DNA of 64,000 nucleotides from Candidatus Sumerlaeota bacterium (GTDB lineage: Bacteria; Sumerlaeota; Sumerlaeia; MWCT01; JAUWMI01): the NCBI GenBank assembly GCA_030613245.1, contig JAUWMI010000001.1, forward strand, positions 1-64,000. Reading direction: 5' to 3'. Of the stretch, positions 1-64,000 are shown one piece after another (the stretch's first letter is position 1; the number at the start of each line of letters is the position of its first letter). The translations under genes were made by a program, and so were the position numbers. The notes under the pieces are model-generated. The model did no database searches. It was not told where the DNA came from and worked only from the letters and a program-made list of their open reading frames with translations.

Positions 1-1044
1 GTGGAAGCACATGATGGACTTGATGGATTGGAGAAGCTCGAGCGTTACGAGCCCGATTTTATCATCTTGGATGTAATGATGCCGCTAGTGAACGGGTTTG
101 AGGCATGTGAGATAGTTCGGAAGAATCCAAAATTCCGTCAAGTGCCCGTGTTATTTCTTTCAGCTCTGAGTGCGAAGGAAGATATTAAGAAAGGCTATGG
201 AGTTGGGGCGACGCTGTATCTGACGAAGCCATTTGACCCGGTGCGGCTAGTGAAAAATATTGACCTGTATTTTGAGGAGCACGCGGTGTCGCAATATAGC
301 AAGCGGCTGAGTATAGAAGAGATTGATGTACAGCAGACGTCAGTGGGAGGAGAGAAGGTAGAGACTACCTCGGAGGTGGCCACCACACCGGAAGAGGCGC
401 CGAAGGAAGTTCTGGAACGCGCAGGGAGCGCATTGGATAGCGCACCGACCGAATCCCTCCGGGGCGAGAAAGGTAAGTATGTCCACTACGAGCAGCCCCG
501 AGTGATTGTGGTTGACGACGATACCAATATCCTGGAGATTCTATCGCTTGCGCTGGCAGACAAGTTTGAAGTGATCAAGGCAACGGACGGCATACAGGCG
601 ATTGAAAAAATGGTGCGCTATGAGCCGGACCTTATGGTGCTGGACATTATGTTGCCGAAAATGAGTGGCTATCAGATCTGTCAGTCAATTCGTCACAATC
701 GCACATTCGGCACGATGCCAATTGTGGCGATCTCGGCTAAGGGTAGGCAGAAGGACAAAAATTATGCGCTTCGCTTGGGGGTGAATGAGTATCTGGTCAA
801 ACCCTTTGAGCCGCAGCAGCTCATTTCTATTCTCGAATCATTTGTATCGCAGCCGCAGTTCAAAGTGCGGGAAAAAAGTATGGCCTATCACGAAATAGCC
901 TCGATTGAAGAAGTCGCAACGTTTGACCAAGGCGACACGAAGTTTTTGCGCAAGCAAGAAGAGAGCGAGTTGGAGCGGTTTATCCGCGAAGAGATGAAAG
1001 ACGAACAGGCCGGCAATGTGCCTGACGATAAGCCGGACGCGTAA
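1..1044 (+). CDS. Tandem receiver-domain (REC-REC) response regulator, 5'-truncated
   Basis: Two CheY-like receiver domains are joined by a low-complexity acidic/Thr-rich linker (about residues 105-160). The first is incomplete at the window edge: the beta1 strand and acidic pair are missing, but the phospho-acceptor Asp in ILDVMMP and the conserved Lys in LTKPF are present. The second is complete (about 166-285), with VVDDD, the acceptor in VLDIMLP, an alanine-type switch position and the Lys in YLVKPF. A charged C-terminal tail of about 60 residues follows. No DNA-binding, GGDEF or histidine-kinase domain is visible, so the visible part looks like a phosphorelay or protein-interaction module. 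The GTG at base 1 is an in-frame codon, not the real start, because about 40 residues of receiver fold lie outside the window. Confidence 0.85.
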   Translation: MEAHDGLDGLEKLERYEPDFIILDVMMPLVNGFEACEIVRKNPKFRQVPVLFLSALSAKEDIKKGYGVGATLYLTKPFDPVRLVKNIDLYFEEHAVSQYSKRLSIEEIDVQQTSVGGEKVETTSEVATTPEEAPKEVLERAGSALDSAPTESLRGEKGKYVHYEQPRVIVVDDDTNILEILSLALADKFEVIKATDGIQAIEKMVRYEPDLMVLDIMLPKMSGYQICQSIRHNRTFGTMPIVAISAKGRQKDKNYALRLGVNEYLVKPFEPQQLISILESFVSQPQFKVREKSMAYHEIASIEEVATFDQGDTKFLRKQEESELERFIREEMKDEQAGNVPDDKPDA

Positions 1045-1078
1045 GGGCATGTATGGTTAGCAGACCCGGCGGTCGGTG

Positions 1079-2122
1079 CTAGATTATTCCCGCCTCACAA
1101 AGCTCCGCAATATCCTGACGTGGAGTTGCTCCCAGGCCAGGTGTTTCTGGAATCCGCAGGTAGCCGTTCTCAAGAGTCATTCCCTGAAACGGATCATTTG
1201 AGACGAGGAGATTTCCATCCAGGTCGAGGTAATCAACCAAGGAGGCAAGATGTGATGCTGCCGTGATGGCCAGTGATGATTCAATCATGCAACCGAGCAT
1301 GATTTGGAGATCGAAAGCCCGCGCAGTGTGGATCATTTTCATGGCTTCGGTGATCCCGCCACATTTCATCAGCTTAATGTTGATGCCGTCGCACGTGCCG
1401 GCGACTTTCGGGATATCGCTGCTTACCAAGACGTCTTCGTCGAGAAAGATGGGAAGCGGCGAGGCTTTCTTTAGCTGAGCGAGATCAGCGAGGTTTCCTT
1501 TTTCCAGAGGTTGTTCGACGTATTCGATGTCCAAATCTGCCAGGGTCTTGATACACGTTAGCGCATTATCAAGCGTCCAGCCGCCATTAGCGTCCACACG
1601 GATTGTCTGATTCGTACGCTTGCGGATTTCGCGCATGACGGTAAGATCATGATCAGGATCTTTGCCCAGTTTGATCTTCAGGATAGGATGGTGGCGCGCG
1701 TCGTCAACTTTTTCGAGCATCTCCTCAATGGGAGCAATACCGATGGTAAAGGAAGTCTGAGCACATCGGGGCGGCGCGATTCCAAGATAGGCATGGAGTG
1801 GAAGTCGCAGGCGTTTGGCAAGGATGTCGTACAGCGCCATATCAATTGCAGCTCTTGCAGCAGCATTGCTTGGAAACTGCTGGTTGAGCTGGCTCATGAT
1901 TTCGTTGATGTAGAGTGGATAGATCGAGATCTTGGGAACAGCCTGTGTGATAGTCTGAATAACCGTCGGAACGTCTTCACCATAATAGGCGGAAGGTGAG
2001 GCCTCACCATAGCCAAGGTCGTCCAACCTAATCAGCACGATTGAATTGGTAGTTCTGGTGGAGCGGGCTAAACCGAAGGGATTGGTGAGCTTTAGTTCGT
2101 ACGGAGTTGTGACAATCTTCAT
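1079..2122 (-). CDS. Dipeptide epimerase (L-Ala-D/L-Glu epimerase type), enolase superfamily
   Basis: 347 residues, the full length of a muconate-lactonising-subgroup enolase. The N-terminal capping domain (1-115) is followed by a TIM barrel. Catalytic features are visible: KIK (about 149-151, KxK base), the metal ligands in RVDANGG (about 175-181), EQP (about 204) and DED (about 229), and the second base Lys in KLMKCGG (about 252). Family knowledge: these enzymes epimerise the alpha carbon of the second residue in dipeptides such as L-Ala-D-Glu released from murein, making them degradable. The start codon overlaps the stop of the upstream NlpC/P60 peptidase by 4 bases (ATGA), so the two are translationally coupled. 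This mirrors the ykfB/ykfC arrangement of Bacillus. Substrate specificity cannot be read from sequence alone. Confidence 0.88.
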   Translation of the reverse strand: MKIVTTPYELKLTNPFGLARSTRTTNSIVLIRLDDLGYGEASPSAYYGEDVPTVIQTITQAVPKISIYPLYINEIMSQLNQQFPSNAAARAAIDMALYDILAKRLRLPLHAYLGIAPPRCAQTSFTIGIAPIEEMLEKVDDARHHPILKIKLGKDPDHDLTVMREIRKRTNQTIRVDANGGWTLDNALTCIKTLADLDIEYVEQPLEKGNLADLAQLKKASPLPIFLDEDVLVSSDIPKVAGTCDGINIKLMKCGGITEAMKMIHTARAFDLQIMLGCMIESSLAITAASHLASLVDYLDLDGNLLVSNDPFQGMTLENGYLRIPETPGLGATPRQDIAELCEAGII

Positions 2123-3144
2123 GGGATAATTCTCCGGGCAAAGGCGTAGTTCTTCGAATAATATTTGCCTTGAGGATGTCGCGCTCCGTCAAGGAAGGCT
2201 TCGTGAATTCCACCACTGACCGAGGCGTGCACGAAGCGCATCCTGCCGAGCGAGATGCCGACATGGTAAATCTTTCCGGTATTGTTCATGAAGAAAATGA
2301 GATCGCCAGGTTGCAGGTCTTTCTTATCTTCGAGGTGGCCGACGAAGAGGCCCACAGTTGCCTGTTGGTTTGCATCACGCGGTAAGGGAATGTTTTGGAG
2401 GGCAAAAAGAGTTTGTACAAAGCCGGAGCAGTCAAAGCCAGAGGTCGTTTTGCCACCCCAGAGATAGGGGACGCCATGCAAGGATCTAGCGGGTTTTAGC
2501 AGACGACGTCGGGTGCTATATGTTGCGCGGTTATTTACGGCGATGCATTTTTTCCTGATGCGAACGATGTCGCCATTGGGCAGCTGAACACAGCAGGGGT
2601 TAAGAAATCTCAGTTCGGCGGCCTGGGGAATGCAGATATTGCCGACACGAGCTTTTGTAGTGAACCGGGCACGTGTTCCATTAACCCAGCGGAGATAGTC
2701 ACCCTGAGTCTTCGGGATAAGATGTTTCTGATGAATCCATCCCAGGTAGCCGTCGGGTGTCTGGCAATAGACGTAGTCAGCATGTTCCATAAAACGGCGC
2801 ACAAATGCACCAAATAGAGATTGGGTTCCCAGAGAGGCGGTTTTGCGGGGAGCAACCAGCATGTCAGCAGCGAAGCTATTAACCTGGGCAAAACGCGGAG
2901 GAAAGGTCTCGCTGAGCACCGTTAGCTGATTTTCGATTTGCCAGCCGGGGAATTGCTTGCGCATCGCCGTTTGTGTTGCCCGTTTGAGTTGAAGGAAATG
3001 CACGAAGCCCTGAAGCGTTATCGTATGCGGTCTTTTACAAACGATGGAAACGTTGTAGGCAATGAAGCGCGTGTCAATAGAAGCGGCCGCTTGGAGGAGA
3101 GCAGCGGTGGCGTTTTGGCGCATTTTCTCTGAAAGATTCTGCAT
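2119..3144 (-). CDS. SH3-NlpC/P60 cysteine peptidase (YkfC-like gamma-D-Glu-diamino acid endopeptidase)
   Basis: 341 residues. The N-terminal half contains bacterial SH3-like segments (YCQTPDGYLGWI region and another). The C-terminal 120 residues are an NlpC/P60 papain-like domain with the nucleophile in FDCSGF (about 239), the catalytic His in YHVGIS (about 291) and a third polar residue in FVHAS. No signal peptide is seen, which favours cytoplasmic trimming of imported murein peptides over wall lysis. The downstream dipeptide epimerase overlaps by 4 bases. Together they would cut free L-Ala-D-Glu from recycled peptides and epimerise it. Specificity for free N-terminal L-Ala is inferred from the YkfC family, not seen directly. 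Confidence 0.85.
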   Translation of the reverse strand: MQNLSEKMRQNATAALLQAAASIDTRFIAYNVSIVCKRPHTITLQGFVHFLQLKRATQTAMRKQFPGWQIENQLTVLSETFPPRFAQVNSFAADMLVAPRKTASLGTQSLFGAFVRRFMEHADYVYCQTPDGYLGWIHQKHLIPKTQGDYLRWVNGTRARFTTKARVGNICIPQAAELRFLNPCCVQLPNGDIVRIRKKCIAVNNRATYSTRRRLLKPARSLHGVPYLWGGKTTSGFDCSGFVQTLFALQNIPLPRDANQQATVGLFVGHLEDKKDLQPGDLIFFMNNTGKIYHVGISLGRMRFVHASVSGGIHEAFLDGARHPQGKYYSKNYAFARRIIP

Positions 3145-3216
3145 GATTTCCCTGCCGGTATGGTAGGAATGAAAAAGGGGATTGCAACAAAAAAGTTGTT
3201 ATTGTGGAGATAATAT

Positions 3217-4632
3217 TCAGGGAATATCAGAGCTAAAGAAAATTTTCCCAGGATTCAATAGATTGTCAGGGTCCCACACGGCTTTAAGCTGGCGCATCAG
3301 AGCGATTTCATTCTTTCCATACTCAATGGGTAGATAAGGAGCCTTGGTTGTACCGATGCCGTGTTCTCCCGATAAGGTACCGTGGTGTTGGATGGCAAGC
3401 GTGAAGAGTTCGCGCACTGCAGCGTCAACGCGATTCGCTTCGTCGCGGTTCGCCTCATCGAACATGAAGTTGACGTGGAAATTGCCGTCGCCTGCGTGGG
3501 CAAACACAACAGTGGTTAGCTGGTATCGTGCGCTCAGTTCTTTGATTTCGCGGAGAACCTGTAGCATGGTTGAGCGCGGCACACAGATGTCCTGATTGAT
3601 CTTTGAGGGGGCCAGCTGGTAGAGTGCAGGGGATAGCGAGCGGCGAATGTCCCAGAGTGCTTTTTGTTCCTGATCTACCGAAGCATCGATCATATGACGA
3701 GCGTTTGCGGCGAGACAGAGTTCGCGGGCAACACGCGCATCTTCTTCGACCTGGCTTCTGACGCCATCAAAGTCAATCAAGAGTAAGCCCTTTACATTGT
3801 TCAGAAAGGGCTTCTTGGTGAAACGATAAGCACAGTCCACGGCACTCGCATCCATAAATTCCAGTGCAGCGGGCATTAGTGGTTTTTGAACAATCTTCAA
3901 CGCTGTTTCCAAAGCAGTGACATCATCGTCAAATACTGCCAATATGGTTGTAACGCATGGTGGCCTGGGCACAAGCCGAAGGATGATTTGCGAGAACACG
4001 GCCAGGGTACCCTCAGAGCCAACCAGCAGTTTGACCACGTCATAGCCGGTGACGGACTTCATTGTTTCCGCGCCAAAGTGCAGGAGCTCGCCCCCCATGC
4101 GCACAACTTCCAGGCTAAGGACATAGTCGCCCGTCACACCGTATTTCAGACCCCGTAGTCCTCCTGCGCCTGCGGCTACGTTACCGCCAATGGTGGAGAA
4201 TTCAGCGGATGCAGGATCGGGTGGATAATATAGGTTATGGCGGAGGGCAGCCTGCTTGAGCTCCTCGGTAATCACTCCTGGCTCAACCGTGGCGGTGAGA
4301 TTGTCGGCATCAATACGAACAATGCGATTCATTTTAGTGAAAGTCAGCACAATGCCGCCATAAACAGGCACCGCAGCGCCAGTTAAGCTTGTGCCTGCAC
4401 CGCGAGGATAAACCGGTATTTTCTGCTCGGCGGCAAACTGTAGCGTCTTGACAATGTCTTCCGTCGCAGTGGGCATCGCCACTGCAGCCGGCAGACTCCT
4501 TTGCTTTGACCCGTCGTAGGAGTAAACGAGGCGTTCTTCAGGTAAGATGAGTACCTTTTCCGAGCCGAGCAGCCGCTGCAGCTCAGCTATCTGTTGCGGG
4601 GTAAGGATAGGATGAGTAGAGGATGTTATCAT
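3217..4632 (-). CDS. glcD: FAD-linked 2-hydroxyacid oxidase, GlcD / D-lactate dehydrogenase family
   Basis: 471 residues, typical of GlcD and D-lactate dehydrogenase. The N-terminal PCMH-type FAD-binding domain (about 37-215) carries PRGAGTSLTGAAVP, which contacts the FAD pyrophosphate, plus TIGGNVA. The C-terminal FAD-oxidase domain carries HAGDGNFHVNF and SGEHGIG, the conserved His-rich active-site motifs. The enzyme would oxidise glycolate, D-lactate or a related 2-hydroxyacid and pass electrons onward. No GlcE or GlcF (iron-sulphur) partner lies next to it, so the electron acceptor is unknown. The start at 4632 precedes a divergent-looking gap of 145 bases with no clear signal. Confidence 0.88.
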   Translation of the reverse strand: MITSSTHPILTPQQIAELQRLLGSEKVLILPEERLVYSYDGSKQRSLPAAVAMPTATEDIVKTLQFAAEQKIPVYPRGAGTSLTGAAVPVYGGIVLTFTKMNRIVRIDADNLTATVEPGVITEELKQAALRHNLYYPPDPASAEFSTIGGNVAAGAGGLRGLKYGVTGDYVLSLEVVRMGGELLHFGAETMKSVTGYDVVKLLVGSEGTLAVFSQIILRLVPRPPCVTTILAVFDDDVTALETALKIVQKPLMPAALEFMDASAVDCAYRFTKKPFLNNVKGLLLIDFDGVRSQVEEDARVARELCLAANARHMIDASVDQEQKALWDIRRSLSPALYQLAPSKINQDICVPRSTMLQVLREIKELSARYQLTTVVFAHAGDGNFHVNFMFDEANRDEANRVDAAVRELFTLAIQHHGTLSGEHGIGTTKAPYLPIEYGKNEIALMRQLKAVWDPDNLLNPGKIFFSSDIP

Positions 4633-4777
4633 GACCAGAGTTCTCTAAACGTCAGTTGTAATTTGCTATTGAGCCAGCGCCGTCAGTGCCATTAGCTGGG
4701 GGATCTGCCCCTGACATCCGTTGAAGCGCGCCTGCACAGGTGTGAAGTGTACTGTCGCCGTATTGTAGAGTGTTGCG

Positions 4778-5236
4778 TTACGGCATTTCAAAATGATGCT
4801 CGCTAATTCTCACGGAGAGTACGGGACAGGGTGCTTTACGAATGACGCGTTCAGCAGTGCTTCCGAAGAGGATGTGCGAGAGGCCGCTGCGGCCATGCGT
4901 GCCAATTACGATGACGTCGATCTGTTTTTCTTTCGCAAAGCGAATGATCTCAACAAACGGATTTCCAGTGATAACGACCGACTCGCAGCGGATGTCCTTC
5001 CATTCCTCGCCGGAGATAATCTCTTTTAGTTTTAGTTCTGCCTGTTCGCGGTGAGTTGCCTGGATGTCCTGGTATGCAATGCCATAGGGCTCCAGCTCTA
5101 CGAAAATCATTTCGTCAATCACATAGAGAAGGTATAGTTTGGCACTATATTTTCTGGCAAGCGAGAGCGAAATATCCTTGGCGGAAAGGGAGTAGGGCGA
5201 GAGATCTGTTGTCATGAGAATGTTCTTGAATTCCAT
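4778..5236 (-). CDS. Universal stress protein, UspA family
   Basis: 152 residues from the chosen start. The frame is open upstream to 5335, but residues before MEFKNILMTTDLS are unlike the family. The ATG at 5236 is preceded by AGAGGAAA at about 9 bases, so the shorter form is preferred. It is a single Usp alpha/beta domain with the nucleotide-binding signature G-2x-G-9x-G(S/T) visible as GTHGRSG...GSTAERV near the C-terminus, and VPVD-like replaced by TTDLS at beta1. The presence of the G-loop predicts an ATP-binding type. It is transcribed divergently from recJ. The role (stress survival or regulation) is family-level only. Confidence 0.88.
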   Translation of the reverse strand: MEFKNILMTTDLSPYSLSAKDISLSLARKYSAKLYLLYVIDEMIFVELEPYGIAYQDIQATHREQAELKLKEIISGEEWKDIRCESVVITGNPFVEIIRFAKEKQIDVIVIGTHGRSGLSHILFGSTAERVIRKAPCPVLSVRISEHHFEMP

Positions 5237-5363
5237 GGTGGTGTTTCCTCTTATCAAATCACAGGACGGAAAGTTCGGCGTTGACGCTAGAGATACTTTT
5301 ACAAAGTGTGCTTTTATCACTAGGGGGAACGTCAAAAAAAGTCAATGCCTAATTGGGGGTTAA

Positions 5364-5410
5364 CACACGATGGGCGCAGGAAAAGGTCTGTGCGCACAGC
5401 CGCGTGTGTG
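5364..5410. repeat. Nested dyad between usp and recJ
   Basis: Outer arms CACACG (5364-5369) and CGTGTGTG (5403-5410) enclose a perfect 12-base palindrome CTGTGCGCACAG (5388-5399). It sits in the divergent usp/recJ promoter region, upstream of the recJ promoter. It could be an operator or a cruciform-forming site; no matching regulator is known here. Confidence 0.45.
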
Positions 5411-5438
5411 AAGCACAGGATGGCAACCAAATTTGCGA

Positions 5439-5468
5439 TTGACTTTTTTTCATAGTGCACAATAGTAT
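5439..5468 (+). promoter_or_regulatory. Probable sigma70-type promoter for recJ
   Basis: TTGACT (5439-5444) and TAGTAT (5463-5468) are separated by 18 bases. The expected start is near 5475, giving a leader of about 40 bases before the recJ ATG at 5518. Read by eye only. Confidence 0.45.
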
Positions 5469-5517
5469 TTCTCAGAATTGTGAACCGCGGTTGATTCCCG
5501 TCTAGGATCTTTAGCTA

Positions 5518-7269
5518 ATGGTATATCAAAGGAAGCAGGTATTTCGACCGCTGCAGGTTACATGGGAGACTTCGCCTGTTGAGTCGGCGAAAGTGAGCAC
5601 GCTGGTCAAGGAGATGGGGCTTCACCCGTTGGTGGCTCAAATCATGGTGAGGCGTGGATGGGAGCAAGCCGGTGAGATCAGTGCATTCTTGAGCCCGCGG
5701 CTCTCGTCGTTACTGGATCCCTTTTTACTGCGCGACATGGATCGCGCGGTTGAGCGTCTTGAATTTGCCATCAAGCGGCGAGAGAACATATGCATTTACG
5801 GAGACTATGACGTTGATGGTGTCACGGCAACAGTGCTGTTGATTCGGTTCTTTAAATGGCTGGGTGTTGACGTGCAATATTACATTCCGCATCGCATTAA
5901 AGAGGGTTACGGGATCAACAAAGAGGCAATTGACAAGATTGTGCAGGACGACTGTACGCTGCTTCTAACGGTTGATACGGGTACCTCGTGTGTGGAAGAG
6001 GTTGCGTATGCGAAGTCAAGGGGACTGGAGGTTATTATCACAGATCATCATCAGCCCTCGGAGGAGCTGCCGCCGGCAGTTGCAGTTATTAATCCGCACC
6101 GGGCGGATTGTGCGTATCCCTTTCCGGACCTCTCGGGCGTAGGCGTGGCCTTCAAGCTGATTCACGCATTGAGCAAGACACTGGGAGTTGAGGCAAAGCA
6201 GGCGCGACAGTTTCTTGCGTCTCAGCTTGATTTGGTGGCTCTCGGAACGATCGCCGACATTGTGCCGCTTGTGGGCGAGAACCGCGTTTTGGCCAGGTAC
6301 GGACTGGAGCAACTCGGGCGCACTACTAATCTGGGCCTAATGACGATTCTGCAGCTAGCAGGCATTCAGAATCAGCGTGTGACCTCGGACAACGTTGGGT
6401 TCATCTTGGCGCCACGACTCAATGCCGCAGGCCGCACGGATCACGCCTCGGTTTCCGTGGATCTGCTTCTTACGGATGATGGGTTGCGGGCCACAGAGCT
6501 GGTGCGGTATTTAAACCGGTTAAACGAAGAGCGACGGAGGCTGGAAGGAGAGATTTTTAACGAATGCATTCAGACGATTGAATTACGGGACGATGCAGAC
6601 AAGGAGTACATATTCATACTCCAGGGCGAGCAATGGCACCTGGGAGTTCTCGGGATTGTGGCCTCGCGCATTGCGGAGCGCTACCGTCGTCCCGCCATTC
6701 TGCTTGACATGGAGAAGGATCTGGCCAAGGGGTCTGGCCGGAGTATCTTAGGCTTTAATCTGCATGATGCGCTGAAAGCGTGTGCGCCCCACCTTATTTC
6801 GTTTGGCGGTCATGCGTATGCTGTGGGCCTAAAATTGGCGCGGAGTAATGTCGAAGGGTTTACCGTGGCCATGCAGCGCTGGGCTTGCGATGCTATAGAG
6901 GGGCAAGATCTCAACCCTCGGCTGCAAATTGATGCAGACGTCTCAGCTGAAGATATGACACTGGAGGCGGTTCACGCGATGGCGCAGCTCGAGCCTTACG
7001 GGCCGTCAAATCCGCCCCCTGTCCTTTCACTGCGCGGAGTTGAATTGCTTGAGGAGCCCCGCATCGTTGGTAGGGATCACCTGAAGTTGGAATGCTGCCA
7101 GCATGGAATTCAGATCTCGGCAATCGGCTTTTCCATGGGCCACTACCTTCCCTGGCTGTCAGGGTGCCGTCAGGGTATTGACGTAGCATTTACGCCGGCG
7201 GTCAATGATTGGGGCGGAGTGCCGAGCGTCGAGCTCCGCCTGCGTGACGTTAGACCGAGTCTTTCGTAG
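5518..7269 (+). CDS. recJ: Single-stranded-DNA-specific exonuclease RecJ
   Basis: 583 residues, the usual RecJ length. DHH-family motifs are in order: YGDYDVDGVTA (about 98-108, metal-binding Asp residues), DTG (about 151), DHHQP (about 178-182), GTIADIVPL (about 242-250). The DHHA1 domain follows with NAAGRTDHA and later SGRSI/FGGHA (substrate-phosphate contacts), then the OB-fold C-terminus. RecJ degrades single-stranded DNA 5' to 3' in RecF-pathway repair, mismatch repair and base-excision repair. All metal-ligand residues seem intact. A sigma70-like promoter lies 50-80 bases upstream. The gene is monocistronic or weakly linked to the following glycosyltransferase (70-base gap). Confidence 0.95.
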   Translation: MVYQRKQVFRPLQVTWETSPVESAKVSTLVKEMGLHPLVAQIMVRRGWEQAGEISAFLSPRLSSLLDPFLLRDMDRAVERLEFAIKRRENICIYGDYDVDGVTATVLLIRFFKWLGVDVQYYIPHRIKEGYGINKEAIDKIVQDDCTLLLTVDTGTSCVEEVAYAKSRGLEVIITDHHQPSEELPPAVAVINPHRADCAYPFPDLSGVGVAFKLIHALSKTLGVEAKQARQFLASQLDLVALGTIADIVPLVGENRVLARYGLEQLGRTTNLGLMTILQLAGIQNQRVTSDNVGFILAPRLNAAGRTDHASVSVDLLLTDDGLRATELVRYLNRLNEERRRLEGEIFNECIQTIELRDDADKEYIFILQGEQWHLGVLGIVASRIAERYRRPAILLDMEKDLAKGSGRSILGFNLHDALKACAPHLISFGGHAYAVGLKLARSNVEGFTVAMQRWACDAIEGQDLNPRLQIDADVSAEDMTLEAVHAMAQLEPYGPSNPPPVLSLRGVELLEEPRIVGRDHLKLECCQHGIQISAIGFSMGHYLPWLSGCRQGIDVAFTPAVNDWGGVPSVELRLRDVRPSLS

Positions 7270-7339
7270 CGTGAGCTTATGCCTGGAAATTTGTCTCTTT
7301 CATGAACACGAATGGCTGAGCGGGTGTTAGCTCAATGTC

Positions 7340-9145
7340 ATGTCAGCTGTGCCAGGCCAGGAGCCGGATGTACTGAGTTTGGCGAAGGGAAGAATCGGAT
7401 TGGTGCCTTCCAGGCGTGATCAGGGCTTGCACGAGCCAGAAGGGGAGAACGAAGCTTCTCGCAAAAAGCTTCCCTGGGATCTCGGCATTCCCTCACTGTC
7501 AGAACTCGCCTCACGTCCCCCGCCTGAACCTCCTCCTGTGCGTGTTCCTACTGCCCCAGCACTGCGGCGCTATGATTGGATGCTTATTGCTCTCCTCGCG
7601 CTTCTTGCCTTTGCGTCAGTCACTATGAGCATGGACGGCTTGGGGCTCGCTTGGGACGAGGCGTACTACTATCAACCAGCTGTGGATGCAGCCCGCTGGC
7701 TTGGCCGCATGCTCTTCGAGTCTGACAAGCCGACCTCAAATGAAGCAATTGCGGCATACTGGGGAAAGATTCCTGAGCTCCCTTCTGTTGTCAAATTCGC
7801 CATGGGGATAAGCCGGGCGTTATTCAAGGGGATCTGGGGGGAGTTGGGCTCACTGCGGATTCCCAGCGCGATGGCGTTGAGCGGCTCTCTGGTGCTGATC
7901 TACCTGTTGATGTTTCCAGCATACGGACGACCTGCGGCGCTGGCCTCGTGTCTTGCCTATGGGCTGATGCCCCGGGTGTTTGGTCATGCACACTTTGCCA
8001 CATCGGAATCGCTGACGGTGTTTGTGTTTCTTGCGGTGGTGTATTGCTTTCTTCAGGGACTGCGCAGCTGGCGTTGGAGCGTGGTTCTTGGGATTGTGTT
8101 TGGCCTGGCGCTTGTAACGAAGATCAATTGTTTCTTCTTGCCGTTGATTCTACTGCCCTGGGCGCATGTGTATCATCGCACGCGTTACGTCAATAACTTC
8201 TTCGCAATGGCGTTTCTTGGGCCAGTTGTGATGATGATCTGTTGGCCTTGGCTCTGGCATGGGCCGGTTGAACGGCTGCTTGAGTATCTTCAGTTCCATA
8301 GTACGCATCAATACACGGCGCTCTACTATTTTGGAACGAAGTACAATTATGGCTCAACGCTTGCGCCATGGCACTACCCCCTTGTGATCACGCTTGTGAC
8401 AACTCCTGTGGTAATGTTGCTGTTGGTCGTGCTCGGTGTTGCCTGGGTTCTGGTACGAATTCGCACCAAGGCGCTCGGGACGCTATTGCTCATTGGCGCG
8501 GGAGTGCAGCTGGCGATAGCGTCGCTCCCACTTGCGCCGAAATACGATGGTGTGCGTTTGTTCATTACTGTATTTCCGTTTCTTGCAATGATAGCAGGTG
8601 TTGCAGTGGCAGGGCTTGTGGGTGTGGTGTCGCCAGAGCGGCGTATCTGGAAAAACGTGTCATCGAGAAGTGCGCTAACCGCCGTGCTGCTAGTGCTACT
8701 GGCCGTTAATGGCCTGTGGGGAATTGTCCGTAGCCATCCGCGTGAGCTCTCGTACTTTAACGTGCTCATTGGAGGACTTCCTGGTGCATTTGCGCGCGGT
8801 ATGGAGACGACGTATTGGGGCGAGGCGATTGATGACGAGGTGATTTCCTATTTAAATCGCACGATGCCTTCAGGGGCTAAGATCAAGGTTTTGGCGGCGC
8901 ATGGAAAGGTGTTCGAGTTGCTGCAGCAATGGGGCGAGCTGCCGCATGACCTGGTCTTGGATGCGGACCCGCCTTACGATTATCATCTGCTGCTGGTGCG
9001 AAAGGGGTTTTTTGCGCGACCCGAATGGTCTCTGTTTAAGGAGTGGGCACCGCAAAGGATTTTTTCATTCCGGGGTGTTCCGTTTGTGGCGATCTACAAG
9101 ACCGGGATTGAATTCGAGCACACCTGGCCACGCTTTCAGATGTAA
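7340..9145 (+). CDS. Membrane glycosyltransferase, GT39/ArnT-like (GT-C fold)
   Basis: 601 residues. A proline-rich, charged N-terminal tail of about 75 residues precedes the first hydrophobic segment (DWMLIALLALLAFASV). At the end of the first loop is LAWDEAYYY, the Asp-Glu signature of GT-C polyprenyl-phosphate-dependent transferases. About ten hydrophobic segments follow, ending near residue 480, and then a soluble C-terminal domain of about 120 residues. Members transfer mannose, arabinose or other sugars from polyprenyl-phosphate donors to lipids or proteins on the periplasmic face. The acceptor is unknown. The tail before the first membrane segment is unusual, so the true start may be internal; no strong ribosome-binding site is seen at 7340. 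Confidence 0.75.
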   Translation: MSAVPGQEPDVLSLAKGRIGLVPSRRDQGLHEPEGENEASRKKLPWDLGIPSLSELASRPPPEPPPVRVPTAPALRRYDWMLIALLALLAFASVTMSMDGLGLAWDEAYYYQPAVDAARWLGRMLFESDKPTSNEAIAAYWGKIPELPSVVKFAMGISRALFKGIWGELGSLRIPSAMALSGSLVLIYLLMFPAYGRPAALASCLAYGLMPRVFGHAHFATSESLTVFVFLAVVYCFLQGLRSWRWSVVLGIVFGLALVTKINCFFLPLILLPWAHVYHRTRYVNNFFAMAFLGPVVMMICWPWLWHGPVERLLEYLQFHSTHQYTALYYFGTKYNYGSTLAPWHYPLVITLVTTPVVMLLLVVLGVAWVLVRIRTKALGTLLLIGAGVQLAIASLPLAPKYDGVRLFITVFPFLAMIAGVAVAGLVGVVSPERRIWKNVSSRSALTAVLLVLLAVNGLWGIVRSHPRELSYFNVLIGGLPGAFARGMETTYWGEAIDDEVISYLNRTMPSGAKIKVLAAHGKVFELLQQWGELPHDLVLDADPPYDYHLLLVRKGFFARPEWSLFKEWAPQRIFSFRGVPFVAIYKTGIEFEHTWPRFQM

Positions 9146-9237
9146 GAGCTAACTTATGTTTTTCCACCGATACGACGCGATCATGGTCGGCGGAAGAACC
9201 GTGACATCCTGGGATTTTTGTGGTTCTGAGCCAGCCC

Positions 9238-9265
9238 GTAGGGACAGATTATAATCTGTCCCTAC
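9238..9265. repeat. 28-base perfect palindrome with GTAGGGAC/GTCCCTAC ends
   Basis: Arms GTAGGGACAGATTA (9238-9251) and TAATCTGTCCCTAC (9252-9265) are exact reverse complements with no loop. It lies between the glycosyltransferase and the SAM-hydroxide adenosyltransferase. It belongs to the dispersed palindrome family described in the findings. Confidence 0.8.
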
Positions 9266-9324
9266 TAATGGGACTATGTCTTTCACGTGTCTATCAGGAG
9301 CCTTATCTTTTTCGAGGTGAAGGT

Positions 9325-10137
9325 ATGGCGGAAGAGAAGGTATCAGCGGGTTGTCTGATTGCATTGATCACGGACTTTGGTGATCAGGATTGGTATGTTG
9401 GCACGATGAAAGGCGTGATCAAGAACATTGCTCCTGAGGCTGAGATTATTGATATCTGCCATCAAATACCCGCGCAGTCCGTTGTGGCAGGCGCCTTTGT
9501 GCTTCGCAATGCGTATGAATTTTTCCCCGCGGGCACGGTGTTCTGCATTGTGGTTGATCCGGGTGTGGGAACGCGGCGGGAAGCAGTCGTGGCATCGGAG
9601 GGGAAATATTTTTTTGTCGCGCCAAACAACGGTGTGCTGGCGCTTGTTGCAAAAGAGTCTAAGAATTGGCAGGTGCACCGAATCACGCGGCGCAAGTTTC
9701 TAATTCCCTCCGTGAGCGCTACTTTTCAAGGTCGTGATGTGTTTGCGCCGGTAGCTGCGCATCTGGCCCGGGGCAAGAAGATCGCAGCATTTGGCCCGCC
9801 TCTGAAGCGATTTATCACGCTGAAAGGGCTTCAGCCACGCCGTGTCGGGCCAAATACGCTGGTCGGCAAAGTGCTCTACATTGATACGTTTGGGAATCTG
9901 ATAACTAATCTCAGACGCGAGGAGCTCTTGCGGCTGGGTCGTAAAGCACCGGCCACGATTGTGGTGTCTGGAAAGACGCTGCGTGGTATTCGCAAAACAT
10001 TCGGATCAGTGCGTCGTGGTCAGGCACTGGCGTACTGGGGATCGAGCGGCTGGCTGGAGATTGGCGTGAATCACGGAAACGCAGCTGAGGTTTTACAGGC
10101 GCAGGTCGGGACGGACGTTGAGGTCCGAATAGGGTAA
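9325..10137 (+). CDS. SAM hydroxide adenosyltransferase (DUF62 / chlorinase-fluorinase family)
   Basis: 270 residues from the ATG at 9325, which follows GAGGTGAAGGT. The frame is open further upstream (to 9220), but that stretch contains the palindrome and is unlike the family. Visible signatures: LITDFGDQDWYVG at the N-terminus (the DFG Asp contacts SAM ribose), DICHQIP, VVDPGVGT and PNNGVL, then a C-terminal beta domain with YIDTFGNLITN. The family hydrolyses S-adenosylmethionine to adenosine and methionine, or halogenates it in the specialised fluorinases. The short loops and PGVGT motif fit the hydrolytic majority. I see no halogenase-specific insertion, so halogenation is not claimed. 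Confidence 0.88.
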   Translation: MAEEKVSAGCLIALITDFGDQDWYVGTMKGVIKNIAPEAEIIDICHQIPAQSVVAGAFVLRNAYEFFPAGTVFCIVVDPGVGTRREAVVASEGKYFFVAPNNGVLALVAKESKNWQVHRITRRKFLIPSVSATFQGRDVFAPVAAHLARGKKIAAFGPPLKRFITLKGLQPRRVGPNTLVGKVLYIDTFGNLITNLRREELLRLGRKAPATIVVSGKTLRGIRKTFGSVRRGQALAYWGSSGWLEIGVNHGNAAEVLQAQVGTDVEVRIG

Positions 10138-10940
10138 AACAGGGTCTCGTGGAAAATGTCCGAATGTAAGGTAACCGGACTTTAGAGCTTTTTGCAAGTG
10201 ACTTGAGTGCGGTGAGGCTTTAATGGCGCTATATGAGGGGCATTAAGATACACGAATTTTGAACGATACCTTTATTGTAGGCCGCCTTGAGGCAGTCTCT
10301 ACTTTGCACCCACCTTCAGGTGGGGTGAAAGCGAAAGTTGGCTAAAAAAACACCACCAGGGTTTACCCTGAAGCGCGCTTTAGCGGCGCTTATCCACCCG
10401 CGGCTTTAGCCATTGCTATCTGAGCCCTGGGCCACAGCGAGAAGCCACGCTGAAGCGCGCTAGTTGAGAATTCTTCTTTTACCCCCCCCAGCTAAAGCAG
10501 GGGGCAAAGAAGAGTCCGCCTAGGCGGACTAAAACCAAAAGGCCACATTTTCCTTAGGGCAATGTGGCAAAGGGGTCATAGCTGAAAAGCCAGAGCTCTG
10601 GGAATTTTGTTCAGTTTGCATTCAGGGCTTAAAGTGAACGAAATTCACCGCGCCAAAGGCGGGTAAATCGCCTCGACGACCTTGCCTGAGGCTTACAACA
10701 GCTTTTTGCGCTTGAAGCATTCAACAAGTTCTAAAGCTCAGAAATAATGGAACAATCGGACAAATTCCCTGTAGCGGTCGCATTTATGCGACAAAGTGCG
10801 ATAAATCCTCCACAGGCGGACAAGTCGCACCGCTACCCGCCACAGGCGGGCGAAAAACCAATACCGGGTTATCCTTAGATGTGCATTTGTCTGTCATTAA
10901 ATAACATTATCTATACGAAGAGCAATAGGAGGATGGAGCG
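10138..10940. repeat. 803-base non-coding, palindrome-rich gap
   Basis: No gene is visible. The stretch contains many inverted repeats. One is 10278-10302, an imperfect member with GTAG and CTAC ends. Another is CACCTTCAGGTG at about 10311-10322. AGTCCGCCTAGGCGGACT (10513-10530) is perfect. GCCACATT and AATGTGGC flank an 11-base loop (10542-10568). A composite runs from GTAGCGGTCGCA (10771) to TGCGACTT-type bases ending in CCGCTAC (10836), with an internal CCTCCACAGGCGG-like hairpin. CCCGCCACAGGCGGG (10837-10851) follows at once. The last 70 bases hold the leader of the thioredoxin-like gene. Confidence 0.75.
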
Positions 10941-11174
10941 ATGAAGATCGAGGTGTTTGGGCCGGGATGTCCGAAATGTAAGAAGACGGTGGAGAACGTG
11001 AACAAGGCGCTGGCGGAGGCCGGCAGAGCGGCTGAGGCTGAGGTTGTCAAGGTAGATAAATTTGAAGAGATCGCAAGATGCAAGATTCTGATGACGCCAG
11101 CGGTGGCCATTGATGGGGAAGTGAAATGTTCAGGAAAGGTGCCATCGGTTGAGGAAATTCGGGGATGGCTGTAA
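10941..11174 (+). CDS. Small thioredoxin-fold redox protein (CPKC active site)
   Basis: 77 residues. It begins MKIEVFGPGCPKCKKT, so the redox motif is CPKC at residues 10-13 right after beta1. The cis-proline is in LMTPAV and the domain ends VEEIRGWL. This is the short redox-active disulfide protein family (thioredoxin_3 type), found in anaerobes and archaea next to permeases or metal-handling genes. A strong GGAGGATGGAGCG leader precedes the ATG. It would exchange disulfides with a dedicated partner, but no such partner is adjacent. An extra Cys pair partner (ARC, KCS) is present, which might form a second disulfide. Confidence 0.88.
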   Translation: MKIEVFGPGCPKCKKTVENVNKALAEAGRAAEAEVVKVDKFEEIARCKILMTPAVAIDGEVKCSGKVPSVEEIRGWL

Positions 11175-11304
11175 TCCGTGGGGACCGCTAAGGTGTGGAT
11201 GGCTCCTCCAGGCAGGGGCAGGCCGGGAAAAGGTTTAGTATGTGGTCTTCTCATGCTCCACACCACCTCGGCCTTTTTGGAAAACTTGTAAGGGTGCGTA
11301 TGAA

Positions 11305-11475
11305 ATGAATGAGAAAAAGAAGCGGTGTGCGTGTTCTCCGTCACCAGGTTCACTTATGGGGCAGAAAAAGAAGAGGAACCTGCAGCATGTTGTGTGTGCG
11401 ACATGTGGAAAAGAGTTCTGGACGAATAGACCCCATGAGATTATTGTATGTTTTGATTGCGAAAAGATAGGCTGA
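11305..11475 (+). CDS. Small two-CxxC zinc-ribbon-like protein
   Basis: 56 residues from the ATG at 11305; the frame is open to 11242 but those residues are not protein-like. The C-terminal half reads VVCATCGKEFWTNRP followed 15 residues later by VCFDCEK, the spacing of a single zinc ribbon. The N-terminal half is Lys/Cys-rich (KKKRCACSPSP). I do not recognise the family. The ribosome-binding site is weak (AAGG at about 12 bases). It lies 130 bases after the small thioredoxin-fold gene and may share its transcript. Confidence 0.45.
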   Translation: MNEKKKRCACSPSPGSLMGQKKKRNLQHVVCATCGKEFWTNRPHEIIVCFDCEKIG

Positions 11476-11532
11476 CGAACAGGTTGATTTCGGCTGCAAC
11501 TTCTTCATTCCGCATTTTCAAAAAGCCCTTCC

Positions 11533-11853
11533 ATGCACAACGATTTTTCTGGCCGGTCTTATGCCTGGTCAGTAGCACCATTGGGAGCTATTGATACTGG
11601 GCTGCTTACTATTCCGGCTGTGATCGGTGGGAGGTTTTACGGCGTACTTGGTTCGATTGCTGGCGGTGTCGTTGGCGACGCCATTACAGACGGGATTGCC
11701 GGATTCTTTGAAGGCGGGATTGCGCGATGGCTGCGCAGCAAGGATATCGAAGAATCTCGGATTCCGTTAGGCTCTGCTCTTGTAAGAATGGCGATATGTC
11801 TGCTTGGGGCAGGTATCATCTTAAGCCTCCTGGCGATAAGCGGGATCGCATGA
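11533..11853 (+). CDS. Small glycine-rich membrane protein, unknown function
   Basis: 106 residues with two or three hydrophobic stretches: TIPAVIGGRFYGVLGSIAGG (about 26-45), then the charged segment WLRSKDIEESR, then a clear C-terminal transmembrane segment from VRMAICLLGAGIIL to the end. The Gly-zipper pattern in the first segment resembles small helix-packing membrane proteins. I do not recognise a family. No strong ribosome-binding site is seen. The coding-like third-position pattern and absence of overlap with another gene support it. Confidence 0.5.
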   Translation: MHNDFSGRSYAWSVAPLGAIDTGLLTIPAVIGGRFYGVLGSIAGGVVGDAITDGIAGFFEGGIARWLRSKDIEESRIPLGSALVRMAICLLGAGIILSLLAISGIA

Positions 11854-12170
11854 CTTACGCAACACCGCTGGCGAGGGTATCTTCCAGATGGGAAGGCAAA
11901 TGAAAGTGTTGGGATGATAATAGAATTACGTCTGCCACGAGTTTTTATCCCCACGAGCATGTGACTGGACATCTTAGAGGCTAATCCCGCGACTTAAGAA
12001 TTGACAGTTCCGTCCCCCATTGCTTGTATCGTAACAAATGCCGAGCAAAATTTGACTTTCGATGGTTGATCTCTATATGGACTACTAATCGTCCGAAGCG
12101 ATAAGTGCGGGTCTGCCAGATGTTAAGGCTTTTTTGAATCGCCGAAAGATATTTTTCACAAGAGGAGCAA
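11854..12170. other. Intergenic stretch with possible promoter
   Basis: 317 bases without a gene. TTGACA at 12001-12006 is a perfect -35-like hexamer, with the weak TTGTAT 17 bases later (12024-12029). It could drive the large secreted phosphoesterase gene at 12171, giving a leader of about 135 bases. No repeat is evident. Confidence 0.35.
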
Positions 12171-15100
12171 ATGGATCAGATGGATAAGAGAATGCGAAAA
12201 CACTGGCTCCTGGCCTGGCTTGTAGCCGTGCTATGGGTTCTGGTCTGTGCGTCATGCTTTGCGAACGACGCTGCGCAGATTGCAATTCTGGATTACGCGG
12301 ATGAGTGGACAAAGACCACAGGTGTTGGACCTCTGCTGGACGCAGCGAGGGTGAGCTATGCGGACCTGACACCTATGCTTGAGCGCCGGCAGCTGGATCT
12401 TGCGGGTTACGATATTCTGATCATCGGGTCGTTTTTTACGAACAGCAGCGAGCTGCGCGAAAATCTAAATCTACAGGCGAAGACGCTTCGTGATTTTGTA
12501 GAGCGCGGTGGCGTTATTGTTGTGTTCACGCAAGCGGATCAGAATGATCGCTCGGTCGCATGGCTTCCTCGAGGGGTGTCGGTTGCGCGGTGCGATACAG
12601 ACTATGAGGCGGTGAAACTTCTGCGGCCAGAGCACCCCGTGTTTACCACTCCCAATCCGATCAGCGAAGATGATCTGAAAGGATGGGAAATACTTCAGTG
12701 GCCAACGGTGTGGGAGAGTTTTTCGGAAGTTAAAGGCTGTGCGATTCTTGGCGCACGAGATGCTAAGGGCCACCTGCCTGCAATTATCGAGTGCGGATGG
12801 GGCTCGGGCCGCGTGTTGCTGTTTGCAATGGCGCCAGATAAGGCTGTCCAATTGGGTAACGAGGCAGCCAGGCAGGTCGTGGTGCGGATGATCCAGAACA
12901 TTCTTGCTTACGGTCAAGCGGCGCAGGCCAAGAAGCTTCTCCCAATCGAAGTTTCCAAAGTGCTCGTACCGACCTTCTACGCATTTGCAATTCGTGGAAC
13001 GGTCTTTGAAGATGCAAATGACGATGGAGTCATGAACGAGAACGAACTCGGCATTTCTGGAATCGGAGTATCAGATGGGTACGAGGTTGCGCTGAGCGAT
13101 ACTGATGGGAATTACCTGTTACCGAATTTGTCAAAGCAGGCGAAGTACATTTTTGTTTCTCAGCCAGCACAGTATGAGAAGACCGCTGACTTCTGGCATT
13201 TGCTGGTTGACGAGACGGCGGCACGCGATTTCAATTTTCCACTTCGTCGAACTGCGGTTGCTGAGACTGACACGTTTCGCTTTGTCAAGATTACCGACGT
13301 CCACATTAACGGGCCGGAAGACATCATGAACTTTGTTGACGGCCTTCAGGAGATCAATACGCTGACTGATCCGCCACTCTTCATTGTCGCAACGGGCGAC
13401 CTGGTCAATCGCGGCAGCTATGCTTATCAGTTCCACGCGTATCAGCAAGGGCTCAAGACATCGGAGATGCCGGTTTTTAATGTGTTTGGCAATCATGACC
13501 GGAGCGATGACAAGGATCGTGCGCTGGCCTACAATAAGCTGCTTGGGCCGGACTACTATTCCTTTGACGTTGGCACGTATCACTTCGTAATTCTCAATTC
13601 AGTGATTAAAACCGAGCGCCAGGAGCATTGGCTCACTGAAGACCTGGCCAAGCTGGGCAAAGGAAAGACCATGCTGGCATTTGAGCACTACGCACCCAAT
13701 CTCGAGCGGTTGCGCTGGATGGAGTCTCTTGGCATGGAATTTCTTTTTACGGGCCACTGGCATACGAGCAAGATATTCTCGCTAGGGGACATTGAGTTTT
13801 TCAACACCCCACCCTTTGTTATGGGCGGCATTGATAACAGTCCCTCGGGATTTCTGCTGGTGAACATTGACGGGGGGAACGTGACAGCGGAATACCGGGT
13901 GAACGGACAATCCAAGCGGCTTACTATTGTGTATCCGAGCGATGATCTGCGAATCGCAGCAGAGGATTTCAGGGGCCTGCTCGCCAATGTCTACGACACA
14001 TCGTCAGAAATTCGCCGGGTGAGCTGGGCCATCCGCCGGCGCTCAGAGCTGATTGCCAGCGGCGAGATGCGCCGGTTTGGTGGATTGCGCTCCGAGCGCA
14101 TAGGTGAAATGACCTGGCGCGCGGATATTGATCCCTCCATCTTTAAGCCAGGAAACTACGTTGTTGAAGTCAAGGCGGAGAATGACGCTGGGGAACATTG
14201 GGACGCCGTACAGGGGATACGCTTGGCCAGGAGACGTCCTGGCAAGAGGAATCTGGATAATGAATGGCCAATGTTTATGCGGACTTCGACTCATCAGGGG
14301 ACCAGCCCAACGTCCCTAAGTCCACCGTTTTCGCTTGCGTGGGTGCACATGACTAGGGGCACGATTGATTTCTCGTCGCCAATAGTTGGAGAAGGTAAGG
14401 TCTTTATCGGCGTGCGAAACCGCCACTACTCGTCGCGGTCAGCCATCCGATTGTCCAGAAGAGAACCATCTGCATCCGAACGGAACGGCATCATCGCAGT
14501 TGACGGTCATACGGGCCAGCGGATCTGGTTTTTTCCCACATCTTTGGCAATTGCCCACACAGTAGTCTATCACGAAGGCCTGGTCTATGGGGTTGACATT
14601 GGTGGTCGCGTCTACGCACTTGATGCAGGCGACGGACAGCTCATCTGGTCGCACGATCTGGGCGATTACCCCGCACGTTGGATATTTTCTGCTCCAACGC
14701 TGAAAGATGGAATTCTCTATGTTGGAAACTCAGCGCATTTTGCGGCACTCGATGCAAAGACCGGCGATCCGGTGTGGACAAACACGGATGGCTACGATTG
14801 GATTTCCTCATATGCTTCACCTGCTGTTGGCGGTAGAAAGGTGTTGATGGGCGCGGTCTGGCTGCAATTTGACAGAAAATATGGAAGCCTCTACGCTATG
14901 AATGCAGAAACCGGCAAGCGCGAGTGGAGCAACAAGGTGGTGGGAATGCAGGGTTCACCAACAATTGCGAATGATATTGTATATCATACGGATACAAGAG
15001 GTAATTTCGCAGCTGTTGCGCTCGACGATGGCCATACTCTGTGGGACTATCAAATGGAAACCGCGTGGTCGCCAGTGACACCTGCGATCTCCGGGAGGCG

Positions 15101-15467
15101 CATTATCGCAGGCTCAGGCACGGGAACAGTATATTGCTTTGACACAAAGAAGCAGAAGCTGCTCTGGCAGTTTGAATCCGAGGCATCGGTGTATCGTATG
15201 TCGCCGTACAAGAAGGATTTCAGCGCATTGCTCTCGTCCCCGACAATTGCTGGACGAAGGGTCTATATTGGCAGCAGCGACGGGCATCTCTACGCACTGG
15301 ATATCAAGACCGGAAGACGTCTCTGGGCGCATAATTTTGGAGTACCAGTACTCTCTACACCTGCCATTAGTGGGAATATGCTGTTCATAGGCACCTACGA
15401 TGGTCAGCTCTATGCGTTTCAGGGTAAGAGCCCATCGTGGTTGAAGCGGCTGTTTGGTGTCAAATAG
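12171..15467 (+). CDS. Secreted multidomain metallophosphoesterase with C-terminal PQQ-type beta-propeller
   Basis: 1098 residues. A signal peptide (KRMRKHWLL..., about 5-30) is followed by a Rossmann-like, ThuA/GATase-like domain (about 37-245; IAILDYADEW, GYDILIIGSF). Next is a Cna-B/SdrD-like beta-sandwich (about 273-345) with FEDANDDGVMNENE, a calcium-loop motif. A calcineurin-like phosphoesterase follows (about 368-620) with TDVHING, ATGDLVNRG, GNHDR and TGHWH, which are the five metal-ligand blocks. Then comes a linker domain, and from about 700 a PQQ_2/quinoprotein-type propeller with repeated G..YALDA..G...W blocks (for example RVYALDAGDGQLIW). It is probably periplasmic or extracellular. 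The substrate is unknown; the propeller need not bind PQQ and may be a scaffold. AGAGGAG lies just upstream of the ATG; the second ATG (12180) is possible. Confidence 0.85.
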   Translation: MDQMDKRMRKHWLLAWLVAVLWVLVCASCFANDAAQIAILDYADEWTKTTGVGPLLDAARVSYADLTPMLERRQLDLAGYDILIIGSFFTNSSELRENLNLQAKTLRDFVERGGVIVVFTQADQNDRSVAWLPRGVSVARCDTDYEAVKLLRPEHPVFTTPNPISEDDLKGWEILQWPTVWESFSEVKGCAILGARDAKGHLPAIIECGWGSGRVLLFAMAPDKAVQLGNEAARQVVVRMIQNILAYGQAAQAKKLLPIEVSKVLVPTFYAFAIRGTVFEDANDDGVMNENELGISGIGVSDGYEVALSDTDGNYLLPNLSKQAKYIFVSQPAQYEKTADFWHLLVDETAARDFNFPLRRTAVAETDTFRFVKITDVHINGPEDIMNFVDGLQEINTLTDPPLFIVATGDLVNRGSYAYQFHAYQQGLKTSEMPVFNVFGNHDRSDDKDRALAYNKLLGPDYYSFDVGTYHFVILNSVIKTERQEHWLTEDLAKLGKGKTMLAFEHYAPNLERLRWMESLGMEFLFTGHWHTSKIFSLGDIEFFNTPPFVMGGIDNSPSGFLLVNIDGGNVTAEYRVNGQSKRLTIVYPSDDLRIAAEDFRGLLANVYDTSSEIRRVSWAIRRRSELIASGEMRRFGGLRSERIGEMTWRADIDPSIFKPGNYVVEVKAENDAGEHWDAVQGIRLARRRPGKRNLDNEWPMFMRTSTHQGTSPTSLSPPFSLAWVHMTRGTIDFSSPIVGEGKVFIGVRNRHYSSRSAIRLSRREPSASERNGIIAVDGHTGQRIWFFPTSLAIAHTVVYHEGLVYGVDIGGRVYALDAGDGQLIWSHDLGDYPARWIFSAPTLKDGILYVGNSAHFAALDAKTGDPVWTNTDGYDWISSYASPAVGGRKVLMGAVWLQFDRKYGSLYAMNAETGKREWSNKVVGMQGSPTIANDIVYHTDTRGNFAAVALDDGHTLWDYQMETAWSPVTPAISGRRIIAGSGTGTVYCFDTKKQKLLWQFESEASVYRMSPYKKDFSALLSSPTIAGRRVYIGSSDGHLYALDIKTGRRLWAHNFGVPVLSTPAISGNMLFIGTYDGQLYAFQGKSPSWLKRLFGVK

Positions 15468-15481
15468 AAGTACAAATTACT

Positions 15482-15517
15482 GAGCAGTCGGGGAGTATTC
15501 TATAACGCCGACTGCTC
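15482..15517. repeat. 10-bp hairpin after the phosphoesterase gene
   Basis: GAGCAGTCGG (15482-15491) pairs with CCGACTGCTC (15508-15517) across a 16-base loop, 14 bases after the stop. No T-run follows, so it is not a standard intrinsic terminator. It may stabilise the mRNA 3' end. Confidence 0.5.
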
Positions 15518-15603
15518 ATCCTGAGGAGCGAAGCGACGAAGGATCTTAATAATGAGATCCTTCACGGAGTTTATCCTGAGCGAAGCTGAAGGGTTCAGGA
15601 TGA
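15516..15603. repeat. Composite inverted repeat, TCATCCTGA ... TCAGGATGA
   Basis: Outer arms TCATCCTGA (15516-15524) and TCAGGATGA (15595-15603) flank an inner pair AAGGATCT and AGATCCTT. Between them are two head-to-head copies of a CCTGAG(GA)GCGAAGC-type unit. The unit looks like dispersed intergenic elements I have seen in other bacterial genomes, which I cannot verify here. It lies directly before the deacetylase gene, and the open frame running through it (from 15552) is therefore not trusted. Confidence 0.65.
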
Positions 15604-15707
15604 CGGGTCAGAAACTTTCCGCCCCGTCAAATTACTGGAATATGTGCGCCCATCTTGAAATAATTAGAAAATCATCGGCCTTATCTCGCAAAGGGAGGCT
15701 GTTTTTT

Positions 15708-16934
15708 TTGTCAAAGTACGCACAGCACCGATTGTCGGTAAACATATTCGCTCGCCGTCTCCGTATGCTGGGGATTCTGTGTTACTTGCTCGTTTTGCTG
15801 CCAGCGAGTGGCCGAGCCATACAGGAGGTGCGCGTCTTGCTTTACCACGCTAACGAAAATCTCGGATTTACGGAGCAAGGATTTCACCAGCACATGGATT
15901 TCTTGGTTCAGAATGCTTATCATACAATTAGCATTGGCGAATTTCTCGCCTGGTATGATCAGGGCACAGCATTGCCAGAGCGGCCGATCATGATTACCCT
16001 GGATGATAACTATATTGGGGTATACACGACGGTGTATCCGATCTTGCAGGCGCGCGGCATGTGTGGAGTGAATTTTGCCCACTCGAGCTACGTTGGGGTT
16101 GAACCGGGCGGCTCTCCGCCAACAGGCTCTGATCACTGCGACTGGGATGAACTACAAGAAATGGAAAATGCCGGCGTGCTAGCAACAGAGTCGCACACCA
16201 GAACTCATCGTAATCTTGCTTCGTTGAATACAGTGGATGCCTGGTGGGAAATCTATGGTTCAAAACAGGACATCGAAAGCTCAATGACTGCGAAGCAGTG
16301 CTATGCGATTGCATATCCGTATGGATCGTATGATGCCGATGTGCTGACACTAGTCGAGTCTGCGGGCTACTTGCTGGGCTTTGCAACGATATCCGGTCCG
16401 AATACGCGCGCAACCCCACGCTACGAACTACGCCGTATCAACCTGACCAGCCAGGAGGGTCTTGAGACACTCAAACAGGTGATTGATTACGTGCCACCGG
16501 ATACTGTTACTATTGACAATCGCGACGATGGATTTACCACCGGTGGCGTGTGGAACGCCTCGACAGCGGTTGCAGGATACTACGGGCCCGATTATTTCTA
16601 CTGCGCGGCTGGCACAGGAAGCACAACCGCTACGTGGAGCTTCACTGTGGCACACGAGGGGTGGTACGATCTTTCAGCACGATGGACTGCGCAAACGAAC
16701 CGCGCCTCAAATTCGCCCATGACCATCGTGACGCCAACCGTACAGGATAGCATACGTGTGGACCAGCGCACGAACGGCGGACAATGGAATCTGCTTGGCC
16801 ACTACTACCTGTTCCAGGGAGACCGCGTGAATGTTACCGTAAGCGATGATGCCGATGGGTACGTGATTGCCGATGCGATTCGCTGTATGCCAGTGGCCGC
16901 AACACGCGTCCGCGACTGGGAACTTTACAAGTAA
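15708..16934 (+). CDS. Secreted polysaccharide deacetylase (NodB fold) with C-terminal golvesin-like domain
   Basis: 408 residues from the TTG at 15708, which has GGGAGG about 10 bases upstream and gives an N-terminus with Lys/Arg followed by the hydrophobic MLGILCYLLVLLPASG signal peptide. An ATG at 15765 is the alternative. The deacetylase domain has IMITLDDNY (the TFDDG-equivalent Asp pair; the Gly is Asn) and ESHTRTH (metal-binding His pair, HxxxH), with AYPYGSYD as the RxxPxG-like motif. The last 130 residues, beginning near VTIDNRDDGF, resemble the golvesin/xanthan-lyase-type beta domain. The enzyme would remove N- or O-acetyl groups from an extracellular glycan. The upstream composite repeat argues against the longer frame starting at 15552. 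Confidence 0.8.
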   Translation: MSKYAQHRLSVNIFARRLRMLGILCYLLVLLPASGRAIQEVRVLLYHANENLGFTEQGFHQHMDFLVQNAYHTISIGEFLAWYDQGTALPERPIMITLDDNYIGVYTTVYPILQARGMCGVNFAHSSYVGVEPGGSPPTGSDHCDWDELQEMENAGVLATESHTRTHRNLASLNTVDAWWEIYGSKQDIESSMTAKQCYAIAYPYGSYDADVLTLVESAGYLLGFATISGPNTRATPRYELRRINLTSQEGLETLKQVIDYVPPDTVTIDNRDDGFTTGGVWNASTAVAGYYGPDYFYCAAGTGSTTATWSFTVAHEGWYDLSARWTAQTNRASNSPMTIVTPTVQDSIRVDQRTNGGQWNLLGHYYLFQGDRVNVTVSDDADGYVIADAIRCMPVAATRVRDWELYK

Positions 16935-17200
16935 GCCGCAAGACATAGCCGGTACAGTACACGCTCGCCTGTAGGTAGCCTCGCCATTTTCTCATACCTA
17001 GTTGATCTAATATTGCCTTCCCGCGACCCGTTTATCCTCGCACTGGTATTACGTTTACATCGCGAGACTTGCTCATGATTTGTCACGGGCAAGTTGAAAA
17101 TGCGCCTGTGGCGTGATGCCCGTGCCACAATGATGTAAGACGGATAGCCGGATTTTGCATAGTGGAAATAAATTGTGAGGGAAAAAAGAGATACGTTGAC

Positions 17201-19540
17201 TTATGAGATGAGGCTTCTGCGTGAGCCGAAGAGTTTTTGGAGCCAGGATTTAATTGCGCCGGTGTATTGTTTGGTGAAGATAATGGGGACTTTGGTGGTG
17301 TGGGCGATGTTTTCAGGAATTTCCCCAAAGAGGGCACGGCGGATCAGACCCTCTTCTGCGGCGTCCATGATCAGGAGATCAGTTTTTCGCAGGTCGCTCA
17401 GGATGCTCCCCAGGACGTTGGTTCCTGGCAGAACCGCGAGTTGAAAGCGCTGCGCGTCGAACGTTTCAGAGAGTTTAGCGAGCTGATCCTGAAGGGTGCG
17501 CTCGCGCTCCTCTTTCTGCTCTTTTGGGCAGATGTGGAGCAGGCGGACGGGGAGGTCAAACTTATCAGCGAGTGAGTGCGCGACGTCGAGGCCGAGGCGC
17601 ATGTCAAGCGTTTTATCAACTGGCATGAGGATGCGCTTTACGCTGTCCATGAATTTCTGGCGCGTGGCGCGTAGCACGAGGACATCGCAGGGAGCATTCA
17701 TAATCATTTCGTCCAGGATGGTGCCGAAGATGTAGTTGCGCCGCTTGATGTGGCCCTGCCAGCCGAGGACAAGGAGATTGACGTCGCGCTCGCGTACGGT
17801 TTCAATGATGGCCTTCGGGACGCTATGAGTCACTTTAATGAGCGCACCGGTGGGAATGTTGATCTCCTTTTGCTTCTTCAGGGCTTGTTCGAGAATGGCC
17901 TTTCCGTGTTCAAGAAAGCGGTTTCCTTCTTTCAGGGGAAGCTGTGGGGGGACGCGAACAACGTGGAGCAGGTTGAGGGCGCTTTGCCATTTCGCGGCGA
18001 GGAGCGAGGCGAGCTGGAGCAGCGCACCAACAGTGTTGGGATTAGCAACAGGAACGAGTATGTGGTGGCGTGTTTTTTCTGCAACGGGTTTCTGCTCGAA
18101 GATCACGGGTAGCTGTCGCTCGCGTGCCTCTTTGCGGCTGGCGTAGACGGAATATACCGCAACTCCGACAATAATATAGCCGAGCGTCATGATAATACCC
18201 AAAGGGCGGTAGACGAAGAGGAAACCTGCGAGAATTACATTGAGCAGAATAGCAAGGAGCGGGAGAAACGGAACCCAGGGAACTTTGAATCCACGATCGA
18301 GGTCGGGCCGATGTTTGCGCAGATTTATTAGGGCTATATTCACCAGCACGAAGAGCAGGAGAAACATGGCGCCGGTGGCGCTGGCAACGTCTTCGAGCGG
18401 CAAGGCGACAGCCATAATCGTGATGAAGATCGCAGAGAGGAAAATGGCCCAGTGGGGGGTTTTTGTAGTAGGATGAATCTTGGCGAAAAGATGGGGGAGA
18501 TTAAAGTCTCGGCCCATGGCGAAGGAGACGCGCGACGAGGAGTAGATTGTAGCGTTCAGGGCGCTCATGGTGGACAAGATGCCGCCGATGAGAAAGATCA
18601 CGGCGCCGAACGGCATGAATTGCTCGGAGGCTCGAATCATGGCTAGCTCTTTCTCCGCACTTAGATACATCCAGCTTGGTACGGCGCCGGACTGCACGGC
18701 GCCCAGCGCAACAAAGGCGACCAGCAGGTAGAGCGGAATAACAATGACGAGTGAAAGAAGGATCGAGCGCGGGATGTTGCGTTTGGGATTCTTTACCTCT
18801 TCGCCACACTGGGCGATGATCTCGTATCCTTCGAAGGCAACAAAGGTAAGGCCCATGGCGATGATGACGCCGCCCATGCCGCGTGGGAAAAATGGCTGGA
18901 AATGCCCCTGCCAGGCGATCTTGCCACTGAACATGAAGGCCAGTCCAAAAAGGATAAACATGCTAATGACAAGAATCTTGAGTGAAGTGACGATTGTTTC
19001 TGCAATGCCGGTTTCTTTTGCGCCGCGGAAGTTAATGTAGGAAAAGAGGGCTATAATGGCCACAGCGAGTAGTTTGGACGAGAAACTATGGCCATTAGAG
19101 GTTAGACGCAGGGCTTCGAACCACTGAGCAAGAGGAATATCGAAGCCGTGGATCAGTTCGGTCAAAAAGGCTCCGAATGCTATAGCATACAGGCTGCACG
19201 CTACGGCGTGTGCGAACCAGCTCATCCAGCCTGCGAGGAACCCGTTGGGCTGAGGCAGCCCCTCTTTGACCCAGAGGTAGCCGCCGCCTGCTTCAGGAAA
19301 ACAGGAGCCGAGTTCTGCGTAAGCAAGCGCCGTGAGGCCGGTGACCACGCCATTGAAGAAGAAGACCAGGAGCAGAGCAGGGCCTGCCAGACCAGCCGCA
19401 ATGCCGGTGAGGACGAAAATGCCAGCGCCGATCATTGCGCCCACGCCGATCATAGTGACGTGCATGAGGCCCATATCGCGGGTGAGGGCAACGGGGATCG
19501 GCTCTTGAGGTTCGTTAGGGTGGTTTTTTTCGTCAGTCAT
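17201..19540 (-). CDS. APC-family amino acid permease fused to two C-terminal Usp domains
   Basis: 779 residues. About twelve transmembrane segments fill residues 20-460, beginning MTMIGVGAMIGAGIFVLTG, the APC-family TM1 unwound-helix motif. Two UspA-like domains follow (about 490-620 and 635-765). The first has LVLGWQGHIKRRNYIFGTI, a diverged nucleotide-loop; the second is weaker. The permease would import or exchange amino acids by proton or substrate coupling, with the cytoplasmic Usp pair as a sensor. Such fusions are known in bacteria and archaea. Substrate specificity is not readable. It ends about 265 bases from the deacetylase stop; the two genes converge. Confidence 0.88.
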   Translation of the reverse strand: MTDEKNHPNEPQEPIPVALTRDMGLMHVTMIGVGAMIGAGIFVLTGIAAGLAGPALLLVFFFNGVVTGLTALAYAELGSCFPEAGGGYLWVKEGLPQPNGFLAGWMSWFAHAVACSLYAIAFGAFLTELIHGFDIPLAQWFEALRLTSNGHSFSSKLLAVAIIALFSYINFRGAKETGIAETIVTSLKILVISMFILFGLAFMFSGKIAWQGHFQPFFPRGMGGVIIAMGLTFVAFEGYEIIAQCGEEVKNPKRNIPRSILLSLVIVIPLYLLVAFVALGAVQSGAVPSWMYLSAEKELAMIRASEQFMPFGAVIFLIGGILSTMSALNATIYSSSRVSFAMGRDFNLPHLFAKIHPTTKTPHWAIFLSAIFITIMAVALPLEDVASATGAMFLLLFVLVNIALINLRKHRPDLDRGFKVPWVPFLPLLAILLNVILAGFLFVYRPLGIIMTLGYIIVGVAVYSVYASRKEARERQLPVIFEQKPVAEKTRHHILVPVANPNTVGALLQLASLLAAKWQSALNLLHVVRVPPQLPLKEGNRFLEHGKAILEQALKKQKEINIPTGALIKVTHSVPKAIIETVRERDVNLLVLGWQGHIKRRNYIFGTILDEMIMNAPCDVLVLRATRQKFMDSVKRILMPVDKTLDMRLGLDVAHSLADKFDLPVRLLHICPKEQKEERERTLQDQLAKLSETFDAQRFQLAVLPGTNVLGSILSDLRKTDLLIMDAAEEGLIRRALFGEIPENIAHTTKVPIIFTKQYTGAIKSWLQKLFGSRRSLIS

Positions 19541-19738
19541 GAGTTCAGATTGTGTGGCGCGATGCCTGATTTGTGCTTAAGAGACTCAAAGTGCTTGCTC
19601 TTATCTCCTTAACCCCTTTTTTTCAGTGCCTTGTAGGGAAGAGATAGTATGCCTGGATTTAAAAGAATGCACATATCGTTGGTGGTGCGCCGGAATGCGC
19701 TGATGTTCAATTCTTCTGGCTGGGGTGCAACGCCTGAA

Positions 19739-19775
19739 ACAAAAAAAATCGACTTCAGCCAAGTCGATCTTTTTC
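19739..19775 (-). terminator. Bidirectional intrinsic terminator after HU gene
   Basis: Stem ATCGACTT (19748-19755) / AAGTCGAT (19761-19768), loop CAGCC, with an A-run on one side and CTTTTT on the other, so it works in both directions. It lies 47 bases beyond the HU stop. Confidence 0.8.
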
Positions 19776-19821
19776 GGACATTGAATGCGGCACGTTTGCA
19801 ATTGGCGGTGCAGTGAGTCGT

Positions 19822-20097
19822 TCAGCGGTTGACCGTTTCCCGGAACGCCTTGCCAGGCTTAAAATAAGCAGTTTTCTTCTCTGGGATATGGATTTTTTCT
19901 CCGGTGCGCGGATTGCGGCCGTTACGGGCATTCTTATGCTTGACGATGAACGTTCCGAAACCTACCAGCGAAATTTTCTCGCCTTTGCGCAAAGCGTCTT
20001 TAATGGAGGAGAGAAATGCCTCAACTGCAATGGTTGCCTGCTTGCGTGACAACCCTGTTTTTTCTATTACTTTGTTTGCAACCTCTGCTTTTGTCAT
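19822..20097 (-). CDS. HU/IHF-family nucleoid DNA-binding protein
   Basis: 91 residues from the ATG at 20097, preceded by AGGAGAAGAG. The frame runs on upstream to 20196 but those residues are not homologous. The dimerisation helices (MTKAEVANKVIEKTGLS...) and the arm motif GFGTF...RNGRNPRTGE...IPEKK are complete; the Pro in the DNA-intercalating arm is present. It binds and bends DNA as a homodimer. It cannot be assigned to HU or IHF by eye. It has its own strong promoter and a terminator, so it is a monocistronic unit between pilT and the permease. Confidence 0.95.
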   Translation of the reverse strand: MTKAEVANKVIEKTGLSRKQATIAVEAFLSSIKDALRKGEKISLVGFGTFIVKHKNARNGRNPRTGEKIHIPEKKTAYFKPGKAFRETVNR

Positions 20098-20148
20098 TTG
20101 AATCTCTTCTCCTGTATTCGTTAAGATGGCAGGGGAAAAATTATCTCT

Positions 20149-20177
20149 CATATAAAGAAGGGCCCTTGCGTTGTCAA
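20149..20177 (-). promoter_or_regulatory. Strong sigma70-type promoter for the HU gene
   Basis: On the minus strand a perfect TTGACA (20177-20172), a 17-base spacer and TATATG (20154-20149). Transcription should start near 20143, about 45 bases before the ATG. Confidence 0.7.
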
Positions 20178-20208
20178 GATTAAATATTTCAATCATACAT
20201 GTATTTAT

Positions 20209-21291
20209 TCAGAGTGCCTCGTATTCTTCGACCTGCCGGCTGTGGTACTTGGCCGCGAATTCCTTCTTGTCCCAGGAAGCGTTCAGCGCAACCCGATAAG
20301 AAATCAAGCCCTTTTCGTAGAGCTGGCCGAGGGAGTTGTTCATTGTGACCATGCCCTCTTCAAGCCCAGTTTGGATTGCCGAGGAGATTTGTTGAATCTT
20401 ACCTTCGCGAATCAGATTCTTTACAGCCCTGTTACAGATCAGGACTTCGCGAGCTGCCACGCGTCCACGGCGATCCTTGAGTGGGAGCAGCTTTTGCGAG
20501 ATTATGCCTTCAAGTGATACCATCAGTTGTGCTCGAATTTGTTCCTGCTGATGGGGAGGGAAAGAATCAATGATGCGGTTGATCGTTTGGGCGGCTTCGC
20601 CAGTATGAAGAGTGGAAAAGGTAAGATGGCCGGTTTCAGCCAAGGTGATCGCAGTTTGCATGGTTTCGAGATCGCGCATTTCGCCCAGCAGGATGACGTC
20701 AGGGTCCTGGCGGAAGGTATGTCTCAGCGCAGCGGAGAACGAGCGCGTGTCGAGGGCAACTTCGCGCTGACTTACCATGGCGTGCTTGTTGGAATACACA
20801 AATTCAATGGGATCTTCGATAGTGAGAATATGGCAGCGCCGGTTGGCATTGATATGGTTAATCATTGCGGCAAGGGTAGTGGATTTTCCGCATCCTGATG
20901 GCCCTGTCACCAGCACCAACCCTTTATTCAGATCAACGAAGTTATGGCAGGCTTTGGGGAGGTAAATTTCCTCCATGGTAGGAATATGATCCGGGATGAT
21001 GCGGATGGAGGCGCAGAAATTGTTGCGCTGAAGGAACAGATTAATTCGCATGCGGCAGACGTGTGGAGCGCTGAAGGCAAAGTCGAGCTCCTTGTAGTGT
21101 TCGAATCGCTCAATCTGCTCTTTTGTCAGCATTTCGTAGATTGCTTGCTTAATTTTTTGATCAGTGGGCACTGGCTGTTTGATCTCATAGAGCTCGCCGT
21201 CAATGCGCAGGCGGGGCGGACTGCCTCCACGCAGGTGGAGATCAGACGCACCTTCTTCAATTGCTTTCTTGATCAGCGTTTCAAGAGCCAT
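20209..21291 (-). CDS. pilT: Type IV pilus retraction ATPase PilT
   Basis: 360 residues from the ATG at 21291 (MALETLIKKAIEEGASDLHL), which has AAGGAT about 10 bases upstream; a start at 21312 is possible. The PAS-like N-terminal domain is followed by the RecA-like ATPase core: Walker A GPSGCGKSTT, Asp box, Walker B ILLGEMRD, His box HLTFSTLHT. The C-terminal NLIREGKI corresponds to the PilT AIRNLIRE retraction motif, which separates it from PilB. It would power pilus retraction for twitching or DNA uptake. No other pilus gene is in the window. It sits upstream of HU on the same strand with a 111-base gap. Confidence 0.93.
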   Translation of the reverse strand: MALETLIKKAIEEGASDLHLRGGSPPRLRIDGELYEIKQPVPTDQKIKQAIYEMLTKEQIERFEHYKELDFAFSAPHVCRMRINLFLQRNNFCASIRIIPDHIPTMEEIYLPKACHNFVDLNKGLVLVTGPSGCGKSTTLAAMINHINANRRCHILTIEDPIEFVYSNKHAMVSQREVALDTRSFSAALRHTFRQDPDVILLGEMRDLETMQTAITLAETGHLTFSTLHTGEAAQTINRIIDSFPPHQQEQIRAQLMVSLEGIISQKLLPLKDRRGRVAAREVLICNRAVKNLIREGKIQQISSAIQTGLEEGMVTMNNSLGQLYEKGLISYRVALNASWDKKEFAAKYHSRQVEEYEAL

Positions 21292-21539
21292 GAGGATGAT
21301 CCTTCCGTGCAAGAGTCTTCAGTCCAGGAAGACCAGGAGCGGAACCTGCCAAACATTAAGCATTTTGGGACTTTTTAACAGCGACTTGTGAATATATGAA
21401 ACAAAGGACGCACAGAAAATCAAATAGAAAGTGCACATCTGTTCTGAGACAAGAGCAGAGAACCAGTATGTCCAGAGTGGGCCTTTCACGCAATAAAAGG
21501 TATAGGGTACAATGGTGGCATCGTTGTGAGCAGAAACTC

Positions 21540-22850
21540 TCATGTGCCCTGTGTGGGGCTACTCTGAGGGCTGATCTTCTTAATATTCACCTGGGTGATC
21601 TTGTGCCGATCCATTTCGGTGACTTTGATCACAACGTTGTCGTGATAGACCTTTTCGCCAACCTTTGGCACCCGCCCCAGGCTGCTGTAAATAAGGCCAC
21701 CAATAGTTTCGCAGTTCTTTTTCGGTAGATTGAGGTGCAGGGCTTCATTGAGGTCATCAATGTCCAGTCGTGCCTCTATGCGAAACGATCCATCGGCTTC
21801 CGAAATGATAGCTGGAGTCCCTTTGTCAAACTCATCCTCAATCTCGCCAACGATTTCTTCGATGAGATCTTCCCGGGTCACCCAGCCGCTGCATCCGCCG
21901 TATTCGTCAATTACAATCGCTACCTGAATACGCTGACGGAGAAATTCCTGGAGTAAATCGTCTATTCGGGCCATTTCGGGGGTGTAGTAGGCAGGCTTTA
22001 CAAAAGCATCAAGAGGCTGGCCCGGGGTTGCGGCGGCCAGGACATCGTAAATGTCAATATAACCGATCATATTGACAATGCGATCTTTGAAGACTGGCAG
22101 GCGCGTAAAGCCGGTTCTCCGCGCGAGATCAAGTGCGCCATCAATGGTTGTCTCACCCAGTCGGACGGCAACAACGTCAACAAGCGGTTTCATGACCTCT
22201 CGTACCAGGGTTTTTTCAAGATCAAAGATGCTTTGGATCATCTGGCGCTGGGTGGTTTCGTCCTGTTTTGTTTGTATCCCATCACCGATCAGAGATTTTA
22301 ATTCTTCCCGGGTAAGACGATCGCGCACGGTGCTCTTGCGAATGCCAAGAGGGAGGAGCAAGAGGTAGGCAATTTGAGTGAGAACCACCACCACAGGCCT
22401 GAGCAACGCGGAGAGCGCGATCAGGGGCTTGATGATAATGAGCATAAGACTGTCGGCCTTGGTGCGGAAGATTTGCTTGGGGAGAATTTCGCTGAAGATC
22501 AAGAAGATGGGTGTCATTACCAAGAGTACGAGGAGCTCATCAGGCGGAATATAGCGGGCCAGCCGCTCTTCCCAGCCCTGTGACACAAGGAGTTGATGAA
22601 ACAGATTTCTTGCAACCAGAGCACCGAACACCGTACAGATGTTAGTCCCTACCAGTGTCACTGCCAGGACGTGCTGTGTATCGCTCAACAGGCCCAGGAT
22701 TTCTTTGGCGCGCTTATCCCCTCGGGTCTGCATATTACGGATTCTCAAGCGATTAACGGAGATTGCAGCGGTCTCGGCTCCAGAGAAGAATCCGGAAAAT
22801 ACAACACACCCCAGAATGACCACGATATAGAATATGATGATTCCCGTCAT
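21540..22850 (-). CDS. CNNM/CorC-type membrane protein (DUF21-CBS-CBS-CorC_HlyC), copy 2
   Basis: 436 residues. The DUF21 membrane domain begins FSGFFSGAETA (about 18-28), the CNNM signature. A paired CBS region follows (about 205-330) with the conserved VIDEYGG, and a CorC_HlyC domain closes the protein. Family members (CorC, CNNM, MpfA) export or regulate Mg2+ and other divalent ions. The ATG overlaps the stop of the upstream paralogue by 4 bases, so the pair is translationally coupled and may form a heterodimer. The two proteins differ enough to suggest an old duplication rather than a recent repeat. Confidence 0.9.
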   Translation of the reverse strand: MTGIIIFYIVVILGCVVFSGFFSGAETAAISVNRLRIRNMQTRGDKRAKEILGLLSDTQHVLAVTLVGTNICTVFGALVARNLFHQLLVSQGWEERLARYIPPDELLVLLVMTPIFLIFSEILPKQIFRTKADSLMLIIIKPLIALSALLRPVVVVLTQIAYLLLLPLGIRKSTVRDRLTREELKSLIGDGIQTKQDETTQRQMIQSIFDLEKTLVREVMKPLVDVVAVRLGETTIDGALDLARRTGFTRLPVFKDRIVNMIGYIDIYDVLAAATPGQPLDAFVKPAYYTPEMARIDDLLQEFLRQRIQVAIVIDEYGGCSGWVTREDLIEEIVGEIEDEFDKGTPAIISEADGSFRIEARLDIDDLNEALHLNLPKKNCETIGGLIYSSLGRVPKVGEKVYHDNVVIKVTEMDRHKITQVNIKKISPQSSPTQGT

Positions 22851-24268
22851 GGTTGTTCTACACCGTCTGGTTCCTGCGTGGGTAGCGGCGCTTGAAGCGT
22901 GAGATGTGCAACGGCCACGCGATTTCTTCCCATCTTAACTATGCGAAATAGAGCATTAGGGAGGACGATCTCGTCGCCGGCTTTGGGGATGCGCCCCAGC
23001 GTGTTTGTAATGAAGCCGCTCACAGTTCGTCCCATGTCTTCCGACAAAGCAAGAGGCAGGTGCTCATTGAGCTCGCTGACTTCCATTTTGCCAGGAACCA
23101 GGTATTCGTTATGGCGGAGCTCCTGAAATATTTCATCTGCTCGCGATTCCGCGCTCTCGCGAATGGTCCCGACAATTTCTTCCAGTAGGTCGTGCATTGT
23201 CACAATGCCAGCAGTACCCCCATACTCGTCTATGACGACAGCAAGGTGGCGACGCGATTTTTTAAACTCCGCGAGGAGATCAGTGAGCCCTTTTTTCGGC
23301 GGCACGAATAGCGGAGGCCGTAAGAGTTTGAGATAGGAGGTGTCCTGATTGAGCAGCAGATGCTTTGCGTGCAGGATGCCGATTATGTTGTCGAGATTCT
23401 TATCGCAGATGAGTACGCGGCTGTGTTGACTGGCTTTCAGATGGGCAAGCAGTTCCTGTTGTGAGGTGGTGCTCAGGAAATATTCAATCTCCGTACGTGG
23501 GGTCATAATCTCCTCGACCGTGGTCTGGCCAAGTTCAAAGATACTATTGATCATTTTCTGTTCATCTTCTTCCAGAAGATTCTTGATCTCACCGGTAGTC
23601 AATAGCGCCTTGAGTTCCTCTTCGGTGACGAATGTTACGTGGGGGTCCGGCCTGATGCGAAGAATTCGGAAGCAGAGATCAGAGACAACCAGTAGGATTT
23701 TGCGCACCGGAATTATCAGGCGGGAGACCAGGAGCAGGACGGGAGCGGCGCGGAGGGCAATCGTCTCTGCCCGCTCTATAGCCAGGGTTTTGGGAACGAT
23801 TTCTCCAAGGATCAAGATGACAAGAGTTATCCCTAGCGCGCCCGCAAAAAAGGCGATATAGGGATGTGGGGCGAAGTAACGCTGGGCCAGGGCACCTGCC
23901 AAAAGGGTGGCCGCGATGTTAACGAACATATTGGCGAACAGGATGGTGGTGAGTGTGTCCCTGGGGTTTTGAAGGAGCCACTGGATGGTCCGAATGCCGC
24001 GGCGGCGCTCGCGTTTCAGGCGGTGCAATTGGATTTTGTCTAGTGAAAAGAGTGCTGTTTCCGAACCCGAGAAAAATCCCGAAAGGCACAGGAAACAGCC
24101 CAGCGCTAGCCAGAGCGACAACGAAGTGCCCCCGCCAATCCAGGCCAACTCGACACTATCCCCGCCGTGACCGAGTAGCCCATATTTGTTAACGGCCTCG
24201 GAAATACTGAGCGTCAGCCGACCCATGGGGTCGCCGTAAGTTTGAGGATCAACATCCAATCTGAACAT
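22847..24268 (-). CDS. CNNM/CorC-type membrane protein (DUF21-CBS-CBS-CorC_HlyC), copy 1
   Basis: 473 residues. About 50 extra N-terminal residues precede the DUF21 domain (LCLSGFFSGSETALFSLDK). The CBS pair carries EIMTPRTEIEY and VIDEYGG, and the C-terminal CorC_HlyC domain ends near residue 460. Paralogue of the following gene, with the same domain order and probably the same divalent-cation role. It is the first gene of a two-gene unit. The region upstream (24269-24400) has plausible promoter hexamers on both strands. The function is assigned from the family only; neither substrate nor direction of transport can be read. Confidence 0.9.
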   Translation of the reverse strand: MFRLDVDPQTYGDPMGRLTLSISEAVNKYGLLGHGGDSVELAWIGGGTSLSLWLALGCFLCLSGFFSGSETALFSLDKIQLHRLKRERRRGIRTIQWLLQNPRDTLTTILFANMFVNIAATLLAGALAQRYFAPHPYIAFFAGALGITLVILILGEIVPKTLAIERAETIALRAAPVLLLVSRLIIPVRKILLVVSDLCFRILRIRPDPHVTFVTEEELKALLTTGEIKNLLEEDEQKMINSIFELGQTTVEEIMTPRTEIEYFLSTTSQQELLAHLKASQHSRVLICDKNLDNIIGILHAKHLLLNQDTSYLKLLRPPLFVPPKKGLTDLLAEFKKSRRHLAVVIDEYGGTAGIVTMHDLLEEIVGTIRESAESRADEIFQELRHNEYLVPGKMEVSELNEHLPLALSEDMGRTVSGFITNTLGRIPKAGDEIVLPNALFRIVKMGRNRVAVAHLTLQAPLPTQEPDGVEQP

Positions 24269-24965
24269 TCACCACAAAGGTCAACTCAGGCCAACCCTCC
24301 GTGACCAGACCGTATCCTGCCGGACAACAATTGACAGAATTCTCTTTGTCAACCAAAGACAACAATAATGATACTATAGACAAGGAGCGTAATTCAATAA
24401 ATTTTGGCGCTTCAGTTTCTAATGGTAGGTAGGAGACGGCGGAACTTGGTGCAAGGTACTGTGGCTATTGATTTTACCAGTCGTTTCGCGGACTTTGCTG
24501 ATTCTGTAGGCAGAATACTTCAGAGCTGGAGAGTAAGGCGGCGCTCCGTCGTCATAGCTACCTTCTCCAAAACACGAGCAAGGTCGCGCGGGTTAGTGGT
24601 TTGGCTGAAGACCAAAGAAGCGAAGCGCCCTTGCCCTTCACGCCATGACCGCTGATGCTACCAGGTTTTCTATACAGGTTAACCCTCTATAGATCCGGAG
24701 GAGCCTAAATTTTTACTCCACGCTGCGGGCTTGTTGTAAAGTGTAAATATGAGGGACTTCTTTCGTAGTGTCCCGGTGGATCTTGATACGACAGCATTTT
24801 TGCAGGAACAAAATACGTCCCATGATGTCTTAGTAAGATAGCAGGCTCAGCAGGACGCTGCCGTGCATTATTTTCTTTGCATTCTCTCCAATGGTATGAT
24901 GGGATATTTGATCGGTTTATCGAGTTGAGCAACGGAACGCTGATTTCCATGAAAGGGGAGAGAGA
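24269..24965. other. 697-base intergenic region between divergent genes
   Basis: No convincing gene. On the plus strand TTGTCA (24346-24351), 18 bases, GATACT (24370-24375) is a possible promoter. A short open frame at 24404-24655 starts with TTG and its Arg-rich translation resembles nothing I know; I do not call it. GGAGGAG at about 24697 is not followed by a gene. AAAGGGGAGAGAG just before 24966 is the ribosome-binding site for the TPR lipoprotein. Confidence 0.4.
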
Positions 24966-25496
24966 ATGCGACTAAGAGGAATATGCGCATTGGCGGTTCT
25001 TGTAGTCTGCTTGGCCTGGCTAGGTGGATGTGGGCCTCGGTTTTTGATCCCAACTTTCGATACGGCGCGTGATCAGTTGATGTTTGCCAGGGCACAAAAG
25101 CAGGATCAACTCCCAAGCACGAATCCGAAGATACGCAGCCGACAGTTGCGCTCAACTGTCCGGGCATTTGAGGAGGTTATTAAGCGGTTTCCCGATGATA
25201 TCGTTTATACCCCACCTGCCTATATTGGCATGGGGGAGGTATACTATACTTTTCATGAATATAAAGATGCTGTGAAAGTATACCGCACTGCTCTGAAGAA
25301 ATACCCTGACCAGGAGGACATCCAGCTATTCGCCCTGTATGGGCTGGCATTATCCCACGATCAACTGCGCAATTACGAAAAGGCACAGTCTTACTATAAA
25401 GAGTGTATTGACCGCTTTCGCGATGACGAGCGTGAGGAGGTTCAGAAGGTTATTCGCGAGTGCGAGGTTCTCTATCGTCGAGTCCGGACTGAATGA
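24966..25496 (+). CDS. TPR-containing lipoprotein
   Basis: 176 residues. A type II signal peptide ends in the lipobox LGGC (residue 22 is the lipidated Cys). Two to three TPR motifs follow: YTPPAYIGMGEVYYTFHEY..., IQLFALYGLALSHDQLRNYE... The size and layout recall small BamD-like or tol-pal-associated TPR lipoproteins, but the match is not specific. The DUF4139 pair follows at 25 bases, so all three probably share one transcript and work in the envelope. GGGGAGAG precedes the ATG. Confidence 0.8.
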   Translation: MRLRGICALAVLVVCLAWLGGCGPRFLIPTFDTARDQLMFARAQKQDQLPSTNPKIRSRQLRSTVRAFEEVIKRFPDDIVYTPPAYIGMGEVYYTFHEYKDAVKVYRTALKKYPDQEDIQLFALYGLALSHDQLRNYEKAQSYYKECIDRFRDDEREEVQKVIRECEVLYRRVRTE

Positions 25497-25521
25497 TCCT
25501 ATGGACAGAGGAGGTAGCAAT

Positions 25522-26823
25522 ATGAATCGAGCAATATCTATACTTGTGCGCCTCGGCATTATTCTCCTGATAATGATGCCTTTGTCTGCCAGTGCAAAAG
25601 TTGACCTGGTGACGATTCCGGGCCGCGACAGCGTGCAGATTACGATTTATAACAGTGAGGATTTGACCCTGGTGAAGGAACAACGCCAGATGACGTTCAA
25701 GAAAGGCTTGAACCAGATTCAATTTAGCTGGGCGGGAACCTTGATTGATCCCACCTCTCTTAACCTGGTGTTTAAAGAGCATCCTGAGCAGTTTCAAATT
25801 CTCGACATAACCTATCCAGCGCATACAGCAAATGTCTTGATCTGGAATGTTGAGTCCAGCTACTCGGGGCTGGTGCCCATTGAGATCACCTATTTTACTA
25901 GCGGGCTCACGTGGAGTGCAGACTATGTTGTGCGTGCGAATCCTGAGGAAACTATCATGCGATTGGAGGGGTACGTTAGGGTAACAAACCGTAGCGGTGA
26001 GGATTATGAGAACACGCAGACGCGGCTGTTGGTGGGCGAGATTCATCTGGTCGAGAAGATTGCAGATCTTGCACGAGCGGGTGTGATGGAGATGAAAGAG
26101 CGCGTCTTTCGGGCCGTGTTAGCCAAGGCCGAAGTTAGCGACGAGTTAGCTCTGGGTATGCGGCGGCCAAAGGAGATTATCAAAGAGGGGATTTCCGAGT
26201 ATTTTCTCTATACCATAGAAGGGCGCGAAACTATACGGAATGAATGGGCAAAGCGACTTCCATCGCTTGCAGTGGATGATATTCCTTTTGCACTGACGTA
26301 CGAGTATGACGATGCGAAGTATGGTTCGAATGTGGTGAAGTTCTACAAGTTGAAGAATGATGAGAAGGCGCATCTGGGTAAAGAACCCCTGCCCGATGGT
26401 GTGTTTCAAGTGTTTAAATCCGACGGGAGCGGCGGTCTAACATACATTAATAGGTACCAGAGCAAGTACATCCCTGTTGGCGAAGACATTGAGCTGAATC
26501 TCGGCCCAGATGGGCTGATTACGGTTGAGTCCAAGCGCATGAACTTTCAGCGCAAGAAGATTGTATACGACTCGTATAGAAATGTCCGCGGGTGGGATAT
26601 AATAGAAGAGTGGAAAATTGAGATGCGTAATTCGAAGTCGGAGGACGTACCTCTGGAGCTTACCCGCCATTTTCAGGGTGACTGGGAAATCGAGTCCCCA
26701 GAAAACTTCGAGCGCAAGGATAAGAATACGATTCAGTACAAGGTTGTGGTTCCGGCACTGGGAACACGGGTAATTAAGTATACGGTAACCACGCATCACG
26801 GACTTAGGTCAAAACAAAGCTGA
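25522..26823 (+). CDS. Secreted DUF4139-family protein, copy 1
   Basis: 433 residues from the ATG at 25522, which follows GAGGAGGT; the frame is open further upstream inside the preceding gene. The signal peptide is cleaved after SASA. The mature part is all-beta in pattern: an N-terminal domain (VDLVTIPGRDSVQITIYN...), then the DUF4139 core with TWSADYVVRA and VTNRSGEDYENTQTRLLVG, and a C-terminal domain typical of the family (VELT..EWKIEMRNSKSEDVPLEL). DUF4139 proteins have no defined biochemical role that I know of. It forms a tandem with the next gene, sharing layout and motifs. Confidence 0.78.
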   Translation: MNRAISILVRLGIILLIMMPLSASAKVDLVTIPGRDSVQITIYNSEDLTLVKEQRQMTFKKGLNQIQFSWAGTLIDPTSLNLVFKEHPEQFQILDITYPAHTANVLIWNVESSYSGLVPIEITYFTSGLTWSADYVVRANPEETIMRLEGYVRVTNRSGEDYENTQTRLLVGEIHLVEKIADLARAGVMEMKERVFRAVLAKAEVSDELALGMRRPKEIIKEGISEYFLYTIEGRETIRNEWAKRLPSLAVDDIPFALTYEYDDAKYGSNVVKFYKLKNDEKAHLGKEPLPDGVFQVFKSDGSGGLTYINRYQSKYIPVGEDIELNLGPDGLITVESKRMNFQRKKIVYDSYRNVRGWDIIEEWKIEMRNSKSEDVPLELTRHFQGDWEIESPENFERKDKNTIQYKVVVPALGTRVIKYTVTTHHGLRSKQS

Positions 26824-26906
26824 AGAGATAAATAAAGTAGGGAGCACATTGAGAGCATTCGTAATGTGCAATGATGCGGATGATCGAGGAGAAAGGAGCA
26901 AGAACC

Positions 26907-28025
26907 ATGAGACGTATAAGCGGAGTGCTGATTATTCTGGCTGTTGTCTTACTGGTAATGCCTTACAGCGTATCGGCGCGCGTTAAGCTGGTAACATTGC
27001 CAGATCGCGATGTTATCGGGATCGCGCTGGATAATCCTAATTATACGCTGGTGACTGAAGAGCGAGTCATCACGTTGCAGTCGGGCATCAACAAAATTGA
27101 TTTTTCCTGGCAAGGGGTCAGCATTGATCCGTCATCAATTCAATTCGAAATCCTCTCGCATAAAGATACGGTCAAAATGCTGAACGTGAGTTATCCGCCG
27201 AACGAGAATGCGCTGGTGTGGGAGGTCTACAGCCCACAGGCAATGGAAGAACGCATTCGGATATACTATCTGATGGGCGGGTTTGGCCGGGTGGTTTCAT
27301 ACCGTGCAGTGACGGATCAGGAGGAGAAGCAGGCGATTCTGGAGTCGTATTTCAGACTGAGCAACCGGAGCGGCGAGGATTTCACCAACGCCGGGATTCG
27401 CGTAGGCTACGGCGCAGAGTGGCAGAAAAATTTGAAAAATGGCGAGACGCGCGAGATGCTATCGTTCCAGAATCCCTCATTGCCAGTGAATAAGGTCTAC
27501 ATCTACAAGCCAGCGGTTGATGACAAAAAGGTGCCGATGTATTATGAGGTACGTAATGAGATAGAGAGTGGTCTGGGACAGTTCAAGCTGCCGGGAGGAA
27601 AGGTGCGGATTTTTCAGCGCGACAGTTCAGGCGCCACAATTTTTATCGGTGAGGACTGGATGAAGGATACGCCCGTTAAGGAGAAGAGCGAGCTATATCT
27701 GGGTGTGGCGCGTGACGTGGTGGTCAAACGCAGCATCATGAGCGATAAGCGCGACCGCGTTGTGCGCAATAGCAATAAAAACGTCGTGCTGTTCGACCGG
27801 ATTGTGAACATTCAGTACGAGATTGAAAACTTCAAAAAGGAACCCGTAACGCTGAAGATTGTTGAAACTGTGCCGGACTACTGGAAGATTGAAGAGCTGG
27901 CAGGGCCAAGCGTGCGCCACGAGAAGAAAGATTCAGAAACGCTTGAGATTTTTGTCGATCTCCCGCCAAAAGGCGAAAAGCAGGTAGTAAATTTCGTCTA
28001 TAAACAGATTAACCAATTGCCGTGA
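26907..28025 (+). CDS. Secreted DUF4139-family protein, copy 2
   Basis: 372 residues from the ATG at 26907, preceded by AAAGGAG. The signal peptide ends at SVSA. It parallels copy 1 block by block: VKLVTLPDRDVIGIALDNPNYTLV against VDLVTIPGRDSVQITIYNSEDLTLV, and RLSNRSGEDFTNAGIRVGYG against RVTNRSGEDYENTQTRLLVG. It is about 60 residues shorter, lacking part of the middle of copy 1. The final motif of the family is present near the C-terminus (YEIENFKKEPVTLKIVET). A GTAGGGGC-family palindrome begins 4 bases after the stop. Confidence 0.78.
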   Translation: MRRISGVLIILAVVLLVMPYSVSARVKLVTLPDRDVIGIALDNPNYTLVTEERVITLQSGINKIDFSWQGVSIDPSSIQFEILSHKDTVKMLNVSYPPNENALVWEVYSPQAMEERIRIYYLMGGFGRVVSYRAVTDQEEKQAILESYFRLSNRSGEDFTNAGIRVGYGAEWQKNLKNGETREMLSFQNPSLPVNKVYIYKPAVDDKKVPMYYEVRNEIESGLGQFKLPGGKVRIFQRDSSGATIFIGEDWMKDTPVKEKSELYLGVARDVVVKRSIMSDKRDRVVRNSNKNVVLFDRIVNIQYEIENFKKEPVTLKIVETVPDYWKIEELAGPSVRHEKKDSETLEIFVDLPPKGEKQVVNFVYKQINQLP

Positions 28026-28029
28026 TACT

Positions 28030-28056
28030 ATGGGCAACCACAAGGGTTGCCCCTAC
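28030..28056. repeat. Palindrome after DUF4139 copy 2
   Basis: GGGCAACC and GGTTGCCC pair across ACAAG; the distal side continues as CCCCTAC. It sits between two convergent genes and could help terminate both transcripts. Confidence 0.7.
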
Positions 28057-28081
28057 GTCTGTTATCGTGGTGGCTGAGCGG

Positions 28082-29137
28082 TCAGACCTCTTCCCGGCTC
28101 GCTGGTTGATACAGGCAGAAGGGTTCCTCATCCAGGAAATCGGCTGTGGCAGCGAAGGCACGTGCGCGGCACCCCATGCAGACTCGCCGATATTCACACC
28201 GTCCACATTTTCCCTTTAGAAGATTCGGATCGCGGAGTTTACGGAATACTTCAGCATTCTGCCAGATTTCAGCGAATGGTTGAGTCTTGATATTACCGGC
28301 TGAGATGGGTAGATAGCCACACGGGAAGACTTCGCCCTGGTGTGAAATAAAACAGACGCCGGAACCTGCCAGACAGCCACGTGAACTGGCTTCCATGCCG
28401 GCGGCCTGCAATGTCAAGCGTTCGCCTTTGGCGCGCTGACGTATGATCCGTTGGTAATGCGGAGCGCAGGTAACCTTGGTATGTATGGTACTGCGCTTCG
28501 AAAGATCGTAGAAATGATTCAAGACGCGTTCGTATTGCTCGGCAGAGAGCATCTGGTCGTCGGCGATCTCGACGCCGCAGCCTACTGGAACCAGCATAAA
28601 GATGTGAAAAGCATCTGCTCCTACGGTCTCGGCCAGATTGAAAAGCGCCTCGAGCTGCTTAACATTGTGACGGGCAATTGTGGCATTGATCTGGACACTG
28701 ATGCCGTACTCTTTCAAATGGCGAATCCCTTGAAGCGCCTGGTCGAACGAACCAGGAATCTTGCGAAATGCGTCGTGCGTTTTGTCATCGGCACCATCAA
28801 TGCTGATGGAGACTCGGCTGATGCCTGAATCCTTAATCTCGCGAACCACAGCCCGGGTAATCAGTGTGCCGTTGGTGGCCAGTGCAGTGGCCAACCCGCT
28901 TTGTCGGGCATGCAGTGCAAGCAGAAAAATATCAGGCCGCATGAGCGGTTCTCCGCCACTCAGCACCAGTATGGGTTTGGCGAACTCAGCTATGGAGCTA
29001 ATTAAAGCGCGTCCCTCTTCAGTAGTAAGATCGGATTTCGATAATTCCTTGCTGACTTCGAGGCGTCGGCAGTGGACACACTCAAGGTTACAGCCAACTG
29101 TGGTTTCCCAGAAGATAATACGCAAGCTTTCTTGCAC
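28082..29137 (-). CDS. ahbD: AhbD-like radical SAM/SPASM enzyme (Fe-coproporphyrin decarboxylase type)
   Basis: 351 residues from the GTG at 29137, with GGAGAG about 8 bases upstream; the frame extends to 29266 but the preceding 43 residues are unlike the family. The radical SAM cluster motif is TVGCNLECVHC (CxxxCxxC) at about 12-19, then GGEPL and SISIDG. The rear SPASM-like part has TCAPHYQRI, RGCLAGSGVCFISH, GEVFPCGYLP and GKCGRCEYRRVCMGC, which match my recollection of AhbD, the enzyme converting Fe-coproporphyrin III to haem b in the siroheme-dependent pathway. NirJ-type enzymes are the nearest alternatives. This fits the multihaem cytochromes in the window. No other ahb gene is adjacent. 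Confidence 0.72.
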   Translation of the reverse strand: MQESLRIIFWETTVGCNLECVHCRRLEVSKELSKSDLTTEEGRALISSIAEFAKPILVLSGGEPLMRPDIFLLALHARQSGLATALATNGTLITRAVVREIKDSGISRVSISIDGADDKTHDAFRKIPGSFDQALQGIRHLKEYGISVQINATIARHNVKQLEALFNLAETVGADAFHIFMLVPVGCGVEIADDQMLSAEQYERVLNHFYDLSKRSTIHTKVTCAPHYQRIIRQRAKGERLTLQAAGMEASSRGCLAGSGVCFISHQGEVFPCGYLPISAGNIKTQPFAEIWQNAEVFRKLRDPNLLKGKCGRCEYRRVCMGCRARAFAATADFLDEEPFCLYQPASREEV

Positions 29138-29619
29138 GGGTGGCTCTCTCCGATTAAAAAAAATCGCTCCATAAAGTGTCTGTGGAGAACTTGCTTCTTC
29201 ATACCGCAAGGTTTCATAAAGCACAAGAGGAAAGAGGGGAGAGGAAGCTACAAGGGTGCACATCATTTTTATTCATAGTAGTTATTCCGGGAAAATAGAA
29301 GATACGTACATTTCCGCTTCGTTCTGTTAGTGGTAATCCTAGTTTTTTTTGCTGTACTTCACGCAAAGGCGCAGAGACGCAAAGAAAAGATCGGTTTAAG
29401 ATTACACAATTTACCAGAATTTCTTGGCAACTTGGTGGCTTTTCGTAGGGGTTTGATTAATCAAATTCCTGCCAAATCTGTGGACTAAACTGATGTGCAC
29501 CCCATTTCAGGTAGTAAAAAGGAAAGGCAATCCCCTCACCTTTATCCTCTCGCCTAAGGCGAGAGGATATAATAAGCTACGTAGGGGCTCAAAATTTTGA
29601 GCCCCTACAGCTCATTCGA
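29138..29619. repeat. Intergenic region with three repeat types
   Basis: First, a direct-repeat-like tract ACGCAAAGGCGCAGAGACGC (29361-29380) built on CGCAAAG/CGCAGAG units. Second, CCCCTCACC followed by an 11-bp stem ATCCTCTCGCC / GGCGAGAGGAT with loop TAA (29533-29568). Third, a perfect 28-base palindrome, arms GTAGGGGCTCAAAA and TTTTGAGCCCCTAC (29581-29608), 11 bases beyond the mlaD stop. No gene is seen. Confidence 0.75.
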
Positions 29620-30717
29620 TTACATGAGTGATCCGAAGATAATGCCGACAAAGGTTCGGATAATAGTTTGTTCTTCTGTTGCTTCCAGGGTCTGCTTCAA
29701 TTTGTTCATTGTCTCGCGGGTGTCGTCGTACAATGCCGTATCGTAGACCAATTTGCCCAGTGTTCCCTCGCCACTCTTGACCTTGTTTGAAATCTCCAGC
29801 AGATTGTTCAGGGCATCGTTGAGTTTCGGCACGCTGGCCTGCATAGAGTCAATTGTCGAGCGAAGATTATCTTTATTTTCGCGGATCACCGTATTGAGCT
29901 CAGCGGTTGCCGTGTTGATGTTGTCAAAGACCTCTTCGAATGAGGCATGCAAATCATCAGTGTAAATGAGGCGGCTGAGGGTGCCTTCGCCTTCACGCAC
30001 CTCAATGGTAATATCCTCAATATTAGAGGCGACTTCGAGAAGGATGTTATACGCTTCATCGTCCTTGATAAGCTTGCCGAGGCTGCCTTTGCCTTCATTA
30101 AGCGACTGAATGATCTCCTGAGCGGTATCAAGAACGGATTGCAATTCTGGTGCGGATTTAGCCAATGCATCTGAGGTAGTTTTGATATTTTCGCGGTTTT
30201 CAGCAATAACCTCAGAGAGATCGCCAAAGACGCGGCGCTGATTCTCATCAAAGGAAGTAAGAAGGCGATTGGCATTGTCTTCAATCTCATTGACTTTCTC
30301 GAGCACCTTGTTGAGATCAGCAATTTCGTAAGGATCCAGGGTCGAGCCCTCAGCAAGCAGTGGGCTGTCGGGAGGACCGTATTTGATATTAATGTAATAC
30401 TGCCCGAGGAGACTTTTCATTATCACGGCGGCTTTGGAGCCCTCGTTAATTCGATAGTTGGGATTGATCAGCATGGCTACCTTCACGGTCGCCGTTTTTG
30501 GCTCGAAGTTAATGGCCGTTACTTTGCCCATCTCCACGCCCGCAAGCGTCACTGGAGAGCCGATTTCCAGGCCGTTAACCTGGTCGAAATTGGCGTAGAG
30601 TTTGTACCCTCCCTTGACCAGCACCCCTTTGGTTCTGATAGACAGGCCGATCAAGAGAATCAAACCCAGCACGAAAAAGATTCCCACACGCACAGCAATA
30701 CTTTTTGTCGAATTCAT
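29620..30717 (-). CDS. mlaD: MCE-domain lipid-binding protein, MlaD-type
   Basis: 365 residues from the ATG at 30717, preceded by AAAGGAG at 8 bases. One N-terminal transmembrane anchor (VGIFFVLGLILLIGLSI), then one MCE domain (about 38-125; FDQVNGLEIGSPVTLAGVEMG). A long helical tail with coiled-coil-like heptads follows (residues 130-355) and contains the family pattern EGTLGKLIYD, seen twice here (EGTLSRLIYTDDLH and EGTLGKLVYDTALY). This is longer than E. coli MlaD and closer to the PqiB/YebT or deltaproteobacterial type with a periplasmic helical bundle. It would shuttle phospholipid between membranes together with the permease and ATPase encoded just upstream. Confidence 0.9.
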   Translation of the reverse strand: MNSTKSIAVRVGIFFVLGLILLIGLSIRTKGVLVKGGYKLYANFDQVNGLEIGSPVTLAGVEMGKVTAINFEPKTATVKVAMLINPNYRINEGSKAAVIMKSLLGQYYINIKYGPPDSPLLAEGSTLDPYEIADLNKVLEKVNEIEDNANRLLTSFDENQRRVFGDLSEVIAENRENIKTTSDALAKSAPELQSVLDTAQEIIQSLNEGKGSLGKLIKDDEAYNILLEVASNIEDITIEVREGEGTLSRLIYTDDLHASFEEVFDNINTATAELNTVIRENKDNLRSTIDSMQASVPKLNDALNNLLEISNKVKSGEGTLGKLVYDTALYDDTRETMNKLKQTLEATEEQTIIRTFVGIIFGSLM

Positions 30718-30749
30718 TTGCACCACTCCTTTTTGATCGCGAAATGAGC

Positions 30750-30777
30750 GTAGAGGCGTTCAATTGAACGCCCCTAC
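30750..30777. repeat. 28-base palindrome between mlaF and mlaD
   Basis: Arms GTAGAGGCGTTCAA (30750-30763) and TTGAACGCCCCTAC (30764-30777) pair with one mismatch. The last base is shared with the mlaF stop codon. Confidence 0.8.
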
Positions 30778-31502
30778 TATTTTCGTTTAATGAAGTCGTG
30801 AATAATCGGTTCGTGTGATTCGCGAAATTCCGCTGGCGACCCAGAGGCGACGATCTTCCCGTCGTGAAGCATATTCACCATATGAGCTAATTTAAACGCG
30901 CTGATCATATCATGTGTTACTATCACGGAAGTCACGCCAAACTGTTGATTCAGATTCAGGATTAGGGAGTCAATATTTTCCGCCATTGGGGGATCTAATC
31001 CAGCTGTGGGCTCGTCGTAGAGAATAACCCGAGGATTCAAGGTAAGGGCACGCGCAATAGATACGCGCTTTTTCATCCCCCCGCTCAGGTTGGCCGGCAT
31101 TTCGTTTTCCTTGTCAGCAAGATTCACCAGGGCCAGCTTCTCATGAACAATTTGAGATATCTGGTCGGGTGGTACAAGGCGATGTTCTCGTAGCCCCAGG
31201 GCCACGTTCTCACCAACGGTCAATGAGTTCAGCAGGCCCCCGGTCTGGAAGATCATCCCGAATTGCCTTCGTACAGGGTAAAGAGCAAGTTCTGAAAGCT
31301 TTGTAATGTCCTGACCATTAACCAGGATGGCTCCTGCATCGGGAGGCAGAAGGCCAATGAGAAGCTTCAAGAGAACGCTTTTTCCGCTGCCGCTTCCTCC
31401 GATAATGACAGTAATCTTGCCTTCTCTGATCTCCAGATTTAGGCCGCGGAGCACATGGTTGTCTTTGAAGCTCTTGACCAGGTTTGTGGCTGTAATATCC
31501 AT
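30777..31502 (-). CDS. mlaF: ABC transporter ATP-binding protein, MlaF-type
   Basis: 241 residues, a single ABC ATPase domain: Walker A GGSGSGKSVLLK (about 35-46), Q-loop in MIFQTGGLLNSLTV, signature LSGGMKKRVSIARAL, Walker B VILYDEPTAGLDP and a switch His in VIVTHD. The Q-loop context (FQTGGLLNSLTV) is typical of MlaF/MkI lipid importers. Gene order permease, ATPase, MCE protein on one strand supports the assignment. It energises phospholipid movement between inner and outer membranes. Confidence 0.92.
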   Translation of the reverse strand: MDITATNLVKSFKDNHVLRGLNLEIREGKITVIIGGSGSGKSVLLKLLIGLLPPDAGAILVNGQDITKLSELALYPVRRQFGMIFQTGGLLNSLTVGENVALGLREHRLVPPDQISQIVHEKLALVNLADKENEMPANLSGGMKKRVSIARALTLNPRVILYDEPTAGLDPPMAENIDSLILNLNQQFGVTSVIVTHDMISAFKLAHMVNMLHDGKIVASGSPAEFRESHEPIIHDFIKRK

Positions 31503-31518
31503 GTAACGTTCAGGTGGT

Positions 31519-31546
31519 ATAAGGGCGAGCCGGCGGTTCGCCCTAC
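31519..31546. repeat. Palindrome between mlaE and mlaF
   Basis: GGGCGAGCC (31523-31531) pairs with GGTTCGCCC (31535-31543) with one mismatch, ending CTAC 3 bases from the mlaE stop. Third intercistronic palindrome of the mla operon. Confidence 0.7.
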
Positions 31547-31549
31547 GCC

Positions 31550-32341
31550 TTATCCAGCAAACCGGCTCATGAAGTAGTCGGCGACCAGGATCATGGTGAG
31601 GGAGATGACGATAGCTCGTGTTGTTGCTTTTCCCACGCCAGCGGCGCCATTTTCAGCCGACATGCCCATATAGCAGCATACGATAGAGTAAATCGCCCCA
31701 AAGATGAGTGTCTTGGAGAGACCCTTGGTAATGTCGCTCAGTTCAAGAGCTCGATAGAGCTGGTTGTAGTAGATCACTCGGTCAATTCCCAGATAGGTTG
31801 ATGAGATAAGGCCGCCGCCCCAGATGCCAATCACGATGGCGTAGATAGTGAGTATGGGCTGCATGATGACCGAAGCGAGAAAGCGAGGCATTACAAGATA
31901 GCGAACGGGATTGATGCCCATAGCTCGCAGCGCGTGAATTTCTTCTGATACGGCCATAGTGCCCAGTTCAGCTGCCATCCCCGCACCAACTCGGCCTGCA
32001 ATGATAAAGGCCGTTATCACTGGCCCCATTTCGCGTACCAGTGAAAGGCCTACGATGCCGCCAATGACCTGCTGAATGCTTAGCTTTTTCAGCTCAATGC
32101 CGGTTTGCAGGGCTACTATCATACCTGTAAACAGGCCGATCATGGCAGCAAGGGGAAGCGTGTTGTAGCCAATTTCAAACATCTGCCTCAGCACGCGGTT
32201 GGAATTTCGGAAAGCGTAGCGTAGTTGGCCGATACTCTGGGAAAAGAGGAGAACCATCTGGCCTGAAGTATAGAAGAGGCTGGTGAAGAATGTTTCAATT
32301 CTGGAGAGCAGTATCGTGACAGATCGCATCCGTGGCACCAT
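31550..32341 (-). CDS. mlaE: MlaE-type ABC permease
   Basis: 263 residues, five to six transmembrane segments, with the permease signature of the MlaE family: GLFTGMIVALQTG, VREMGPVITAFIIAGRVGAGMAAELGTM and EEIHALRAMGINPVRYLVMPR. The EAxxxMG-like cytoplasmic helix contacting the ATPase is complete. It is the first gene of the mlaE-mlaF-mlaD unit and lies 99 bases after purA, so it could be read from the purA promoter. Confidence 0.92.
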   Translation of the reverse strand: MVPRMRSVTILLSRIETFFTSLFYTSGQMVLLFSQSIGQLRYAFRNSNRVLRQMFEIGYNTLPLAAMIGLFTGMIVALQTGIELKKLSIQQVIGGIVGLSLVREMGPVITAFIIAGRVGAGMAAELGTMAVSEEIHALRAMGINPVRYLVMPRFLASVIMQPILTIYAIVIGIWGGGLISSTYLGIDRVIYYNQLYRALELSDITKGLSKTLIFGAIYSIVCCYMGMSAENGAAGVGKATTRAIVISLTMILVADYFMSRFAG

Positions 32342-32440
32342 TGCTTTATCTTTGGGTCAAGGTTACCATGAGGTCAGCTCTGACCCGACACCTGAATGCG
32401 CTGAGCTTTCATAACACCGTGCACCGATAATTTACGCGCG

Positions 32441-33730
32441 TTAAAAAAAGTGGTCAATAAGTGTAATACACTTTCCGCGCTTGGGGCTGACCGAAACGGT
32501 GATAACCTTTGCCGAGATAAGTTCCTCAATTTTGTGCAGGTACGCTTTGGCCTTCTCAGGCAATGCGTCGAAATCGGTGATATCCTCAGTACAGGTCTTC
32601 CACCCGGGCAGCTCCTCGTAGATCGGCTCGTAATTATCATCGGCATCAATGCCGAAAGGAAAGATATCAACCGTCCTGCCATTACAGCGATAGGCCGTGC
32701 AGACGTTGATAGTGTCCAGTGTGTCAAGGACATCTAGTTTGGTGATGGCCACTTCGCGGGTGCCTGAGATCTGGATTGCGCGCCGGACCAGGGGGGCATC
32801 AAACCAGCCGCAACGCCGTGGCCGGCCCGTTGTGGCACCGTACTCGCTGCCGAGCTTGCGCAGATTGTCGCCCTGCTCCATGGTCAGCTCAGTAGGGAAA
32901 GGGCCTTCACCCACACGGGTGGTATAGGCCTTGACCACGCCGAAGATGCGGTCAATCTTTGTGGGGCTGATGCCCAGACCCGTACATACCCCTCCGGGGG
33001 AGGGATTTGAAGAGGTCACGTAAGGATAGGTGCCAAAGTCAATATCAAGGTGAATGCCCTGGGCTCCTTCGCACATGATATTCTTGCCTTGCTCAATATA
33101 CTGGTTAATGACACTCACCCCATCAACAGCCAGGCTGTTAAACATATCGGCATATTTCCAGACTCGCTGAATAATATCGTCGGCAGCAAAGCTATTGGTG
33201 CTATAAATTTGCTCGAACAGAGGCTTATAGAATTCAAGATTTGCCTGTACTTTTTTTACAAAGCGATCCTTGTTGCGCAGGTCAAGCACTCGTATACCCT
33301 GACGGGTTACTTTGTCGCCGTAGGAACAGCCAATGCCTCGGCCAGTAGTCCCGATTTTCCCTTTGCCACGCTTTTTCTCCTGCACGAGGTCGAGAAGCTT
33401 GTGGTAAGGCATCACGAGATGGGCTGTTTCGCTGATCATCAAATTGGTGTCCACTGCAATGCCGTGTTGCTCGAGCTCTTTGATCTCTTTGGAGAAAGCT
33501 TCAGGATCAATGACCATGCCGTTGCCAAGGAGACACTTGGTTTCTGGATGGAGGATACCCGTGGGAATCGTATGAAGAATGAAGGTAGCGTCGTCAATAA
33601 CGACCGTATGCCCTGCGTTATTACCACCCTGATAGCGAGCAACGAGATCGGCTTCCTTGGCGATCAGATCAACAATCTTACCTTTCCCTTCATCTCCCCA
33701 CTGGCAGCCGAGAAGAACGATGAGTGGCAC
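32441..33730 (-). CDS. purA: Adenylosuccinate synthetase
   Basis: 429 residues, full length. GTP-binding loop GDEGKGK (12-18) with catalytic Asp13 and His41 in NNAGHT at the positions seen in E. coli PurA. Further blocks: GTTGRGIG, the switch region, GATTGRPRRCGWFD and TKLDVLD. It condenses IMP and aspartate to adenylosuccinate at the expense of GTP, the first step to AMP. The start is GTG, chosen because AAAGGAGG lies 6 bases upstream. It has its own promoter and lies downstream of serA on the same strand. Confidence 0.97.
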   Translation of the reverse strand: MPLIVLLGCQWGDEGKGKIVDLIAKEADLVARYQGGNNAGHTVVIDDATFILHTIPTGILHPETKCLLGNGMVIDPEAFSKEIKELEQHGIAVDTNLMISETAHLVMPYHKLLDLVQEKKRGKGKIGTTGRGIGCSYGDKVTRQGIRVLDLRNKDRFVKKVQANLEFYKPLFEQIYSTNSFAADDIIQRVWKYADMFNSLAVDGVSVINQYIEQGKNIMCEGAQGIHLDIDFGTYPYVTSSNPSPGGVCTGLGISPTKIDRIFGVVKAYTTRVGEGPFPTELTMEQGDNLRKLGSEYGATTGRPRRCGWFDAPLVRRAIQISGTREVAITKLDVLDTLDTINVCTAYRCNGRTVDIFPFGIDADDNYEPIYEELPGWKTCTEDITDFDALPEKAKAYLHKIEELISAKVITVSVSPKRGKCITLIDHFF

Positions 33731-33756
33731 GAAGATCCTCCTTTGATTTTTTGCAA

Positions 33757-33785
33757 GCTATAATGTTTTAAACGTTGTCCTTCAA
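33757..33785 (-). promoter_or_regulatory. Probable purA promoter
   Basis: TTGAAG (33785-33780), 17 bases, TATAGC (33762-33757) on the minus strand. It gives a short leader ending in AAAGGAGG before the GTG start. In the same 256-base gap, ATGCCAC (33888-33894) and GTGGCAT (33937-33943) form a loose inverted repeat beyond the serA stop. Confidence 0.55.
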
Positions 33786-33986
33786 GTCAGGCGTCATTTG
33801 AAGGGTCTATAGAGAAAGGACTGAAAATGCAACTAAAAACAAGCTCGGGAATTTGCGATTATATACAGAAGAGAAGCACAAATAAAAATGCCACGGAGGA
33901 AAAGTGCCGTGACATATCCTCTCCTTATCGTTTACTGTGGCATTAAAGGTTTTAAGTGACCAGAGCGCAGTTTCTGCTGTTTTAAT

Positions 33987-35576
33987 TCATATCTTTATCA
34001 TCTTTGCAGATTTGATATTGGGAAGCTTGCCGATTTTCTCCAGAATTTTTGGAGAGACATCTTCGTCAACATTGATCACGGTCATGGCATCCTGACTGTG
34101 GTCAGTACGGCCCCACGTGAGCTGGCCGATATTGATCCGATGCTCACCCAACAAGGTGCCAACACTTCCGATGATTCCCGGGACATCATTGTTTTCAATC
34201 ACAATCAAGATGCCTTCAGGGGTAGCGTCGAAGTGCTTGTCATTGATAATTACAATCCGCGGGGTTGTGGGTGCGAATAGCGTGCCGCTGACACTGTTTA
34301 TCTTGCCATTTTCCATCTGTGCTTCGACAGTTATCAAGTTGGTGTACTGATACTGGGTAGTTGTCTTACTCTCAACTACCTCCAAGCCTCGTTCTTGCGC
34401 GTAAGACATGGCATTGACGTAGTTAACTGTGCTGTCGGAAATCGGTTCAAGAAATCCTTTAACCACAGCAGTTGTGAGTGGTGCAACGGGATAATCGAGC
34501 ACTGCGCCGCTATATTTCACTGTAATTTTTGTGACGCGAGAATCAGCGAACTGGGTCTGGAATTTGCCAATACGCTCCGCCAGGTTCAGATACGGGCGCA
34601 GCTGTTGCAAAATCTCAGGATCAATGGAGGGGGCATTGACGGCGTTTCGGATTTCACGTCCCTTGAGGACGTCAACTACTTGCCTGGCAATCTCGATTGC
34701 AACATTGTGCTGTGCCTCGGTTGTGGAAGCAGCCAGATGAGGTGTTAGAACAAAGCGGTCGGATTTACGAAAGGGATGGTCTGACGGCAGCGGCTCGGCT
34801 TCGTAGACGTCCAGAGCCGCTCCGGCTATGGTGCCTTGCTCAACTGCCTCGATGAGTGCGGCTTCGTCAATGATGCCGCCGCGGGCACAATTGATCACAC
34901 ACGCTACCTTTTTCATCTTCTGGAATTGCTCCCGGCCTATGATTCCCTTTGTCTCGGGTTTTAACGGTGTGTGAACCGTAATGAAGTCAGCAATCTGAAC
35001 AAGCTGCTCCAGGGGAAGCATCTCCACGCCGATTTTCAACATAACCTCTGGCGAAATATAAGGATCGTGACCAATTACGCGCATGCCAAAGCTCTGGCAG
35101 CGCTTGGCCACCTCAATACCTATACGCCCCAGTCCGATAATGCCCAGCACCTTGCCGAGCAGCTCGATGCCAGTGAACATCTTTTTGTCCCACCGACCCT
35201 CCTGCATTGAGTGGTGCGCTTTGGGAATGCTGCGCGCCAGGGCGAGGAGCATACTCATGGTGTGCTCGGCAGTAGAGATGGTATTGCCTCCGGGCGTATT
35301 CATGGCAATGATGCCCATTTTCGTCGCTGTGTTGACATCCACGTTGTCCAGCCCGACTCCGGCGCGGCCAATTACCTTCAAATTCCGGGCATTTTTCAGT
35401 ACGTCGCCTGTAATCTTACTCCTGCTTCGCACCACAACTGCATCGTAATCGCCGATGCGGCGTAGCAGGTCTTCCGGGGTGATGCTAGGTTCATAGTCAA
35501 CCTTAAACGCCCCGTCAGCTTCCAGGATTGCGAGCCCATCCTGGGACAAAGAATCGCTTACGAGTATCCGTGTCAT
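33987..35576 (-). CDS. serA: D-3-phosphoglycerate dehydrogenase
   Basis: 529 residues from the ATG at 35576, which has AAGGAG 10 bases upstream; the other ATG at 35585 leaves only one base. Substrate-binding and NAD-binding domains (GLGRIGIEVAKR loop), catalytic Arg in NCARGGI, Glu in EAEPL and His in LTPHLAAST are present. The allosteric-substrate-binding domain and C-terminal ACT domain (IVIENNDVPGIIGSVG) mark the long type I SerA, usually serine-inhibited. It oxidises 3-phosphoglycerate to phosphohydroxypyruvate. The aminotransferase gene immediately upstream probably takes the next step. Confidence 0.96.
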   Translation of the reverse strand: MTRILVSDSLSQDGLAILEADGAFKVDYEPSITPEDLLRRIGDYDAVVVRSRSKITGDVLKNARNLKVIGRAGVGLDNVDVNTATKMGIIAMNTPGGNTISTAEHTMSMLLALARSIPKAHHSMQEGRWDKKMFTGIELLGKVLGIIGLGRIGIEVAKRCQSFGMRVIGHDPYISPEVMLKIGVEMLPLEQLVQIADFITVHTPLKPETKGIIGREQFQKMKKVACVINCARGGIIDEAALIEAVEQGTIAGAALDVYEAEPLPSDHPFRKSDRFVLTPHLAASTTEAQHNVAIEIARQVVDVLKGREIRNAVNAPSIDPEILQQLRPYLNLAERIGKFQTQFADSRVTKITVKYSGAVLDYPVAPLTTAVVKGFLEPISDSTVNYVNAMSYAQERGLEVVESKTTTQYQYTNLITVEAQMENGKINSVSGTLFAPTTPRIVIINDKHFDATPEGILIVIENNDVPGIIGSVGTLLGEHRINIGQLTWGRTDHSQDAMTVINVDEDVSPKILEKIGKLPNIKSAKMIKI

Positions 35577-35690
35577 TTTTTTCATACTCCTTTTTTGGAA
35601 GAGATGCTTGTATCTTTAAAGGTAACTGAAAGGGGCATATAAAATCCAGAAATATTTCTGGCCCATTAACCAGGCGGGATGCCCAGCCGC

Positions 35691-36827
35691 CTAGCTGGTT
35701 TCGAAAACTTCCAATGCTGCCTTGAGCCCCGAGCCCAGCTTTACGGGATGGCCCAAGCGTTTCAATGTCAGCTCAAGCGCAGAGAGTACGGTTGTGACGT
35801 CAAAGGTATCAGCGTAACCGAGGGCGGCGATGCGGAAGATTTTGCCCTTCAGTTTTGCCTGCCCCCCCGCAATGGTGATGCCGTAATCATCACGCATAAT
35901 TTTTGGAATCTTGGCTCCGTCAATTCCTTCAGGAACCTTAACGGCAGTGACCACGTTTGCACGGTCTTTGGCAAACAGTTCGAGACCGAGGGCATGAATG
36001 CCGCTACGTATTGCACGGGCGAGCCGCTCATGGCGTGCCCAGATCTGCTCAAGGCCCTCCTTGCGGATCAGCTCAAGCGCCTGATCAAGTGCCAAAGTCA
36101 GCGAGACCGCCGGTGTGAACGGCGTTGTGTTCTTTTCCAGGTTTTTCAGATACTTGGACAGGGAGAAATAGTATTTCGAACATTTCGAACTCTGGAGGAG
36201 CGTTCTGGCTTTGGTGCTTATTGAGGCGAAAGCCATACCCGGAGGCATCATGAGCGCCTTTTGCGAGCCTGACACTACAATATCCAGCTTCCATTCGTCA
36301 CTGTAGAGCATCTCAGCCCCCAGACTGCTGATTGCGTCAACTACCAAGACAGCGTCGCTACTCGCCACCACCTGGCCAATATTCTTAATGTCGGTCAGTA
36401 CCCCGGTTGATGTTTCGCAATGCGTAATAAAGACCGCCTTGACGTCAGGATGCTCTCGAAGTAGTTTTTCGATTCTCTCAGGTTTAATAGCATGCCCCCA
36501 TTCCATCTGAACGGGGATAGCATTCGCGCCGTAAGCCTGGGCGATTTCTGTCCAGCGTTCTCCGAACTTTCCACCTTCGACCGTGAGGGCTTTATCTCCC
36601 GGGCTCAGGATACTAACAACGGCGGCTTCCATGGCGCCAGTGCCTGACGAAGCAAAGCTAACAACGGGCTTGGTGGTTTGAAAAACATATTGAAGACCTT
36701 CGTTTGTCCGTGTGAAAAGTGGTTCGTATTCTGGGGCGCGGTGATGGATCATTGGCCGAGAACCCGCTTGAAGAACCTCAGGAGGAACACTTGTTGGGCC
36801 TGGCGTAAGGAGGTATCTTTTTTTCAT
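35691..36827 (-). CDS. Class V aminotransferase (alanine-glyoxylate / serine-pyruvate family)
   Basis: 378 residues from the ATG at 36827 (MKKRYLLTPGPTSVP), with CAGGAG about 10 bases upstream; the longer frame to 36920 adds non-homologous residues. Family marks: LTPGPTSVPP, the PLP phosphate loop SSGTGAMEA, VVDAISSLG, and the PLP Lys in SGSQKALMMPPG. Its linkage to serA (gap 114 bases) suggests it makes phosphoserine or otherwise serves serine/glycine metabolism; no SerC-type gene is present. Direct alanine:glyoxylate activity is the alternative. A hairpin AACCAG...CTGGTT spans its stop codon and a perfect 16-base palindrome CCAGAAATATTTCTGG (35646-35661) follows. Confidence 0.87.
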   Translation of the reverse strand: MKKRYLLTPGPTSVPPEVLQAGSRPMIHHRAPEYEPLFTRTNEGLQYVFQTTKPVVSFASSGTGAMEAAVVSILSPGDKALTVEGGKFGERWTEIAQAYGANAIPVQMEWGHAIKPERIEKLLREHPDVKAVFITHCETSTGVLTDIKNIGQVVASSDAVLVVDAISSLGAEMLYSDEWKLDIVVSGSQKALMMPPGMAFASISTKARTLLQSSKCSKYYFSLSKYLKNLEKNTTPFTPAVSLTLALDQALELIRKEGLEQIWARHERLARAIRSGIHALGLELFAKDRANVVTAVKVPEGIDGAKIPKIMRDDYGITIAGGQAKLKGKIFRIAALGYADTFDVTTVLSALELTLKRLGHPVKLGSGLKAALEVFETS

Positions 36828-37220
36828 TACAACATGCTCCTGTGGAAGAATGGCAGAATTCTGGTGATTCTTTACTATTTGCTGTACAAAGCGTGCAAAA
36901 GTTTGAAAAACAGGTAACAAAACGGCTGTGACGTGTCAAGAGTTTTGCACTTTTTTAATGGGCAGATTTTACTGCTAAGCAATAAGGGTGATAAGAGGTT
37001 GATTTTGCAGGAGATGAAGCAGAGAGAGCGGATTTTCCCAAGCTGCATTTCGCTTTGCCCTCAGGATTTATCAGGGACATCCGGAGTGGCAAGCCGACGC
37101 TTGTTATGCGTCAGACTGGTCATATAATTAAAGCTGTGCCTGAGAATTTTTCTTCTTGAAAATGCAAAGAATCTTCGTATCGTATTCAATCGTACAGTCC
37201 AGATAGGAAGGATTAGCGTG
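36828..37220. promoter_or_regulatory. Divergent promoter region of the aminotransferase and a lipoprotein gene
   Basis: No gene. A perfect -35-like TTGACA reads leftward (36939-36934) but its -10 partner is poor. It is bracketed by the 8-base inverted repeats GTGCAAAA (36893-36900) and TTTTGCAC (36943-36950), a plausible operator pair. AGGAAGGA (37204-37211) is the ribosome-binding site of the next gene. Confidence 0.35.
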
Positions 37221-37667
37221 ATGAATTGCTGGCAATACAGAGTAGGGATTGTTGCTCTACTCATCGCAGTCGCTCTGGGATGTGCGAGCTACTCACGGGT
37301 ACCGCTTTCTTCCACTACGGGTCCGAAGGCGCAGGAATTGCGTGAGGATCGCGTTGAGCAGGAACCTGAGGTCATACTCGAGGCCTCAGCAGTTGGGAAT
37401 CGTGTACACATTGTAGTGAAGAATAATCGTACAGAACCAATGGTTGTTAATCCGTATTTCTTTGGGGTAATTGTTGACAACAAGCTCACGCGATTCAACC
37501 CGGCGAAAGTGGAGAGTCATTTCCCGGTATTTCGCCTTGAGCAGGGTGAGACGGCATCTGGATACCTCAGGTTTCTTGAATTTCCGGACCTCGTTGGACA
37601 GAAGCTCGTTTTTCGCAATCCAGACTACAAGCCCCTCATGGTTATCATTCAAGCCGGTCGCGACTAG
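37221..37667 (+). CDS. Small lipoprotein with a beta-sandwich-like domain, unknown function
   Basis: 148 residues from the ATG at 37221; AGGAAGGA lies 9 bases upstream. The signal peptide ends in VALGC, a lipobox with the Cys near residue 20. The mature part alternates hydrophobic and polar residues (VHIVVKNNRTEPMVVNPYFFGVIVDNK), as in a small beta-sandwich that binds other envelope proteins. I do not recognise the family. It stands alone between an operator-rich gap and a frameshifted gene. Confidence 0.7.
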   Translation: MNCWQYRVGIVALLIAVALGCASYSRVPLSSTTGPKAQELREDRVEQEPEVILEASAVGNRVHIVVKNNRTEPMVVNPYFFGVIVDNKLTRFNPAKVESHFPVFRLEQGETASGYLRFLEFPDLVGQKLVFRNPDYKPLMVIIQAGRD

Positions 37668-37820
37668 CGGTATCCACGGAATAAGTTTGTGTTGTGAGCG
37701 TAGCGCGAACACAGCCTACTGGCCTGGCAGCCGCTGTGCTATGACGGTACAGAAATGCTTATCGGGATGCCGTTGGCAATGCTCCGTTAATGTCCCCGAA
37801 TTTTGCTAGGCCTTGGTTTT

Positions 37821-39138
37821 TTACTCCGGTGACTCTTGGCTTGGCTCTTCCCAGTTGGCAATTGCCCACTTGTTATGTCGGTAGAGATTCAGGAACTCCA
37901 GGGTATCATCCTCGATCACTGCAGGCGGCGCGTGGGCAAAAGGAGTAGCGGGAAGTGGTGTAAAGCGGTGCAGGCGCGTGCGAATTTCGTTGCAGAGAAG
38001 CTGCTGGAGCAGCTGAAAGGTAGTGTTCCGGTCAGGCTTTTCCTCCCCGGGCAGTCCGCAGATTATATCAAGCAAAACACCCATACCTTCAGTGCGGATG
38101 ATGTCAACGGCGTTGAGGGCATCGCGTACTGTGTGGTCTCGTTGAACGGTTCTGAGCACACGATCGCTGCCGGACTGTAGCCCGATGGTAATGTACATAT
38201 TGCTAATCAGCGGTTTAATTTCACGAATGAGCTCGCGTGTTACGTATTCTGGACGTACCTCACTGGGGAAGACGCCGAAGTTGATGCGTGGGGCTGAGTG
38301 AGATTTTTTGATAGCCTCAAGCATAGAGACGATGGCGCGCACCGTAGGCCAGCGCGTTGGGCGAAAGAAATGTTAGGAAGTTCGGATAATGCGGGAGTTT
38401 AGCGAGGACGTCGGCCTGGCTGCGATGGCGCATCGTAGACCCGTGGAGATGGGGTGTATAGCAATAGCGGCAGCGAAAGAGACAGCCACGGGTGAGCTCA
38501 AGAGGAGCAATGATTCTGGGCGTGTGTGATGCGGTGTGAGAAATATCCAGAGAGATAAGCGGCGGCGCAGGATTGCACACGATGCGTTCGTCGGAGAGAA
38601 AAGCGATCCCCGGGGTTTTAAGATAGTCGCGCTGCTCAAGGCATGCTTTGACGAAGGAGGGGAAAGAGAGTTCAGCCTCGCCGAAAAAGACAATATCCGC
38701 GCCCATGCTGAGCACGCCTGGGATGTCTGCGCTAGGGTGTGGCCCATCTACAACCAGGAGATCCTGAGGCCGCTTTTCTGTGCAAAGACTCCTGAGGAGC
38801 TCGGCAACACGCACTTTCTGTGTGCTCATGAATGACAAAGAAAGAATAATTGTTGGCGCTTCACTTTTTGCGAGTTGGCAAGCTTTAACAGCGCCGTCAA
38901 AATCAGTTGAATACAGCGCCAACTGTACGTCCAGCGTCTCACGTTCCAGCGCACAGCTTAAGGCTGCGATGCTGCCCTTGTTCGCCGGTTCGTAGCAGAA
39001 TATCAGCGCAAGTTTCGCAGTTTTCACGAAGCTGGCTTTTCCTTCCTTAGGATTTTCTCGTTTATGGGCCAGCTGTGCGAGGATTGACAAGGGTTTTTTC
39101 GTTTGGGCCGGAGATTCTATTTGACGAGTGGTGCGCAT
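37821..39138 (-). pseudogene. B12-binding radical SAM gene (MJ1487-like) interrupted by a frameshift
   Basis: Two reading frames on the minus strand overlap at 38317-38342 and together make one protein. The upstream part (39138 down to 38317) holds a cobalamin-type Rossmann domain (VVDGPHPSADIPGVLSMGADIVFFGEAE) and the radical SAM motif TRGCLFRCRYCYTP (CxxxCxxC), then ends with SPNALAYGARHRLYA. The downstream part (38342 to 37821) continues in the shifted frame with VRAIVSMLEAI...INFGVFPSEVRPE and GLQSGSDRVL, the rest of the barrel. The natural join lies near GCCTACGGTGCGCGCC, and a +1 shift reconnects the frames. This is a true inactivation, a sequencing error, or a recoding site; nothing in the sequence favours recoding. 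The start may be a GTG inside, at VKTAKLALIF. Confidence 0.75.
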
Positions 39139-39216
39139 CCCCTATAGTTGTCAGCTATATACGCAGGCTTTTCAACCCGCGTCTGCTCTGTTATCATTTG
39201 CCATGCGAGGTGAGCT

Positions 39217-40227
39217 ATGATTCTTCGAAGCCGTGCACCGATTCGACTGGATTTCGCTGGAGGCTGGACTGATGTGCCGCCATTTTCAGAAAAAGAGGGA
39301 GGAGCGATTGTAAATGCAACTATTAATCGCTACACCTATGCAACGCTCATTCCGCGTGAAGGTTCCGGGATCAAGATCATTTCCGCTGACTTCGACATCT
39401 TTGTAGAGGCTGAGGATTTTCGTAAACTCGAATACGACGGAAATCTGGATCTGATCAAAGCAGCAATAAAGGTACTGGAGATTGACCAGGGATTGGATTT
39501 GCACGTGCGTTGCGACGCTCCGCCTGGGTCAGGCACTGGATCGTCAGCCTCGATTGGCGTTGCCCTGATTGGACTGCTCAATACGTTGCAAAAGGAGAAA
39601 CTCAGTCCACACGAAATTGCGAAACTAGCACGCAACCTGGAGTATCGGGAGCTGCATATTGCAGGCGGTAAGCAGGATCAATATGCTTCTGCGCTGGGGG
39701 GAATTATTTATTTGGAGTTTGAAGACCCCTCGGTGAGCAATAGCCGACTCAATGTGCCACCGCATGTGATAGCGGAGCTGGAGAAGCATTGCATTTTGTG
39801 CTATACTGGCAAATCACGCCTCTCGGGTGACATCATCAAAATCGTGATGGATGCCTACATTCGTGGGGAGAAGCGTACGACAGAGGCGCTGCGCAATCTT
39901 AAGCGGATTGCGATGGAGATGAAGACAGCGTTAGTGTGTGGCGACCTGAAGCAATTCGCCGCACTGCTCAAAGAAAACTGGGAAAACCAGAAGCAGCTGG
40001 ATAAATCGGTCACCAACCCGCAGATAGATCATCTTTTTGAGGTGGCGTATGCAAACGGTGCCATAGGGGGAAAGGCGCTCGGAGCAGGTGGGGGTGGGTG
40101 CTTGCTTTTCTATTGCGCGGATAATCAGGAACATACCACGCGCAAAGCATTGCTTAAAGAAGGTATCCAGATTATTGATTTCAACCTTGAATTTCAGGGT
40201 CTGCAGACCTGGGTAGTGTCGGATTAG
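39217..40227 (+). CDS. GHMP-family sugar kinase, D-glycero-D-manno-heptose 7-phosphate kinase-like
   Basis: 336 residues. MILRSRAPIRLDFAGGWTDVPPF matches the N-terminus of HddA-type kinases. The ATP loop is PPGSGTGSSASIG (about 101-113); the third GHMP motif is KALGAGGGGCLLFY near the C-terminus. It would phosphorylate a heptose or related sugar phosphate for GDP-heptose or S-layer/O-antigen glycan synthesis, or another hexose in catabolism. GAGGTGA lies before the ATG. A TIM-barrel isomerase-like gene follows at 90 bases, so a sugar role is consistent. The substrate is not certain. Confidence 0.85.
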   Translation: MILRSRAPIRLDFAGGWTDVPPFSEKEGGAIVNATINRYTYATLIPREGSGIKIISADFDIFVEAEDFRKLEYDGNLDLIKAAIKVLEIDQGLDLHVRCDAPPGSGTGSSASIGVALIGLLNTLQKEKLSPHEIAKLARNLEYRELHIAGGKQDQYASALGGIIYLEFEDPSVSNSRLNVPPHVIAELEKHCILCYTGKSRLSGDIIKIVMDAYIRGEKRTTEALRNLKRIAMEMKTALVCGDLKQFAALLKENWENQKQLDKSVTNPQIDHLFEVAYANGAIGGKALGAGGGGCLLFYCADNQEHTTRKALLKEGIQIIDFNLEFQGLQTWVVSD

Positions 40228-40317
40228 TGCCAGTTAGGCCTCCACGGTCTATCGTCGCGCAGATCGCGTCGGAACAAGAGGAAAAATCGTATACTTCCTG
40301 AATGAGGAGAACGTGAT

Positions 40318-41388
40318 ATGAGAAAGCGGATTCGGAACAGTATCGGAATCTGGGGATTCGGCCCTACGGCAACGCGGTTCGTGCCCGGTGGTTACCACCC
40401 TGAGGTGGCGGGAGAGGATATGGTTACGAGGACGAAACGAGTGGTTGAGGGGCTTGGCGATTACTTTGATGGATATGAGTATCACTACCCAGGCGAAATC
40501 AATGAAGAGAATTTCGATGCAGTTATGGATGCGCTGGGAGGCAAGGATCTGTACTGCGTGCCAGTGGGATTTCATTGCATGGATGAATTTCACCAGGGCT
40601 CGTTTGTTAATCCAGATTCCAAGAAGCGGCAGCTGGCTGTGCGATTGGCCAAGCAAGCAGTGGATATCGCAAAGGCAGCGAAGGGGAGTCTGATTATCTG
40701 GCCGGGCGCGGAGGGCTATAACTACCCGTTTCAGGTCAACTACGTGCAGCTGTGGGATCATTTCATTGACACGGTTGCTGAGGTTGTGGACTACGCGGCA
40801 CAGCATGGGGTAGCCGTGTTTCTCGAGCATAAGAACAGCGAGCCAGCCATGAAGATTTTGATGCGCAATATCGGCATGACAATATTTACAATTCAGAAGA
40901 TTGCTGCCAAGGGAGTGGACGTCTCGCGGCTGAAGATCAATATGGATTGGCAGCACCTGATTATGAATGGCGAGCCGCTGGCTGAGTATGCTGCATTGCT
41001 GATGAAAGAAAACCTGCTGGGCCATCATCACGCCAATAGCGGCTGGGGCGTATTTGACGACGATAACATGACCGGGTCGCTGAATTTTATGGAGACGCTG
41101 GCGATTGCCAAAGAGCTACAGCGCGGTGGGTACGGTAGTCGCGGGGAGCGCATCGGATTCGACCTTTTTCCCTACACTGAGGATCCGATTCAAGCGGCGA
41201 TCCAGAGTGTGATGCAATGGGAGTTTATTTTCGATCTCGCAGCGGCGATTGACGACCGGGCCCTCGTTGAAGCACAGCGTACGAAGGATGCAATTGGCTG
41301 CTACCGGGAGGTGTACAAGGCACTTGGCCTGAACAAGAGCAAAATCCAATCGTATTTTTCCACCGGACGTGTGAGAGGGCACAGATAG
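40318..41388 (+). CDS. Xylose-isomerase-like TIM-barrel protein (sugar isomerase family)
   Basis: 356 residues. GGAGAACGTGAT precedes the ATG. AP-endonuclease-2/xylose-isomerase-like barrel with metal-ligand candidates: FLEHKNSEP (Glu), INMDWQH (Asp/His), LGHHHANSG (His pair) and GFDLFPY (Asp). The order of acidic and His ligands matches the xylose/rhamnose isomerase superfamily. It would interconvert an aldose and ketose or epimerise a ketose. No kinase of the ribulose/xylulose type is next to it; the GHMP kinase upstream is the nearest partner. Substrate unknown. Confidence 0.78.
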   Translation: MRKRIRNSIGIWGFGPTATRFVPGGYHPEVAGEDMVTRTKRVVEGLGDYFDGYEYHYPGEINEENFDAVMDALGGKDLYCVPVGFHCMDEFHQGSFVNPDSKKRQLAVRLAKQAVDIAKAAKGSLIIWPGAEGYNYPFQVNYVQLWDHFIDTVAEVVDYAAQHGVAVFLEHKNSEPAMKILMRNIGMTIFTIQKIAAKGVDVSRLKINMDWQHLIMNGEPLAEYAALLMKENLLGHHHANSGWGVFDDDNMTGSLNFMETLAIAKELQRGGYGSRGERIGFDLFPYTEDPIQAAIQSVMQWEFIFDLAAAIDDRALVEAQRTKDAIGCYREVYKALGLNKSKIQSYFSTGRVRGHR

Positions 41389-41393
41389 AGTTT

Positions 41394-41687
41394 TTGCTGC
41401 CTCCAGAGGTGGGTGAGAAGCTGAATGAGCTGAAGGTCAATGCTTTGCGTGGAGGGCCGGACGATATTGCGCCGCCGTTTGCCAGTGTCTACCTCAACGG
41501 CCAGATTCTTGGCAAGCGTCGCATTGCTAATACGTTTCAGGTCTATGCGTTTCCACTTGCTCAGGGCGATTGCCAGACATCGAACATACTGACGATTGAA
41601 TCTAGCACGTGGAATTCAGAAGAACGTGGCCCCTCTTCAGATAACCGGAATCTTGGCATCATTGTTGACTGGATAATGCTGGACTGA
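41394..41687 (+). CDS. Short gene fragment with C-terminal beta-sandwich-like sequence
   Basis: 97 codons from a TTG at 41394, but the frame is also open upstream into the preceding gene, so the start is uncertain. The end reads NILTIESSTWNSEERGPSSDNRNLGIIVDWI, a pattern I associate with the closing strands of a beta-sandwich found at the C-terminus of some glycan-related proteins. No catalytic domain precedes it. It looks like the surviving tail of a larger gene or a small orphan. No good ribosome-binding site is present. Confidence 0.35.
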   Translation: MLPPEVGEKLNELKVNALRGGPDDIAPPFASVYLNGQILGKRRIANTFQVYAFPLAQGDCQTSNILTIESSTWNSEERGPSSDNRNLGIIVDWIMLD

Positions 41688-42042
41688 CTCGCGGGCTTTC
41701 GCGTCGCGCAACTCTTATTCACCCCCTCCCTTCCCTCCCCCATCGAGGGGGAGGGGATAAAACAAATGGCTCTTTAATCAGATAGGTTAGCAAACTAGTG
41801 ATCGAAACAGATGGTAAGTAGAGATTCTTGAGCTTTTTGTAGATACGGTTGCGTCAATAACAATTTGTTCTTATAGCCCCTCACCCCATCCCTCTCCTCG
41901 ATGGTGAGAGGATCAAGGTGAGGGGATTATCTTTCCTCAAACAATGCTAACTTATTTGACAAAGAGCCGAAAAAATATAGGGGTTCATCCGCCGCGGCGG
42001 ATGAGCCCCTACGTGGCAATGAAATTAAATCCCATTGGCCTC
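41688..42042. repeat. Intergenic region packed with inverted repeats
   Basis: No gene. CCCTCCCCC and GGGGGAGGG flank ATCGA (41733-41755). A second element has outer arms CCCCTCACC (41877-41885) and GGTGAGGGG (41917-41925) around an ATCCCTCTCC...GAGAGGAT stem; it matches the element at 29533-29568. A GTAGGGGC-family palindrome (41978-42012) has arms AGGGGTTCATCCGCC and GGCGGATGAGCCCCT with one mismatch, 30 bases beyond the following gene's stop. Confidence 0.75.
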
Positions 42043-43119
42043 TCAAGGCCGAGGCAAACGCTTGGAAACAGGAAGCAGAACGAAAGGCTTGTGCGGCTCG
42101 GTCTGATACCAGTAGGCTACGCTGCTCCAGTCGTCGGCACGGTTATTATCGTGCCCATGTTCAATAGTAACGCGAATTGACTTTCTAAACGTTATAGGAC
42201 TTTCAAGATGAAAGCGATACACAGTCCATTTCCCACTCCAATCCTGTGTATTGCCTGCCAATGAGACACCGTGAAAAAGGCCGCTATGATGGCCTGACGG
42301 AAATCCCCATGCCGCGCAGAAGTAGTCCTCAGTGCCTGTGCCATGTAGGCTTGGTGGAAATGGCTCGCCGTCAATAAAGATCATGTCATCGCCTTCTCCA
42401 AACCAGGTGTGTATGGCATTCCACATCATCACGTTCTGGATGCTGACGACACAGCCAACGTAGTGGCCCTTGCCTTCGGCTTCCAGGAGCACATAGTTAT
42501 CCTTTCCTGTAAGATTTTTCTTCTCCTCATTCAGCTGCTGAGGAGTGAGGTCGAAGCTATAGTAACCTTGAGTCGGGTTTTCACGATTCCAGCAAGCGTG
42601 GAAGTAGGCGAGCTCGTCCGGCAGAGATGGGTGCTGCTCGTAATCAACGTAGTAGTAGAAGCTTGCGAGAGGCTCACTCGATTCATTGGTCACTTCGAGA
42701 CGGGCGTGTTTCTTAAATGGCATAGGGAAGAAGCAGTTCATGGCAGCCTTGTTGTTATCCAGGGCGCGACCGCCGGTAACCATATTCAGGGGCAATGACT
42801 GAAAATGGTTGACGCGGGCGTGGCCGACACCAAAGAAGTCGCCGATTGGACACTCGACGCTTGGTTTTTTCTCGTGATCCCAGAATGCGCGGAGCACGGT
42901 AGTACGCGGATACAGCGGATCCTTGGAATGAATGGTAACCCAGAGATGTTTGATGCATCCGGGGCCAGCGATTTCGGCAATGGTGGCCGTTTGTCCCGGT
43001 TCGATGGTAATGAAATCACGATTTGCACCTGTGCGGTCGTAGCTCGAGATGCGCTTACTCTGGTAAGACTGGAGGCTGAGCAAAGGCTCGAGCAGGTAGT
43101 GGCCAAATTGCGTTGTCAT
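42043..43119 (-). CDS. DUF2961 family protein (GH172-type glycosidase)
   Basis: 358 residues, the size of single-module DUF2961 enzymes. Family blocks: GANRDFITIEPGQTATIAEI, GCIKHLWVT, PIGDFFG, YYYVDYEQ, WFGEGDDMIFIDGE and GTGTEDYF. The paired acidic clusters (GEGDDM and TEDYF) are the likely catalytic and calcium sites, as I recall for GH172 furanosidases (difructose dianhydride or D-arabinofuranose enzymes). No signal peptide, so it acts in the cytoplasm on imported oligosaccharide. It lies beside a glycosidase and a sugar ABC system. A perfect TATAAT stands about 155 bases upstream. Confidence 0.83.
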   Translation of the reverse strand: MTTQFGHYLLEPLLSLQSYQSKRISSYDRTGANRDFITIEPGQTATIAEIAGPGCIKHLWVTIHSKDPLYPRTTVLRAFWDHEKKPSVECPIGDFFGVGHARVNHFQSLPLNMVTGGRALDNNKAAMNCFFPMPFKKHARLEVTNESSEPLASFYYYVDYEQHPSLPDELAYFHACWNRENPTQGYYSFDLTPQQLNEEKKNLTGKDNYVLLEAEGKGHYVGCVVSIQNVMMWNAIHTWFGEGDDMIFIDGEPFPPSLHGTGTEDYFCAAWGFPSGHHSGLFHGVSLAGNTQDWSGKWTVYRFHLESPITFRKSIRVTIEHGHDNNRADDWSSVAYWYQTEPHKPFVLLPVSKRLPRP

Positions 43120-43275
43120 GGTTCGTCACTCCTTCTTGCAGATCGCAGTAGATTGTGCGTTTTGATACGCTTTTGTGCCAGCGCTGCAGATGATTTGCAA
43201 GAGGATTTTTTTGTGCGAGAGGGAATAGAGGCAAAACCAGCGACGAGATAACCAATAGGCAGGCGTTATATGGCA

Positions 43276-43304
43276 ATTATACCGTTTTGCATATTAAATG
43301 TCCG
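43276..43304 (-). promoter_or_regulatory. Possible promoter for the DUF2961 gene
   Basis: TATAAT (43281-43276) is a perfect -10 and CGGACA (43304-43299) is a 4/6 match to -35 at 17 bases on the minus strand. The leader would be about 150 bases. The TTTTGATACGC-type sequence within it might be an operator. Confidence 0.4.
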
Positions 43305-43323
43305 CAATTCGCATCAAACACCA

Positions 43324-43437
43324 ATGGGGCAGACACGCAGGTCTGCCCCTACGCCATGCACCATTTCACCACTACTGCATTAATACGCTTAATGGCGCGT
43401 AGAATAGCTGTGTAGGGGCGAACCTATGTGTTCGCCC
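43324..43437. repeat. Two GTAGGGGC-family palindromes between sugar genes
   Basis: GGGGCAGAC / GTCTGCCCC with loop ACGCAG, continuing into CTAC (43326-43352), and GGGCGAAC / GTTCGCCC followed by TTTTT (43416-43440). The second ends about 10 bases from the stop of the next minus-strand gene. Its T-run lies on the plus-strand side. Confidence 0.7.
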
Positions 43438-43447
43438 TTTTTCTTCT

Positions 43448-45328
43448 TCAAGCAGTTAATGGGGCGAGAAGTTTATTGAGCAGAGGAGTGCCTGGCGGCG
43501 CAGCGAAGCAGAGCTCGTGATGACACAAAGAAACAGGTTGGGCTGGCGGTTCACCAGAATTAAAGCTCAAACGAATTGTTCCTTCCGGAGCTATGATATA
43601 ATACTGTTTTTGTTCATTAGCGTTTACATCGGGTATGGGAACGCTTTTTCCAGTGAGATTATAGAGCAGTACGATCTCGCCAAGCGCAAAATGGTAGAGT
43701 CCCTGAGCCGTCTTCTTCACCAGATTTTCATAGAAGGTAGCGTCCAGTTTATCCGGTGTGCGCGAGTAGGTTTCAATGGCAGGAGCACGGCTAGGATGTG
43801 GCTGCTGCGCATCCAGAAGCACTTGCGGAAGCACAATGCGCTGTATGCGTTGCGAGAGTGCCAGAAGATCACTCATCTCCTGGCCATTTGTGGCATCAGT
43901 GCTGTCGGCAAGATATAGCAGAGTTGCGGGGGTATCGGTTTTGGCCTTGTTATAATATGCCAGCAGCTCATGGGCAGAATCATCCGTGGCGATATTGATG
44001 CCTGACTTGGCAATTGCATGCATATTATGGAATCCGAACGGCTTGACATGGACACATTTTTGCTCACGGGCAATCTCGCTGTGGGCAAAGGTTTTGGAAG
44101 TAATGAGAGCGAGCTCTGGCGGACGTGGGCATTTCGGAACCTTTGCCTCACGCAGAGCAGCGAGGAAAGGCGTAACTTTGGCAAACAAATCATCAGGGTC
44201 GTAAATAATGGGATTCGTGTCGTTGTAGAGTCCCTGCTTTTTGACATTGTAGTTCCAGATTGCGATGCCGGCCAGGAGGCCGACGTTTTCGCATGCTGTG
44301 GAGACTGCATAGAATTGATTTGCCAACGCATCAGCGATGTTTGCCTTATCCGGGCTATCCTGGCCGAGGCCCCAGCTGTTACCCGTTGTCCAGAGCCAGT
44401 ATGGGCGCTGGTGCTTGTGGGAGAGGTAAGCGAGCTGGCGCAGAAAGAGAATGAGCATAGTGACGTCTTCTTCGGCAATCGGATGCGAGGGAGCACCATC
44501 ACGCGGATAGACGTCAAAGCAGGGTTGGAAATAGGCCGGAGTTGCGGAGAAGAGCTGCGTGACAGCTGGCATAATGTTTTCCTCACGACCATGATGGCCG
44601 CAGAACGACATGGTTGAAGGTAGGTCCGGACAGACCCGATGCCACGCCTCGGCGCTCCACCGCGCATACTCAACAATGTAGTTCGATTGAAATTCGCCCA
44701 GACAGAGTCGCTTCTCAAGGGAGCCGGTGAGAGCCTGTTGAAATGTCAATCCGGTCTTCTCGCGAAATGCCTGTTCAGCGTAATGGGAGTAATCCCCACC
44801 AAAAGGCTCATCTGCGAGGTTTACCATGACAATAATGTCAGCGTAGGGAAGAACAAAATTATCCGCCACCCACTGGTAGTAGCGCTGAATGTCCTTCTGG
44901 TAGGCTGGTGCGTAAAAACATGCCGAAACGCCACCCCAATTGATAATTTCACCGCTGACCGTACGTCGGAGCTCTTGCGGGTGAGCCCCATTCCATGGCT
45001 CGCCCATCTGAATCTGGTAGCCGATGGGCAAGACGACCGGCATGTGGTGGCGTCGGCACACGTCAAGCAAACGGCGCTGAGCATTGGCAATTGCGTGGGC
45101 GTCGCTATGGCGCGGATCACTCGGGTTCATCAGAGCCTCGTATACTGCATAAGAGAGTGCAGGCTCGATCTTGTGAATATCTACCTCGCCAGGGTTGTTA
45201 TGTCCGATCCAGAGGAAATTTGCGCCGTGCTGCTGATGGCGATTCACATGAAAGGCCATTTCATCCGATGTCATTTCGGGATAGGCATCGAAAGCCCAAC
45301 CGGTAAGTTTTAGGGGATGGAATTTCAT
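43448..45328 (-). CDS. TIM-barrel glycoside hydrolase, GH-A-like, unassigned family
   Basis: 626 residues from the ATG at 45328 (MKFHPLKLTGWAFDAYPEM); the longer frame to 45379 is not homologous-looking. The barrel region (about 1-390) carries VNLADEPFGGDY, which resembles the NEP/DEP acid-base motif of clan GH-A, and later PYWLWTTGNSWG. A beta-rich C-terminal region (about 480-626) includes TGKSVPIPDVNANEQKQYYI, typical of an accessory beta-sandwich. No signal peptide, so cytoplasmic. The family is not recognised. It is close to the substrate-binding lipoprotein gene and the two share orientation, suggesting one operon on the same sugars. Confidence 0.65.
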   Translation of the reverse strand: MKFHPLKLTGWAFDAYPEMTSDEMAFHVNRHQQHGANFLWIGHNNPGEVDIHKIEPALSYAVYEALMNPSDPRHSDAHAIANAQRRLLDVCRRHHMPVVLPIGYQIQMGEPWNGAHPQELRRTVSGEIINWGGVSACFYAPAYQKDIQRYYQWVADNFVLPYADIIVMVNLADEPFGGDYSHYAEQAFREKTGLTFQQALTGSLEKRLCLGEFQSNYIVEYARWSAEAWHRVCPDLPSTMSFCGHHGREENIMPAVTQLFSATPAYFQPCFDVYPRDGAPSHPIAEEDVTMLILFLRQLAYLSHKHQRPYWLWTTGNSWGLGQDSPDKANIADALANQFYAVSTACENVGLLAGIAIWNYNVKKQGLYNDTNPIIYDPDDLFAKVTPFLAALREAKVPKCPRPPELALITSKTFAHSEIAREQKCVHVKPFGFHNMHAIAKSGINIATDDSAHELLAYYNKAKTDTPATLLYLADSTDATNGQEMSDLLALSQRIQRIVLPQVLLDAQQPHPSRAPAIETYSRTPDKLDATFYENLVKKTAQGLYHFALGEIVLLYNLTGKSVPIPDVNANEQKQYYIIAPEGTIRLSFNSGEPPAQPVSLCHHELCFAAPPGTPLLNKLLAPLTA

Positions 45329-45355
45329 TGATTCACTTGCCTTGCCAATTTCGCA

Positions 45356-45408
45356 GGGGCAATTGCGCCTGAGGCGCATCCGCCAGGGCGGACATGAATT
45401 GCCACTAC
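45356..45408. repeat. Nested cruciform 8 bases after the solute-binding protein gene
   Basis: Outer arms GGCAATT (45358-45364) and AATTGCC (45397-45403); inside are GCGCC-TGA-GGCGC and CCGCC-AGG-GCGG hairpins. Its stop-proximal end reads CCACTAC, like the other family members. Confidence 0.75.
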
Positions 45409-45416
45409 ACGGTTAA

Positions 45417-46817
45417 TTACAGCTGATCGAGGAACCGCTTTTGAAAATCGCGAGCTGCCCTATGGAGCAGCGTTGCCGGATCGGCGTTCTTATCAGTCAA
45501 GACTGCCTGGACTGCTATGGACAGGAATTCGTCGTAGAGCTGCTGCGCGAAGTAAGGCGGCTCGCTGTGCAAATGCTTTGAGGCTTCCCGCATGAGCTCG
45601 GGCATGGCTGGTACAGTGCGATATTTATCAACAATTATGTCAATCTTGCTTTGATACTCCTCACTGAAAACGGGGAGCACGGGGTGGCCGACAATGCGGC
45701 CTTGTTCAGCCTGGGTGCGGCATTTCAGTTCGATGGTATCCAGCTCATAGTCGAAGACAATGAGATTGAATGCCATCTGAGCTTTCTCTGGTGCGATGTT
45801 CGGGTTGATGATGGAGTAGGCGCCGCCCATCTGGTTTGCACGTCCTGCGGGTCCGGCGGGAAGCAAGGCGATGCCAATGTTCTCAATTGGATAGCCGAGT
45901 TTTTCGACCAGATACACAAGATATTCGGGTGTGAACAAGGCCATAGCGATGCGTTCTGCGGCGAATTGCTCAAAAAGGTCATCATTGCTGGCAAGAAGAT
46001 CTTGCTGCAGCACATCGTATTTCCATCTAAGGTCTTTAATAAATTGTAGAGCAGCGATTGCCTCGGGGGAATCGAATACCGCCGTCCACTTTCCGTTGAT
46101 TTCTTGCTCGAAGTCGCCACCAGCTTGCCAGACCCAGTTCAGGAAATGCCAGCCTGCGCCACCGGTCTGGCCCAGAATGCCAAATCCCGCCACCCCTTTT
46201 TCGCGGTTCGTGAGTTTCTGGGCATCCGCCAGGAACTCCTCCCACGTATCCGGTGGTTTGGGATTCCCGTGTTGGTCTACGATTCCGGCGTCGCGGAACA
46301 TCTGTTTGTTGTAAAAAAGATTCATCACGTAGCAGCCGAGGACTCCGCCAACAGGCAGGCCGTAAATGCGGCCCTCCCGCGTTAATGGCTCGAGGACTTT
46401 TTTGTTCAGGTATTTGTACTTGTCCCAATTCTTCACGTACTCGGTGACGTCAAGGGCAAGTCCTTTTTCGATGACTATCGCGCATTCAGTGGCGAAGAGG
46501 CCGACAATGTCGGTACAGGTGCCGCCAGCCATTCTGGTAAGAAACGTTTCCGGGGTGAATTGCCAGGTGCTAAATTCAATCCTGGCATTGGGGTAGTGCG
46601 ATTGGAAGAGTGCATTGACACGTCGTTGTTCTTCAAGGCGCTTTTCATCGCCTTCCTGTGCACCGTTATTAACACGGATCACTATTTGGCCACGCTTGGC
46701 TGCTTTTTCTTCCGATCTTTGTGGACTTTCGTCAGAACGAGTACCACAGGCGAGAAATAGGGTTATCGCAGCGAAAGCAGCTATCCCCGCGATCTTGATG
46801 ATGCAATTACGGAACAT
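45417..46817 (-). CDS. Sugar ABC transporter substrate-binding lipoprotein (family 1)
   Basis: 466 residues from the ATG at 46817, with AAAGGAATC upstream; the extra 20 codons before it are not protein-like. Lipobox LFLAC gives a lipidated mature protein. The mature part opens IVIRVNNGAQEGDE and has the family marks FEQEINGKWTAVFDSPEAIAALQFI and GGAYSIINPN. This is the MalE/UgpB-type fold for oligosaccharides. It is transcribed away from the two permease genes (47146 onward), and the 328-base gap between them holds a candidate operator. It would deliver a sugar to those permeases. Confidence 0.88.
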   Translation of the reverse strand: MFRNCIIKIAGIAAFAAITLFLACGTRSDESPQRSEEKAAKRGQIVIRVNNGAQEGDEKRLEEQRRVNALFQSHYPNARIEFSTWQFTPETFLTRMAGGTCTDIVGLFATECAIVIEKGLALDVTEYVKNWDKYKYLNKKVLEPLTREGRIYGLPVGGVLGCYVMNLFYNKQMFRDAGIVDQHGNPKPPDTWEEFLADAQKLTNREKGVAGFGILGQTGGAGWHFLNWVWQAGGDFEQEINGKWTAVFDSPEAIAALQFIKDLRWKYDVLQQDLLASNDDLFEQFAAERIAMALFTPEYLVYLVEKLGYPIENIGIALLPAGPAGRANQMGGAYSIINPNIAPEKAQMAFNLIVFDYELDTIELKCRTQAEQGRIVGHPVLPVFSEEYQSKIDIIVDKYRTVPAMPELMREASKHLHSEPPYFAQQLYDEFLSIAVQAVLTDKNADPATLLHRAARDFQKRFLDQL

Positions 46818-46953
46818 CGGATTGATTCCTTTCCCTCTGATTGAACCTTCTTGATGCAGCGACGTTTGGCAATACAATTCGGAAAACTACGGAGCACTAT
46901 GGCCTACCCTGAAAATGGCTGTTGACTTTCCTGATGAGATGGAAGTAGTAGCT

Positions 46954-46975
46954 ATACCAGTTAGCATACTGGTAT
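46954..46975. promoter_or_regulatory. Candidate operator in the divergent sugar transporter region
   Basis: ATACCAGT (46954-46961) and ACTGGTAT (46968-46975) are exact 8-base inverted repeats with a 6-base spacer. They lie between the binding-protein and permease genes. The GntR-LacI regulator at 51336 is the obvious candidate to bind here. Confidence 0.5.
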
Positions 46976-47145
46976 TTTTGTTGGCAAGCACTTTTTCTCT
47001 CCTCCTGTTTGGGACTGCGTGTGGAAAGCGTGGTGCAAGGAGCACGGTCATAAAGGCAGCAATGAAAGAGTTACGCGTATTCGCTAATGGGAGTGAAGTT
47101 ATCAGCAACCTCTCACAGGCGGACGGAAAGAAGGACTGAGAGTTG

Positions 47146-48054
47146 ATGAGGGTTTCCTTGCTCCCAAAAAGGATTCAAGAATTCTATCATGCGCGGCTTA
47201 TCGGGCCGATTTTTCTTCTGCCCGCAGTGTTGTGCTTTGCGTTTTTCAGCTGGCGCCCGGTTCTCTGGTCTTTCTGGATTTCATTTCATCGCTATGATTT
47301 CGCAATGAAAGAGAAGGCAACCTTTATCGGGTGGGAAAATTACCGCGTCCTGCTATCGGATCAGTATTTTTACCAGTCGTGGTTCAACGTAATCCTCTAT
47401 GTCGTGCTTGGGCTTCTGATCGGCTACCTTCTTCCTGTCGTGCTGGCTATCGCGGTAAACGAGATGCGGCATCTGAAAGGATACCTGCGGCTGGGATTAT
47501 TCCTTCCCGCAATGCTGCCGCTGGTTGTGGTCGCTATAATGTGGAAATACCTGTATACACCCAGCGAGGGCTTCTTTGATTCAATTGTCAAGCTGCTCGG
47601 ATTCGAGCCAGTCCGATGGCTTCAGAACGGCAAGACCGCGATCTTGAGCCTCGTCATTATGTCAACATGGAAGAATGCAGGGTGGACGATGATTATATAT
47701 CTGGCGGGGTTGCAAGGCGTGCCTCCCCAGCTCTACGAAGCAGCGGAGATTGACGGGGCGAACCTCTGGCAGCGGATCAGGCACGTAACAATTCCGCAGC
47801 TCCTGCCCCTTATGATGATTATGTTCATTCTCCAGATTATCGGCACGTTTCAGATTTTTACCGAGCCATTCATCATGACTGAAGGCGGGCCGGCTAATAA
47901 GACTCTGACAGTGTTGATGCGCATTTACCAATATGCATTCCGTTACTTTGATTATGGCGTGGCAACGGCAATGGGTCTGACACTGTTTGTCGTGCTGGTC
48001 AGCCTCAGCATCATCTGGTTTATGGTTGCCAAACGTGTGGGGAGATCAACATAA
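47146..48054 (+). CDS. Sugar ABC transporter permease, MalF/UgpA type
   Basis: 302 residues from the ATG at 47146 (a TTG at 47143 is possible). Six transmembrane segments with the ABC-permease EAA loop YEAAEIDGANLWQRIRHVTIPQL near residue 200, which couples to the ATPase. Family: binding-protein-dependent sugar permease, the first half of a heterodimer with the next gene. It opens an operon that continues through two permeases, glycosidases and a regulator. No ATPase gene is in the cluster. Confidence 0.92.
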   Translation: MRVSLLPKRIQEFYHARLIGPIFLLPAVLCFAFFSWRPVLWSFWISFHRYDFAMKEKATFIGWENYRVLLSDQYFYQSWFNVILYVVLGLLIGYLLPVVLAIAVNEMRHLKGYLRLGLFLPAMLPLVVVAIMWKYLYTPSEGFFDSIVKLLGFEPVRWLQNGKTAILSLVIMSTWKNAGWTMIIYLAGLQGVPPQLYEAAEIDGANLWQRIRHVTIPQLLPLMMIMFILQIIGTFQIFTEPFIMTEGGPANKTLTVLMRIYQYAFRYFDYGVATAMGLTLFVVLVSLSIIWFMVAKRVGRST

Positions 48055-48055
48055 G

Positions 48056-48997
48056 ATGCCAAAACGGCTCAGACAACAGGCAAGCGTGGCGCAAGGACGG
48101 ACGCTGATTTCCCGGACGGATTTGGCGAAGCCTCTTGTCAAGGTGTTCTACTGGGGAGTGTTTGCCATTCTTTTTTTCGGTACGATCACGACCTTTTTGC
48201 CACTGCTATGGGGATTTATGGGTGCTCTGAAGACGCCAAGAGAAATATTCGCGTTTCCTCCGACTCTGTTTCCCCAACCCGCTTTGAATCCGTTCAAGTG
48301 GCAGTGGGCAAATTACATAGAAGCGGTGAAGCTGATCAATTATGGGAAATATTTTTTCAACACACTTGTCCTGGCGATTGGGGTCTGGTTCTTCCAGCTG
48401 GTACCGTCAGCGATGGCTGGGTATGCGATATCGAAGTTACGGATTCCATTCATGCGTGTGATTACAGTGCTCTTTTTTGCCAGCCTGATGGTGCCATTTC
48501 AGGCGATTCTCATTCCCTTGTATCTGACGGTTATAGATTTGCCGATATTCCACATTAATTTGCTGACCCCGGGGCTAGGCGGTGGGTTTCTGGCGATTAT
48601 GCTGCCTGCTGGTGTGAATGCGTTTAATATTTTTGTGTTCCGGACATTTTTTGATCAGATTCCAACTGACCTGATCGAAGCCGCGCGCATTGACGGCGCC
48701 AGCGAGTGGCGTATATTTCTCTTCATCGTAGTTCCGCTATCGCAATCAATCATAGCAGTGCTGACGATCTTTTCATTTGTCGCCACCTGGAATGACTTCA
48801 TGTGGCCGTACATCGTGCTGGGTGAAGATTTCCAGACGATCATGGTGAGGCTCTATCACTTTCAAAATCTGGCTGAAGTTTCCAGGAATATCGTTCTGGC
48901 GTCCTTAATGGTGTCAGCGATTCCGCCGATGTTGGTGTTTTTGATTTTCCAGCGGCGGATTATGCAAGGCATAGCGTTATCGGGGCTAAAGTTTTAG
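48056..48997 (+). CDS. Sugar ABC transporter permease, MalG/UgpE type
   Basis: 313 residues from the ATG at 48056, one base after the previous stop; the frame is open within the upstream gene. Six transmembrane segments; EAA loop IEAARIDGASEWRIFLFIVVPL near residue 205. It forms the second half of the permease dimer. Sequence ends with QGIALSGLKF, the usual C-terminus of the MalG type. Same transcript as the previous gene. Confidence 0.92.
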   Translation: MPKRLRQQASVAQGRTLISRTDLAKPLVKVFYWGVFAILFFGTITTFLPLLWGFMGALKTPREIFAFPPTLFPQPALNPFKWQWANYIEAVKLINYGKYFFNTLVLAIGVWFFQLVPSAMAGYAISKLRIPFMRVITVLFFASLMVPFQAILIPLYLTVIDLPIFHINLLTPGLGGGFLAIMLPAGVNAFNIFVFRTFFDQIPTDLIEAARIDGASEWRIFLFIVVPLSQSIIAVLTIFSFVATWNDFMWPYIVLGEDFQTIMVRLYHFQNLAEVSRNIVLASLMVSAIPPMLVFLIFQRRIMQGIALSGLKF

Positions 48998-49134
48998 AGC
49001 ACCAACAAAATGGATACTTAATAATACCTCCAGAGCTTAGATAATTATTTGGGAATGTTAATAAGGGATGGCACAGGCATCACGTCGCAGGCGCATTTTC
49101 AACCTGCCTGTGCAGGCGAAGCGGAGGACAATTG

Positions 49135-51318
49135 ATGAGTTTCTGTCATTGGGCCATTAGAGCGAAGATTGGAGCGCTTTGCCTGGTTGTGATCAGTTCG
49201 TTAACTCACATATCTGCACAGTCTGGGGTGCGCTCTCCAGCTGGTTCCATCCAGAATTCTGAGAGAAAGCATCACGTCAGAAGGGCCTATTCATTTCCCC
49301 AAATTTCCATGACTTCACTTTCACTGGAGGGTCGGTGGCAGTTTGCGGTTGACCCTGAGAATGAGGGAGAGATGCAGGGTTTCTTCCGGCCAGACTACGA
49401 TGCGAGCGGATGGCGTACGATAATGACTCCGGGCGTGTGGGAGCGGCAGGGAATCACGCAGGAAAATCCCGCCTTGCCCAGGGAGTGGATGCCTTACGGC
49501 GGGTACGCATGGTATCGGTGCTGGGTTGATGTGCCGAAGGAGTGGAGTGCGTATAATTTGGAGATCAATCTTGGCCGCGTGGACGACCGCGAGGTATGTT
49601 ATTTTAATGGTACAAAGATTGGTGAGAGCAAGAGTCTGGCTGACGAAAACCGTTACGTGATACGCCGGAACCTGGTTCGCTACGGACAACCGAACCTTGT
49701 AGCTGTGCGAGTGCTCGACACAGGAGGCGAAGGGGGGATCGTCAGTGGGCCGCTGTATCTCAAGCCACGCCTGGAATGGGATGCTATAGGGCTTGTGTTC
49801 CGATCACCGGATGGGACATACACGTATTTCCCAGAGCAGCCCGTTGCATTCCACATTAGCATAAGAAACCCGCTGGATGGAGGCATGCAGGGATTACTCC
49901 ACGTGCGCGTTCTGAACTATGAGGGGACGGAGGTATATGTGAAGACCGAACCCGTTTGGGTTGATGCCCGAAAGACTCTGGGTATTTTGTACAGCCTCTA
50001 TCCACTTCCCCGGGGACATTACACCGTTGAGATGCGGTTCACGCATGGAGAGCTTGAGGTGAAGCGAAGTGTCAGTTGGTTTGTCGTGCTCGGACACTCA
50101 ATTGCCTTTCAGGATGTCGCAGCATCGCCGTTTGCCCTCGGAGGGGGTGCGTTATTTCATATTGCGCTTGAGCAGCACCCAACGCTCGGAGCGACGCGCC
50201 TTGCGCAGCACGCACGAGTAGGCGCGTATTGGGGCCGCAATGACCTCTGGTGGGGACTGATCGAGAAAGAGAAGGGTCGGTTCGAGTGGGAGAAAGCCGA
50301 TAGCGCGGTGAAGCTGTTTCGTCGCAACGAAATTACCCTGCTCGGAATTCTCTGCTATTTTTCAGCCTGGTCAGGGAATAAAGCACCGCAGACCGATGTG
50401 GAGATATCCGAATACGTCAATTACGTGTTCGAAATGGTGAAACGCTATAAAGGTCAGGTGCAATACTGGGAGGTCTGGAATGAGCCCAATCTGGTCGGGT
50501 TCTGGAGTCCACGTCCGGATCCTGTTGTCTATGCGAAGCTGCTCAAGGCTGCCTATGCAGCGGCGAAGCAGGCGGATCCTGACGTAAAGATCATAGGGAT
50601 GGTGACAAGTCTGGTGGATCTCGATTTTATTCGTGCGGTGCTGGAACAGAGCGCAGGCCATGCCATGGACATTATCTCAGTACATCCGTACCAGGGACAA
50701 CCCCCAACAGACTTCAGCGAAGGGACGGAGCTAGGCAAGCTGGTGGCGCTTAAGGAGCTGCTGGAGAAATACCAGCTGAACATTCCGATCTGGATAACTG
50801 AGTGCGGGTGGCAGTCGCTTGGCGACATCACGGAAAAGATTCAAGCGGAGTATGTAGTAAAATTCTATGTGAAGACACTGGCACAGGGACTCGTGGAACG
50901 AATTTACTGGTTCAACCTGTCAGACTGGGGAAGCCCAGACTCGCCCACAGGTGGTCATTTCGGTCTGGTGCATAACGATCAATCGCCGAAGCCATCATAC
51001 GCGGCGTATTATACAATGGTGGAGCAGCTACACGATTTCCAAAGTGTGCAGGTGATAGACTCCGGGACGTCTGGTGTCTCTGCATATGAGTTCCTGTTTG
51101 CTGACGGCAGATGGACGCACGTTATGTGGTCAGATGATGGGGAAAGGGAAGTTCATCTACCTGCAGGAGTAACAAGCGTGGTAGATATTATGGGACGGAA
51201 GCGCGAAGTTACGAGCTCAATAGTAACAGTCGGGCGCAGTCCGATATTTTTGCCGGTCGGGGCAAATGTGTCGTCTAACTCAGACAAGAATAGCAAGACA
51301 GTTTTGCCAATCAGATGA
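49135..51318 (+). CDS. Secreted glycoside hydrolase: GH2-type sugar-binding domain plus GH39/GH-A-like barrel
   Basis: 727 residues from the ATG at 49135 (GGAGG 8 bases upstream; a TTG at 49132 is possible). A signal peptide ends near ISAQ. The N-terminal galactose-binding-like domain (about 60-225) reads SLEGRWQFAVD...WYRCWVDVP...LGRVDDREVCYFNGTKIG, as in GH2 proteins. A TIM barrel follows with YWEVWNEPNLVGFW (acid/base Glu in WNEPN) and WITECGW (nucleophile Glu in TEC), the clan-A layout close to GH39/GH51. C-terminal beta sandwich to the end. It would cleave side chains or xylo-/mannose-type bonds outside the cell before transport. Exact family is not recognised. Confidence 0.8.
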   Translation: MSFCHWAIRAKIGALCLVVISSLTHISAQSGVRSPAGSIQNSERKHHVRRAYSFPQISMTSLSLEGRWQFAVDPENEGEMQGFFRPDYDASGWRTIMTPGVWERQGITQENPALPREWMPYGGYAWYRCWVDVPKEWSAYNLEINLGRVDDREVCYFNGTKIGESKSLADENRYVIRRNLVRYGQPNLVAVRVLDTGGEGGIVSGPLYLKPRLEWDAIGLVFRSPDGTYTYFPEQPVAFHISIRNPLDGGMQGLLHVRVLNYEGTEVYVKTEPVWVDARKTLGILYSLYPLPRGHYTVEMRFTHGELEVKRSVSWFVVLGHSIAFQDVAASPFALGGGALFHIALEQHPTLGATRLAQHARVGAYWGRNDLWWGLIEKEKGRFEWEKADSAVKLFRRNEITLLGILCYFSAWSGNKAPQTDVEISEYVNYVFEMVKRYKGQVQYWEVWNEPNLVGFWSPRPDPVVYAKLLKAAYAAAKQADPDVKIIGMVTSLVDLDFIRAVLEQSAGHAMDIISVHPYQGQPPTDFSEGTELGKLVALKELLEKYQLNIPIWITECGWQSLGDITEKIQAEYVVKFYVKTLAQGLVERIYWFNLSDWGSPDSPTGGHFGLVHNDQSPKPSYAAYYTMVEQLHDFQSVQVIDSGTSGVSAYEFLFADGRWTHVMWSDDGEREVHLPAGVTSVVDIMGRKREVTSSIVTVGRSPIFLPVGANVSSNSDKNSKTVLPIR

Positions 51319-51335
51319 GAAGAAGGTGAGGGCTG

Positions 51336-52457
51336 ATGGTATTAGTGCAGCGCGGAAGAAAGCCAATTTATCACAGGCTAAAGGAGACAATCATCCGAGA
51401 GATTAAGAATCAAACCTTAAAAGAAGGTGACGCCATTCTATCAGAGCGTCTGTTGACCGAGAAGTTTAGCATCAGCCGCATTTCTGTGCGAAAGGCTCTG
51501 AAAGAATTGATCAACGAGAATTGCCTTTACACGATTCCAGGGAAAGGGACGTACGTACGAGGCCTTCAGGCCAAAGGGGAAAGATTGGCAGCGAAGACGC
51601 ACAATATTGCCTACATTTTCTGGAACGCAGAGCAATCAGTGGTGAGTATTCCCTATTTCGCTCATATTATTGCGGGAGCCGAAAAGGAGTGCGGCCGGGC
51701 TAACTACCACTTGCTGATTTCAACGTTTCCGAAGGAGAACGAACCCGCAGATTCTCTGCCGACACTCATTCAACAGAGGAAGGTTGACGGTGTGCTTCTG
51801 GAAGGGGTGGACCTCCCGACGTATCGGCGAGTGAATGAGATTATCCCAGCGGTAATATTGTCGAATTTCCTTTATAGCAGCGAGGAGGCTGGCGAGCCGA
51901 TTGACGACGTTGACTACGTGGCGTCAAATAATGCCGTGGCGATGCTGAGTATACTCAGATATCTCAAGCGATTGCGCCATCATAAGATCGGGTTTCTTTT
52001 CCAGACGGGCCGCCATAGCACGTTTGCCGAGCGGCTGCAGGGATTTTTATTGGCAGCAAAGAAATTAGGCTTGAGCGCAAAGAGGGATTGGATCGTCAAA
52101 GCCCCGACTGGTGCGGAAGCAATGCAACAGCTGCTGGTTCAGAAGAATCGCCCCACAGCCATTGTGGCGGGAAACGATACGTTTGCCCTTGACGCAATGG
52201 ACTACTGTCAGCGCAACGGTATGAGCATTCCTGAGGATTTCAGCCTGATTGGTTTCGACGATATAGATAGCACAGCGTGGTCGCGGCCCTCGTTGACAAC
52301 AGTCCGGGTGCTGACTGAAGAGATGGGCAAGTGCGCGGCAAAGCGTTTGATTGAGAAAATTGAAGATCCTACGTCCCCACCTACGCATATCCTAATTGGG
52401 TCGAGCATGGTCGAGCGCGAATCATGTCGTTCACTAAACCCGAGACTTTGTCCTTAG
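51336..52457 (+). CDS. GntR-type HTH regulator with LacI/periplasmic-binding-like effector domain
   Basis: 373 residues. The N-terminal winged helix-turn-helix (about 10-72; LSERLLTEKFSISRISVRKALKELINENCLY) is GntR. A LacI-like sugar-sensing domain follows (about 88-370; VDGVLLEGVDLP, AIVAGNDTFALDAMDYCQRNGM, LIGFDDID). This is the AraR layout. It lies within the sugar operon, 18 bases after the glycosidase stop, so it is probably an autoregulated local repressor released by a sugar ligand. Candidate binding site at 46954-46975. The hairpin GGCAA...TTGCC (52502-52525) lies 45 bases beyond its stop. Confidence 0.93.
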   Translation: MVLVQRGRKPIYHRLKETIIREIKNQTLKEGDAILSERLLTEKFSISRISVRKALKELINENCLYTIPGKGTYVRGLQAKGERLAAKTHNIAYIFWNAEQSVVSIPYFAHIIAGAEKECGRANYHLLISTFPKENEPADSLPTLIQQRKVDGVLLEGVDLPTYRRVNEIIPAVILSNFLYSSEEAGEPIDDVDYVASNNAVAMLSILRYLKRLRHHKIGFLFQTGRHSTFAERLQGFLLAAKKLGLSAKRDWIVKAPTGAEAMQQLLVQKNRPTAIVAGNDTFALDAMDYCQRNGMSIPEDFSLIGFDDIDSTAWSRPSLTTVRVLTEEMGKCAAKRLIEKIEDPTSPPTHILIGSSMVERESCRSLNPRLCP

Positions 52458-52592
52458 GGGATGAAGGAAAGAAAGTGCGAGAGGTGGTAGGAGGAAGCAG
52501 AGGCAAGTCGCCGCGGCGGGTTGCCCTCATATATGCCAACGTGTCGGTCTTCACAATGGTAACAAAGTTCTGGAAAGGAGAGTAGCAAATCA

Positions 52593-55268
52593 ATGACTTC
52601 ACGGAAGGGAAAGTATCTGGGTTACGTGGTGTTGCATACACACTGGGATCGCGCATGGTATCAGCCATTCGAGCAATTTCGGTTACGGTTGGTTGATCTG
52701 CTGGATGATGTAATCCGTATTTTCAAGACCAACAAGCGGTTTCAACACTTTACCCTCGATGGACATAGTGTGCTATTGGAAGACTACCTGGAAATCCGGC
52801 CCCAGCGAGAAGCAGCACTGAGAAAACTGGTGAGCAGCGGGAAGTTGCAAGTCGGGCCATTTTACATCTTGCCCGATGAATATCTGGTGAGCGGGGAGGC
52901 ACTGATTCGGAACCTGATAGTGGGTCATCGAGTAGCAGAGCGATTTGGCCAGGCAATGCCTGTAGGTTATGTGCCGGATTCATTCGGCCACGTTAGTCAG
53001 CTACCGCAGATTCTGAACGGATTTGGGATTGATACGTTTATCTTCACGCGCGGGATGGGAGATGAGGGTGAGCAGCTGGGGTCAGAGTTCTGGTGGGTCG
53101 GGCCAGATGGGAAAAGCCGCGTGCTTGCTGTCCATCAAATTCATGGCTATGGAAATGCGTTTGCCCTGGGGGTGCCTTACAAGCGTCCCGATTTCTATCC
53201 CGTAGACAGGGCTCTGGCATTTAAGCAGGTCGAAGAGCTTATGCCTGTGCTAAAGCGCTATGCCCATACGCGTCACGTACTCCTCAATGATGGTATGGAT
53301 CATGAACATCCGCAGCAAGAGATTCCGGAAATTATAGACTACGTTAATCGGCGCGCCCGAGATTACTGCTTGCGGCAGAGTACGTTTCAGGAATACCTGA
53401 GCAGTCTTAAACGAGCGAAGCCACGGCTGGGATCGTTTTGTGGCGAGCTGCATGGAGGGCGTTATCATATAATTCTTTCTGGGGTGTACTCATCACGCAT
53501 GCATTTAAAGCAGGCAAACGAACGTACACAGTCGCTGCTGGAGAAGTACGTAGAGCCGCTCTGGAGTTTCGCTGCACTTCGCGGTGCTTCATATCCGCGC
53601 CAGGAGCTCCTCTATGCATGGAAAACGCTGCTTAAGAATCATCCCCATGACGATATATGCGGCTGCAGCATTGATGAGGTGCACCGCGACATGGTGAACA
53701 GGTTTGACCGCGTTGAACAGGTTGGCTCCTGGCAATTAAAGCATGCCACGCAGGAGTTGCTCTGTCGCATAAAGACAAAGGACGAAGAATGCGGAATCCC
53801 GCTGGTAATTTTCAACCCGCTGAATTGGGAACGACGTGCACTGATCAAGGCACGCGTGATTGTTCCACACAAGATGTTCCGCGGGAGAGGGTGTTCGGTG
53901 GTTGATTATCAGGGAGCACCGATTGCCGCAACCGTGCGTCGCGGGACAGTTTTTCGAAATCCTGCACTATGGGGAGAAAGAGAAATGCAGGAGCTTGATG
54001 TCGAGCTGCTGACTCCCATGCTGCAGAGTTGCGGCTATTGCACTGTATACGTTGTTCCCGGGCTAAGGAAGCCAGAGGCACAGAAAGAAGAACTGCGACC
54101 CATCCGTAGCGGTATGGAAAATGCATTTTACCGCATCAGGGTTCATAGTGACGGCACGGTGACCATTATTGATAAAGAAACGGGTCTGCGGCTCAATCGG
54201 GTACATTGGTTTGAGGATTGCGCGGACCGTGGCGACGAGTATGACTTTTCTCCGGTGGCAAAGGATGTGGCAATTACGACAAAAGGGACAAAGGCTGACG
54301 TACAGATTGGCATGCAAACACCGTATTGCCTGAGTTACGTGGTGCGACATGAGCTGGCGGTGCCGCGCGAGCTCACGTCAGACCGCAGTAAGCGTGCACG
54401 TACGCGGGTGCGAATTCCGATCACCACTGAGGTGATTCTGTATCCAGGGATTAAGCGCGTAGACTTTCGCACCACGGTTGACAACCGTGCGCGCGATCAT
54501 CGCTTACGCGTAGTATTTGACACGCCAATTAAGACCTCAAAGGTTGATGTTGAGAGCAGCTTCGACGTGATTACGCGTCAGATCGCCCTTCCTGCAGCGC
54601 GAGGCTGGGCTCAGTCGCCAATGCCCACTCATCACCAGGGCCGATTTGCCAGTTTATCAGACGGCAAGCTGGGAGTCACGTTCATCAATAAAGGGCTGCC
54701 GGAATATGAGGTAAGGAAACACGCTCAAGGTATTCGTTTCCACCAGACGCTCTTTCGCAGTATCGGATGGCTTTCGCGTGGGGATCTTCTGACTCGTAGT
54801 GATAACGCAGGCCCTATGGTGCCGACGCCCGAAGCTCAGCTTATGGGTGTGCATACGTTTGAATTTGCGCTGACAACGCATCGAGGTGCATGGCACAAAG
54901 CCAATAGCCATCTTGCGGCCTATGAGCATAATCTTCCGCCAGTGACGACCTGTTACGAGCATCAGTTTCGTAATCTAAAAGGGCGCACACATCTGCCGGA
55001 GACTCTGAGCTTCCTCCGGGTCGAACCTTATTACGTGATGGTGTCGGCGCTGAAGCAAGCTGAAAAGAGCGACAATCTAATTGTGCGGTGCTATAATCCG
55101 AAGTCGCACAGCCAATGGGTACGCCTTACGTTTTCTCAGGGGCTGAGTAAGGTTTATCTGGTGCGCCTTGACGAGCACCGCCTTAAGCAGCTCAAGCTGC
55201 TTGACAAACGTACGGTCGGGCTGCGCATTGGGAAAAAACAAATTCTGACCATTGAGTGTGTATTTTGA
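52593..55268 (+). CDS. Alpha-mannosidase, GH38 family
   Basis: 891 residues, the length of bacterial GH38 enzymes. N-terminal zinc/active-site motif HTHWD (15-19), catalytic nucleophile Asp in YVPDSFGH (Asp129), and DGMDHEHP for the acid/base region. The middle domain and C-terminal beta-sandwiches follow (TEVILYPGIKRVDFRT, and VSALKQAEKSDNLIVRCYN as in the family). No signal peptide. It hydrolyses alpha-mannosides, probably on imported oligosaccharides. GGAAAGGAGAG is the ribosome-binding site. It is the fifth gene of the operon beginning at 47146. Confidence 0.92.
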   Translation: MTSRKGKYLGYVVLHTHWDRAWYQPFEQFRLRLVDLLDDVIRIFKTNKRFQHFTLDGHSVLLEDYLEIRPQREAALRKLVSSGKLQVGPFYILPDEYLVSGEALIRNLIVGHRVAERFGQAMPVGYVPDSFGHVSQLPQILNGFGIDTFIFTRGMGDEGEQLGSEFWWVGPDGKSRVLAVHQIHGYGNAFALGVPYKRPDFYPVDRALAFKQVEELMPVLKRYAHTRHVLLNDGMDHEHPQQEIPEIIDYVNRRARDYCLRQSTFQEYLSSLKRAKPRLGSFCGELHGGRYHIILSGVYSSRMHLKQANERTQSLLEKYVEPLWSFAALRGASYPRQELLYAWKTLLKNHPHDDICGCSIDEVHRDMVNRFDRVEQVGSWQLKHATQELLCRIKTKDEECGIPLVIFNPLNWERRALIKARVIVPHKMFRGRGCSVVDYQGAPIAATVRRGTVFRNPALWGEREMQELDVELLTPMLQSCGYCTVYVVPGLRKPEAQKEELRPIRSGMENAFYRIRVHSDGTVTIIDKETGLRLNRVHWFEDCADRGDEYDFSPVAKDVAITTKGTKADVQIGMQTPYCLSYVVRHELAVPRELTSDRSKRARTRVRIPITTEVILYPGIKRVDFRTTVDNRARDHRLRVVFDTPIKTSKVDVESSFDVITRQIALPAARGWAQSPMPTHHQGRFASLSDGKLGVTFINKGLPEYEVRKHAQGIRFHQTLFRSIGWLSRGDLLTRSDNAGPMVPTPEAQLMGVHTFEFALTTHRGAWHKANSHLAAYEHNLPPVTTCYEHQFRNLKGRTHLPETLSFLRVEPYYVMVSALKQAEKSDNLIVRCYNPKSHSQWVRLTFSQGLSKVYLVRLDEHRLKQLKLLDKRTVGLRIGKKQILTIECVF

Positions 55269-55348
55269 TCTGCCTGGCCTGAGGACGCTATCCTGTGATT
55301 ATCCGCTTTGCTGGTACCGACTATGGACTCAGGGAAGCGAGGGACGCC

Positions 55349-56485
55349 ATGATCAAAAAGCATGTGAACATAGGGATGATCGGCTATAAGTTCATGGGTA
55401 AGGCGCACAGTCATGCATATAAAGACGTACAGATGTTTTTCCAGCCTGCGCTCCGGCCTGTGATGAAGGTGATTTGCGGGCGAACCAGAGCAGCAGTAAC
55501 CGCTGCGGCAAAGCAATACGGGTGGGAAAGCGTCGAAACAGACTGGCGTATCCTTATTCAACGGCCGGATATTGACATTGTTGACATCTCGTCGCCGGGG
55601 CACCTGCACCGAGATCAGGCTATTGCCGCGGCACGCGCCAAGAAGCACGTTATTTGCGAGAAGCCCTTGGCCAATAGCCTGGCTGAGGCGCGCGGCATGC
55701 TTCGCGCAGTAAAGCGGGCTGGAGTGGCGCATATGGTGATGTTTAACTATCGGCGCATTCCCGCGGTGATGTTGGCCCATGAGATGATTCGCGACGGTGA
55801 GCTCGGCGAGATTTACCATTATCGCGCCTTTTACCTTCAGGACTGGATCGTTGACAAGCGCTTTCCCCTGGTGTGGCGTCTTGAGAAGAAGTTTGCTGGC
55901 TCGGGCGCGCTGGGCGATATCGGATCGCACATCATTGATTTAGCGCACTTCTTGGTCGGGGAGATTGATGAGGTGTGCAGTCATCTCAAGACGTTCGTCA
56001 AGCAGCGGCCACTACCAGGGCGGAAGAACAAACTTGGCCGCGTGACTGTGGATGATGCAGCTGCATTCCTGGCTCGATTTCGCTCTGGCGTGGTAGGCTC
56101 GTTTGAAGCAACCCGGTTTGCCACAGGGCGTAAGAACTATCACGGGTTTGAAATCTATGGGAGCAAAGGGGCACTGATCTTCAATTTCGAAGCGATGAAC
56201 GAGTTGCATTTCTACTCCTGCGCAGAAAAGAAAGAGCGCCAGGGGTTCAGGCGCATTCTGGTGACAGAGGCGTCGCATCCATATTTCAACGCATGGTGGC
56301 CTCCTGGCCACATTATTGGTTACGAACATACCTTTGTGCACGCAATTGCTGAGTTTCTGAATTGTCTTGCCGCAGGCCGTCCGCCAAGCCCGGGGTTTGA
56401 GGACGGCGTACGGTGCCAGGCAGTACTTGAGGCGGTTGAGCAATCGGCGCACGCGCGCAGGTGGGTAAAGGTGTCCCGCGTCTGA
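55349..56485 (+). CDS. Gfo/Idh/MocA-family NAD(P)-dependent sugar oxidoreductase
   Basis: 378 residues from the ATG at 55349 (GAGGG upstream); a GTG at 55295 would add 18 residues not expected in the family. Rossmann start IGMIGYKFMGKAHSHAY, the EKP motif in VICEKPLANSLAEA (about 95-105), and a GFO_IDH_MocA_C domain with GDIGSHIIDLAHFLVGEI. It would oxidise or dehydrogenate a sugar or inositol-like ring with NAD(P). It is the last gene of the operon after the mannosidase, so a mannose-derived or related sugar acid or ketone is a reasonable guess. A hairpin and terminator follow. Confidence 0.9.
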   Translation: MIKKHVNIGMIGYKFMGKAHSHAYKDVQMFFQPALRPVMKVICGRTRAAVTAAAKQYGWESVETDWRILIQRPDIDIVDISSPGHLHRDQAIAAARAKKHVICEKPLANSLAEARGMLRAVKRAGVAHMVMFNYRRIPAVMLAHEMIRDGELGEIYHYRAFYLQDWIVDKRFPLVWRLEKKFAGSGALGDIGSHIIDLAHFLVGEIDEVCSHLKTFVKQRPLPGRKNKLGRVTVDDAAAFLARFRSGVVGSFEATRFATGRKNYHGFEIYGSKGALIFNFEAMNELHFYSCAEKKERQGFRRILVTEASHPYFNAWWPPGHIIGYEHTFVHAIAEFLNCLAAGRPPSPGFEDGVRCQAVLEAVEQSAHARRWVKVSRV

Positions 56486-56488
56486 GGC

Positions 56489-56608
56489 TCAGACGGTTCG
56501 TCTGATACGACAACGTTTGGTCAAGTGCTTGCAATCATTCATTACATTATGTACTTCTCTGAGCACCACAGGAATTGAAAAGACCAACGGCTGGTCTTAT
56601 TATTTCTT
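56489..56608 (+). terminator. Probable terminator region of the sugar operon
   Basis: TCAGACG / CGTCTGA hairpin, loop GTT (56489-56505), right after the stop, then AAGACCA / TGGTCTT, loop ACGGC (56580-56598), followed by ATTATTTCTT. The second has a T-rich tail and fits an intrinsic terminator. Confidence 0.6.
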
Positions 56609-56768
56609 GGTGAGCTAAACCATCCTGCTCTTATCGCGTCGAAAGGTTTTACGCTACTGACGCACTTGTGAGGGTCAACCTAACCAGTGATGGAATGTCA
56701 GGTTTGATGGGGAGAGCCGGAAAATATGCGAGGTGAGATGTCAGGGACACTGCTTGGTTTTTTCCTGC

Positions 56769-56802
56769 TTGACTTTGCAAGTTTGGTGGCCTAAAATTTA
56801 GG
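56769..56802 (+). promoter_or_regulatory. Strong promoter of the cytochrome gene cluster, with palindrome over the -10
   Basis: TTGACT (56769-56774), a 17-base spacer, TAAAAT (56792-56797). The -10 is embedded in the 13-base palindrome CCTAAAATTTAGG (56790-56802), which could bind a repressor or activator. The predicted leader to the ATG at 56990 is about 185 bases, and no gene is seen in 56609-56989. Confidence 0.6.
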
Positions 56803-56989
56803 ACAAATTATACCAATAAAAGTTCCTAATGTGTTTGAAGGGATACTTTTCGGTATACGTAAGGATGTCCGGCCATCCAGAGCGCAGACTTTCATGCGCA
56901 CAAAAGGAATAGCAGAGGTGAAGAACTCATGTGGGTCTCCTCGAAGTTCTGCAGAGGCCACCTTCAATTGTTTTCCGCTTAGCTTTCGA

Positions 56990-59089
56990 ATGTATTCTTC
57001 CCGCCTTTTAACTATCCTGGCCATCGTTCTTCCTATCTTCTCCATAGGTGCCGCACACGGATTTGAAAACGCCGATTGTCTCAGTTGCCATGGTGAGCAG
57101 GGTATAAAGACGATGCCCGCGGGAGATCGGCTGGCCATGGTCAAGCCGCTGAAGCCGGGCGAGAGACGGCTGGAGACGCAGGCATACGTTGAAAGACTAT
57201 ATCTAAACCCTGAAGCGTATCAGCAGTCGGCGCATGGGACAAAGCGGTGCGATGAGTGTCACTCGGATATCACAACACTCCCACACCAGCTTGATCTGAA
57301 GGTTGACTGCCGGCAGTGTCACGGCGAAATCGTTGAGCAGTTTGAGCAGAGCTCACACCGCAGATTTATGTCACTCGGGGAGAGCCTTGCCTCAGCATGT
57401 GAACATTGTCACAGCAACATCCATTATACCCTCGTGAAGGAGAATGGGAAGTCGCCGGTCTATCCTGCGAATCTGATTAGAACCTGCGCGAAGTGCCATA
57501 GCGATATGCAGAAGGCCAAGGAGGTAGTCCCGGACAAGACAATGTCGCTACAGAGCTATTTGAGCTGCGTGCACGGTCAGGGATTGATCCGCCACGGACT
57601 GATCGTGGCTGCAGTGTGCAATGATTGCCACGGTTCGCACAACATCCAGCCAGCGTCTGATGAGCGCTCCATGGTGAATCGGAAGAATCTTGTGGCGACG
57701 TGTGGCACGTGCCATCAGGGGATTGCTGTCGTATATGAGAAGAGTATTCACGGCCAGCTCCTGGCACAAGGAAATCCGGATGTTCCCATGTGTACGAGCT
57801 GCCACACGAATCACCCGATTGCCCCAGTTGAGACAGAGGGTTTCAAGCTCGGGATTGTGAAGGAATGCGGTGGGTGTCATGAGGAACATGACGAGTCATT
57901 CGAGCGCAGCTATCATGGAAAGGTAACAAGTTTGGGAGGCACCGCAACGGCGCGATGTTCGGATTGTCATCACTACCATGATATCCTGCCAAAGAGCGAC
58001 CCACACTCGAGTATAGCATCAGGGAATCTGATTACCACCTGCCAGCGCTGTCACCCGAAGGCCAACAAGAACTTCGCAGAATACGTTCCGCATATAGATT
58101 ATCGCGACCGTACAAATTATCCGGTGGTGTTTTACACATGGCTATTCATGACCGTGCTGCTTGTCGGGACGCTCGTCTTCTTTACGATTCACTCGATTTT
58201 GTGGTTCATACGTTCACTGTTTGACAAAGATCTGAGGCACCAAGTTGCGACGTCCCAGGGACGTCATATCATGCGATTCCGCCTGTTCCATCGGATGACG
58301 CACGGCCTTATCATCGTTAGTTTCCTTGGACTAGCGGCCACCGGATTTCCTCTAAAATACAGTTACACGAACTGGGCACAGAAGCTCATGGCATTTCTAG
58401 GTGGATATCAGGTTGCAGGCACTCTGCATCGCTTTTTTGCCATATTGACGCTAGTTTACGTAGTGATGCACGTTGGATACATTGTATATTACATACGCGT
58501 GAAGCGGAGACAACCGTTGCTGAAGTTTCTGTTCGGCCATGAATCAATGGTGTTGCGGCTGAAGGATATCAAGGACTTCTGGATGCACGTGAAATGGTTC
58601 TTCTGGCTGGGTCCAAAACCACGATGGGATCGCTGGACATACTGGGAGAAATTTGATTACTGGGGAGAATTCTGGGGTGTGACGGTCATTGGTTTAAGTG
58701 GGCTGATGCTATGGTTTCCGACAATGTTTTCGATATTTCTTCCTGGCTGGATGTTCAATGTGGCGACTGTAGTTCATAGCATTGAGGCACTGCTGGCAGC
58801 CGGTGTGATTTTCACGGTGCATTTTTTCAATGCACATTTTCGGCCCGGGAAGTTTCCCATGGATCCAGTTATCTTTACGGGCCGCATCACGGAAGAGGAG
58901 TTTGCAGAGGAGCGGCCTGAAGAGTATCAGCGTCTCGTGGATGAGGGCAGGGTGGAAGAGAATCTGACAGACGTTGCGCCACGGTGGCTTGGGATTCTTG
59001 CTCGTGTGGTTGGATTTACCGCATTGCTGATCGGATTATTCCTTATTGTTGCAGCGCTAGCGACTGAGTTTCGTAATATCTTTGGCTAA
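56990..59089 (+). CDS. Multihaem cytochrome c fused to membrane cytochrome b (CbcL-like quinol oxidase)
   Basis: 699 residues from the ATG at 56990, the start that places a signal peptide (RLLTILAIVLPIFSIGAAHG) first; no strong ribosome-binding site is seen, and an upstream start is possible. The periplasmic half (to about residue 360) has eleven CxxCH sites in order: CLSCH, CDECH, CRQCH, CEHCH, CAKCH, CNDCH, CGTCH, CTSCH, CGGCH, CSDCH, CQRCH. The second half has five to six transmembrane segments of the cytochrome b561/HydC-like type with His candidates in FHRMTHG, LHRFFAI, VMHVGY, VHSIEALL and VHFFNAHF. This layout matches the Geobacter CbcL type: quinol oxidised at the b haems, electrons passed to the c haems. 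Assignment is by architecture, not homology search. Confidence 0.82.
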   Translation: MYSSRLLTILAIVLPIFSIGAAHGFENADCLSCHGEQGIKTMPAGDRLAMVKPLKPGERRLETQAYVERLYLNPEAYQQSAHGTKRCDECHSDITTLPHQLDLKVDCRQCHGEIVEQFEQSSHRRFMSLGESLASACEHCHSNIHYTLVKENGKSPVYPANLIRTCAKCHSDMQKAKEVVPDKTMSLQSYLSCVHGQGLIRHGLIVAAVCNDCHGSHNIQPASDERSMVNRKNLVATCGTCHQGIAVVYEKSIHGQLLAQGNPDVPMCTSCHTNHPIAPVETEGFKLGIVKECGGCHEEHDESFERSYHGKVTSLGGTATARCSDCHHYHDILPKSDPHSSIASGNLITTCQRCHPKANKNFAEYVPHIDYRDRTNYPVVFYTWLFMTVLLVGTLVFFTIHSILWFIRSLFDKDLRHQVATSQGRHIMRFRLFHRMTHGLIIVSFLGLAATGFPLKYSYTNWAQKLMAFLGGYQVAGTLHRFFAILTLVYVVMHVGYIVYYIRVKRRQPLLKFLFGHESMVLRLKDIKDFWMHVKWFFWLGPKPRWDRWTYWEKFDYWGEFWGVTVIGLSGLMLWFPTMFSIFLPGWMFNVATVVHSIEALLAAGVIFTVHFFNAHFRPGKFPMDPVIFTGRITEEEFAEERPEEYQRLVDEGRVEENLTDVAPRWLGILARVVGFTALLIGLFLIVAALATEFRNIFG

Positions 59090-59130
59090 TTGAGAAGCCG
59101 AAGCCTGCGCCCAGAGAGGAGATGGGTAAT

Positions 59131-60477
59131 ATGGTGATAGCGATACGCCCGCTACACATAGTCGTGCTCATAGGAGTTTTTTCGGTGGGCATTATGACAG
59201 CGCGTGCGGTGGAGCGGCCAACTGAAGCGGTGGAGAGCTGTCTCACGGGTGAGTGCCACAGTGATCTCACGCAACGACGGTTCCTGCACGGTCCGGTGGC
59301 TCAGAAGGACTGTTCGCCCTGCCACGTGCTGGTTTCTGCGCAGAAACATACGTTTGCCCTGACCACAGAAGGGCCGGCGTTATGTTACGTCTGCCATGAG
59401 GCCGAACCAACCTTGAAATTTGTCCACTCGCCATTCCAGACGAGCTGTACAGTATGTCACGATGCTCATACTGGTGATTCGCGTGACTTGCTGGTGACCA
59501 AAACTACCGAAGAGCTCTGTCGCAAGTGCCACATTGAACTGGCGCGGGAAGGGGCATACGTGCATGGCCCCGTAGCAGTGGGCGATTGTTTGACGTGTCA
59601 TCGGGCGCATCAGTCCGATTTCCCCAAACTCCTGGTAAGCACGAAGCAAGAAGTCTGCTTCGACTGTCACACTGAAATACAGGAACGCTTGGCGGAGCAA
59701 GCCACTGTACATGATCCGATCACAAAGGATTGCCTCACCTGCCACTATATGCATGCTTCACCCTATGAATTTCTCCTGCGACATGATCCCAAAGATACAT
59801 GCATGCAATGCCATCAAAATCTTGTGGAGGAGATGAAAGAATTTCAGTACCACCATAATGCGGTATCAATGAGTGATCAGTGCTTGAATTGCCACGATCC
59901 GCATGCGTCGCCAACTGACCAGCTGCTGAAAGACTTTTCCATGGACATTTGTCTGGAGTGCCATGATAGGAAAATTACCACGGCCAATATGGTCATTCCA
60001 GACATCAAGGAGCAGTTAACCACGAACAGCAACCTCCATGGCCCGTTGCGGGAGAAAAATTGTTTGCCCTGTCATAATGTCCATGGTTCTAACACGTTTC
60101 GCCTCCTGGCGCTGGATTTCCCAGAAAATTTCTACGCACCTTTTGAAGTGGAACGGTATGAACTTTGTTTCCATTGTCACGAAAAGAATCTGGTTCTCGA
60201 ACCCAAAACAACCGCTCTCACGGATTTCCGCAATGGAGATCTCAATCTGCATTTTCTCCACGTCAATAAGAAAGAGAGAGGACGCAGCTGCCGGGCGTGC
60301 CATGCAGAACATGCCAGCAACAACCCCGTCCACATTCGTGATGCTGTGCCTTATGGCAATTGGATCTTGCGCATCGTCTATACTGAGACTGAGAACGGGG
60401 GCAGATGCTTTACTGGTTGCCATGCGGAGCGAACCTACGATAGAGTAACGCCTGTTCAGTACGACTTGTCACAATAG
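59131..60477 (+). CDS. Secreted multihaem cytochrome c, doubled-CXXCH type, 13 to 15 haems
   Basis: 448 residues from the ATG at 59131 (GAGGAG at 9 bases; the ATG at 59122 is too close). Signal peptide PLHIVVLIGVFSVGIMTARA. Thirteen CxxCH sites (CSPCH, CYVCH, CTVCH, CRKCH, CLTCH, CFDCH, CLTCH, CMQCH, CLNCH, CLECH, CLPCH, CFHCH, CRACH) plus CLTGECH at the start (CX4CH) and CFTGCH at the end (CX3CH). Doubled-CXXCH domains with HGP/HDP spacer motifs repeat about every 50 residues. Soluble periplasmic or surface protein. It probably relays electrons from the CbcL-like protein encoded just before (41-base gap). Number of haems actually bound is unknown. Confidence 0.85.
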   Translation: MVIAIRPLHIVVLIGVFSVGIMTARAVERPTEAVESCLTGECHSDLTQRRFLHGPVAQKDCSPCHVLVSAQKHTFALTTEGPALCYVCHEAEPTLKFVHSPFQTSCTVCHDAHTGDSRDLLVTKTTEELCRKCHIELAREGAYVHGPVAVGDCLTCHRAHQSDFPKLLVSTKQEVCFDCHTEIQERLAEQATVHDPITKDCLTCHYMHASPYEFLLRHDPKDTCMQCHQNLVEEMKEFQYHHNAVSMSDQCLNCHDPHASPTDQLLKDFSMDICLECHDRKITTANMVIPDIKEQLTTNSNLHGPLREKNCLPCHNVHGSNTFRLLALDFPENFYAPFEVERYELCFHCHEKNLVLEPKTTALTDFRNGDLNLHFLHVNKKERGRSCRACHAEHASNNPVHIRDAVPYGNWILRIVYTETENGGRCFTGCHAERTYDRVTPVQYDLSQ

Positions 60478-60574
60478 GCATACTGCAGTGCCGCGAATGG
60501 TTACCCACCTGGCTTAGGTAGAGAAGGTTTCAGAGCGGAACAAGGCAGAATATAGAGACGAGAGGTGCCGTGTA

Positions 60575-61594
60575 ATGATTGAGAAGTGCGGATATCGGCA
60601 ACTCGTGCAGGAGAGATGGATATCTCTTCTAGCGATACTGATCATGAGTGTTGGCTTGCATTCGGCGATTGGCCGGGGCATCATGATCGGCGAGTCCGTG
60701 CCGGCTTTCAGTCTGCCGTCAGTGACCGGCGAGTCGGTGAGCTCGGATGTGCTGAAAGACCGCATTGGCATACTGGTATTTATTAAGCTCTCGCAGGAAT
60801 ACACTGACGTCGCCCTTAGAGACTTGGACGTGATCTATGAACGTCTGGCGGCTCATCAGGATCGGTTGAAGTGGATTGCTATTCTTCCGTCAGCCGCTAC
60901 ACCAGACGATGTTCAGCAGGTTTTTGGGACGCTGCGTGTGCCGTTCCGCGTGTTGGTTGATGAGGATCGTGCGATGTATAATGCATACGGGATTATTGTG
61001 ACGCCGACAGTGCAGGTAATTGATACGACGGGTACGCTGCGGGCTCATTTTCCCGGATACGAACAGGGCTTTCGGCTGCGAGTTGAGAAGGAGCTTGAGT
61101 TTCTCCTGGGGCTGATTTCACGAGATGAACTGGAATCGGCTCTTGTTGTGGTTACGCGGGCCAAGGATCAGGTCAGGGCAGCAGATCGGTATTACGCATT
61201 GGCCCAGCGCGAGCTGGCGCAGGGAAATCGAGCCAGGGCACTGGAGACTCTGGAAAAGGTGCTTCAACTAAATCCGGCCAAGACTGACGCAGCCGTGCAG
61301 ATGGGATTCTTATTACTTGGCGAGGGTCGCGTGGAAGAGGCGCAGCTGAAATTTCAGCATGCCCTGTCGCACAATAAGTTCCTGCTCGATGCGCAGCTTG
61401 GCATGGGAGAATGCTACTTGGCTGCAGGTGATATTGAAAAGGCCGAGCCGTTGGTATCCAAAGTCCTGGAAGCGAAGCCCAGATTCGCGCGTGCGCATTT
61501 TGCCATGGGACGTCTGATGGAGAAAAAAGGAGAGTTGCGAAAGGCAATGGAAGAATACCGGCAGGCATGTGAACTGGCCTTTCGTGGGGAGTGA
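60575..61594 (+). CDS. Thioredoxin-fold/TPR fusion lacking the redox cysteines
   Basis: 339 residues. A signal-anchor or signal peptide (LLAILIMSVGLHSAIG) is followed by an AhpC/TlpA-like domain (about 35-165: GESVPAFSLPSVTGESVSSDVL..., VLVDEDRAMYNAYGI, VTPTVQVIDTTG with the cis-Pro). Where TlpA proteins have WCxxC, this has LVFIKLSQEYTDVALRDL, with no cysteine in the fold. Three TPR repeats follow (about 200-330; YYALAQRELAQGNRARALETLEKVLQLNP). The domain probably binds a partner such as haem-maturation or cytochrome proteins rather than doing disulfide chemistry. Same strand and spacing as the cytochrome genes. GAGAGGTG precedes the ATG. Confidence 0.75.
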   Translation: MIEKCGYRQLVQERWISLLAILIMSVGLHSAIGRGIMIGESVPAFSLPSVTGESVSSDVLKDRIGILVFIKLSQEYTDVALRDLDVIYERLAAHQDRLKWIAILPSAATPDDVQQVFGTLRVPFRVLVDEDRAMYNAYGIIVTPTVQVIDTTGTLRAHFPGYEQGFRLRVEKELEFLLGLISRDELESALVVVTRAKDQVRAADRYYALAQRELAQGNRARALETLEKVLQLNPAKTDAAVQMGFLLLGEGRVEEAQLKFQHALSHNKFLLDAQLGMGECYLAAGDIEKAEPLVSKVLEAKPRFARAHFAMGRLMEKKGELRKAMEEYRQACELAFRGE

Positions 61595-61623
61595 CGCGGG
61601 AAGGGCCTTAACGTGGAACGTGG

Positions 61624-62313
61624 GTGCCCATGATGGGGTTTACCCGAGTGAGCAGGCTTACAGTGATGAGAATCCGGCCGAAGAAAGCTAATAGTAGATT
61701 TTGGTGGAGTGTGTTTTCACTAGCCGTTGGGCTCGGCGGTATAGTTGTATGGATATTGGCTGGGGTATCATGTACGCCCGAGCGACGTGTGAAAACCTTA
61801 TCATTCTTTTTCGACGGCGTGACGCCAGCTGCACAGCCCGAACAGATTACGCCTCCCCTGTCTACGGCTGCAGGGCTTTTGCCTCGTCAGGATGACCTTC
61901 AGATCAAACAAGCGCTCGTATCGTTTCACAAGTCCTACAAGGATCATGACTGTGCAGCGTGTCATAATCCGTTCAATCTTGAACAGCTGCGGGTGCCGAA
62001 AGAATATATCTGTGATCTCTGCCATAAAGAGATGCGTATGGAGAAAAAATGGTTCCACGGCCCGATCAATATTGGTGAATGCGCTGTATGCCATTATCCG
62101 CATCAGTCGGTGTATCCTCATCTAGTGATAACAGATACTGACGACATCTGCCATCAGTGTCATCTGCGCAGCTTTATTCAGGATACCGAGGATCATCTGG
62201 ATTTACAAGGGAAGACATGTCTTGAATGTCATGATCCGCACACAGGTGAATCGCGCGAAGAGAAAGACGCATCTCCCCAGGGCTTATCGGGAAGTAAGAG
62301 AGGAGACGAATGA
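61624..62313 (+). CDS. Membrane-anchored five-haem cytochrome c
   Basis: 229 codons in the longest frame; the start is uncertain (GTG 61624, ATG 61630 or 61633, or ATG 61666, of which the last puts MRIRPKKANSRFWW before the membrane segment). A hydrophobic stretch (VFSLAVGLGGIVVWILAGVSC) ends in an LAGVSC motif that may be a lipobox or an anchor. Five CxxCH sites follow: CAACH, CDLCH, CAVCH, CHQCH, CLECH, with the same FHGPIN and DPHTGE spacing as the neighbouring cytochrome. It would hand electrons toward the outer membrane. The stop overlaps the next gene's ATG by 4 bases. Confidence 0.75.
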   Translation: MPMMGFTRVSRLTVMRIRPKKANSRFWWSVFSLAVGLGGIVVWILAGVSCTPERRVKTLSFFFDGVTPAAQPEQITPPLSTAAGLLPRQDDLQIKQALVSFHKSYKDHDCAACHNPFNLEQLRVPKEYICDLCHKEMRMEKKWFHGPINIGECAVCHYPHQSVYPHLVITDTDDICHQCHLRSFIQDTEDHLDLQGKTCLECHDPHTGESREEKDASPQGLSGSKRGDE

Positions 62314-63377
62314 TACTGCGATATGGAGTATTCATCTGCGTGCTTGGGGTATTGCTTGAGGCGTGCGCAAGCGTGAAAGCGCCGGTGCCATCATCGCCTG
62401 TGTTCTACCCTGCAGCACCGGCTGAGCCGCGCGTGCAATTTCTCACGGCGATTAGCTCATCGCGCGACCTCAGCCGATCCTCTGGCCGCAGGAGCTTCGC
62501 TGACTTTATCCTGGGCAAGCAGCTACGTGCCCAGAAGATTATCAAGCCGTATGGCGTTGCCTATGCCAACGGAACGTTCTACGTATGCGACACGGTTGCT
62601 CGCACCATCTGGGTGATTGATCTACATCAGGGGACATTTCTTCCGTTCAAAGGGGCCATGGGCGCTGGCCGCCTGATAAAGCCTATTAATATCGCGATTG
62701 ACCCTGACGGCACCAGGTACGTCGCCGACTCAGGCCGCCAGCAGATTCTGGTGTACGATCAGCACGATCGCTTTCTTCGTGCGCTAGGCATGAAGGAGGA
62801 GGTGCTTCCAGTAGACGTATTGATCGCTGGCGATCGCCTGTACGTGTGCGATATGCAGGATAACGAGATAGAAATCTGGGAGAAGGAAACAGGAAAGCGC
62901 ATTGGCGGATTCGGACAGACTGGATCTGATCCGGGAGATTTGTTTCGGCCAACCAATATTGCGCAAGATGCAGAGGGAAATGTTTACGTCTCCGACTCAG
63001 GGAATTTTCGAATTCAAAAATTTACACTGATGGGAGAGCATCTGGCAACTATTGGAGGCTATGGCATTGCCTTTGGAAATTTTGTTCGGCCGAAAGGTGT
63101 GGCAGTGGATCGCGCAGGGCGTATCTACGAAGTTGACGCAGCATTTGAGAACGTCCAGATTTTTGATCAGGCCGGCAATCTCCTGCTTTTTTTAGGTGGA
63201 ACAGGGCAGGAACCAGGGAGTCTGGTGCTGCCGTCAAAAGTGATTGTAATTAACGAGGATTTAGCACACTTTCAGCGCTACGCCGCGCCCAATTTTGCTC
63301 TTGAGCACGTGATCGCAGTAACCAGCCAATACGGCCCGAACAAGCTTAATATCTATGGCTTTGGACACGTGCAGTGA
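62310..63377 (+). CDS. NHL-repeat beta-propeller lipoprotein
   Basis: 355 residues. Lipobox LLEAC at residues 15-19. The mature part consists of NHL-type repeats: IKPYGVAYANGTFYVCDTV, IKPINIAIDPDGTRYVADSG, LFRPTNIAQDAEGNVYVSDSG and FVRPKGVAVDRAGRIYEVD, giving a five- to six-bladed propeller. In porin-cytochrome loci of metal-reducing bacteria such propellers sit beside the cytochromes, though their role is unclear. Translationally coupled to the five-haem cytochrome gene (4-base overlap). It is expected to face the periplasm or the cell surface. Confidence 0.82.
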   Translation: MILRYGVFICVLGVLLEACASVKAPVPSSPVFYPAAPAEPRVQFLTAISSSRDLSRSSGRRSFADFILGKQLRAQKIIKPYGVAYANGTFYVCDTVARTIWVIDLHQGTFLPFKGAMGAGRLIKPINIAIDPDGTRYVADSGRQQILVYDQHDRFLRALGMKEEVLPVDVLIAGDRLYVCDMQDNEIEIWEKETGKRIGGFGQTGSDPGDLFRPTNIAQDAEGNVYVSDSGNFRIQKFTLMGEHLATIGGYGIAFGNFVRPKGVAVDRAGRIYEVDAAFENVQIFDQAGNLLLFLGGTGQEPGSLVLPSKVIVINEDLAHFQRYAAPNFALEHVIAVTSQYGPNKLNIYGFGHVQ

Positions 63378-63455
63378 GCCTGTGAAATGGTGTGTGAGTG
63401 GATGAGGTGAATCAAACAGGAAACCGAGTGAATTCCAGCAGGGCAGACTGACTCT

Positions 63456-64000
63456 ATGCGGATATCCAGCAGGCATGTGCGTAATCGGAGTGTTGCAGTA
63501 TGGGTTCTGGTTGGGCTGGTTTTTTCAGGAAGTCTGTTCACGCGGGGCAATGCTGAAGAGGAATTCGCACCGCTGCGGATTACAGAGTTTCAAGGCGAGC
63601 TAGGCGTCGAGTCGGAGTACTACCGCGATCAGGTTAAACACAAGGACGCACGGCTAGAGGATTACTGGTTTCGGCGCGTCACCATAGAGGAATACTTGCG
63701 GCTGGCTCTTCGTGGATCAATCTATCATCCGCGGTTTTTGAAGTTCCGGCTGGCAGGTAAGCTCAGGTTCGTGCAACAGGAATTCGACGCTTCGTTTACG
63801 GAGTCGCGGAACCTGCACGACGTCTTTCGAGAGTATGACGTTACTGTAGTGATGCTGGAGAAGCATCCCTATACAGTGACGGGGTTTGCACGGCGACACC
63901 AATCCTGGGCGACAACGCTTTTCTCGAATCGTTTCTACGTATTGCATGAGGATTATGGTGGGCGGATTGATCTGAAGTTTTTGCCATTTCCGACTCAGAT
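63456..64000 (+). CDS. Start of a secreted, probable outer-membrane beta-barrel protein (cut by right edge)
   Basis: The frame from ATG 63456 is open to the window end (181 codons). A signal peptide (VAVWVLVGLVFSGSLFTRGNA) is followed by amphipathic alternating strands: FRRVTIEEYLRLALRGSIYH, FLKFRLAGKLRFVQQEFDA, DVTVVMLEKHPYTVTGFARR. This looks like the N-terminus of a barrel or porin-like protein. It follows the NHL lipoprotein by 78 bases on the same strand. In the porin-cytochrome model it would be the channel around the outer cytochrome. Only the first part is visible, so the assignment is tentative. Confidence 0.6.
   Translation, partial: MRISSRHVRNRSVAVWVLVGLVFSGSLFTRGNAEEEFAPLRITEFQGELGVESEYYRDQVKHKDARLEDYWFRRVTIEEYLRLALRGSIYHPRFLKFRLAGKLRFVQQEFDASFTESRNLHDVFREYDVTVVMLEKHPYTVTGFARRHQSWATTLFSNRFYVLHEDYGGRIDLKFLPFPTQ

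Follow-up and report, generated by a model that had tools for sequence, protein, structure and literature searches.

The three palindromes found behind the genes of an mlaE-mlaF-mlaD operon are very probably REPs of the GTAG class, that is, hairpins likely spread by RAYT enzymes and inserted independently of one another near stop codons, where the harm would be small. Copies are present elsewhere in the genome and absent from the mla loci of relatives and from the other mla locus that this genome contains, which leads to GTAG-class REPs of three core types that arrived as independent insertions. Furthermore, the cores differ among the three mla sites, which argues for three separate insertions rather than a duplication.

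The operon occupies the minus strand of the window (the whole stretch of 64,000 nucleotides that was analysed), running from 32341 down to 29620, with gaps of 47 nt between mlaE and mlaF and 50 nt between mlaF and mlaD, the gene starts being approximate (Table 1). A palindrome after each of the three genes had been noted, and the arms were recovered independently, with chance excluded by shuffles. Six palindromes of such strength were observed versus 0-2 per 64 kb in Markov-shuffled windows, and the pattern GTAGGGGC-N4-30-GCCCCTAC occurred 0 times in 100 shuffles. The predicted arms stand at sites 1 and 2, whereas good pairing at site 3 is confined to 31522-31544 (11+11, 91%), with the outer ATA.../...TAC unpaired. 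The same division applies to the GTAG...CTAC-like ends expected at each site: sites 1 and 2 have them in full, whereas site 3 retains a GTAG on one side (5´ end, mRNA sense). Site 2 contains one inner mismatch (GTAGAGGC/GCCCCTAC). The distances of 3 and 11 nt from the stop codons of mlaE and mlaD were reproduced, and the remaining distance, noted as 0, is -1 at mlaF, the third base of its TAG stop being the first G of the repeat's GTAG. This element lies after the mlaF stop and before the Shine-Dalgarno region of mlaD. Finally, each site does carry a different core, and the three represent core subtypes of one repeat family; differing cores combined with GTAG ends are the signature of a dispersed REP family.

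Table 1. Genes of the mla operon and tagged palindromes located in the window
Feature	Position	Strand	Details
mlaE-like permease gene	31550..32341	-	PF02405, E 1.5e-75; stop at 31550-31552
mlaF-like ABC ATPase gene	30777..31502	-	PF00005, E 1.3e-34; stop TAG at 30777-30779
mlaD-like gene	29620..30726	-	PF02470, E 1.8e-19; stop at 29620-29622
REP copy 1 (site 1), GTAGGGGC-TCAAAATTTTGA-GCCCCTAC	29581..29608	-	14+14 arms, 100% complementary; 11 nt past mlaD stop
REP copy 2 (site 2), mRNA sense GTAGGGGC-GTTCAATTGAAC-GCCTCTAC	30750..30777	-	14+14 arms, 93%; -1 relative to mlaF stop
REP copy 3 (site 3), degenerate, mRNA sense GTAG-GGCGAACCGCCGGCTCGCCC-TTAT	31519..31546	-	single GTAG tag; 3 nt past mlaE stop
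GTAG-tagged REP GTAGGGGCAACCCTTGTGGTTGCCC	28032..28056	-	next gap; right after stop of + strand ORF 26871-28025
REP variant GTAGGGACAGATTATAATCTGTCCCTAC	9238..9265	.	6 copies in sampled genome stretches
Longer hairpin of this kind with GTAG tag	41980..42012	-	
Two GTAG-tagged REPs	43326..43437	.	opposite orientation, GTAG ends face to face

The copy statistics of the family come from sampled stretches and from whole-genome pattern counts. The whole 4.29-Mb genome contains 101 exact GTAGGGGC-N8-24-GCCCCTAC palindromes of 27-29 bp, compared with 0 for a reversed-pattern control. Core types include GTTTAATTAAAC, AATTCATGAATT, GTATTGCAATAC, AGGTTTCAAACCT, ACGCYGCRGCGT and TCAAAATTTTGA, among others. 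The last of these, the core of site 1, is present at three genomic sites, with identical copies at C36:34321 and C55:2953. A perfect copy of the site 2 core (GTTCAATTGAAC) lies at C92:39735, and the site 3 core is of the GGGCGAYCCGSCGGRTCGCCC / GGGCGAYCCGSCGG type, with 18 genomic sites at up to one mismatch.

Altogether, 36 different cores were distinguished, and 94% of the core pairs are Watson-Crick. For 12-base cores, the pairing reaches 95% versus 42% once the right halves are re-dealt among the cores, so that hairpin pairing has been kept while the sequence changes. The unit stops precisely at GTAG and CTAC: immediately beyond them, pairing is near chance (0.22-0.32 per position) and the flanks are A/T-rich; a unit longer than 28 bp was rejected because these flanks are unpaired. 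The family unit comprises 28-29 bp, either as GTAGGGGC-core-GCCCCTAC or with the tag on one side, and this short repeat is probably mobile. In the sample, 148 strand-counted (about 74) symmetric elements with GTAG paired to CTAC were found versus 81 one-sided ones. An unbiased 400-kb sample yielded 21 elements with a tagged-hairpin detector that includes one-sided tags, and its shuffles yielded 0. No relevant paper was retrieved from the literature with the repeat's exact end sequence.

Copies of the repeat are mostly extragenic; tandem and convergent gaps hold the majority, and the 3´ ends of genes are favoured. Their placement was analysed with a simple hexamer gene caller over 0.63 Mb of sampled stretches, most of them chosen around repeat matches, allowing up to two end mismatches (n = 142): 70 elements are tandem, 34 convergent and 18 divergent, with 7 inside called genes and 13 at edges. 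A distance of 15 nt or less from the stop was observed for 19 of the 104 elements with a neighbouring 3´ end, compared with 8% when elements are placed at random within these gaps, while divergent gaps hold fewer copies than under random placement (15% versus 25%). The repeat's GTAG supplies the TAG stop of the neighbouring gene in four listed cases (offset -4), and the one-base stop overlap seen at mlaF has one further counterpart. In the unbiased 400-kb sample, 6 of 29 convergent, 4 of 171 tandem and 2 of 30 divergent gaps are occupied, together with none of the 70 tandem gaps of up to 80 nt; 2 of the 21 elements lie inside called genes. The position of REPs just behind stops may be explained by the little harm that an insertion would cause there, beyond the coding sequence yet ahead of the next ribosome-binding site.

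The comparison with relatives was made within the same order, not the same genus, these being the closest genomes compared. Their mla operons share the gene order of this genome, with mlaE-mlaF gaps of 18, 27, 16 and 1 nt and mlaF-mlaD gaps of 22, 24, 70 and 26 nt. In this genome, the corresponding gaps resolve into 47 = 19 + 28 and 50 = 22 + 28, with one 28-bp unit each; they thus fit the relatives' ordinary gaps plus 28 bp, and the units look like pure additions, placed after the stop and ahead of the following gene's ribosome-binding site. No comparable palindrome was found in the mla gaps of the four same-order genomes (G001-G004) or of more distant loci, and no such repeat at the second mla locus that the present genome has (C87, L047). 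Exact repeat copies number 0 in the four same-order genomes and are present in 3 of 40 relatives, with one or two in each. The MlaE relatives retrieved by a scan of named genomes are all distant (48% identity or less). A regulatory element specific to mla was also considered and rejected, being kept neither in the relatives' mla operons nor at the second mla locus.

Copies in distant bacteria suggest that the distribution of the repeat is wide and patchy. Palindromes with GTAGGGGC/GCCCCTAC ends were seen in the distant bacteria G040 and G006, with the cores of G040 as in this genome, and a palindrome with these ends and another core lies at 2043-2070 of a locus (L075) from a Planctomycetota MAG. 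As a separate observation, the mlaE-mlaF gap of one relative (G022, L035) measures 206 nt and contains a long inverted repeat of the ACAGGATTTACAAGATGAACAAGATT type, an unrelated palindromic repeat.

Regarding the enzymes that might mobilize the family, IS200-like Y1 genes are present in the genome. Two of them exceed the cut-off of 80 bits for NF047646 (REP_Tyr_transpos) and are RAYT-family genes (L001, 92.6 bits; L002, 95.4 bits), and further transposase copies are decayed. A cluster on contig C50 (L003, G000:C50 1414-2762) consists of two tandem RAYT-like genes that score 70.8 and 41.9 bits, below the cut-off. These genes carry palindromes of the GTATTGCAATAC type at their 5´ ends; one of them has another palindrome within its reading frame, where it encodes GVLQYAP, and the second gene harbours two tagged hairpins in inverted orientation. 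One hairpin of this pair is identical in sequence to the window's element at 28032-28056. Linkage to a RAYT-like gene, itself under the curated cut-off, is thus seen for one core type (GTATTGCAATAC); no intact RAYT was found next to any core type represented at the mla sites.

The RAYT enzymes studied bind the GTAG-tagged hairpin in single-stranded form and cleave it at CT, GTAG being the probable guide (PMC8266576). RAYT-type (IS200-like, Y1) transposases would most likely spread the REPs of this genome in the same way, as single-stranded hairpins, with each of the three mla copies inserted independently. We infer that RAYTs moved these REPs and that the REPs have no mla-specific role. As in REPtrons and the TnpA-REP (RAYT) systems (PMC8266576, PMC2817692), genes matching NF047646 are present and one cluster adjoins palindromes of the GTATTGCAATAC type. 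Unlike REPtrons, however, the linked gene falls below the NF047646 cut-off and has the repeat inside it, others are decayed, and a pairing of core type with transposase exists for one type at most.

The elements themselves are high-copy palindromes in the range of 20-40 bp with GTAG at the end, matching the description of the GTAG REP super-family as dispersed palindromes of that length with a terminal GTAG (Di Nocera et al. 2013, PMC3733652). In that super-family, the repeats often supply a TAG stop (PMC3733652), as several do here. Other shared features are several core types per genome, the location in tandem and convergent gaps near stops, and the occurrence of singletons and inverted pairs (PMC3733652). 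The published GTAG is unpaired and found at one end, whereas the commonest exact form in this genome pairs GTAG with CTAC in a unit of 28 bp; one-sided tags, as published, account for about as many copies as symmetric ones. The original prediction had likened the palindromes to REPs, and the likeness turned out to be more literal than was meant, the mla palindromes being dispersed GTAG-class REPs themselves.

The filling of three consecutive gaps in one operon exceeds the expectation from average occupancy and speaks against independent insertion; similarly, the five palindromic insertions within 3.5 kb at 28032-31546 exceed the expectation from average density. REPs are often clustered (PMC3733652). 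The three mla palindromes are ordinary copies of their family, mildly unusual just in filling three neighbouring gaps.

In its symmetric form, the unit has GTAG and the complementary CTAC on both strands, and this symmetry may aid mobility. A tentative and on balance doubtful extension holds that the GTAG guide and the CT cut site are both available on either strand of such a unit, in a family whose many exchangeable cores share identical 8-bp ends. One transposase lineage would then read mainly the ends and the hairpin, tolerating many cores. If this is true, symmetric units could integrate in both orientations and accumulate inside one operon. The identical GTAGGGGC/GCCCCTAC ends combined with 36 paired cores also offer a natural set of variants for questions on RAYT recognition.

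In E. coli, the REP between malE and malF forms a hairpin between cistrons, and its role at the RNA level has been measured. The mla elements are likewise hairpin REPs between the cistrons of an operon, although they are not kept in relatives. The predicted RNA hairpins are strong at sites 1 and 2 (-25.5 and -21.1 kcal/mol, respectively; z about -7), while the fold of site 3 is weak and little better than its shuffles (z -1.65). By analogy, a side effect on the mRNA in mla, either 3´-end protection or ribosome stalling, is possible, be it incidental or co-opted. Nothing suggests selection for such an effect in mla, given the lack of conservation, the second locus without such repeats and the stop proximity imposed by the short gaps at sites 2 and 3.

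Stalling of terminating ribosomes by hairpins within 15 nt of the stop, lowering the translation of each gene, is an unlikely explanation of the arrangement. Such stalling has been reported for REPs in E. coli, and the stop distances at the mla sites (11, -1 and 3 nt) are under the reported limit of 16 nt (PMC12306157). However, the rule is reported in E. coli only and site 3 is weakly structured. Moreover, the proximity to the stop at sites 2 and 3 is forced by gap size, because a 28-nt unit in a gap of 47-50 nt reaches at most about 20 nt from it.

The reading closest to the original prediction, in which the hairpins act as 3´-end barriers to exonucleases and set the relative stability of the mla cistrons like the E. 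coli malE REP, is quite improbable. According to a published report (PMC12306157), REP hairpins shield mRNA against degradation, and the strong hairpins predicted at sites 1 and 2 could serve in this manner. However, the palindromes are absent from the relatives' mla operons and the second mla locus, the same elements stand behind unrelated genes everywhere, and site 3 is degenerate; together, these observations indicate that no conserved device of mla operons is involved. The claim that REPs set 3´-end stability for each cistron as a property of the operon was accordingly not upheld, the elements lying behind unrelated genes genome-wide. Two observations made together, palindromes lacking in relatives' mla operons and expression ratios unchanged, had been named as speaking against that claim, and the former, one half of the pair, is what the same-order genomes display. 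Knowledge of the dispersed family thus guards against mistaking the mla palindromes for operon-specific regulation.

Intrinsic terminators or attenuators between the cistrons are highly improbable: the strong hairpins of sites 1 and 2 do stand at gene ends, but no T-run follows 3´ on the mRNA strand, the sole terminator-like match at the sites is on the opposite strand (30755-30772), and the region holds three such matches versus 3.8 in shuffles. Binding sites for a regulator, or a structured regulatory RNA family, are barely credible despite the perfect symmetry of site 1 and the near symmetry of site 2, with wholly different cores between sites, an Rfam scan of 25000-36000 that gave no match up to E 1, and the rarity of copies in divergent (promoter) gaps noted above.

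Returning to the GTAG-class REPs and their surroundings, just five palindromes exceed the score threshold in 27000-33000: the three mla sites, the element at 28032-28056 and a palindrome at 29543-29569 (TATCCTCTCGCCTAAGGCGAGAGGATA), which adjoins REP copy 1. The last two are additional to those in the original prediction. The palindrome at 29543-29569 is a relative of another dispersed family of palindromes, CCTCTCCCCTNAGGGGAGAGG, with six further sites at two mismatches. An imperfect inverted repeat that starts with ACGCAAAGGCGCAGAGACGCAAAG lies at 29361-29446, between mlaD and a radical SAM gene, and may represent a third kind of dispersed repeat. Elsewhere in the genome, a dense cluster of GTAG-tagged hairpins was observed within 1 kb (L146 3037-4030, G000:C51), with two core types alternating.
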